Origin: an uncultured Methanobrevibacter sp.
Lineage (GTDB): Archaea > Methanobacteriota > Methanobacteria > Methanobacteriales > Methanobacteriaceae
Direction of reading: 5' to 3'
Assembly (NCBI RefSeq): GCF_905235195.1
Contig: NZ_CAJOKH010000018.1
Location: 1 to 35,967 of the forward strand
DNA: 35,967 bases
Position numbers and translations under genes: made by a program. Numbering within the stretch: position 1 is the stretch's first letter; the number at the start of each line of letters is the position of its first letter. The notes under the pieces are model-generated. The model had not been told where the DNA came from and searched no databases. It was given only the letters and a program-made list of their open reading frames with translations. Below, one piece after another: positions 1-35,967 of the stretch.

Positions 1-315
1 TTATAATGGTATGTTATAACTAATAAATATTATCCCATAAAAAAGCCCCCCCAAGAGGAAAATAAACAATCATAAAGCCCCACTGTTAGTAATTCAACCT
101 CATATACCTTCTGTTTTTTCTTAGAAATTTAATTCCTAAACAGGGTGTCCCTTTATAAAAAAAAATTAGTGACTAACATTTATGGTAATATTAAATATAT
201 AAACCCACCACAAAAGCACAACAAACAAAAACATACCCCCCCTTTTTTATTTATTTTATCTGTTGGTTTTGGTGAAAAATATAATTTAAAAAAAGTTACT
301 TATTAACAGATAAGA
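1..315. other. gene-free AT-rich stretch
   Basis: No credible gene is visible. The stretch contains short C runs near 46-52 and 235-242 and otherwise A/T-rich sequence. A 23-codon hydrophobic mini-ORF on the minus strand (166-234) was considered and not accepted. Confidence 0.5.
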
Positions 316-653
316 TTAAGATTTAGGAAATATATTTAATTTGGTATCTAATCTTTTCCTATTTCTTTCAATATCTGTTATATAGTCTATAATACTAAAT
401 ATAGAATAATTTCTGCAATAATTAATCCACATGATAAGCAAAAAAGTTCACCTTTATTTTCATCATAAACAAATGGTGATTTTTCACATTCACCACATTT
501 ATAATAGAATAATTTTTGAATAGTAAATAAATATGGTTTTTATCATTTATATATTAAATAAAATGGTACTAATCCAGATATTATTGCAACATAACAGATT
601 AAAATACATTTTACCAGATTAACATTAAGTTTCAACCTGTGACACTTTGTCAC
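316..653 (-). pseudogene. remnant of a zinc-ribbon / membrane protein
   Basis: On the minus strand the reading is broken into pieces. Starting from a GTG at 653, about 35 codons encode one hydrophobic segment and end at a stop. In another frame follows a clear zinc ribbon, C-x2-C-x15-C-x2-C, including VYDENKGELFC and CLSCGLII, which resembles the N-terminal zinc ribbon of archaeal transcription factor B. That frame stops at 387, and a third frame continues to a stop at 316 with a charged helix-like tail. No intact start or full TFB core is present, so this is a decayed gene. The TFB-like reading rests only on the cysteine spacing and the residues between; a membrane protein with a zinc ribbon is an equally possible ancestor. 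Confidence 0.35.
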
Positions 654-960
654 GGTTTCATCATTCAACCTTTCCCAATTTGGGAAACTTTGACCTTTTC
701 CTATTTTTAAAAATTACTGTCTTTTTACTGTCTTTTTACTGACATTTTCCAATCCAAATATCACATATATTTCTTCACCACTATAGACCCACTTTTGGCC
801 TTTTTAGTATGTCAAAGTGTCAAAATGTAAGATAGTTTCACACCCACTTCTTATTTATCTCCAAAAACTCCAATTTTAGTTAATTTTAGTCTTTTTTATA
901 TGTGAAAAATGTGAAAAATATAGGATAATTTTATACCCACTTGTTGCCCACTTGCTACAT
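639..960. repeat. cluster of short inverted and direct repeats
   Basis: The stretch has no gene but is unusually structured. GTGAC-N5-GTCAC lies at 639-653. A perfect 8-1-8 palindrome, TTTCCCAATTTGGGAAA, lies at 671-687. An 11-bp unit ACTGTCTTTTT is repeated at 716 and 727, with a partial third copy at 738. Two diverged copies of an approximately 41-bp unit of the form (GTnAAA)2...GATA...ACCCACTT lie near 809-849 and 900-942. ACCCACTT-like words also occur near 787 and 947. Such clusters can be replication or protein-binding sites, but nothing here fixes a function. Confidence 0.4.
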
Positions 961-971
961 TTTTTACTTTT

Positions 972-1573
972 AAAAATAAAATAGATAATTTAATTAATTT
1001 TTATCCATATAATTCTATTATAAGAATATATAAAACTGAAAATTTTAATACTATCATTACATTCTCAACTATTGATTTTGATATAGATGATATGAATAAC
1101 AATATAGAAGAACTAAAGCAATTATATGGAGAAAGATGGAAAATAGAAACAGATTACGACAGATTAAAAAACAAATTATACATCGAAAAATTCAGTGAAA
1201 AGAAGACGAACCCTCATTGAATAACTTCTACAGTCACATATTCCTATTTAATATGCTAATAGGAATAAAACACGATGAGGAACTAAAAATAACACGAAAA
1301 CCAAAAGTAACAGCTAAATACACCTACGAATATCATTCTAATATCAATACACTTATTGGAGAAATTAAAGATTAACTGCCAAGACTTTTAACGGACAATC
1401 AAGATGAAATACAAAAAACTATAAAAGAAATTATGAAATTGGTTCCAAGGAATTAGTAGCAACGAAAATACCTGGACGAACGCACTCAGAAAGAGATAAA
1501 AAAAGAAATTGGAATAAAAAGTGTAAAACAAGCAAAAGTCAAGGATTCTAAAAATTTGAAAACATTAACTTGA
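972..1573 (+). pseudogene. IS4-type transposase, C-terminal fragment, broken
   Basis: The first frame (from about 972 to a stop near 1218) encodes a DDE-transposase C-terminal region with the IS4 YREK signature: YGERWKIETDYDRLK fits Y-x2-R-x3-E-x6-K, followed by a KLYIEKFS stretch that normally continues into the fsG region. The homologous reading then moves to another frame near 1202-1215 (NNFYSHIFLFNMLIGIKHD). That frame carries in-frame stops near 1373 and 1454 before a final stop at 1571-1573. The N-terminal catalytic Asp region is missing and no terminal inverted repeats were identified. This is a dead fragment of an insertion sequence. Confidence 0.75.
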
Positions 1574-1618
1574 TAGTACTGATCATGACCAAAAAATTAT
1601 ATATAAAAGTATGATATT

Positions 1619-1971
1619 ATGATACCTGATGAGTCTTATGAAAATATGAAGTATGGTATAAATGATAGTAATGAAGATTATAAATTAATACCCGTTAATG
1701 TGTTGTTTAATAAATTTGAAATTGAATGTCCTAACTGGTTAAAATCCTATTTTGTAGCCAAAAAGTGATTAGATAGTGAGTATAAATTTGAAAGGGAAGT
1801 TCAATGTTGGTGTTTTTTTTTGGGTCGTCTGCCTCAACATATGTATGATAGATTAGTATTTGATGGTGAATCTCTTACAATACAGTTATTGATCCGTTTG
1901 GAATGCATCATAGTGTTGTTAAAAGTGTTTTCGAGGAAAATCATTATCAGTTAAGGTGGTTCCTATTATGA
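1619..1971 (+). pseudogene. broken ORF of unknown family
   Basis: An ATG at 1619 opens 49 codons (MIPDESYENMKYGINDSN...) that end at TGA 1766-1768. The same frame continues for about 40 codons beyond the stop (EREVQ...LPQHMYDRLVFDGES) until near a T-rich run. A +1 change of frame then gives VIDPFGMHHSVVKSVFEEN and ends at TGA 1969-1971. The continuous protein-like composition across the stop and the shift suggests an ancestral protein of roughly 115 residues. I do not recognise the family. It sits directly after the transposase fragment, in line with a decayed accessory region. Confidence 0.4.
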
Positions 1972-2481
1972 GTATTTAGCTAAAAACTAAACTTAAATAT
2001 CATTTTTATGTTAGATGTTCTCTTTTTTATATTTAAGACATAATACTATTTGAAACTATTATATTTAGTTTAGTCATATTAATATATTAGATTCACCTTA
2101 TATATTAAATTTACTACTTTTAAATTAAAAATAACGGAAAATTAATAGAGAAAAAAATTGTATTGGAATATTTTTTAAAAATTAAAATCACTGAAGTTTT
2201 TGAAAGTGCCTAAAATAATAAAAAAAAAATATAAAATGGAATATTATAGTCTAGGACATTAAAATTTTAAGTCATAAATTGGGTTTTTTATATAAATGTT
2301 TCCAAAATTTTTTCTCCATAACTATATATTTAATTAATAGACCATTTGTTTATAAATTTATATCTAATTTATAATAATACTTAAAATTAATATTATAACC
2401 TTTATTATATTATATATTAAACAAGTATTAAACTATTAATTCTAATAGTACTTTAAAATAATAAATTTAAAAAATTATTAA
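1972..2481. other. gene-free AT-rich stretch
   Basis: Almost pure A/T with no ORF of note. It lies downstream of herA and should contain that gene's transcription end; T-rich tracts on the minus strand would serve. No specific hairpin was singled out. Confidence 0.5.
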
Positions 2482-4041
2482 TTAATAATTACCATCCATC
2501 AATTTAGATTCTTCTAATTGTCTTTCAAGCTCTTTTTCATGATTTTTAACTTCACTATTCCATGCAGCTAAAATATCGATGTCTCCACCTACACTTCTAC
2601 CTTTAAACTCATCTACTTTAACAAGTGTTGGAACTTTAGCCATAAGTCCTAAAACTAGAGCTTCACCAATATTTAATGACGGCAGTTGACTAACTAAATC
2701 ATCTGATAAAGATTCACTAGCCATCTGAACATGACGCTGATCTTTAGGTTCAACTAACCTTAATATAATCATATTATTTGCTTGAGACAATGCATCCGGG
2801 TCAACAGTTTTTGGAGATTGACTAACTAAACATAATCCTAAACCAAATTTACGACCTTCACGAGCAATTCTTCTAACCCAATATTTAGATTTTGTTTCAC
2901 GATCTTTAGGTGCCAAAATATGTGCTTCTTCAAGTACAAAGAATATTGGAAATGAAAGTTTATCTTTATTACCATGAATATAATCTTTACGGCTTTTAAG
3001 TGAAATTCTAAGAATATGTTCTACTAATACTTCAGCAGTCAATTCATCGACTTGCCCTAAATCAAGTACATTTGCCTGTGCTAGTTTAATTTGAGATAAA
3101 ATATTGTTTATATTAGTATTAAAAAGTTTACCGTATTTTTGCTCTAAATCATCTAATTTATTTATTACATCCATTATGGAATTTTTATCCTTAGATGATA
3201 TGGAATTAAAAATAATTTCTTGATTATTATCATATATGGGACCACTTTCTGTTCCATCTCCATACCAATTATTAAGGAATTTTTTAATGATTTGAATAAA
3301 ATTTTGACTAGATGATGTTCCACCCCTAATCTCCTTTTGACTTAGATAGAATGCTTTTCTAAAGTATCTTTCCTGAATATATGAATTAGATTTAATATTA
3401 GCTAATGATTTAAGCTCTGGAAAATCCATATGTAATGGATTTATAACTGGTTTGATAATGTTTACTTTACCGCTTGGAAATTCTGCATTTACATATTCAG
3501 AATGCATATCAAATATAAAAGGACAACCATTTCTCTCAAGAAGTCCATCTATTAACACACTTACTGTATTTGATTTTCCTGCTCCAGTCATAGCAAGTAT
3601 TGCAAGATGACGAGATACCATTTTATTAATATCCAATTTTACTGCAACATTTTCATTTGATATTAAACTACCTAATTTTAAACCATCTTTATTTTTAAAG
3701 ACTTTGTTTAAAATCTCAGGACTAGCAAGTTTTATTTCAGTTGCAGGAGGTGCTGGAGTACGTGGTATTTTTAAATTATCAACATCGCCAAGTATTTTAA
3801 CATTTCCTTTAATATAATAATCATCCCCTTCAATACTTCTTATACGAGATATTGTATCAGGGTCATATATATCCCCATTTAATGAAACACTTCCACGTAC
3901 AAGTGATTCTATCATACCGAGTATTGTTTGATTATTATATTCCATCGTTACATATTCACCCATCTTTGGCATACCTTTAGATATGAAACTTAACTCTGTT
4001 AGTGATGATTCACCTACACTAAGACCAATAATTTTTTCCAT
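2482..4041 (-). CDS. herA: HerA bipolar DNA helicase/translocase
   Basis: HerA is a hexameric FtsK-like ATPase that pumps and unwinds DNA and works with the nuclease NurA to resect broken ends during recombination. The 519-residue protein starts with the beta-barrel HAS-type domain (about 1-90). The RecA-like motor has Walker A MTGAGKSNT at 151-159 and Walker B FFVLEEAH at 367-374. Further motor motifs include an arginine-rich stretch RRIAREGRKFG at 390-400 and SQSP at 407-410. Length is normal for the family. The ATG at 4041 follows a TGGTGAAA ribosome site. It is read from the same strand as nurA about 190 bases upstream, as expected of this conserved pair in archaea. Confidence 0.93.
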   Translation of the reverse strand: MEKIIGLSVGESSLTELSFISKGMPKMGEYVTMEYNNQTILGMIESLVRGSVSLNGDIYDPDTISRIRSIEGDDYYIKGNVKILGDVDNLKIPRTPAPPATEIKLASPEILNKVFKNKDGLKLGSLISNENVAVKLDINKMVSRHLAILAMTGAGKSNTVSVLIDGLLERNGCPFIFDMHSEYVNAEFPSGKVNIIKPVINPLHMDFPELKSLANIKSNSYIQERYFRKAFYLSQKEIRGGTSSSQNFIQIIKKFLNNWYGDGTESGPIYDNNQEIIFNSISSKDKNSIMDVINKLDDLEQKYGKLFNTNINNILSQIKLAQANVLDLGQVDELTAEVLVEHILRISLKSRKDYIHGNKDKLSFPIFFVLEEAHILAPKDRETKSKYWVRRIAREGRKFGLGLCLVSQSPKTVDPDALSQANNMIILRLVEPKDQRHVQMASESLSDDLVSQLPSLNIGEALVLGLMAKVPTLVKVDEFKGRSVGGDIDILAAWNSEVKNHEKELERQLEESKLMDGNY

Positions 4042-4232
4042 ATTTTCACCATAAAGTATAATTTTTAATTTAAGACATGTTTTAATATAAATTTTAATAA
4101 AACTTTTAATTATATTATAGATATTTTTAATTAAATTAACTTAATTTTCTATAATTTTTTTAATTTTTTTGATTATAATACTCATACAAAATATTATTTA
4201 ATTTTTCAATTTAATATTAATAAAAATTTGAA

Positions 4233-5150
4233 TTATTTTAACATTTCCCTGCCTGATTTTTCATATATGCCAATAATAGTTGCAAGTTCTTCAATATTTT
4301 TATTTTTAATAACAACACCATTATGTGCTTTTTTAAGTAAATAAGGATAACCTTCTATTGAATCCCTTTTAATAATAGAAATAATTTCTTCAATCTTTTT
4401 CTTATCTGCCCTATATGGAAGTTCTACTTTTAAAACATTTTTATAATCATCTAGGCGAAGATAAAATATGGTAAATTCAAATAACCTAAAAAAATCATTA
4501 TGTATTGGAAATTCAAACTTCATCTCACTACTGAGATTTTTATAAATTGGATTAGAATAACCTTCTGTTTTGTTTAATCTTTCAAAAATTGACATATCTG
4601 GATAATTACTGTGAAATACATCATTAGAAGTTGATGTTTTAGATATTGCAATAATATTTTCCTTATGTTTTAAAAATTCAAAAATATTTTCCAAATTTTC
4701 TAGAGCCAAATTATGTAAATCCTTATCTTTAGGTATGGGCCTAATTAAATCACCGAATAAAGACCCATCAATTAAAAAGTAATCTGCATCATATGCATTT
4801 AAAGCATTAACTGCATTTTCAATTTCAAAAATACTCATTTTAGCTCTTAATTTATCTGTAAAGAATTTATGATGTTCTGCTGTGTCGAGTTCAACATTTT
4901 CAATTTCCTTCAGTTTATCTCCATCATATATAATAGCATAAGCAGCAACAGCATATAAATTAAATGCTAAAAATTTTCTATGTGAATAACTTCCATCACC
5001 TGCCGCAATTTTATAATTTCCAGTTGATGGTTCAATATATACAAAGTTCCAGTAATCAGCAATATCAATATCTAAGGAATCAAATTTTTCAATTTCTTCA
5101 ATAATTTCTCCTCTTTTTTTAACAGCCTCTTCATATAATGAATTTAACAT
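4233..5150 (-). CDS. nurA: NurA 5'-3' nuclease
   Basis: NurA is an RNase H-fold, Mn-dependent nuclease that forms a dimer on the HerA ring and degrades DNA strands during end resection. The 305-residue protein shows the two family signatures: AAGDGSYS with Asp52 near the N terminus and FLIDGSLFGDL with Asp128, both expected metal ligands. A strong GAGGGGGATAAA ribosome site precedes the ATG. It lies just upstream of herA on the same strand, so the two are probably co-expressed, although the roughly 190-base gap leaves room for a separate herA promoter. Assignment rests on the motifs and the neighbour. Confidence 0.88.
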   Translation of the reverse strand: MLNSLYEEAVKKRGEIIEEIEKFDSLDIDIADYWNFVYIEPSTGNYKIAAGDGSYSHRKFLAFNLYAVAAYAIIYDGDKLKEIENVELDTAEHHKFFTDKLRAKMSIFEIENAVNALNAYDADYFLIDGSLFGDLIRPIPKDKDLHNLALENLENIFEFLKHKENIIAISKTSTSNDVFHSNYPDMSIFERLNKTEGYSNPIYKNLSSEMKFEFPIHNDFFRLFEFTIFYLRLDDYKNVLKVELPYRADKKKIEEIISIIKRDSIEGYPYLLKKAHNGVVIKNKNIEELATIIGIYEKSGREMLK

Positions 5151-5307
5151 TTTATCCCCCTCAAAATCATATTAAAACAGAAAATAATAATTAAAATAAT
5201 AATTAAAAATAGTATATGGGTGTTTTTTCTCACAATTAATAAATGAGAATAATTAACACAATTAATCAACTATAATTATTTAAGTAAATAGTATAATTAT
5301 ATTTAAT

Positions 5308-6057
5308 TTATTCAGATGAGGCTTTTCTAATACCTGCAATGATTTCAGATATTTTTTCTTGAATATTATCTGTTTGTTCTACAACAGTACCAGTTACAAT
5401 TATATCAGCACCTGCTTTAGCTGCAATATATGCACCCTCACCCTCTCTTATACCACCACCAACAATTAACATAACATCAGTAGCAGCTTTAGTATAAGCA
5501 ATCATTTCAGGAGGTATCTGTTTATCGGCACCAGAACCAGCTTCAAGATAAACATATCTCATACCAAAACATTCAGCTGCCATAGCATATGAAGCTGCAA
5601 TTTTTGGTTTGTCACGTGGAAGAAGTTTAGCTTCTCCAACCCAACCAACAGTTCCACCAGGTTCTACTACAAGATAACCCATAGGAATAATATCAATACC
5701 TGATTTTTTAACATTATATGCAGCTAAACTTTGAGCTCCAATAATATAATAGGGATTGCTTGAATTAAGGAAACTCATAAATAAAATAGCATCTGCATAT
5801 CTGCTTACATTTGAAGAATTTCCTGGAAAAATAATAATTGGTATGTCAATATTTTCAGATAATGCTTTACATGTAGAATCTACATCATATTGGTCAACTG
5901 TAGAACCTCCTATTAATATTCCATCACTTCCCGCTTCACTTGCAGCTTTAGCAACTTTTACAGCTTCATCTGGACTTTGTTCATCTGGATCAATTAATGT
6001 TAAATGTAAAACATGATCTTTTCTAATTTCTTTAAATTGTTCTTCAACTATATTCAT
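5308..6057 (-). CDS. geranylgeranylglyceryl phosphate synthase
   Basis: This enzyme joins geranylgeranyl diphosphate to sn-glycerol-1-phosphate, making the first ether bond of archaeal membrane lipids. The 249-residue TIM-barrel protein carries the family's motifs in order: the Mg-binding HLTLIDPDE at 18-26, GILIGGSTVD at 46-55, YLEAGSGA at 170-177, and the phosphate-binding GGGIR at 200-204 and GTVVEQ at 223-228. Length is normal for the archaeal group II enzyme. AAGGGATAATTT precedes the ATG. It is read in the same direction as nurA about 160 bases downstream, but they have no functional link. Confidence 0.95.
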   Translation of the reverse strand: MNIVEEQFKEIRKDHVLHLTLIDPDEQSPDEAVKVAKAASEAGSDGILIGGSTVDQYDVDSTCKALSENIDIPIIIFPGNSSNVSRYADAILFMSFLNSSNPYYIIGAQSLAAYNVKKSGIDIIPMGYLVVEPGGTVGWVGEAKLLPRDKPKIAASYAMAAECFGMRYVYLEAGSGADKQIPPEMIAYTKAATDVMLIVGGGIREGEGAYIAAKAGADIIVTGTVVEQTDNIQEKISEIIAGIRKASSE

Positions 6058-6504
6058 AAATTATCCCTTATATAAAAATGATTAAAAAATTAAAATAAAA
6101 TTAAATATGAATTTTTTAACTAATAATATTATATGGTTATTATTATAAAAAATTTTAGATAATTATGAATATAATATTGAGTTTGTACTTAAACATATAA
6201 GGATAAGTCAAACTCAATTTCTGCTAATTAAGTAAAATTTTACTTTGCATTTTAAAATTGTATTTCAAATATTATTTAGTTTATTATTTAAAATAAAAAA
6301 TTTAAATAAATTTTAAAATAATTTTACTAATTAAAATTATTTAAGAAGTTAAGTTTTAATTAAAAAAATAGAAATTATTAATATTTAAAAAATAGTTAAA
6401 ATAATATATAAAATCCTTAAAAGATTTTAAAATTTATAAAAAGTATTAAAAATAAGTATTATTTATTATATAAATAAATAATTAAATTTGATAGAGGATT
6501 AAAT
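6058..6504. other. intergenic stretch with one strong hairpin
   Basis: About 450 gene-free bases between GGGP synthase and rpl40e, both on the minus strand. It must hold the GGGP synthase promoter and the end of the rpl40e transcript. Apart from the inverted repeat at 6176-6218, listed separately, it is featureless A/T. Confidence 0.5.
6176..6218. other. long perfect inverted repeat (hairpin)
   Basis: ATTGAGTTTG at 6176-6185 pairs perfectly with CAAACTCAAT at 6209-6218. After one bulged base ACTT (6187-6190) pairs with AAGT (6205-6208). This gives a 14-bp stem with a 14-base loop. It is far more stable than the A/T background and is not followed by a clean T run on either strand, so a simple terminator is not assured. 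It could be a transcript-end element of rpl40e, a leader structure of GGGP synthase or part of a small RNA. Confidence 0.5.
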
Positions 6505-6513
6505 CTATCCTCT
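6493..6513 (-). terminator. hairpin overlapping the rpl40e stop codon
   Basis: AGAGGAT (6493-6499) and ATCCTCT (6507-6513) form a 7-bp stem around a 7-base loop, with A/T-rich sequence following on the minus strand. It includes the end of rpl40e. The U tract is weak, so the terminator role is an inference. Confidence 0.35.
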
Positions 6514-6651
6514 AAGTTCTTTAGCTTTAAATCTTAATCCTTTATAACCACATTTTCTACAGTTAGTAGCAGCAGCAGGATTACGAGCACCACATTTTAA
6601 GCAAATTTTTACATTGAAAATTCTTTCTTCAGCTTCTGGGAATTTTGCCAT
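6505..6651 (-). CDS. rpl40e: 50S ribosomal protein L40e
   Basis: A 48-residue basic zinc-ribbon protein of the large ribosomal subunit. It begins [20 protein letters not shown] and has four cysteines in two CxxC pairs: C17, C20, C31 and C34 (CLKC ... CRKC), then the basic tail [14 protein letters not shown]. This length and pattern match the archaeal L40e family, the counterpart of the ribosomal half of eukaryotic ubiquitin-L40. A near-perfect AGGAGGATTAATT ribosome site precedes the ATG, in keeping with high expression. It stands alone, with more than 400 empty bases on each side. Confidence 0.93.
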
Positions 6652-7057
6652 AATTAATCCTCCTTTATAAAATAAAATTAAATAAAATAATATACCAATT
6701 TAGATTTATGAAATTAATTAGAATATTATAATGAAAATAGTTATTCATTACTATTAATAAATTATATTAATGTAATAGTATTTAAATATTAAGTTTTCTA
6801 ATCTATAAATTAGTATATTTGTGAAAAATTAAAATAATTAAAATTTATAATACTTATTTTAAAAAAATATATTTTTTAATAAATATTTAATGATGAATTT
6901 AACTAAATGAATATTAAATGATTTTTACACAAAGATAATCATTTACAGATTAATTTATCTAAAAAATTAAATATTAAATGATATTTATAAAAAATAATAA
7001 TATTAAGATTAATTTTTAATAATTATACAATATAAAAAGTTTTAATAAAAAATTAAA
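6652..7057. other. gene-free AT-rich stretch
   Basis: No gene seen on either strand. The rpl40e promoter must lie in its left part and the end of the tsr3 transcript in its right part. I could not single out a reliable TATA box in this nearly pure A/T sequence. Confidence 0.45.
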
Positions 7058-7582
7058 TTATTCATTTTGATTATGACTTTCAAGAAAATCATTTTGTATT
7101 TCTACCACTTCACTACTAGTTGCTACTTCACTATAAGCTTCTAGAAGTTCATAGTTTAATTCAATGAAAGTATGACCCCACTTGAATCCGTCCATTAAAT
7201 CATTAGCTTTTTCTTTAAATCCTGCAATATAAAATGTTGCAGCTATAGCTTCAACTGTAGATAAAGTACAGGCTTTACCATAATTAACTGGGTTTGTAGC
7301 AATTAAAAATGGTAATGATCTGTGATATTTAGAAAGCGAAAAAAAAGTAGCAGACTTGTTGACTTTATTCCAAGAACAATCTAGCCCTACAACACCTCTT
7401 TTTTCAATATACTTTCTATCTTCACGTGAAACTGCTTTAGATGAAAAAGGATTAAGAACAATTGCACCTCTTGGAATTTGTCGTAGCTTATATACAATTT
7501 TAGCTTTCTTTTCTTTTTCAAGTTTAATAGCAGTACATTTACGTTTATCACATTCATCTGCATGGAAAATTACTACATCCAT
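7058..7582 (-). CDS. tsr3: Tsr3, 16S rRNA aminocarboxypropyltransferase
   Basis: Tsr3 transfers the 3-amino-3-carboxypropyl group of S-adenosylmethionine to a hypermodified uridine in the small-subunit rRNA decoding region. The 174-residue protein starts MDVVIFHADECDKRKCTAIKL, has the conserved KRGVVGLDCSW segment (about 61-71), and the RSLPFLIATNPVNYGK stretch (about 88-103) followed by LSTVEAIAATFYIAGF. These are typical of the DUF367/Tsr3 family. Length is normal. An AAAAGG ribosome site lies before the ATG. It is separated by about 95 bases from the next upstream gene on the same strand; no functional link is apparent. Confidence 0.9.
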   Translation of the reverse strand: MDVVIFHADECDKRKCTAIKLEKEKKAKIVYKLRQIPRGAIVLNPFSSKAVSREDRKYIEKRGVVGLDCSWNKVNKSATFFSLSKYHRSLPFLIATNPVNYGKACTLSTVEAIAATFYIAGFKEKANDLMDGFKWGHTFIELNYELLEAYSEVATSSEVVEIQNDFLESHNQNE

Positions 7583-7676
7583 ATTAAAACCTTTTAATTG
7601 ATAATTTATTAAAAAATAAATTATCAGACATTATGTTATAAAATTTATAGAAAATAATTTTTTACTAAAAAAAAAA

Positions 7677-8366
7677 TTATCCACTAGCCTCAGCTGCAGA
7701 TTCTTCTGTTAAATTACCTGCTTTATACTGAGCAACATAATCAACTAATTGTTTATAATCACTTGAACTAATACCTAATAAATCATAGATATGAGGTACA
7801 TTTGATGAGTGTTTTAAGTGAACAGATTCTAAATATGGGACAATATGTTCTTTATATAATTTACAATAAGTTGTTCCATCACATTCAACTGTTCTATTTG
7901 AAACTACATATACAAGATAACTTTGATTATTATAAGTAGTAGATAAAATATATACATCTAAAGTTGGATCAGTATTATTAACTGGATTATTTGAATTGAC
8001 TTCTGTTGTAGGTACAGCTTGGGAATAGTAAATGGTCCAGTTTAATCCATTAATTTTTCTAATTTCAGGATCTGGAAGTCCTCCTTGAATCTGCATAACG
8101 TCCAATAAAAAACTTGCATTATCACAGGTAGACATATTATATTCTATTCCATTAGTTTTATCTTTATAACTTTGAGCCCATTTGGAATAATTAGAATTAT
8201 TTGTTTGTGGTTGTTCAATTGCATTACCTACAATTGAACCGCTCATAAAATCATTATTGAATTTAGTAGTAGGACCTGTTGAAAAAGCTCCTAATGCAAA
8301 TGATACAATAAATACTACTGCAATAATAAATACAGCCACTATTATAATTTTCTTTTTGCTATCCAT
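7677..8366 (-). CDS. membrane-anchored extracellular protein, unknown function
   Basis: I do not recognise this 229-residue protein. A Lys-rich start (MDSKKK) is followed by one hydrophobic helix at about 6-26, so the rest should lie outside the cell. The outer part is rich in Asn/Thr/Ser with several N-x-S/T sequons (NMS, NAS, NWT, NQS, NRT, NLT) and has four cysteine positions, including a close pair (TVECDGTTYC). The segment SGSIVGN (42-48) just after the membrane resembles SSIVGN in the divergently read neighbour at 8812. GGGGAAATTTA precedes the ATG. A surface or secreted role is an inference from topology only. Confidence 0.75.
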   Translation of the reverse strand: MDSKKKIIIVAVFIIAVVFIVSFALGAFSTGPTTKFNNDFMSGSIVGNAIEQPQTNNSNYSKWAQSYKDKTNGIEYNMSTCDNASFLLDVMQIQGGLPDPEIRKINGLNWTIYYSQAVPTTEVNSNNPVNNTDPTLDVYILSTTYNNQSYLVYVVSNRTVECDGTTYCKLYKEHIVPYLESVHLKHSSNVPHIYDLLGISSSDYKQLVDYVAQYKAGNLTEESAAEASG

Positions 8367-8811
8367 TAAATTTCCCCATTAAAGTTTTATTTAATCTTAA
8401 ATTGTAATAATTTTCTAAAAAAAATAAAATATAAGTTTTTTTTAAAAAAATATAATCTTATTTAAGAGCTAATTAAATTAATAATAATATAATATATAAT
8501 TTTTATTATAAATAATTCATGTTTTATATTTTAAAAATAGTTTAACTTAGAGTTTACAGTTAAAACTCTATAAAAATATAAAATTTTTAATATTTAAATT
8601 TAAATAATTAATTTAATTAAAGATAATTATATTATAAAATTATTATTTTTAAAAATATAATATAATATTAATATAATTTTGTTTTAAAAAACTATTATAT
8701 TTATAAAAAATTTAATTAATTTAATTAATTTAATTATGAACTATAATAATAGACTAAATTACAGAAAATCTAAAATTTAAATTTATTTTTAATTATTTTT
8801 AAGTTGATATA
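8367..8811. promoter_or_regulatory. divergent promoter region
   Basis: About 445 gene-free bases between two divergently transcribed surface-protein genes, so both promoters lie here. The sequence is A/T with TAATT-rich simple repeats near 8700-8740. TATA-like words are too common in this composition for a specific box to be called. Confidence 0.4.
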
Positions 8812-9531
8812 ATGAAAGAAAGAAATCAAATATTAGTTGTTATATTAATATTACTAAGTATTTATGCAATAATTGTAAGTGTGACCTATTATATTCCATT
8901 AAATCAACAAAATGTAATTACTAGTTCCATTGTGGGTAATAATACTAATGGTACTGTATACAAAACTATATGTGGTAATACATCATCTAATGATACTGTA
9001 GTTTTAATTTTAGGTGTTCATAGCTTTGAAAGTGGTATACATAATGCAACCAATAAAACTGTATTAAATTTGACTAAAGAGAATAATTTAACTAAAAAAT
9101 ATGTTGTTTATTTCATTAAAGTGAATATGAATGCATCTGGTATTGACACTGAGGACTATCAAACCAATAGACATATGGGAGAACTATTGGCTAATAAATA
9201 TATTGTAAAAGATCTCATACAATATAATCCCATAGCAGTTGTTGATGTTCATGAAATGGAAGCATATTGGGATCCTACTGAATTTATAGAAGTTATAAAT
9301 ACTAATTCATCTTTAGCTAATGAATATGGTCATAAATTAAGTAATGATACGGGTATAAAAGAATATACCTTCACAGAAGGAACCTCACCAGAATGGGTAA
9401 CAATACCTATAGCTAATGAAGGATTTAACACAATAATATTTGAAACTGCACAAGCCGACTCAAATTCAGATAAAATGAAAACTGCAGAGAAGCTTATTAG
9501 AAGTCTTGATAGTTTTAAAATTAGAAAATAA
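8812..9531 (+). CDS. membrane-anchored M14-like metallopeptidase/deacylase
   Basis: The 239-residue protein has one N-terminal membrane helix (about 7-28), then an extracellular Asn/Thr-rich domain with zinc-carboxypeptidase-like motifs. These are HxxE in ILGVHSFESG (His70, Glu73), a third ligand in VVDVHEME (His147), and a late catalytic glutamate in IIFETA (Glu211). This order fits the M14 family and the succinylglutamate desuccinylase/aspartoacylase branch. The domain is short for a true carboxypeptidase, so the substrate is unknown; peptide or cell-wall substrates outside the cell are plausible. It shares the SIVGN motif after the membrane segment with its divergent neighbour. The ribosome site (AGTTGATATA) is weak. 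Confidence 0.65.
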   Translation: MKERNQILVVILILLSIYAIIVSVTYYIPLNQQNVITSSIVGNNTNGTVYKTICGNTSSNDTVVLILGVHSFESGIHNATNKTVLNLTKENNLTKKYVVYFIKVNMNASGIDTEDYQTNRHMGELLANKYIVKDLIQYNPIAVVDVHEMEAYWDPTEFIEVINTNSSLANEYGHKLSNDTGIKEYTFTEGTSPEWVTIPIANEGFNTIIFETAQADSNSDKMKTAEKLIRSLDSFKIRK

Positions 9532-9608
9532 TATTAATAAATATTAAATAATACTCTAAATAAAATATTAATTAGCTTATTAATATTAATTAAAAATGAG
9601 GTGAAAAT

Positions 9609-9761
9609 ATGTGTTCAACTGGCGGTCCAATGGGCGATATAAATTTAAAAGAATTGAAAACAAAAAAATACAGATGTAAAAGCTGTGGTAATGAATTCAA
9701 AGGTCTTGGTAAAAAAGTAATCTGTCCTAACTGTAAAAGTGAAGATACAGAAAGTTTATAG
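9609..9761 (+). CDS. small zinc-ribbon protein
   Basis: A 50-residue protein, MCSTGGPMGDINLKELKTKK followed by YRCKSCGNEFKGLGKK and VICPNCKSEDTESL. The two CxxC pairs (CKSC and CPNC, 17 residues apart) form a rubredoxin/TF-type zinc ribbon. GAGGTGAA precedes the ATG with good spacing and a hairpin terminator follows the stop, so it is a real single gene. Small proteins of this kind occur in methanogens; a nucleic-acid or partner-binding role is likely but unproven. Confidence 0.85.
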   Translation: MCSTGGPMGDINLKELKTKKYRCKSCGNEFKGLGKKVICPNCKSEDTESL

Positions 9762-9794
9762 AAAAATTCTATAAACCCTTTTTTACTTTTTTTT
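9756..9794 (+). terminator. hairpin plus T-tract terminator
   Basis: TTATAGAA (9756-9763) and TTCTATAA (9767-9774) make a perfect 8-bp stem with an AAA loop that includes the stop codon of the zinc-ribbon gene. A long T-rich tract follows directly (about 9779-9794), which is the classic layout of an end of transcription. Confidence 0.7.
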
Positions 9795-9901
9795 AATAAT
9801 AATTAATATATCTATAAAAATCACTATTTTTAAATAAAAAAATTACTTTAAAAGAATTTTAAGATTATTCACAAAAAAAATACTATTTTTAAGGTGTGCA
9901 G

Positions 9902-10360
9902 ATGGAAATTAAACTTAAAGATGATGAAATATTATTTATAATTGGAGATAGTGGAATTGTCGGTGTAAGTAAAATGGCTAATTGCGATATGCTATTTATA
10001 GAAACTGCAGAAAATGAAGAAATTGTATTATATCCAGAAGATGATGATATTATAGCTGTTTCTGCATTTGGTAAAGGTGAAAAATACGAAAAAGGAATAA
10101 GATCACTTACATATGTTACACGAGATATGAAATCTCCAATATTAATTCTTCCAAAAGAAAATAATGCATCTAAAAGATTAACAATGGTATTATCTATTGG
10201 AGATACTGTAAGATTTGATTGTAGTATTACTCCAGGTACTCATCCAGAGCAAGATATCCTATGTTCATGTGATAGTTTAAGTGGATTAGTTATTAATAAA
10301 ACTCCAAATGGTGTAAATCTATCAAAAGATAATGTAGAGTATAAAATTGAAAAATTTTAA
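9902..10360 (+). CDS. conserved-looking protein of unknown function
   Basis: A 152-residue soluble acidic protein without membrane segments; I do not recognise it. It has alternating short strands such as DDEILFIIGDSGIVGVSK and TMVLSIGDTVRFDCSI, suggesting a beta-rich fold. It contains three cysteines in the second half, including LCSCDSLSG. The open frame could start at a GTG at 9896, but AAGGTG at 9891-9896 is a good ribosome site with five bases of spacing to the ATG at 9902, so I chose that start. It stands alone between two gene-poor stretches. Confidence 0.75.
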   Translation: MEIKLKDDEILFIIGDSGIVGVSKMANCDMLFIETAENEEIVLYPEDDDIIAVSAFGKGEKYEKGIRSLTYVTRDMKSPILILPKENNASKRLTMVLSIGDTVRFDCSITPGTHPEQDILCSCDSLSGLVINKTPNGVNLSKDNVEYKIEKF

Positions 10361-10708
10361 TATAATCTTTAATCTTATTATGTAAATTACTAAAATTTTA
10401 GTATACTTGTTTATAATGATTTAAAATTAAAATTTCTAAATAAGTATAAAATAAAAAATATAAGTAATATTCTAAAATAAAATAATATTAGTAAAATCTC
10501 TAATTAAAATAAATAAAGTAGGCACTAATTGTAATTAATAAGAGATAAAATCTAATAAAAATAAATAATAGCTACTACTTAAATAAAATAATAAAAAATA
10601 GTATATATATTCAATTAAAATAACTAAATAAATAATATCCAATAATCTAAAAATAAAAAAAGAGTTAATACTCTAATTTAATACTAATAATGTAAAATTA
10701 AAGTAAAA
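10361..10708. other. gene-free stretch between convergent genes
   Basis: Roughly 350 bases of A/T-rich sequence between convergent genes. It should contain two transcription ends. The TAAATAA and AATAATA repetition is simple composition; no specific structure was identified. Confidence 0.4.
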
Positions 10709-11179
10709 TCAATGGAAAATTGATATAATTGCAAATATTATAAAAATTGCAAATATACAAACACAACATCCTGTAGCAGCATTTTTATTAGAATTGGTTT
10801 TATTATTAGTATATTTATTTGAAGAAGTATTATTATTTATACCGCTAGAATTTTTTAGCTCTGTTTGTTTAAACATATATTTATCAGTGTTATCATATAG
10901 ATCTACAAGCTTTACAGCAATCCATATGGAACGTATTATGCTTACCAACATTAAAACGAAAGCAAAAGCTACCATTAATGTTGCTGGACCGTACAGACCA
11001 CCAAACATTCCAAAGTATAATAAATACACCATCCAAGGTATTTCATAAGTAATTCCTTCAAGAATCCAATTAATATTGTTATGTTTGAAACCAAGATGTA
11101 AGATTCCAAAACCATTAATAAATGGAATAATTGAAAGGATAACCCACCACGATTTAATAATTTTTTCTATAATATTCAT
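10709..11179 (-). CDS. small multi-pass membrane protein, unknown function
   Basis: A 156-residue protein with about four hydrophobic segments: the N-terminal WWVILSIIPFINGF region, a second near WMVYLLYFGMFGG, a third in LMVAFAFVLMLVSII, and a C-terminal one in VCIFAIFIIFAIISIF. An Asn/Ser/Lys/Thr-rich linker precedes the last helix, which begins with a CC pair. The ATG at 11179 lies one base after the TAA of the TelA-family gene, so translation is probably coupled. An upstream TTG at 11188 is possible but would overlap. As last gene of the TelA operon it is probably a membrane partner of the TelA-like protein; family not recognised. Confidence 0.7.
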   Translation of the reverse strand: MNIIEKIIKSWWVILSIIPFINGFGILHLGFKHNNINWILEGITYEIPWMVYLLYFGMFGGLYGPATLMVAFAFVLMLVSIIRSIWIAVKLVDLYDNTDKYMFKQTELKNSSGINNNTSSNKYTNNKTNSNKNAATGCCVCIFAIFIIFAIISIFH

Positions 11180-11180
11180 T

Positions 11181-12326
11181 TTATTCAATCAATTTATTAC
11201 TATTACTTGTTTCAATTTTATCAACAACTTTTTGACCATCATCTGCCATTTGAGAGAATAATAAAATGTTTTCTTTCATTTTTGGAAGTGCTTGAGTTTT
11301 ATATGCACTTAAATCTTCAATTGCTTGAAGTGCTTCAGCAAATGATTCTTTTAAAACTTCAGGAGAAATCATAGTCTCTGTACTATTTTTTTGAATTTCT
11401 GCACCTTGTTCTTTAAGCATATGGGATGTAGTTTGAATAATATCTTCTGTAGTATTGTTTAAAACATTTATTTTATCCATTACAATTTTTTGATCATATA
11501 AAGCACTTGCAACCATTACACCAGTTCTTAATGCAGATACAGTTACATTTTGAGCACGTCTAACACCACGTATTAATTCTTTATTATTACGTCTTATAAC
11601 ATTTAAAGAAACAATACCCTGTTGGTTTACAACTATCATTTGTTGCATATCCATAATTCTTTGTCTAAGTGGGAAAAGAACCTCTTCTCGTACAAAAGCT
11701 ATTTTATCTGGATCAACTCCTTCAAGTTCTGCTCTTTTAATTTGTACTTCTATAGATTCATCCATTTTTTTACCGAGTTCAATATCTGCAAGAAGTTTCT
11801 TTGTAACTTCTCTCAAATTATCTTCCTCATTTAAAAGAGTTACATTATCATTTTGAAGTATTTGACTACTTTTATCAAGGGAATCTACTATATCTGATAT
11901 AGCTCCTTCTGCTTTTTCATATTTTGCAAAATATTTCCTAATAGGGTTCATAAAACTTCCAAAAATCCCTTTTTTAGTAAAATCTACGCGACTAGGATCT
12001 AAATCCTTCATTTGTTTATTTAATTCAAGTAATTTATCCCCTATATTTTCAGCTTCTTTTCCACCTTTTGATAAATCTACAAATCGAGTAGATAACATTT
12101 CATTGTGAGAAGCTGATTTGGACATTTCTCCTAATCCAAAATTATCTAAAGGTTTTAAAATATTTTCCCTTTCTTGAGGGTTATTTAAATCAGCATCAAA
12201 AATAGCAACTGCATTTTCATCAGCTTGATCTTTAAGATGAGAATTTTCTAATTTTTCCTCTTCTTGTTTTAAACTATCTTCAACATCATTTTTTATTTTA
12301 TCTACATCCAAGGAGAATTCTGCCAT
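11181..12326 (-). CDS. TelA-family (toxic anion resistance) protein
   Basis: The 381-residue, strongly helical, cytosolic protein matches the TelA/toxic-anion-resistance family in layout. A charged N-terminal part is followed by a long coiled-coil core with paired RREEVLFPLRQRI-type helices, the conserved QMIVVNQQGIVSLNVIRRNN stretch (about 234-253) and VTVSALRTGVMVASALYDQK (about 267-286). The family is tied to tellurite and antimicrobial resistance in bacteria, but the biochemical action is unknown. It follows the zinc-ribbon gene by nine bases, with GGTGAT before its ATG, and is followed after one base by a membrane protein. The XpaC-like gene two places upstream is the usual TelA companion. 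Confidence 0.8.
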   Translation of the reverse strand: MAEFSLDVDKIKNDVEDSLKQEEEKLENSHLKDQADENAVAIFDADLNNPQERENILKPLDNFGLGEMSKSASHNEMLSTRFVDLSKGGKEAENIGDKLLELNKQMKDLDPSRVDFTKKGIFGSFMNPIRKYFAKYEKAEGAISDIVDSLDKSSQILQNDNVTLLNEEDNLREVTKKLLADIELGKKMDESIEVQIKRAELEGVDPDKIAFVREEVLFPLRQRIMDMQQMIVVNQQGIVSLNVIRRNNKELIRGVRRAQNVTVSALRTGVMVASALYDQKIVMDKINVLNNTTEDIIQTTSHMLKEQGAEIQKNSTETMISPEVLKESFAEALQAIEDLSAYKTQALPKMKENILLFSQMADDGQKVVDKIETSNSNKLIE

Positions 12327-12335
12327 ATTATCACC

Positions 12336-12911
12336 TTAATTTAAAAAATCTATTTTAGTTTTATCTATATCATATTTGTATTCATTAACAGTTGAACCAT
12401 CTTTAATAATTTCTACTGTTACATATTTAGGATTAGGTTTTTTATAAGTATTATAAAAACCAAAACTTATACTATAATCTGTATCGTAGTACACAGATTT
12501 TAACTTTTCATTTTCACTACCTATTAATTTATTATTATCATCATAATAACTTGTTTTAATATTATATCCTTCTAAATTTGAAGGGACATGTTCAAATAAA
12601 GCTTCAGTATATAGTGAGAAAGATTCTGATCCTGAACCACCTACGTTTGTTATAGATAATGTTACATTTTCTACTTTTTTCTCAGATGAATCACCTGTAG
12701 ATGTTAAAATAATGCCTCCTCCAATAATAATAACTAAAAAAATCAATATTAAAAATATTTGACCATTTTTAAATATATTTTGGTTATTTAAAGATTCCTC
12801 TTCCTTATTAGTAAACGAATTGTTTTGTGAGTCTAATTTGTATCCGCAATTTAGACAAAATTTAGCATTATCAGGCAATACATTTCCACAATTTGGACAA
12901 TATTTACTTAT
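12336..12911 (-). CDS. zinc-ribbon membrane protein, apparent ATA start
   Basis: The obvious start in this frame is a TTG at 12878, giving 180 residues, but that removes half of a zinc ribbon. Reading upstream in frame gives (M)SKYCPNCGNVLPDNAKFCLN, a complete double CxxC ribbon (C5, C8, C19, C22) typical of archaeal membrane zinc-ribbon proteins. The codon at the natural start is ATA (12909-12911), with AGGGGGT about six bases upstream and an in-frame stop just beyond. I therefore annotate 191 residues. After the ribbon comes one membrane helix (about 51-70) and an outside domain of about 120 residues, likely beta-rich. It lies between the XpaC-like and TelA-like genes. Either ATA is used as a start, or ATG was mutated and TTG is used. 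Confidence 0.7.
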   Translation of the reverse strand: MSKYCPNCGNVLPDNAKFCLNCGYKLDSQNNSFTNKEEESLNNQNIFKNGQIFLILIFLVIIIGGGIILTSTGDSSEKKVENVTLSITNVGGSGSESFSLYTEALFEHVPSNLEGYNIKTSYYDDNNKLIGSENEKLKSVYYDTDYSISFGFYNTYKKPNPKYVTVEIIKDGSTVNEYKYDIDKTKIDFLN

Positions 12912-12969
12912 TTAATTACCCCCTTATAATTATTTTATTATTTATACTATTATAAATTATAATATAAAA

Positions 12970-13911
12970 TTATTCATACTCTTTAACTGAATCAACTAAG
13001 TTTTCCATTTCCTCCAATAATTCTTTAACTTCTTCATTAGAATTATCATCATTAATATTTAATACTAATTCATTGGTTAACTCTTCAATATAATTAATAA
13101 TGTCTTTCATATTTTGTAATTTTAAATTAAGTTCTTTACGTACATCCTCATTATCTTCACTTGCAAATTGTGTTATATCAATTATAGCATCATACTGCTT
13201 ATAGAAAACAAAATGAGAATTATCAACAAGAGTTATAAATTTATCATATGTAATTTGAGGGGGGTCAAATTTCTTTTCAATTAAATCCTTTACAGAATTT
13301 TCTTTAACATCAAATAAGACCTTTAAATTATAAGCTTCTTTTCTAAAAGATTGAAGGGAATTTAGAGGTCCATCTTCAACATCAGATTTTCCCATATTAA
13401 TATTTCCTAAATCAGGATCTTCATTGATATTAGAAGTTTTAGAACTAGTGTTTCCACTTGATTTATTTTGAGTTGAGCCAGATTTACCAATATATCTATT
13501 TAAATTAAATATGTGGTAAAGAATCAATAATGGAAATATAAATAAAATTAATAATATGACTTTTATAAATAAATCACCATAAAAACCAACTAAAACAGAT
13601 AATGATAAGATCACTACATAATAAAAAGTAACTGCCCAAGGAACAGATTCATAAATTAATAATACATCAGCATAATCACCTTTACCCCTTTTTAATCTGA
13701 TTTTTGCAGCAGATTTAGATTCTGGTGCATATTGTAAAATTTCATTATCAGTTAATAAACTATTATCAGGTTCTATTATAAACCTCACATCAGAAACTGT
13801 TTCAACACACTTAAGAAGTTTTCCCTTATCATCATAAACTTTATTATTTCTTATAGTTAAAGGAGTGGTTAATCTTCTAATCTCTTGTGATTTTAAATCT
13901 TCATTAGACAT
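12970..13911 (-). CDS. XpaC-like membrane protein
   Basis: A 313-residue protein. Residues 1-85 form a soluble domain containing YDDKGKLLKCVETVSD and an RLKRGKGDYADVLLIYE stretch. Two membrane helices follow at about 91-109 and 115-134, then a Ser/Asn/Thr-rich linker (143-180) and a helical C-terminal domain (185-313) rich in Asp and Glu. The C-terminal part, with TLVDNSHFVFYKQYDAIIDI and paired long helices, resembles the XpaC family that is usually found next to TelA in bacteria. The match is by gene context and helix pattern rather than a firm motif. GGGGAAGTTAA precedes the ATG. First gene of the probable four-gene TelA operon. Confidence 0.55.
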   Translation of the reverse strand: MSNEDLKSQEIRRLTTPLTIRNNKVYDDKGKLLKCVETVSDVRFIIEPDNSLLTDNEILQYAPESKSAAKIRLKRGKGDYADVLLIYESVPWAVTFYYVVILSLSVLVGFYGDLFIKVILLILFIFPLLILYHIFNLNRYIGKSGSTQNKSSGNTSSKTSNINEDPDLGNINMGKSDVEDGPLNSLQSFRKEAYNLKVLFDVKENSVKDLIEKKFDPPQITYDKFITLVDNSHFVFYKQYDAIIDITQFASEDNEDVRKELNLKLQNMKDIINYIEELTNELVLNINDDNSNEEVKELLEEMENLVDSVKEYE

Positions 13912-14522
13912 TTAACTTCCCCACATTATATATAAATTATAATTTAGAGTATATATTTTTTTCTATATATGTAATAATAAAAACTATTATAAGATTTTTT
14001 AATGGTATAATTTATTTCGCTTTTAAATAATTGTTTTCTTGTGTTTTTGAGTTAATCTTTGTTATGATAAGCTTAAAATACAAATAAAATACTATTTTTT
14101 ACAAGATTTGGATTATTTTTGTATTATCTTTTAAGTTAAGTTCTATTTTGTGTAATTTGAAAAAATCTTTATTTTTTCTCTAATTGTATTTAAATTATTT
14201 TTTCAATATAATTGTAAATATTTTTATTGAATGGGCTTATCAGTTGAATTTTCAAAACAATATTAAAGAATTATTAATATGAAAAATTTATAATATTTTT
14301 ATAATATTTAATGAATTGTATTTTTTATAGTAATTTAAATATTATTAAATATATAATAAATATATAATATATAAAAATAATTACATATACTTATAAAAAT
14401 TATTATTTAAAAAAGCTTAAAATTCATAATAAATTATGTGTAAATTATGGATTATATCTGATTAATGATAAAATTATAAGAATTAAAAATTTATATGAAT
14501 AAATTAAATTTAAGGTAATAAA
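13912..14522. promoter_or_regulatory. divergent promoter region
   Basis: About 610 gene-free bases between the XpaC-like operon (leftward) and the DUF116 gene (rightward). Both promoters must be here. The middle (14040-14230) is slightly less A/T-rich and T-biased, which may be an old gene remnant, but I could not read a protein from it. Confidence 0.4.
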
Positions 14523-15236
14523 ATGTTTTTTACTTCCATATTTGAGATCATAGGGCAAAGTATAGTCTTTATAATAGTATTAATTATTATTCTACTATTA
14601 GTAGCTATTATTTTAGGACAAATACTTTTACAGAAAGATAAACTTATTTTTCCAAAATTATTAATATTTGTATCAGATATTTTATACACACCCCTAAAAT
14701 GGTTATCTATAAAACTTGGATTTGATGAGAATATGATAGATCAAATTGGAATAGACGTTAGAAATCAGGTAAATAAAAATAAATTTAAAAAAATCGATAA
14801 TAATAAAAAAATACTTTTTCTTCCACATTGTCTTCGTGCAGGTACATGTAAAGCAAGACTTGATGAAACTGGCCTAGTATGTTATAAATGTGGTAAATGT
14901 TGTGTAGGTGAGATAAAAGAAAAAGCAGAATCTATTGGATATAAAGTATTTATTGTACCTGGAAGTAGTTTTGTTAAAAAAATAATGAAAAACTGTGAAT
15001 TTGAATCTATCGTAGGAGTTGCATGTTATGAAGATTTAAACTTTACAATGATGAAACTTAACAAATTTACACCACAGGGCGTTTTACTTTCAAAATCAGG
15101 TTGTTTTGAAACAGAAGTAAATGTTGATAATGTACTTGAAAGAATAGGTTACTTTGATATTTATCCTAAATCTAAAAAATATAATGAAAATACTTCACAA
15201 CTATGTGTAAAGGAAAATGAACAAAGAGCTAAATAA
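14523..15236 (+). CDS. DUF116 cysteine-rich membrane protein
   Basis: A 237-residue protein. An N-terminal membrane helix (about 11-36) precedes a cytosolic-type domain with LFLPHCLRAGTC (C103, C109) and LVCYKCGKCC (C120, C123, C126, C127), then VFIVPGSSFVKK and IVGVACYEDLN. This arrangement identifies the DUF116 family. The many cysteines could bind a metal or Fe-S cluster, but no activity is established. AAGGTAATAAA precedes the ATG. About 125 bases separate it from the nuclease gene in the same direction; no functional tie is obvious. Confidence 0.85.
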   Translation: MFFTSIFEIIGQSIVFIIVLIIILLLVAIILGQILLQKDKLIFPKLLIFVSDILYTPLKWLSIKLGFDENMIDQIGIDVRNQVNKNKFKKIDNNKKILFLPHCLRAGTCKARLDETGLVCYKCGKCCVGEIKEKAESIGYKVFIVPGSSFVKKIMKNCEFESIVGVACYEDLNFTMMKLNKFTPQGVLLSKSGCFETEVNVDNVLERIGYFDIYPKSKKYNENTSQLCVKENEQRAK

Positions 15237-15362
15237 TATATTAAAAGTATTAGTTAAAATTCATATTATTAACTTATAAATTATTAATTTATCATTATAA
15301 AAGTTAAATCACAATAGTCACTATATTTTTACAAGCTTTAAAATTAAAATAAGGGGAAAAAT

Positions 15363-16121
15363 ATGAAAGGAAATTGGAAAAAAATATTATTATTTTTAAT
15401 ATTCTTAATTATTGCTATAGAAACACTTACAATTGCAAGTGCATATACTGGTACTGGTTTTTCACACAATATAACAAGTGATAAATATACAGATTTATCA
15501 ATATCTGATATTTTAAACAAATATAATGATACAGATTGTGTAGCTGAGAAATCCGGAATATGTACAAAGGTAGTAGATGGAGATACGATATATCTAGATA
15601 CTGGAGAGAAAGTACGTCTTGTTGGAGTAAATACACCTGAAAAAGGAGTGCAAGGTGCAGATACATCTAAATATTTTGTTGAAAAATTATGTTTAAACAG
15701 AGAAGTTAGTTTAGATGTAGATGATTCTAAGCATACTGACAGATATGGTAGAACATTAGCTGTTGTAATCGTTGACGGTAAAAATTTAAATGAAATGCTT
15801 TTAAAAGAAGGCCTTGCAGAAGTAATGTATATGCCTCCAAGCGAATTCTACCCATATGACTGGACAAATGGAAATACTCCAACTTCATCTTCAACATCAG
15901 CAAGTGCTCATACTAGTTCTAATACTAATTATTCAAATACAGATTCTAATGCAGATTCTAATACTAATGGAGAATATATTGGAAATGCAAACACAATGAA
16001 GTTTCATTTATCAACATGTCCTATGGTAAATAAAATGTCTGAAAATAGTAAGGTATCATTTTCATCAAGACAATCTGCAATAGATGAAGGTTACACACCA
16101 TGTAAAGTCTGTAATCCTTAA
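15363..16121 (+). CDS. secreted thermonuclease (SNase-like) with C-terminal Cys motif
   Basis: A 252-residue exported nuclease. A signal peptide or anchor covers about 1-27 (KKILLFLIFLIIAIETLTIASA). The SNase domain (about 64-165) has VVDGDTIYL (Asp74), KVRLVGVNTPEKG (Arg85, Glu93) and DRYGRTLAVV (Arg130). These match the metal ligand and catalytic Arg/Glu/Arg of micrococcal nuclease; the usual second acidic ligand in DTPE is Asn90 here. A Ser/Thr/Asn-rich linker (171-203) leads to a small C-terminal domain containing MKFHLSTCP and TPCKVCNP, an Ada-like zinc-binding pattern with C219, C247, C250 and a His. AAGGGGAAAAAT precedes the ATG. It probably degrades external DNA or RNA. Confidence 0.88.
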   Translation: MKGNWKKILLFLIFLIIAIETLTIASAYTGTGFSHNITSDKYTDLSISDILNKYNDTDCVAEKSGICTKVVDGDTIYLDTGEKVRLVGVNTPEKGVQGADTSKYFVEKLCLNREVSLDVDDSKHTDRYGRTLAVVIVDGKNLNEMLLKEGLAEVMYMPPSEFYPYDWTNGNTPTSSSTSASAHTSSNTNYSNTDSNADSNTNGEYIGNANTMKFHLSTCPMVNKMSENSKVSFSSRQSAIDEGYTPCKVCNP

Positions 16122-16155
16122 ACATATTTAAAAAAAAGAATAGTTTATTAAAAGA

Positions 16156-16200
16156 GTGATTAATTAGATATTTATCTAATTATCACATATCTTATTTTTT
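16156..16200. terminator. bidirectional terminator between convergent genes
   Basis: GTGATTAATTAGATA (16156-16170) pairs with TATCTAATTATCAC (16173-16186) apart from one bulged T, a 14-bp stem with a tiny loop. A T-rich tract follows on the plus strand (16191-16200), and on the minus strand the hairpin is also followed by U-rich sequence. It lies between the convergent nuclease and GGGtGRT genes. Confidence 0.65.
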
Positions 16201-16248
16201 AAAAAAAAAAAGTTTAAATATTTAAGATAAATAATCTTAAAAAAAAAT

Positions 16249-17250
16249 TTATTTTTTCATTACTTCTTCTACAGCTACAGATACAGCTACACTAGCACCG
16301 ACCATAGGATTATTACCCATACCTATTAATCCCATCATCTCTACATGTGCAGGTACTGATGATGAACCTGCAAATTGTGCATCTGAATGCATTCTACCCA
16401 TTGTATCAGTCATACCATATGATGCAGGACCTGCAGCCATATTATCTGGATGTAATGTTCTACCAGTTCCACCACCTGATGCAACAGAGAAGTAGTTTTT
16501 ACCTTTATGGACACATTCCTTTTTATATGTTGCAGCAACAGGATGTTGGAATCTTGTAGGGTTAGTAGAGTTACCTGTAATAGATACATCTACCTCTTCA
16601 AGGTGCATAATAGCTACACCTTCTCTTACATCATCTGCGCCGTAGCATCTAACCTTAGATCTTTCACCTTTAGAATATGCTTTTTCACTTATAACTTTTA
16701 TTTCACCAGTATAATAATCAAACTGAGTTTTGACATAGGTAAAACCATTAATTCTAGATATTATTAATGCTGCATCTTTTCCAAGACCATTTAATATTAC
16801 TCTTAAAGGTTCATCTCTTACTTTATTTGCAGAATTAGCTATTCCAATTGCACCTTCTGCAGCAGCAAAACTTTCATGACCTGCAAGAAATGCAAAGCAT
16901 GAACTTTCATCACTTAAAAGCATTGAAGCTAAGTTTCCATGACCAAGACCTACTTTTCTATCATCAGCAACACTACCTGGAATACAAAATGCTTGTAGTC
17001 CTTCACCAATAGCTTTTGCAGCATCACTTGCCTTAGTACATTCTTTTTTAATTGCTATTGCAGCCCCAAGTGTATATGCCCAACATGCATTTTCAAAACA
17101 TATTGGCTGTACTTCACGTACAATATCATAAGGATTGATTCCTTTATTAAGACATATTGATTTAGCTTCATCTAAATCATTAATGCCATAATGATTTAAA
17201 ACAGGAGTAATTTGATTTATACGCCTCTCATAACCTTCAAATGAAACCAT
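16249..17250 (-). CDS. GGGtGRT family protein
   Basis: A 333-residue soluble protein named for its invariant motif, here ASGGGTGRTLHPDNMAAGPA (about 257-276) with GGGTGRT at 259-265. Other conserved parts are PICFENACWAYTLG (49-62), GSVADDRKVGLGHGN (92-106), AGHESFAAAEGAIG (123-136) and the Gly/Met-rich end MMGLIGMGNNPMVGAS. The biochemical role is unknown. The gene begins two bases after the stop of the NifU-like gene, so the two are translationally coupled, and this partnership is also seen in other anaerobes. A role with an Fe-S scaffold or a persulfide is an inference from the neighbour. Confidence 0.88.
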   Translation of the reverse strand: MVSFEGYERRINQITPVLNHYGINDLDEAKSICLNKGINPYDIVREVQPICFENACWAYTLGAAIAIKKECTKASDAAKAIGEGLQAFCIPGSVADDRKVGLGHGNLASMLLSDESSCFAFLAGHESFAAAEGAIGIANSANKVRDEPLRVILNGLGKDAALIISRINGFTYVKTQFDYYTGEIKVISEKAYSKGERSKVRCYGADDVREGVAIMHLEEVDVSITGNSTNPTRFQHPVAATYKKECVHKGKNYFSVASGGGTGRTLHPDNMAAGPASYGMTDTMGRMHSDAQFAGSSSVPAHVEMMGLIGMGNNPMVGASVAVSVAVEEVMKK

Positions 17251-17252
17251 AC

Positions 17253-17945
17253 CTAGTCCCTCCTTGGATCAATTTTTTTAACTGCATCATCAAATCTTCC
17301 ATACTGACCACTAGCTTTTTTAAGAGCTTCTGATCCATCCATACCTTCTTTTATAAAGTCAATTAATTGACCTAAATTTAGATATTTATATCCAATAATC
17401 TCATTATCTTCATCTAAACCTATTTCGGTAATATAACCTTCAGTTAATTCCAAATATCTTGGACCTTTTTTATTAGTTGAATATATTGTTCCAACTTGAC
17501 TTCTATGGCCTTTACCTAAATCTTCAAGGCCTGCACCAATTGGAAGACCTCCTTCTGAGAATGCTGACTGGGTTCTTCCATAAACAATCTGTAAGAATAG
17601 CTCTCTCATAGCAGTATTAATTGCATCACATACAAGATCTGTATTAAGTGCTTCTAAAATTGTTTTTCCAACAAGAATTTCACCAGCCATTGCTGCAGAG
17701 TGTGTCATTCCAGAGCATCCTAATGTTTCAACTAATGCTTCTTCAATTATACCTTCTTTAACATTTAATGTTAATTTACAACAACCTTGTTGAGGAGCAC
17801 ACCATCCAATTCCATGTGTTAATCCAGAAATATCTTTTATCTCTTTAGATTTAACCCATTTACCTTCTTCTGGTATTGGAGCAGAACCATGATTAGCTCC
17901 TTTTGCCACACAACACATATTATCTATTTCAGTAGAATATATCAT
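17253..17945 (-). CDS. NifU-like Fe-S scaffold protein, partner of GGGtGRT
   Basis: A 230-residue protein with an N-terminal CC pair (C11, C12). It then has a NifU_N/IscU-type domain with cysteines at C49, C55, C56, C77 (LGCSGMTHSAAM) and C106, followed by ETLG- and LDEDNEIIGYKYL-type segments. The GCSG-x-T/S-x-S motif is the strongest sign of the scaffold fold. IscU-type proteins assemble Fe-S clusters; here no desulfurase gene lies next door. AAGGAGATATT is a strong ribosome site before the ATG. Two bases separate its stop from the GGGtGRT start, so they form an operon. The exact function of this subgroup is not established. Confidence 0.8.
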   Translation of the reverse strand: MIYSTEIDNMCCVAKGANHGSAPIPEEGKWVKSKEIKDISGLTHGIGWCAPQQGCCKLTLNVKEGIIEEALVETLGCSGMTHSAAMAGEILVGKTILEALNTDLVCDAINTAMRELFLQIVYGRTQSAFSEGGLPIGAGLEDLGKGHRSQVGTIYSTNKKGPRYLELTEGYITEIGLDEDNEIIGYKYLNLGQLIDFIKEGMDGSEALKKASGQYGRFDDAVKKIDPRRD

Positions 17946-18160
17946 AATATCTCCTTAAAATATGTTCATAAGCTAATATTATTAAATAAATCTTAGCAAA
18001 TAAAATTAAATAAAAATATTAAATTTAACTTTATTATATATTTAATATTTTAATAAATATTTTAATATTAATTTTTATAATTAATTAAATTAAGTATTAA
18101 AATCCCATACTATTGGACTAAAATTATAAAATATAATAATTATTAAATATATATTAAATT

Positions 18161-18547
18161 TTAATCATTTACAGGAAGTAAATCCTTCTGTTTAAATACC
18201 TCTTTAGCAGCAGACATAGCTTCAATAGTTCTTGGGAAACCTATATATGCAGACATCTGCATAATAATCTCAACAATTTCTGTAGGTCTACATCCCACAT
18301 TTAATGCACCTTCTATATGACTTTTAAGTTCTGGAATAGCTCCAAGAGTAGTTAATGAAGCAACAGTACATAATTCACGTGTTTTTAAATCTACTGTATC
18401 TCTTGTATAAATTTCAGAGTATGGAAACTCTACAACAAATCTTGCTAAATCAGGTGCAATATCTTCAAATTCTGTAAAAATACTTTCTATATTATCTGGA
18501 TTAGTAATTTTTAAAATTGACATACCTTTTTCAAATCTATCTTCCAT
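18161..18547 (-). CDS. carboxymuconolactone decarboxylase / AhpD-like protein
   Basis: A 128-residue helical protein of the carboxymuconolactone decarboxylase family. It shows the family frame TRELCTVASLTTLGAIPELKSHIEGALNVG (about 76-105) with the conserved Glu, Cys and His, then EIVEIIMQMSAYIGFPRTIEAM. The AhpD-type CxxC redox pair is absent; there is one cysteine and a His in the corresponding region, as in the gamma-decarboxylase-like branch. Function in methanogens is unknown. GTGATATA precedes the ATG. It is read leftward, about 215 bases upstream of the NifU-like gene, and divergently from the nitroreductase. Confidence 0.85.
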   Translation of the reverse strand: MEDRFEKGMSILKITNPDNIESIFTEFEDIAPDLARFVVEFPYSEIYTRDTVDLKTRELCTVASLTTLGAIPELKSHIEGALNVGCRPTEIVEIIMQMSAYIGFPRTIEAMSAAKEVFKQKDLLPVND

Positions 18548-18744
18548 TATATCACCATAATAAATAAAATCTAATCTACAATTTTAATTATGTTATTAAT
18601 TTAACCTATTTAAAAATTAATTAAATTTAAAACAAATTATAATTATATGCAAATAAGTTAAAATATTTGTCTAAATTATTTTATAAATAATTTTCAATAA
18701 AAAAATTTTTTAATAAAATTTAACATATTAATAATAGTGATTAT

Positions 18745-19263
18745 ATGGATTTAATGGATGTTATGTTAAAAAGACGAAGTGTACGTGAATATGAAGAGAA
18801 AGAAATTACAAAAGAGCAATTAAATAAAATATTACAAGCAGCACTTTTAGCTCCAACAAGTAGAAACAGAAAACCCTGTAAGTTTTTAGTTGTATCAAAT
18901 AAGAAAACACTAAAAAAATTATCACAATGTAAAAATACAGGTGCTCAATTTCTTGAGGGATGTAATAAAGCAGTTGTTGTTATATCAGATGAAAATATTG
19001 CAGATACTTGGATAGAAGATTCATCTATAGCATTAACATATATGCATTTAATGGCAACTAACCTGGGTCTTGGAAGCTGTTGGGTTCAAATGCATTTAAG
19101 AGATAAAAATGGTAGTGACTCTGAAAAATTAGTTTGTAAAGCTCTAGAAATAAATAATAAATATAGAGTTGTAGGAATTATGGCATTAGGAGTCGCAAAA
19201 ACAATACCTGATTCTCATAGTCTTAATGAACTTGATAATACTAAAATACAGTTTTTAAATTAA
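18745..19263 (+). CDS. nitroreductase-family flavoprotein
   Basis: A 172-residue FMN-dependent reductase. The N-terminal MLKRRSVREYEEKEI carries the FMN phosphate-binding Arg pair (Arg10, Arg11, Ser12). APTSRNRKPCKFLVV (36-50) and GLGSCWVQMHLRD (about 108-120) are the family's other conserved segments, and VVGIMALG follows. Such proteins form dimers and pass electrons from NAD(P)H to a range of acceptors; the natural substrate is unknown. A GTGATTAT site precedes the ATG. Divergent from the CMD-family gene. Confidence 0.88.
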   Translation: MDLMDVMLKRRSVREYEEKEITKEQLNKILQAALLAPTSRNRKPCKFLVVSNKKTLKKLSQCKNTGAQFLEGCNKAVVVISDENIADTWIEDSSIALTYMHLMATNLGLGSCWVQMHLRDKNGSDSEKLVCKALEINNKYRVVGIMALGVAKTIPDSHSLNELDNTKIQFLN

Positions 19264-19442
19264 ATGATATTAAATTTTTTATATAATTCAATCAATTTTA
19301 ATATTTAATTTTTTAGTCAATGGTTTTAATCAAATAAATCTTTAATATATTTAACCCTAGTTAAGTTACAATATATTTAAATATATGTAAATTAGAGATA
19401 ATTATTAATAAAAACAATTCAATTGTATTTTGGAGGTATTAT

Positions 19443-19748
19443 ATGCATGTAAAAGATGTTTTAGATAATTTAAATATAAATGTAGATATGCCACAACACT
19501 GGTATTCAACTGAAGTAGACAATATCTTTGAAAAGGGAGAAATAGTTAAAAATGATAGTATTATTAAAATAAAAGCTAAAGATAATAATAACACCAAATA
19601 TATTATTATAGATCCTGATGAAAGTATGAGCATAGTAAGTCAACTAAAAAATGGGAACTTTATAGGAGTAAAATATCTAAACAATAAAGATGACTTTGAA
19701 TATATTGGAAAAATCACCGATTTAAAATATAAAACAAACTTAATTTAA
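19443..19748 (+). CDS. small protein of unknown function
   Basis: A 101-residue soluble protein starting MHVKDVLDNLNINVDMPQHW. It has a strand-rich middle (KNDSIIKIKAKDNNNTKYII) and an acidic DPDESMSIVSQLKNGNF segment. No cysteine, membrane helix or recognised motif. GGAGGTATT is a strong ribosome site at ideal spacing, so the gene is real. It is flanked by the tandem repeat array just downstream. Confidence 0.75.
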   Translation: MHVKDVLDNLNINVDMPQHWYSTEVDNIFEKGEIVKNDSIIKIKAKDNNNTKYIIIDPDESMSIVSQLKNGNFIGVKYLNNKDDFEYIGKITDLKYKTNLI

Positions 19749-19796
19749 TTTAACTAATCTTAAAGTTTAAAAAAAAGTATATTGCATTGATAAAAA

Positions 19797-19973
19797 GAAT
19801 ATTATACTTAAATAATTAAAAAAAGTAATTGAAATTGAAAAAAAGAATATTATACTTAAATAATTAAAAAAAGTAATAGAAATTGAAGAATATTATACTT
19901 AAATACTTAAAAAAAGTAATTGAAATTGAAGAATATTATACTTAAATAATTAAAAAAAGTAATTGAAATTGAA
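19797..19973. repeat. four tandem copies of a ~43-bp AT-rich repeat
   Basis: The unit GAATATTATACTTAAATAAT followed by TAAAAAAAGTAATTGAAATT(G) starts at 19797, 19845, 19888 and 19931. The first copy is 48 bases long because of a longer A-run junction; the others are 43. Copies differ at one or two positions (TAATTGAA versus TAATAGAA, AATAATT versus AATACTT). The array is contiguous, with no spacers, and stops occur in every frame, so it is neither a CRISPR nor a coding repeat. It lies between the small ORF and the end of the DUF1002 gene. Confidence 0.8.
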
Positions 19974-20047
19974 AAAAAGAGAATTATCTTAAAAAAAGAG
20001 ATTAAAATTTAAATAATATAAAAAAATTAAAAAGATAAGATTTTGAT

Positions 20048-20894
20048 TTAATTTGATTTAAAAATACCTAAAATCTGATCAAAGATTGATTGAGTTTCAT
20101 TACTTCCAATAGCATCATCTAATTGACTTTTATAATCGTCTACTTGACCTTGAACAGTGTGATTGTGATATTGTATCTGCAAGTTTATTAACATCTGATT
20201 CTGAAATCTCAATATTATTATTTACTGCAACATTATTAATTATAGTTACAATATTATCTTTATCAGTAATATTATCTTTTTTAACTTCTTCTTTAACATC
20301 ATTTACTACTTTAGCTACATCATCACCAGATACATTTGAATCTTTTACTATTTGACTTTCTACTTCAATTTCCTGATTAGCTGCTTGTTTTACATCATCA
20401 GGAATTTGAACATTAGTAGCTTCTTCATATGATTTTAAAATTCCAGCAAGAGCAGATTCCCCAGTAGCTTCAACTGGACTTGTAACATAAACATATCCTT
20501 TTGTAATACCTACAGATTTAAGAGCAGATGCATACATATCAGAAGTTACAAGTGTAATTTTTGAAGTATCAACAGTTATTTCCATGTTTTGATTATTGTT
20601 TAAATCAATTAAAGCAGATGATAAAACCTCATCAGACCCATATGTTTCTTGTGAAATTCCAGATGAAATTGCATTTACATCATCAGCATAAACAATCTGA
20701 ACATCAGCATCCTTTAAATTTACATGGGAATTAGAATTAAAGAAATTATCAACCATATTTTTATATTCTTGATTACCATAGGTAGTCTCACCATAACATA
20801 CAACAAGTCCTTTAGAATCTGCTGATGTAATTGTAGGTACTATTACTGCAATCATCAGTATTACTAAAATTAAAGCAATTATAGATTTTCTCAT
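20048..20894 (-). pseudogene. DUF1002 secreted protein with C-terminal frameshift
   Basis: A signal peptide (about 1-25, ending TSADS) is followed by a DUF1002-family domain: GLVVCYGETTYGNQEY (29-44), SQETYGSDEVLSSALIDL (about 79-96), and YVYVTSPVEATGESALAGI. The in-frame reading is 254 residues and ends at 20130 with the low-quality tail SQSHCSRSSRRL. In the +1 frame a much better tail runs to a stop at 20048: VQGQVDDYKSQLDDAIGSNE then SIFDQILGIFKSN. One extra base near 20155-20165, in the CACAC region, explains this. The protein is probably functional apart from its lost tail. GAGGATATT precedes the ATG. It is an exported, probably surface protein of unknown role. The frameshift could also be an assembly error. 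Confidence 0.75.
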
Positions 20895-21119
20895 AATATC
20901 CTCACTGTTTAAAATTCAATTTTTACCATAAATAAATTAGTCAATAAAGTATATAAAATTTTCTTTATTAAAAAAAAGATACGTGTATAGTATTTATTGT
21001 ATTATTAATGTAAACATATATCAATCATATAAATTTCTTATACAGAGAAAGATTGAAAAATGATTTTTTAATTTCATATTATTTAAAATAATATTTAAAA
21101 AAAAATATAATAATAAATT

Positions 21120-22103
21120 TTATAAATTTTCTGCAAAAAGTCTATACTCATCTAGCAAATCAAATAATTCTTCTTTGGTATGAGTTTTAAATATTTGTGG
21201 TTTAAAGTATACAGTTCTTGGTAATCCTTTAAGATAATATGCAACATGAGACCTTAATCTTTTAATTGCTATTTCTTCTCCCATATCTTCGATTAATAGT
21301 TCACTATGCTTTTTAATCATATTAATCCTATCATCCATATTAGGCTTTTGAGCTTTTATACCCTCATCCAAATATGCTATACATTCTTTTATAAGCCATG
21401 GATTTCCAAGTACTCCTCGTCCAATCATTATAGCATCACAGCCAGTATAATCTATCATAGCTTTAGCAGCATAACATGATCTTATATCCCCATTTCCAAT
21501 AACTGGAATATCAATAGAATCTTTCACATCCTTAATAATATCCCAATCTGCAACACCAGAATATGCTTGAGTACGATCTCTTGGATGAATAGTTATTGCT
21601 GATGCACCAGCTTTTTCAACCATTGTAGAAATTTCAATTGGATTAATATGATCTTTATCCCATCCACTTCTAATTTTAACAGTGACTGGTATGGGCAAAA
21701 AATCAACTAATGCTTTTGTAACTTCATATGCCTTTTGAGGATTTTTTAATAGGGCACAACCTGCATTTGATTTTAATGCTACTTTTGGAACTGGACAACC
21801 CATATTAATATCAATAATATCTGGGTTCATATTTTCATAAACATATTTAGCAGCAGTTTTAAAATATTTAATCTCAGAGCCAAATATCTGTTGTGATATT
21901 GGCCTTTGATTATCATCAATTTTTAAGAGTTTTAGGGAATTTTTATCTTTATGTGCAATTGCATTGCTTGAAACCATTTCACCACTAATTAGTCCACATC
22001 CCATAGATTTTATTATTGATCTAAATGTAAAATCACATATCCCTGCCATAGGAGCTAAGACTACTTGGTTGTTGATTTGGACATTTCCTATATTCCACTT
22101 CAT
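21120..22103 (-). CDS. tRNA-dihydrouridine synthase (Dus)
   Basis: A 327-residue FMN-dependent enzyme that reduces specific uridines in tRNA to dihydrouridine. Motifs: QVVLAPMAGICDFTFR (13-28, FMN loop), QIFGS (72-76), DINMGCPVPKVALKSNAGCALLK without the usual GA (98-120) with catalytic Cys103, VKIRSGWD, ITIHPRDRTQAYSG, PVIGNGDI and GCDAIMIGRG. The C-terminal helical tRNA-binding region (AIKRLRSHVAYYLKGLP) is present. Length is normal for DusB-like proteins. AGGTAGAATT precedes the ATG. It is a single gene with no obvious partner in the neighbourhood. Confidence 0.93.
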   Translation of the reverse strand: MKWNIGNVQINNQVVLAPMAGICDFTFRSIIKSMGCGLISGEMVSSNAIAHKDKNSLKLLKIDDNQRPISQQIFGSEIKYFKTAAKYVYENMNPDIIDINMGCPVPKVALKSNAGCALLKNPQKAYEVTKALVDFLPIPVTVKIRSGWDKDHINPIEISTMVEKAGASAITIHPRDRTQAYSGVADWDIIKDVKDSIDIPVIGNGDIRSCYAAKAMIDYTGCDAIMIGRGVLGNPWLIKECIAYLDEGIKAQKPNMDDRINMIKKHSELLIEDMGEEIAIKRLRSHVAYYLKGLPRTVYFKPQIFKTHTKEELFDLLDEYRLFAENL

Positions 22104-22388
22104 AATTCTACCTAAACTTTAGCTTAATATTAAAAATTTAATTATTGATATATATAATCGAGGAATAATCATATTGAGTAATAATATATAGTCTACTTTT
22201 TGATTATATAAATTAAAATAAGATTATGTTTTTTACTTATTTATACTTCTTTACAAAATTATTTTATTTATAAAAATAGTTTTAGAAATATATGATTATT
22301 AAAAAATAAGAGTTTTTTGAAAAAATTTTTAGTTTAAAAATAAAGTAAAAGTTAAATGGATTGTAATTAAGAAAAAATTAAAAAATTA

Positions 22389-22622
22389 TTATAATTCTCC
22401 GTTTGCATATTCAACTTCTTTGTATGTAGCATATAAACTATAAATCCAAATAATGATTGCAACACCTATAAATACAATATTAACAGTTACACCTAAGATG
22501 CCACAAATCAATGCCGATATAAACAACCCAAATCCTTTATTTAGATTATCTGCATATGCAATACCTAAACCAGCAAATATAAATGATATTATCATTGCAA
22601 TCCACATATTTTTTTCAGCCAT
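22389..22622 (-). CDS. small membrane protein, unknown function
   Basis: A 77-residue protein of mostly hydrophobic sequence, starting MAEKNMWIAMIISFIFAGLG. Two to three membrane helices cover about 5-25, 34-45 and 45-63, and the end (YKEVEYANGEL) is charged and cytosolic. I chose ATG at 22622 because AAGGTGA lies at good spacing before it; the upstream GTG start (22631) would sit inside this ribosome site. The layout recalls the small TM2-like membrane proteins, but no family motif is certain. Confidence 0.7.
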   Translation of the reverse strand: MAEKNMWIAMIISFIFAGLGIAYADNLNKGFGLFISALICGILGVTVNIVFIGVAIIIWIYSLYATYKEVEYANGEL

Positions 22623-22703
22623 TAAATTCACCTTAATTTTTTAAGAATAAATATTAAATAAATAGAATATTGAAAAATATATAAAACGAAAAAATATAAA
22701 AGA

Positions 22704-23228
22704 TTAGATATTAATTTCTAAATTTTCAATTTCTTCTAAAGCTGTTTCTATTCCTTGACCTTTATCAGATGCATTTCTTGCAAATATGGTTTCAATAACC
22801 TCCATACCCACAAATTCTATAGCAGTCTTATTTAGATATTCAATATAATAATCATAAATATCGGAAGGATTAGATTGAGTTACAATTTCAATAACTTTTA
22901 CTCCTTCAAAGCTTTTATTTGGATTTCTTGTAACCTGATAAAACCTATCAATTAAAGTTTTTAACTGTGCTGTTATGTGACCATAATAAATAGGAGAAGA
23001 TAAGATTAATAAATCAGCTTCTAGGATTTTATCTATAATCTTTCTTATATCATCTGCCTTAATACAGTCTCCTTCCTGACATGAAAGACATGCATCACAG
23101 AATTGAAGATCTAAATCATTTAAAAAGAATGATTCAACATCACCATCAATTTTTTCACATAATGCTTTTACAAGCAAATCACAATTACCCTCTTTTCTTG
23201 GACTTCCCACTATAGCTACTGTTTTCAT
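22704..23228 (-). CDS. iron-sulfur flavoprotein-like NAD(P)H:FMN reductase
   Basis: A 174-residue flavodoxin-fold protein. VAIVGSPRKEGNCDLL (4-19) is the FMN-binding start. FCDACLSCQEGDC (43-55) has the compact cluster motif C-x2-C-x2-C-x4-C (C44, C47, C50, C55) of archaeal iron-sulfur flavoproteins. LILSSPIYYGHITAQLKTLIDR (75-95) is the conserved flavin-contact segment. Isf-type proteins form oligomers that carry one Fe4S4 cluster and one FMN per subunit, and have been linked to oxygen or peroxide reduction in methanogens. GGAGGATGTTAT precedes the ATG. Confidence 0.88.
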   Translation of the reverse strand: MKTVAIVGSPRKEGNCDLLVKALCEKIDGDVESFFLNDLDLQFCDACLSCQEGDCIKADDIRKIIDKILEADLLILSSPIYYGHITAQLKTLIDRFYQVTRNPNKSFEGVKVIEIVTQSNPSDIYDYYIEYLNKTAIEFVGMEVIETIFARNASDKGQGIETALEEIENLEINI

Positions 23229-23313
23229 ATAACATCCTCCAAAAATAATTTTAATTAATTAATAATTTAATTTTTAGGTTATATATAAATAACTATTTTT
23301 AATTGATTAATTA

Positions 23314-23568
23314 TCAATCAAGGATTTTTTTTATCAAGACATACATGTCATCTTTTGAAAAATCAAATTTATCTTTGAATTCACGTATTTTTATTATTTT
23401 TAAGGGGCAATAGTGTAAGAATGCCCCAACCTCTTTGTCGGGGACTTTTATTTTAATCTTCAATTCAATAGTTAGAGTATAAATATATAAATCAAAAATT
23501 AAATGTATTAGGTAAACTAAATTTAACTGTGTTTCAGTTGAATCACTAAATGAAGATATATAACACAT
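23314..23568 (-). CDS. doubtful ORF with unusual codon use
   Basis: An open frame of 84 codons starting MCYISSFSDSTETQLNLVYL with no visible ribosome site. The middle, KVPDKEVGAFLHYCPLK, uses GTC, CCC, GAC, GGG, TTC and TGC codons that are rare in this A/T-rich genome. That middle lies over a three-arm hairpin region (23404-23443). It could be a fragment of a transferred gene, a real small protein, or not coding at all; I recognise no family. Confidence 0.25.
   Translation of the reverse strand: MCYISSFSDSTETQLNLVYLIHLIFDLYIYTLTIELKIKIKVPDKEVGAFLHYCPLKIIKIREFKDKFDFSKDDMYVLIKKILD
23404..23443. other. mutually exclusive hairpin arms
   Basis: Three G/C blocks are spaced evenly. GGGGCA is at 23404-23409, TGCCCC at 23422-23427 and GGGG at 23440-23443. 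The middle block can pair with either neighbour across 12-base loops. On the plus strand the second hairpin is followed by ACTTTTATTTTAA, as in an attenuator. This is striking in a genome this A/T-rich, but no plus-strand gene follows, so the use is unclear. Confidence 0.4.
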
Positions 23569-23855
23569 ATTGTTTAAATCTAACTTTCGTTCATGATTAG
23601 ACCATTTTAATTTTGTTTATATAAAATAATTAATGGAATTTGTAAAATAGAAAATATTTAATTATTATTAGATCTAAAAAAGTAGTTTAGAGGGGGGGTA
23701 AGTAGCACAACTATCCCATGAATTTTCATATTATCAACTCTAAAATTTAATTAGTAATAATAATTATATATTGTGCAAATAAATTTATTGGTAAATTTAA
23801 AGATAAAATTTTAAAAATTAAAAAATAAGTAAAATAAGATATAAATAAAAATATA

Positions 23856-24137
23856 CTATAAATTCATATTATTATCCTTACTATTATTCTCCTTTAATGA
23901 TTTTTCAAAATTCTCCAAATCATAATACAACATTAAATCATTAGACTCCGGTGTTTCTCTAAACTCTTCAATGAAACTTTCCAAATCATTGAAAAATTCT
24001 TTTTTTCTAAGTTTTATATTTTCTTCTTTAGAATAATCCTTTTTTAATGTTATAATTAATTTCAAATCATCTGTTTCAATTTCTATTTCAGGATATTCTA
24101 AATCCAATTCATCAACAAATTCATCTTCTAAGGTCAT
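23856..24137 (-). CDS. small acidic protein, unknown function
   Basis: A 93-residue highly acidic protein, starting MTLEDEFVDELDLEYPEIEI. The rest is helical and charged (FFNDLESFIEEF) with no cysteine and no membrane segment. GTGATAAT lies directly before the ATG, as with several neighbours in this genome. It is separated by more than 130 bases from hmgA and is read in the same direction. Confidence 0.65.
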   Translation of the reverse strand: MTLEDEFVDELDLEYPEIEIETDDLKLIITLKKDYSKEENIKLRKKEFFNDLESFIEEFRETPESNDLMLYYDLENFEKSLKENNSKDNNMNL

Positions 24138-24185
24138 ATTATCACATATAAAGAAAAATTGAAAATATATAGTAAATTACTGAAC

Positions 24186-24244
24186 TTTTATTATACTTAT
24201 TATAAATGATTTATAATAAAAATTTTTAAAAAAGTATAATAAAA
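24186..24244. terminator. inverted repeats downstream of hmgA
   Basis: TTTTATTATACTT (24186-24198) and AAGTATAATAAAA (24232-24244) are perfect 13-base inverted copies. Inside them TTATAAAT-G-ATTTATAA (24200-24216) is a perfect palindrome. On the minus strand they lie within 26 bases of the hmgA stop and provide U-rich sequence, so they are probably the transcription end of the sucD-hmgA unit. They also lie directly before the next gene. Confidence 0.4.
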
Positions 24245-24269
24245 ATTTTAATTAATAATAAGTATAAAA

Positions 24270-25472
24270 TTATCTTCCAAGTTGTTGATGTGCCCTAGCA
24301 AGGTGTCCTGCTGCAAGAGCTCCTACTAAAGATAATTCTCCGGCAAGAACAGTTGATATAAGAATCTCTCCAAATTTACGAGCCCCACCGTTACCTTTAA
24401 CACCCAATATATCTAATCCTTCACTAGCTGTTGCAAGAGAAGTACCACCACCTACAGTTGCAATTGGAACATCGGGCATATTTACAGAGAAATATAAATC
24501 CCCATTTCTATCTTCTGCAGTTGTAATACCAAGTGAACCTTCACTAATATGTGCCAAATCCTGACCAGTTGCTAAAAATATAGCTGCAACCATATTTGCA
24601 AAATGAGCATTATATGCTAAACTACCTGCAACAGCAGATCCAATAAGATTTTTTGCAGTGTTTACTTCAACAATTGCCGAAGCTGTTGTTTTAAGTTTAT
24701 TTTCAACAACATCTTTTGGAATTAACACATCAGCAATAAGAGTTTTTCCTCTTCCTTCTACAAGATTAATTGCAGCAGGTTTTTTATCAACACATACATT
24801 TCCACTTAAAGCAATATGAACTGCATTAGTTTCCTGAGACATCTTATCCAATATTTTCTCTGTTGCAATTGTTACCATATTCATACCCATACTATCTCCA
24901 GTAGAGTATACAAATCTTGGATAAACATAATCACCAATTACAAAAATTGGGTCTATTTTAAGTAATTTACCATGAGAAGTAGTGGATTCTGCAATAGATT
25001 TTAGTTCTTGGAAATTATCTTCAAACCATTGTTTAACTTGTAAGGCTTCAACTGATGAATTAGCTTTAATAACTGGAGCCCTTGTCATTTTATCATCAAT
25101 GACTCTTGCATTTACACCACCTGATGCTTTAATAGCAGAACATCCCCTATTTACTGAAGCAAGAAGTGCGCCTTCAGAAGTTGCAAGAGGAACATAATAT
25201 TCACTAAAATCTTCTTCACCATGAATATCAAGTGGTCCTACTACTCCAATCGGTATTTGAATTGCACCAATAGGGTTTTCAATATTTTTCTTAAATGCAC
25301 TATCCATATCTAAAGTGTAATGTGAAATATTATCTAAATTAGTATTAGCATATTTTTCAACAAATTCACGTCTAACTGTTATAGCCTCATCTATAGAATC
25401 AGTGAATTGTTCAATTTGATAAAGCTTCATCTCACCTTTAAGTAACTTATCAATAATTTCAGATTTATCCAT
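24270..25472 (-). CDS. hmgA: HMG-CoA reductase
   Basis: The enzyme reduces HMG-CoA to mevalonate with NADPH, the committed step toward archaeal isoprenoid lipids. The 400-residue protein has ATSEGALLASVNRG (97-110, Glu100), TGDSMGMNMVTIA (191-203, Asp193), ALSGNVCVDKKPAAIN (221-236, Lys230), ATGQDLAHISEGS (301-313, Asp305) and the C-terminal GHLARAHQQLGR (His390). All residues of the class I active site are present. I chose ATG at 25472 over the TTG at 25487 because it fits family starts and GTGGTG precedes it. It starts 23 bases after the end of sucD; the two are likely co-transcribed. Confidence 0.96.
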   Translation of the reverse strand: MDKSEIIDKLLKGEMKLYQIEQFTDSIDEAITVRREFVEKYANTNLDNISHYTLDMDSAFKKNIENPIGAIQIPIGVVGPLDIHGEEDFSEYYVPLATSEGALLASVNRGCSAIKASGGVNARVIDDKMTRAPVIKANSSVEALQVKQWFEDNFQELKSIAESTTSHGKLLKIDPIFVIGDYVYPRFVYSTGDSMGMNMVTIATEKILDKMSQETNAVHIALSGNVCVDKKPAAINLVEGRGKTLIADVLIPKDVVENKLKTTASAIVEVNTAKNLIGSAVAGSLAYNAHFANMVAAIFLATGQDLAHISEGSLGITTAEDRNGDLYFSVNMPDVPIATVGGGTSLATASEGLDILGVKGNGGARKFGEILISTVLAGELSLVGALAAGHLARAHQQLGR

Positions 25473-25495
25473 AACACCACTACACAAAGATTTAA

Positions 25496-26362
25496 TTAAT
25501 TAATACCTTCATTTTTAAGTAAATCTACAAGTTCAGAAGGTTTACGTGCAACATGTACCCCACATTTTTCAAATTTTTCAGTTTTAGTTTTTGCAGTACC
25601 ACTTTCACCATCAATAATTGCACCTGCATGACCCATACGTTTTCCAGGAGGTGCAGTTCTACCAGCAATATATGAAACAACAGGTTTAGAAAGATTATCA
25701 TTAATAAATTCTGCAGCATTCTCTTCTGCATTACCACCAATTTCACCAATTAAGACAATTGCATCTGTTCCATCATCTTCTTCATATTTTTTAAGTATAT
25801 CAATATAATCAGTACCTGTAACTGGATCTCCGCCTATACCTACACAGGTACTTTGACCAATGCCTGATCTTGTAAGTTGACTTGCAACTTCATAGGTTAA
25901 AGTTCCACTACGTGAGATAAGACCTACATTACCTTCTTTGAAGATATGTGTTGGCATAATACCTAATTTACCAACACTAGGAGTAATAATTCCCGGAGTA
26001 TTAGGTCCAATAACAACAGTATCATTTCTTTTTGCAAATTCTACAATTTCCATAGTATCATGAACAGGTATATGTTCTGTAATGAGTACAACTAAATCAA
26101 AATATTTAATTGATTCAAAAGCTGCATCTTTTGCAAATGGTGCTGGTACAAAGATTATTGAAGAATTAATATCTAAATCATCTTTAGCTTCTACAATAGA
26201 GTTATAAATTGGTACACCTTCAAAATCCCTACCACCTTTACCTGGAGTTACCCCTGCAACAATATTTGTATTATATTCAAGCATTTGTTTAGTATGGAAT
26301 GAACCTTGTTTACCAGTAATTCCTTGAACTAAAGCTTTTGTATTTTTATCTAATAATATCAT
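25496..26362 (-). CDS. sucD: succinyl-CoA synthetase alpha subunit
   Basis: This subunit binds CoA and carries the phosphohistidine in the ADP- or GDP-linked interconversion of succinyl-CoA and succinate. The 288-residue protein has [16 protein letters not shown] (12-27, CoA loop), [11 protein letters not shown] (118-128), [12 protein letters not shown] (149-160), [10 protein letters not shown] (175-184) and [11 protein letters not shown] (240-250) with the phosphorylated His245. The beta subunit is not in the window. In methanogens lacking a full cycle the enzyme serves the reductive branch to 2-oxoglutarate. AGTGATAAA lies before the ATG. hmgA follows 23 bases downstream, a pairing also known in other Methanobacteriales. 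Confidence 0.95.
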
Positions 26363-26681
26363 TTTATCACTAACAATTAAATATTATTTAATTAAATTAA
26401 ATAAATTTTAACTAAATTTAGATAAAAAAACACAAATTAGTTAAAATTCTATAAAACAATTATGTAAAATTATATTTTAATATATAATAATATTAGTTTG
26501 TTAATATTATTAAATAAAAGTTTCTAAAATTTTAATCATTTAATAATTTTTTTTAATAATTTATCTAATAATTAAACTTAAAGAAAAAAAATAGTTTAAT
26601 AATATTATTAGATTATTGATAAAAAAAAGAAAAAGTGTAAAAAATAATTAAATAAATAAATTAAATATAAAATTTATAAAA
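26363..26681. other. gene-free AT-rich stretch
   Basis: About 320 bases upstream of sucD and downstream of the ACT-domain gene. It should hold the sucD promoter and the end of the paaK-ACT transcript. No specific structure was identified. Confidence 0.4.
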
Positions 26682-27116
26682 CTATAAATTATAAATTTCA
26701 TCAGAAGGCACTATTTCAATAGAATTTTCTTTTAAAACAGTTATAAGTAAATCTAAATCATGAGTACTTAAAAATAAAATAGCTTTATCAGAATATTCAT
26801 GAGTAAAAGCATAAATATAATCTAGATTTATGTTATTATCATTTAAAATCTTTAAAACAGAAGATAATCCTCCAGGAGTATCACTTAATTCAACAGCTAT
26901 AGCTGAAGAAATTTTAATTGTATAATTGTTCTTTTCTAATAATTCCTTACCTTTATCAGGGCAATCTACTATAAGTCTTAAAATACCAAATTCAGATGTA
27001 TCAGTAAGAGATAATGCACGAATATTAATATTATTTTCTTTTAAGATATTTAATACATTATATAATTTTCCTTTTTGATTTGTTAAAAAAATTGAAAGTT
27101 GTTTTACTTTTTCCAT
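26682..27116 (-). CDS. tandem ACT-domain protein, partner of PaaK
   Basis: A 144-residue protein of two ACT domains (about 1-66 and 69-140), with typical starts QLSIFLTNQKGKLYNVLNIL and VELSDTPGGLSSVLKILNDN. ACT domains bind small ligands, often amino acids, to regulate enzymes. I chose ATG at 27116 because GTGATAAT precedes it; the longer frame begins with MINYLIFYKY and lacks such a site. It lies 123 bases downstream of the phenylacetate-CoA ligase gene on the same strand. This pairing recurs in archaea, so it probably senses an aromatic amino acid or related compound for that enzyme. Confidence 0.85.
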   Translation of the reverse strand: MEKVKQLSIFLTNQKGKLYNVLNILKENNINIRALSLTDTSEFGILRLIVDCPDKGKELLEKNNYTIKISSAIAVELSDTPGGLSSVLKILNDNNINLDYIYAFTHEYSDKAILFLSTHDLDLLITVLKENSIEIVPSDEIYNL

Positions 27117-27239
27117 ATTATCACAGCTTATTATATATTTATAAAAAATTAGATAATTAATCAAATTTATCTATATTATTAATCTAAATTATGATTATCT
27201 ATATTATTTAGATAATTAAAGTAAATTTATCTAATATTA

Positions 27240-28541
27240 TTAATGTAAATTACGTTTATCTATAACCCTAACAGCTTTTGCAGTACTGCGAGGAATAGTT
27301 TTAGGTTCTACAAGAGTTACTTTTACTTTAATACCAACCTCATTTTTAATATGATCAGCTATCTTATTGCGAATATTCATTAATTCTCTAACATCATCTG
27401 AAAATAATTCTGGTGCTGTTTCAACCTTTACTTCGATTTCATCTAAATTACCTGGACGAGATACAATAACCTGATAATGAGGTTCGATTTCTGAAATTTT
27501 AAGTAAAGCTTTTTCAATTTGAGAAGGGAATACTGCAACACCTTTAACTTTAATCATATCATCTGTTCTACCTGTAATTCTTTCCATTCTACAGAATGTT
27601 CTACCACAGTCACATGGATTATAATCTAAGGCAGTAATATCTTTTGTTCTAAAACGAATGACAGGCATACCTTCTCTTTCAATATTTGTTAAAACAAGTT
27701 CACCATGAGTACCTTCAGGCAAATGTTTACCAGAGGAAGAATCAATAATCTCCGGATAATAGTAATCCTCTGCAATGTGAAGACCATTTTGTTTTGAACA
27801 TTCTACACCTACACCAGGCCCCATCATTTCAGTAAGTCCATAAATATTATAAGCAGGTACACCAAAAGTCTCTTCTAGTCTTTTACGCATTTCTTCAGTC
27901 CAAGCTTCAGAACCAAAACCAATTACATTTAGGCCAAAATCTTTGAGATTAAAACCTTCTTCTTTTGCAACTTCTCCCATATATAAACCATAGGAAGGTG
28001 TAACAATTAAACAAGTACTTTCAAAATCATTCATTAGCTCAATTTGTCGACGAGTTTGACCAGTTGAGATAGGCACAACTGTTGCACCAATTTTTTGTGC
28101 CCCATAATGTATTCCAAGTCCTCCTGTAAATAAACCATAACCATTAGTATTTTGAACAATATCATTTGAGCTAACTCCCCACTCTGTTAAACCACGAGCT
28201 AGTATTTCAGACCAATTATCTATATCTTTTTTTGTATATCCACTTATAACAGGTTTACCTGTAGTTCCACTTGATGAGTGGATTTCAATAATTTCATCTG
28301 TACTTACTGCAAACATACCAAAAGGATAGACTTGCCTTAAATCGTCTTTAGTTGTAAATGGCAATTTTTCTATATCTTCTAAAGATTGAATATCTTCTGG
28401 AAATACTTCATATTCTGAATATTTTTTATGGTAGTATGGAATTTTATCAAAAGCATATTTGACTGTATTTTGCAATTTTACAAGCTGAAGTTCTTTAATT
28501 TCTTCTCTTTCCATACATTCTATTTTTTTATCCCAAAACAT
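27240..28541 (-). CDS. paaK: phenylacetate-CoA ligase
   Basis: A 433-residue member of the adenylate-forming superfamily that makes aryl-acetyl-CoA (phenylacetate or indoleacetate) from the acid, ATP and CoA. It has IHSSSGTTGKPVISGYT (87-103, AMP-binding P-loop), YGLTEMMGPGVG (about 234-245), NIEREGMPVIRFRTKDI and CDCGRTFCRMERITGRTDDM with the TGRxDD motif, and an AMP-binding C domain ending PRSTAKAVRVIDKR. The CxC...C cysteines are common in archaeal versions. In methanogens it probably works with indolepyruvate ferredoxin oxidoreductase, to make aromatic amino acids from aryl acids, or to regenerate them. TAAGGTCTTATA precedes the ATG. Confidence 0.92.
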   Translation of the reverse strand: MFWDKKIECMEREEIKELQLVKLQNTVKYAFDKIPYYHKKYSEYEVFPEDIQSLEDIEKLPFTTKDDLRQVYPFGMFAVSTDEIIEIHSSSGTTGKPVISGYTKKDIDNWSEILARGLTEWGVSSNDIVQNTNGYGLFTGGLGIHYGAQKIGATVVPISTGQTRRQIELMNDFESTCLIVTPSYGLYMGEVAKEEGFNLKDFGLNVIGFGSEAWTEEMRKRLEETFGVPAYNIYGLTEMMGPGVGVECSKQNGLHIAEDYYYPEIIDSSSGKHLPEGTHGELVLTNIEREGMPVIRFRTKDITALDYNPCDCGRTFCRMERITGRTDDMIKVKGVAVFPSQIEKALLKISEIEPHYQVIVSRPGNLDEIEVKVETAPELFSDDVRELMNIRNKIADHIKNEVGIKVKVTLVEPKTIPRSTAKAVRVIDKRNLH

Positions 28542-28696
28542 TATAAGACCTTACATATTTAATGATAAAAATAATTTTAATATTTTTTATTTATATTAAC
28601 GAATATTAATATATGTTCTTTTTAAATAAAAAACTTATCGAATAAAATCATATGGTTAATAATATTATTATTATCTTCAATATTTTTATAAATATC

Positions 28697-29446
28697 TTAG
28701 ACTTTTAACGCCTTTAAATAATTCAGGCTTTTTAATATAGATTCTTTATTATTAACCTCAATTACATAAATTCCATCATAATTATTAGATTCATAATTTT
28801 TAATTATTGATTTTAAATCTATATTTCCTTCACCAAGAGCTAAATGGTCATCATTCTCATCAAAATTATCATTAAGATGAATATGTTTAACTATTGGAAG
28901 ATACATCTCTTCGGGAGAATAATTCATTGTATTAGCATGTCCTGTATCTAAACACATCTTAAAATCATTTTCTATTAAAAATTGTTTTAAATCCTCTAAT
29001 TTTTTATAAGTAAATCCTTTAATATTGGGCATATTTTCAAATACTGCATTTACACCTAAATCTAATCCAAACTCAGCAATTTCTGTCATTGAAGTTCTAT
29101 TTATCTCATCGATTTTATCCTGAAAATCAAATGCTAAAAAAGGAATATTACCTGGATGGACAACAACAGTATCAATATCCAATTCATTTGCAATTTGAAA
29201 AGAGTTAAAAATCTCTTTTATAGATCCGTTTCTTATAGAAGGATTTAATGAAGCAATATTAATATCAGAAATAGGAGAGTGAATAGTGTATTTAAGATTA
29301 TAACTATTTAATAAATCTTCATCTAGGCTCCATGATGGGAATTCATAAAGTAATTCCACATATTCAATTTTATTTTCTTCAAAAAAATCTAAATTAACTT
29401 TCATGTCTTCTTTAAAACAAGCTAGGGTTGATGCACCTATTTTCAT
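28697..29446 (-). CDS. TIM-barrel sugar isomerase / endonuclease IV-like protein
   Basis: A 249-residue protein of the AP-endonuclease-2 TIM-barrel superfamily. Metal-binding signatures in order: YTIHSPISDINIAS (His56 region), TVVVHPGN, NAVFENMPN (Glu), MCLDTGHANTM (Asp, His), VKHIHLNDN (His) and GEGNIDLKSI with a late Glu in YVIEVNN. The set could act on sugars or on abasic DNA; the length and the CLDTGHA motif favour the sugar-phosphate isomerase/epimerase branch, but the substrate cannot be decided. AGGTGAAATA precedes the ATG. Confidence 0.8.
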   Translation of the reverse strand: MKIGASTLACFKEDMKVNLDFFEENKIEYVELLYEFPSWSLDEDLLNSYNLKYTIHSPISDINIASLNPSIRNGSIKEIFNSFQIANELDIDTVVVHPGNIPFLAFDFQDKIDEINRTSMTEIAEFGLDLGVNAVFENMPNIKGFTYKKLEDLKQFLIENDFKMCLDTGHANTMNYSPEEMYLPIVKHIHLNDNFDENDDHLALGEGNIDLKSIIKNYESNNYDGIYVIEVNNKESILKSLNYLKALKV

Positions 29447-29599
29447 TATTTCACCTAAGTTTTATCATTAAATTATATAAATAATAATTTTATAATTTAA
29501 ATTTTTATAAATTATTTATTTTTCAAATAAATATTTTTATTTATTATAAGGATAAATTTTTATAAATGATAATTAAAATAATGCAAAATTTTAATTTAA

Positions 29600-31468
29600 T
29601 TAATTTTCACGGTATATTCCTGTTACAGGAAAACCATACTCATCAGCTTCGAGTATACGTTTACCAACATCAATTGATTTTCTAATTTTAACTTCTGCTG
29701 ATTTACCAACTGTTGCCGTAAATAAATAATTACCATTTACCATTATATCATAACTGCTACCTATTTCTTCCTCAGAAAATTCAAATATAATATGTTTTTT
29801 ACTAATATAATAGTCAAGTAAAAATGGCTCTTTTTTAATTAATGATTCAATAGGATCTACCCCTATACTTATTCCTATATCTTTTTCAATCTCAGCAATT
29901 CTTTTACCATTTTTACCTATGATTTTAGGAATATACTCCTCTGAGATATAAATATTTACCCTATCTAAATTAATTAAATCAATCTTTATATTAGCACGAG
30001 GTAAATATTTTTTAAGCTTTCTTTTTATTTCTTTTTCAGCAATTTTTTCAACAGCTGATTTTTCCCTTTTTACATCATCAAAATTATCAATTAAATCTAT
30101 ATCCATAACTATAGTTTGCTCACCGTATGTATATATTTCATTTTTAAGCTCTCCTGTTTCAAAGTCGCGAACTTCAATAACAGGTCTTGCTAAGTCTGAT
30201 TCTACCATTCCAGTTGGAACTTTAATGGTAAGACGATTTTCATAAACTGCCTTAACTTCACCATCTTCAATGTAAATAGTGGTATCTACTACAGACGGAA
30301 TAACACCTAATTCAATCCTATTAGCTATTCTCTGTATTCCATCAATAGGTCTTGTAGCATGTACTACACCAATCATACCTACACCTGCAAGACGCATATC
30401 TGCAAAAATCTGAAAATCATAACTTTTTCTAAGCTCATCATAAATTGTAAAATCGGGTCTTACAAGAAGTAAAATATCGGCTGTTTTTTCCATATCTCCC
30501 TCAAGCGGAGAGTATTGAGTAATCTCATCAGAAACCTGTAAATCTCGTGGAGTTTCCATAGTTTTAACAATTTTATTGTTTTCATTATAAAATTCTGCAA
30601 CAGCTTGTGCAAAAGTAGATTTACCTGCACCTGGAGAACCAGATATTAATATTCCTTCAGCATTATTTTTAAGTCTATCCATTAATTTATCAGATAATCT
30701 ATAGTCATTAAGGGAAACATTAGCTACTGGTCTAACAGCTGTAATTTCCATTGCTTCAGAAAAAGGAGGAATAGCTACAGATATCCTATATTCACCAGAT
30801 TGAACAACCATGGCCCCATCCATATCTGCTTCAAGATAAGTTTTAGAGTCATATCTTTCTTTTTCCAAAATTTCTTCGGTTAATATTTCTAAATCTTTAT
30901 ATTTAATTTTCTCATCTGAAAGTCGTTTAAGCTCTATATGGCCTGGAAGACCTACCTTAGCCATAGGTACAACATTTTCTTTTAAATGTACGGACATTGT
31001 CAAATCATCAAAATAGTCAGAAATCGATAATGGTTTATTACCTTTAAATTCCTGTTTATAATATTTAACAAGAATACCAATAGCTTCAGCACTTTTAGCC
31101 TGGATTTTATCACTAGTAATTAAGCATCCAAGATTTTCTTTTGCTACATCTCTAATCATAGCATCTATCTCACCTGTTTTTGCAAGTGATATTTCATAAT
31201 TTGTTGGTCTTTTACCACTGAAACTAATTGCTATTATACCCTCTTCAGACATTTTCTGTAATTTTTTTAACTCCTCAAGACCAATTAATCCTGTAGGCCT
31301 ATTTTTATTTGCCTGATATTCAAGTTCCGCTACAACAGCTTCAGGAATAATAATTTCTGGATAGTTAAGATTTTCCTCATCTATTAATTTAGAAATTATC
31401 CCTTCTATTACAGCACTTGTATCTGGAACAAGTATTATATTATCTTCATCTAGATATTGATATGTCAT
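29600..31468 (-). CDS. PIN domain / VirB11-like ATPase / KH protein
   Basis: A 622-residue three-part protein of an archaeal family. The N-terminal PIN nuclease domain (about 10-140) has VPDTSAVIEG (Asp17) and further acidic residues in PEAVVAELEYQA and TGEIDAMIRD. A secretion-ATPase-like module follows with Walker A ISGSPGAGKSTFAQAV (276-291) and DFTIYDELRKSYDFQIFADM as Asp-box. A KH domain has PKIIGKNGKRIAEIEKDIG (about 514-532). I chose ATG at 31468 since GAGGTATAATT precedes it; the longer frame starts at 31492. The combination suggests RNA binding and cleavage coupled to ATP, but the function is not known. No partner genes nearby. Confidence 0.9.
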   Translation of the reverse strand: MTYQYLDEDNIILVPDTSAVIEGIISKLIDEENLNYPEIIIPEAVVAELEYQANKNRPTGLIGLEELKKLQKMSEEGIIAISFSGKRPTNYEISLAKTGEIDAMIRDVAKENLGCLITSDKIQAKSAEAIGILVKYYKQEFKGNKPLSISDYFDDLTMSVHLKENVVPMAKVGLPGHIELKRLSDEKIKYKDLEILTEEILEKERYDSKTYLEADMDGAMVVQSGEYRISVAIPPFSEAMEITAVRPVANVSLNDYRLSDKLMDRLKNNAEGILISGSPGAGKSTFAQAVAEFYNENNKIVKTMETPRDLQVSDEITQYSPLEGDMEKTADILLLVRPDFTIYDELRKSYDFQIFADMRLAGVGMIGVVHATRPIDGIQRIANRIELGVIPSVVDTTIYIEDGEVKAVYENRLTIKVPTGMVESDLARPVIEVRDFETGELKNEIYTYGEQTIVMDIDLIDNFDDVKREKSAVEKIAEKEIKRKLKKYLPRANIKIDLINLDRVNIYISEEYIPKIIGKNGKRIAEIEKDIGISIGVDPIESLIKKEPFLLDYYISKKHIIFEFSEEEIGSSYDIMVNGNYLFTATVGKSAEVKIRKSIDVGKRILEADEYGFPVTGIYREN

Positions 31469-31885
31469 AATTATACCTCTAATAAAAACCAATAGACTCT
31501 TATCAATTATTAATAGTACCAGTAGACACTATTAATATAATATATTATCAATGTGTAAAACTAGTATACTTATATTATATTTATAATAATATAAATTTTC
31601 TATTAATTATTAAATTATAACAAAATCTAGAAAAATTTATATTGATAAAAAAAAGAATACTTTAAAATTAAAGTTTTCTAATAGGTGCCTATTCACTAAT
31701 TTTTATATTATCTGTAATTCCTAATATTCCTAAAAAAAATTTTAATAAGGTCAATATTTAACATATTTGATTTTTTTTTGATGTGTATTAGTGTAACTGA
31801 ATTAACATTATCATAATTAGTATCCTCAATTTTTTATTATTATTAAATTATTCATTAAAATTGTCTTTAGTTACTAATATATATC
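31469..31885. other. gene-free junction with inverted repeats
   Basis: About 415 bases between the PIN-ATPase gene and the accessory island. It contains ACTTTAA-AA-TTAAAGT (31659-31674) and AATAGG-TG-CCTATT (31680-31693), two small palindromes close together. They could be operator or recombination sites of the nearby recombinase remnant, or chance in A/T-rich DNA. This stretch marks the border of the island. Confidence 0.4.
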
Positions 31886-32280
31886 AGAAGGAAAATTTAT
31901 CTTGTGGAAAAGATACAATAAACTAAACATACATATGCTACGAAGATACTTCGCAACCACCCTATCCAATCCCATAAATGGAGATTTAGACACAGTAATG
32001 CCCTCCGAGCATATAGATGCTTTTGAGGGTAGAAGTAAAAATAGTATGATAAGTATCTATGCAAAGAAAAATCCATCTGTTAAAAAAAGTGTATATGAGG
32101 TATATGTATCGGCTTGTTATTGATGTTGAAAAGTATACTCATAAGCAGTTACAAGAAGAGAATAGGGAATTAAGGTTAAAAGCTGAAAAGGTTGATTTGA
32201 TTGAGGAGGAGATTAAGGATATGAAAGATGTTTATGAGACTATTATTGAGAATAATAAGAAGAAATGGTTAAGAGTTTAA
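31886..32280 (+). pseudogene. tyrosine recombinase (integrase), C-terminal fragment, frameshifted
   Basis: The first frame reads WKRYNKLNIHMLRRYFATTL, with the HxLR catalytic motif of tyrosine recombinases. It continues through MPSEHIDAFEG (second His region) and MISIYAKKNPSVKK, where the Tyr is the presumed nucleophile. The frame is then lost in an A7 run (about 32083-32089). The expected C-terminal region continues in another frame: YMRYMYRLVIDVEKYTHK, then ENRELRLKAEKVDLIEEEI to the stop at 32280. The N-terminal half is missing and an in-frame stop lies just upstream. It is a dead remnant. Integrases commonly sit beside restriction-modification genes on mobile islands. Confidence 0.75.
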
Positions 32281-32410
32281 CCTTTAACTTCTTTTATTAT
32301 TTTGTTTAATCTAATTCTTTAAACACTTATTTTACGAAACATAATTATAACAAAATATTTATTTACACAATGATAAAATTATTAATAATAAAATATTTTG
32401 TTGTGATAGA

Positions 32411-32836
32411 ATGGAATCACTAAAAGAAAAGGACATTCAAATTAATTCAATACCCTCTAAAAAAATTAAGTGTTTTATAACTGGGAAGTTGAGGAAAAAC
32501 ACTCCTGAAGAAAGAGTTAGACAAGATTTTGCTAGATTACTGGTCGAAATATATGGGTATAGTATCAAAGATATGGATGCTGAATTTACAATTAAAATGG
32601 GTAGAGAAAAGAAAAAAGCAGATATTGTCATATTTAAAGAAAATGAAGAACACCTTCAAGAAAATATAATAATTATTGTGGAGGTAAAAAAAGAAGATGT
32701 TTCACCATCAGATAAAAAAGAGGGTGTAGACCAATTAAAATCATACTGTTCTGCTTCTATAAAATGTGAATATGGTATATGGGCAGGTAATGAAAAAATA
32801 GTCTATAAAAAATTGAAGATAAACAATTTATCTTAG
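32411..32836 (+). CDS. N-terminal nuclease-like (HSDR_N) part of a split R-M protein
   Basis: A 141-residue open frame starting MESLKEKDIQINSIPSKKIK. It matches the N-terminal domain of type I restriction subunits: NTPEERVRQDFARLLVE (30-46), ADIVIF (Asp71) followed by IIIIVEVKKEDV (Glu91-x-Lys93), and DQLKSYCSA (107-115). These form a complete PD-(D/E)xK-type set plus the Q motif, so a nuclease is possible. The frame ends early because an A6 run (32807-32812) is one base short: a -1 shift there joins directly to the methylase frame (ATT GAA GAT AAA, then FILVPDIPRFG). Together the product would be 604 residues. GTGATAGA precedes the ATG. Confidence 0.8.
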   Translation: MESLKEKDIQINSIPSKKIKCFITGKLRKNTPEERVRQDFARLLVEIYGYSIKDMDAEFTIKMGREKKKADIVIFKENEEHLQENIIIIVEVKKEDVSPSDKKEGVDQLKSYCSASIKCEYGIWAGNEKIVYKKLKINNLS

Positions 32837-34224
32837 TTCCTGATATTCCTCGTTTTGGTGAATCCTCTATCCCCATTCCAGATAGGAACTATTTGAAACC
32901 TGCAATTAATTTAAAACATAATTTCAAAAGAATACATTCTTATATTTATGCTCATGAGGGTTTACATAAAGATACAGCTTTTGAAGAGCTTCAAAAGTTA
33001 ATATTTTGTAAAGTGTATGATGAACAATTTAATCGAGTTTTAAAGTTTTATATATTGCCCGATGAATCAGATGAAAATTTTAAAAATAGGATTGATGATT
33101 TATTTATGCATGTTAAAAAAAGATATGATTTTATTTTTAATGATAATGAAGAAATAAACTTGAATATACATACTATAAAATACATAGTTTCAGAATTATA
33201 TAATTTTAATTTGTTAGATACTAATATAGATATTAAAGGCGAAGCATATGAAGAAATTGTTGGTTCAAATTTAAGAGGCGATAAAGGTGAATTTTTTACA
33301 CCTAGAAATGTAACTTCAATGGTTACTGAAATGGTTTTATCACTATTCACTGAAGATAAAATAACTAGCCCAGGTGGAATTAAAATTCTTGACCCTGCAT
33401 TGGGAACAGGTGGATTTTTGATTTCTACTATCCATACAATTAAGAAAATGTTAGAAGATGAAAAATTTGATGATATTCAAATTAGAGATATGTTAAAAGA
33501 AATCTCTTCCAATAATTTATATGGACTTGATTTTAATCCATTTTTAGTCAAAGTTGCACAAATGAACATGGTTATGCATGGAGACGGTTCATCTAATGTA
33601 GTTAAAGCAAATTCTTTAGACTTGCCTAAAAATTGGCCTCTTCAAACACAACAACAATTTGGTTTTGAAACATTTGATCTTGTTATTACTAATCCTCCAT
33701 TTGGAGCAAATATTAAAATTGAAGTTCCAGAAATTTTAGAACAATATACATTATCTAAATTTGGAGCTAAAAATCCTAGGTCATCTCTACCACCAGAACA
33801 ATTATTTATTGAAAGGTGTTTAGATTTTTTAAAACCTGGAGGTTATTTAGCTATTGTTTTACCAGATAGTATATTGAGTAATCCTGGATTAAAATGGTTA
33901 AGAGAGTATATTTTTCATGAAAACTTTATTATAGCAAGTATAGATTTGCCGGGCGAAACTTTTCAACCAAGTACTGGTACACAAACAAGTGTTTTAATCT
34001 TAAAAAAGAAAACAGATGTGGAAAAGAAAATTAATGAAGATTATGACATATTTATGGCATTGCCTAAAACAGTTGGACATGATAGGCGAGGAAAACCTAT
34101 TTATAAACAAACTCTTGATGGTCAAAATATATTAGATGAAAATGGGGAGTGTATAATTGATGATTCACTTCCTCTTGTAGTTGAAGGATTTAAACAATGG
34201 CTTAAAAATGAAGGTATGATTTAA
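32812..34224 (+). CDS. hsdM: N6-adenine DNA methyltransferase (HsdM-like), second part of the split protein
   Basis: The frame opens after a stop at 32806 and has no good start codon of its own; the first possible one is TTG at 32893 (443 residues). The true beginning is probably the preceding nuclease frame. Motifs counted from the TTG: KGEAYEEIVGSNLRGDKGEF (115-134), GEFFTPRNVTSMV (132-144), the SAM-binding ILDPALGTGGFLIST (165-179), NLYGLDFNPFLV, and the catalytic LVITNPPFGANI (263-274). It modifies adenine in a target chosen by the specificity subunit next door, whose gene starts directly at its stop codon. Length and motifs match type I and BcgI-like methylases. Whether it is expressed alone depends on the frameshift. 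Confidence 0.85.
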   Translation: MEDKQFILVPDIPRFGESSIPIPDRNYLKPAINLKHNFKRIHSYIYAHEGLHKDTAFEELQKLIFCKVYDEQFNRVLKFYILPDESDENFKNRIDDLFMHVKKRYDFIFNDNEEINLNIHTIKYIVSELYNFNLLDTNIDIKGEAYEEIVGSNLRGDKGEFFTPRNVTSMVTEMVLSLFTEDKITSPGGIKILDPALGTGGFLISTIHTIKKMLEDEKFDDIQIRDMLKEISSNNLYGLDFNPFLVKVAQMNMVMHGDGSSNVVKANSLDLPKNWPLQTQQQFGFETFDLVITNPPFGANIKIEVPEILEQYTLSKFGAKNPRSSLPPEQLFIERCLDFLKPGGYLAIVLPDSILSNPGLKWLREYIFHENFIIASIDLPGETFQPSTGTQTSVLILKKKTDVEKKINEDYDIFMALPKTVGHDRRGKPIYKQTLDGQNILDENGECIIDDSLPLVVEGFKQWLKNEGMI

Positions 34225-35661
34225 TTGTTCGTAGAAGATGATAATATTGAATTTTTCAATTTAAATACTAAATATTTTAATAAAGATAATTATAGTCTTA
34301 ATTCCTCTTTTTATCAAAATGATGTTGAATTATATGTTATGATGATTAAAATATTTGAGGAAAATGGTATTGAAATAAAAAAAATCAGTGAAATATCTTA
34401 TTGTAATTATGTTCCTAATCGTGCAAAAACAATTTTTGTAGAAAAAGAAAATGGATTTCCATATTTATCTCCAAAAGACACTTTTACCTTCCCATTAAGT
34501 GCTGAAAAATATTCTTTGGAATTTCCTGAAAGTTGTCAAGTAATTGATAAATGGTTATTAATCACATGTTCTGGCACTACTGGTCGTTCCATAATTTCTA
34601 ATAATTTATTTAAAAATTTTGTCATATCAAATGATATGATTAGACTGTCAGTTTCTAGTGATTATTTAGGATATATTTATGCTTTTATTAATACTAACAT
34701 GGGAAAAAATTTAATTAAACGACATGAATATGGTTCTACTGTAAAGCATATTAATCCTGAACATATTGAACTTTTAAAAATTCCAATATTTTATGAGTTA
34801 AAGGATGAAATAAATGATTTGATTATTAAATCACATGAAATACGTGAAAATGCACAATTTTCGATGCAAACTAGTATAAAAAATTTATATGATTTCTTTA
34901 ATTTGCCAATAATTGGTCCCAAACAGATTAAAAATGGCATCGATGAAAATTATGATAAAAATAGATGCTTTAATGTAAATGCTAATCAATTACAATGTAG
35001 ATTTGATGGTTCTTTTCATGACCCTATATATACTAATAACATGAAAAATTTATCGAAAAAGGCTGAATCTGATGAATTTTATTTATGTAACTTGGAAGAT
35101 TTTGTTGATATTTATGTTCCACCCAGATTTAAAAGAAATTATGTTGATGACGAAAATGAAAGTGTTCCTTTATTACAAGGAAGCCATATAACTCAAATTA
35201 AACCTCAAGGTCTTAAAAGAATCTATTCTGGAATGAAAAATATTGAAAAATATGTTGTAAAGGAAGGAATGATTTTATTAACAGGTTCAGGAACAATAGG
35301 TAATTTATCATTAGTTAGCAAATATTGGGATAATTGGACTGCTACTAACCATTTAATTAGATTTGTACCAAAAAATGAATCTATTAATCCAGGATATTTA
35401 TTACTATTCCTATTAAGTGATTATGCACAAATTCAACTTGACCACATAGTTTATGGCTCTAATGTAGATGAAATTGCTGAATCGGGAGATTTACTTAATA
35501 AAATAAAAATTTTAGCCCCATATGATAAGAATATTGAAAATAAATTAGGTGATGCTGTTATTGAAGCATATAATAATCGAGATAAAGCTAATCTAATTGA
35601 AGAAACAGCTATAAATAAATTAGAAAGTAAAATCAATGAAACTTATTCAAAATTCTGTTAA
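34225..35661 (+). CDS. hsdS: type I-like DNA specificity subunit HsdS
   Basis: A 478-residue protein with two target-recognition domains joined and followed by helical spacers. The first domain covers about 15-200 with LLITCSGTTGRSII and HEYGSTVKHINPEHIELLKI. The second covers about 255-455 with SVPLLQGSHITQIKP, EGMILLTGSGTIGNLSLV and VYGSNVDEIAES. Helices ILAPYDKNIENKLGDAVIEA and the C-terminal one form the usual spacers. It sets which sequence the methylase and nuclease recognise. The TTG at 34225 lies directly after the methylase stop, with GAAGGT 10 to 15 bases upstream, so translation is coupled. No other close start exists in this frame. Confidence 0.88.
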   Translation: MFVEDDNIEFFNLNTKYFNKDNYSLNSSFYQNDVELYVMMIKIFEENGIEIKKISEISYCNYVPNRAKTIFVEKENGFPYLSPKDTFTFPLSAEKYSLEFPESCQVIDKWLLITCSGTTGRSIISNNLFKNFVISNDMIRLSVSSDYLGYIYAFINTNMGKNLIKRHEYGSTVKHINPEHIELLKIPIFYELKDEINDLIIKSHEIRENAQFSMQTSIKNLYDFFNLPIIGPKQIKNGIDENYDKNRCFNVNANQLQCRFDGSFHDPIYTNNMKNLSKKAESDEFYLCNLEDFVDIYVPPRFKRNYVDDENESVPLLQGSHITQIKPQGLKRIYSGMKNIEKYVVKEGMILLTGSGTIGNLSLVSKYWDNWTATNHLIRFVPKNESINPGYLLLFLLSDYAQIQLDHIVYGSNVDEIAESGDLLNKIKILAPYDKNIENKLGDAVIEAYNNRDKANLIEETAINKLESKINETYSKFC

Positions 35662-35905
35662 TTACTAATTTAATTTTTATTTTTCATATATAAACTTAAC
35701 CATTATGTAAATTCATTCTTAATTTCAATTATATATAATGTAACCAACTAATATTTTAGGGATATGTTATAGTAATGATCTACTATTAATAATCTCTATT
35801 TTTTGTAATTTATTTTTAATTTGATATGTGTTTTCTAATTTCTCACTTTTATTTATTGATAGATAATTACATTTTCTCTAATTTACAGGGGGTGTTTTTA
35901 ATATT

Positions 35906-35967
35906 ATGTTATCTAAATTTATATGGTGTTTAAAACAATTGTTACCTTTAACTTATGTAGGTAAAGA
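35906..35967 (+). CDS. start of a gene cut by the window edge
   Basis: ATG at 35906 opens a frame, MLSKFIWCLKQLLPLTYVGK, that runs off the end of the window without a stop. A GGGGGTG lies 10 to 16 bases upstream, a little far but usable. The start resembles those of small archaeal proteins with a WxxKQLLPLTY pattern, but the fragment is too short to name. It follows the hsdS gene in the same direction after about 245 gene-free bases. Confidence 0.45.
   Translation, partial: MLSKFIWCLKQLLPLTYVGK

Follow-up and report, generated by a model that had tools for sequence, protein, structure and literature searches.

The right end of a 35,967-nucleotide stretch of DNA from an uncultured Methanobrevibacter sp. 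(the window, which is contig C18 of a 107-contig, 1.89 Mb draft genome) carries on its + strand three reading units, which Pfam assigns to a nuclease domain, an N6-adenine methylase and a specificity (S) subunit. The first two are the halves of a single nuclease-methylase (RM) gene that is continuous in relatives from archaea, bacteria, plasmids and viral contigs and is broken here by one frame change. We lean, somewhat beyond an even chance, towards a real and recent loss-of-function mutation of an ordinary kind, in a decaying mobile island. The features of the locus are as follows.

31902..32280, + strand: tyrosine integrase remnant, C-terminal ~120 residues only, frameshifted, from a DNA alignment to L036
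32411..32836, + strand: 5' half of the RM gene, PD-(D/E)XK nuclease (HSDR_N_2), 141 aa, Pfam HSDR_N_2 E 2.9e-21; the 0-frame reading ends at TAG 32834-32836
32807..32812, + strand: A6 run, meeting point of the nuclease and methylase frames from the stop map, with a two-residue homology gap here
32809..34224, + strand: 3' half of the RM gene, gamma-class N6-adenine methyltransferase in the -1 frame, Pfam N6_Mtase E 1.1e-35 (frame 32809-34221)
34225..35661, + strand: specificity (S) subunit gene, 478 aa, Pfam Methylase_S with two target-recognition stretches, E 7.6e-13

The RM+S system is present as a single copy in its genome, and neither Rfam families nor tRNAs turned up in scans of the window. 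Judged by the genes of the window and by the closest named relative, an uncultured Methanobrevibacter, the DNA would belong to the Methanobacteriaceae.

One gene in two reading frames

The methylase frame is offset by -1 from the nuclease frame. Upstream, the methylase frame is interrupted by stops, the last being TAA at 32806, while the nuclease frame closes at TAG 32834; these two stops bound both frames, and the junction can thus lie only within the 27-base overlap at 32807-32833. The match to the closest relative, L006, breaks off at nuclease residue 133 and restarts at L006 residue 136 in the other frame, which places the frame change at about 32807-32815, that is, in the A6 run and its edge. 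The run at 32807-32812 is therefore the most likely seat of the frame-changing indel. The nuclease half is 70% identical to the N-terminus of the L006 RM protein and the methylase half is 69% identical to its residues 136-604, and two halves that each match the corresponding part of one continuous protein this closely are not a product of chance. A -1 reading at the run yields 134 + 470 = 604 residues, and the intact L006 protein likewise has 604. The preliminary description of this DNA had proposed a single nuclease-methylase chain that is interrupted by one base within the A6 run, with a fused product of 604 residues and catalytic motifs kept in both halves. The stop map and the homology to L006 uphold the first proposal and the length of L006 the second, and the motifs were located in the nuclease half (ADIVIF 32618-32635, VEVK 32678-32689 and DQLKSY 32729-32746) as well as in the methylase half (DPALGTGG 33391-33414 and NPPF 33691-33702).

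In the close relatives (L003 and L006-L012) both domains are housed in a single ORF of 599-645 aa, with the S gene coming next and overlapping the RM gene by a short distance.

L006, Methanobrevibacter RUG11657: 69% identical, 604 aa, closest relative
L003: 63% identical, single RM ORF
L007-L009, bacterial assemblies: 61-62% identical, single RM ORF
L010 and L011, archaea: 58% identical, single RM ORF
L012: 44% identical, single RM ORF

The same holds for the more distant relative L004 (a single RM frame of 591 aa) and for the plasmid relatives, in which RM is likewise one gene, and the entire match lies in one frame in each viral-contig relative that was inspected. One open frame in relatives of such varied origin indicates that the RM gene of the window is one gene, now broken. 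The outcome that had been set beforehand as fatal to this idea, homologs that are always two separate genes, was not encountered. A second strain was also sought, but same-genus genomes gave no homologue, and searches of the family and the phylum recovered only four to five carriers.

These comparisons also bear on the notion that fission has produced two natural, separate genes, one for a nuclease protein and one for a methylase. The methylase frame does offer a first start at TTG 32893, 57 bases past the nuclease stop, with the weak motif AGGA 5 nt upstream; this codon, however, encodes a leucine that is invariant among relatives, the later starts are only GTG 33013, TTG 33055 and ATG 33106 (the first ATG), and none of the relatives is split here. 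Given fused relatives and no good start, fission was rejected, and we consider its probability negligible.

Some irregularities were noted elsewhere among these genes. At 34222-34225 of the window, the RM stop is immediately followed by the only start of the S gene, a TTG in the RM frame, at the place where relatives overlap RM and S. L005 (G053:C318), a distant RM relative in a further genome of this family, likewise has a broken frame, though the break falls elsewhere, inside the methylase after NPPF (frames 1048-2448 and 2390-3409 of the reverse complement), and an integrase gene adjoins it. In L011, a Thermococcaceae assembly, RM is intact and S is disrupted, its sequence being spread over three frames (2083-3536). 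Among the near-identical Spiroplasma citri plasmids L030-L032, the related methylase is one gene in one record and several pieces in two.

A compact RM+S system

By its architecture, we class the system as a stand-alone two-gene RM+S system of a Type IIB-like (BcgI/BsaXI-like) kind, with putative two-sided cleavage. Like the Type IIB enzymes BcgI and BsaXI, it combines an RM fusion gene with a separate S gene bearing two recognition stretches; the RM chain has an N-terminal PD-(D/E)XK nuclease and a gamma-class N6-adenine methylase, and no ATP-driven motor subunit is seen adjoining. The single chain of nuclease and methylase is found in L003 and L006-L012, and the window holds the same chain with one frame change, followed by an S protein in which Methylase_S matches two stretches. 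No HsdR-like motor or translocase was found among the scanned neighbour genes of L003, L006, L007, L009 and L010; the window contig ends 306 bases past S, and the absence of a motor downstream there would follow from these relatives. RM.BsaXI is the best solved match by sequence (E 4.7e-27), and it also ranks first in a Foldseek search with the intact L006 protein (E 9.3e-27, TM-score 0.51 on the query, for an AlphaFold model with a mean pLDDT of 79.7), whereas a sequence search with only the nuclease half returned no solved relative. The Type IIB enzyme BsaXI forms an (RM)2S assembly with an N-terminal PD-(D/E)xK site (PMC11997821), and BcgI-like RM+S enzymes have been viewed as Type I systems that are pared down and cleave at fixed positions (PMC3874165). 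At 916 aa BsaXI is longer than the RM chain of about 600 aa seen here, and its extra elements (knob, paddle) are thus probably absent. A further difference from the Type IIB enzymes is that the RM copy of the window is split by a frame change.

Two other affiliations deserve mention. In NCBIfam, RM and S come closest to MAD2 and MAD5 of the methylation-associated defence system (MADS), and the MAD2 profile likewise covers a nuclease-like N-terminus together with a methylase. The scores, however, fall short of the curated cut-offs: for MAD2 the window halves reach 78.7 and 417 bits and the intact relatives 498-591, against a cut-off of 720, and for MAD5 the S protein of the window scores 280 bits, within a range of 280-390 across the window and the intact relatives, against a cut-off of 400. 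No MADS cluster was found in the scanned flanking genes of L003, L006, L007, L009 and L010, where there was one weak match to the mad8 ATPase, and membership of MADS was rejected on the scores and on the lack of an adjoining cluster. With Type I systems (HsdR/HsdM/HsdS) there is a shared set of parts, namely an HSDR_N_2-type nuclease domain, an HsdM-like methylase and an HsdS-like S subunit, but here nuclease and methylase form one chain, and the nuclease comes without the helicase/translocase. The genome has a separate, ordinary Type I HsdR on contig C61.

The origin of the frame change

Residues that are invariant among relatives are kept at 39 of 39 positions in the nuclease, 157 of 166 in the methylase and 104 of 121 in S, in agreement with the earlier suggestion that any decay is recent or absent. 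The nuclease half displays no excess of change relative to L006, with 6 residues unique to the window and 13 unique to L006. Random substitution would be expected to place a stop somewhere in the 1079 codons of the system after just 12 changes (median); with so few sufficient and both halves otherwise intact, either the frame was broken very recently or the break does not exist in the organism. The truncated and frameshifted integrase just upstream favours real decay at the locus, and hence the recent mutation that we prefer.

The alternative, that a sequence or assembly error has split a continuous RM gene of a working system and that the break exists only in the 107-contig draft, is tentative, though it carries a substantial share of the probability. 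Every close relative is continuous, conserved residues are kept on both sides of the break, and the absence of further disabling changes would be expected no less if a working gene had been misread. Moreover, a large survey found that frameshifts seen in a single genome and confirmed by BLASTp and Pfam are typically sequencing errors or indels in pseudogenes (PMC3711429), a description that fits the lone frameshift discussed here. Against an error, roughly 25 further ORFs in this DNA seem intact in spite of 54 A/T runs of 6-8, a background frameshift rate that is judged from the window alone, and the nearby integrase remnant has truly decayed. A homopolymer-error pattern common to that remnant and the RM gene was considered and rejected, as a 2-base gap in a truncated pseudogene explains the remnant better.

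The position of a homopolymer at the junction had led the preliminary description to view the A run as a possible site of phase variation, at which slipped-strand changes would switch the RM chain on and off, with an uncoupled methylase as the off state. Type IIB systems of Helicobacter pylori do have a phase-variable tract, but it consists of 13-14 G in the S gene, and repeats above 8 are thought likely to reactivate or switch in that species (PMC3936762); the published cut-off for poly-A/T phase variation is at least 10 (PMC6321876), which the A6 run does not approach. The H. pylori genes JHP1272 and HP1471 resemble the present case in that a gene of an RM system is interrupted at a homopolymer, yet they have long tracts for which two lengths have been seen, whereas here a single length is known for an unconserved A6. 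The run is absent from all eight relatives inspected, and no tract is therefore being maintained by selection at this site. At the corresponding place L006 reads TATAAGATTAATG (codons TAT AAG ATT AAT GAA). Runs of equal or greater length are also common in intact genes: those 54 A/T runs of 6-8 lie within intact ORFs, the + strand of the window has 47 A6 runs and 49 longer A runs, and the nuclease half alone has six runs of 6-7. The A6 is an ordinary run in DNA of 25.6% GC, and the claim of a phase-variation site is not supported; we regard the idea as improbable. Improbable, too, would be a slow on/off switch, or leaky slippage, at the A6 of an archaeal Type IIB-like enzyme, whereby the nuclease is turned off and S and the uncoupled methylase are left in a modification-only state.

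The remaining proposal, also raised in the preliminary description, is programmed recoding, in which -1 ribosomal frameshifting or slippage of RNA polymerase would generate a short nuclease chain along with the full RM chain. The 0-frame codons TAT AAA AAA TTG let one lysine tRNA re-pair at -1, although full re-pairing is possible for the second lysine codon only, and a perfect 8-bp hairpin rich in A+U begins 3 nt past the run. U_AA.A_AA.U is nevertheless a poor -1 heptamer, and the site amounts to an A_AA.A tetramer, which in E. coli is barely or not shifty in the absence of a strong stimulator (PMC4066793). The 100-base fold behind the run lies inside the shuffled range (z-score -1.07), and 27% of the A6 or longer runs of the window have an equal or better downstream fold. 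Polymerase slippage, for its part, has been described in bacteria for tracts of some 9 A or T (PMC5009743), as against A6 here. Neither the slippery site nor the frame change is conserved, since eight relatives read straight through without a run. Recoding was accordingly rejected on motif, structure and conservation, and we hold it to be very unlikely.

Mobile surroundings and the fate of the system

The integrase remnant lies 130 bases upstream of RM, retains only the last ~120 residues and has a frame change of its own; compared with L036, a continuous frame in a same-genus genome, it is 80% identical in a DNA alignment that starts at ~31911 and contains a net 2-base gap. On the basis of this comparison it is read as the mark of a decayed mobile element, and it may have decayed before the RM gene or independently of it. 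At the left contig end (1092-1375), short ORFs with a weak match to a DDE transposase (E 0.0008) appear to be a decayed insertion sequence. Together, the integrase remnant and the transposase fragment indicate that degraded mobile DNA is genuinely present in the window.

The intergenic sequence after S (35749-35870) has short matches on several other contigs at 78-83% identity and looks like a small dispersed repeat; that the last 306 bases of the contig belong to a larger repeat found elsewhere was considered and rejected, as there are short dispersed pieces only. Adjoining the intact RM gene of L006, a DUF5655 protein (8532-9470) matches the candidate defence family PDC-S18, and an ArdC-like gene lies further upstream. 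The L006 system thus appears to be part of a mobile defence island.

By analogy with Type IIB enzymes, the intact system would act as two RM chains with one S subunit, modifying adenines within a bipartite site and cleaving when that site carries no methylation. A recent indel in or beside the A6 run would break the RM chain, and translation would then yield a 141-residue nuclease fragment, as the frames show, that is probably inert, while the methylase would be made only from the weak TTG start past the nuclease stop or by rare slippage. As the nuclease piece would lack the methylase part through which RM contacts S and DNA, restriction would be off if the split is real. The system is thus probably off, with at best some M2S-type methylation left, and a modification-only state is a possible, putative outcome.

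This returns us to the family as a whole. Its intact members outline a compact RM+S group common to methanogens, other archaea and bacteria, and the copy described here illustrates how a single defence enzyme can appear in a draft genome as a pair of proteins, since annotation would list a nuclease-like fragment and a methylase, each as an orphan. A genuine split would add one more case of the fast loss of restriction systems on mobile islands.
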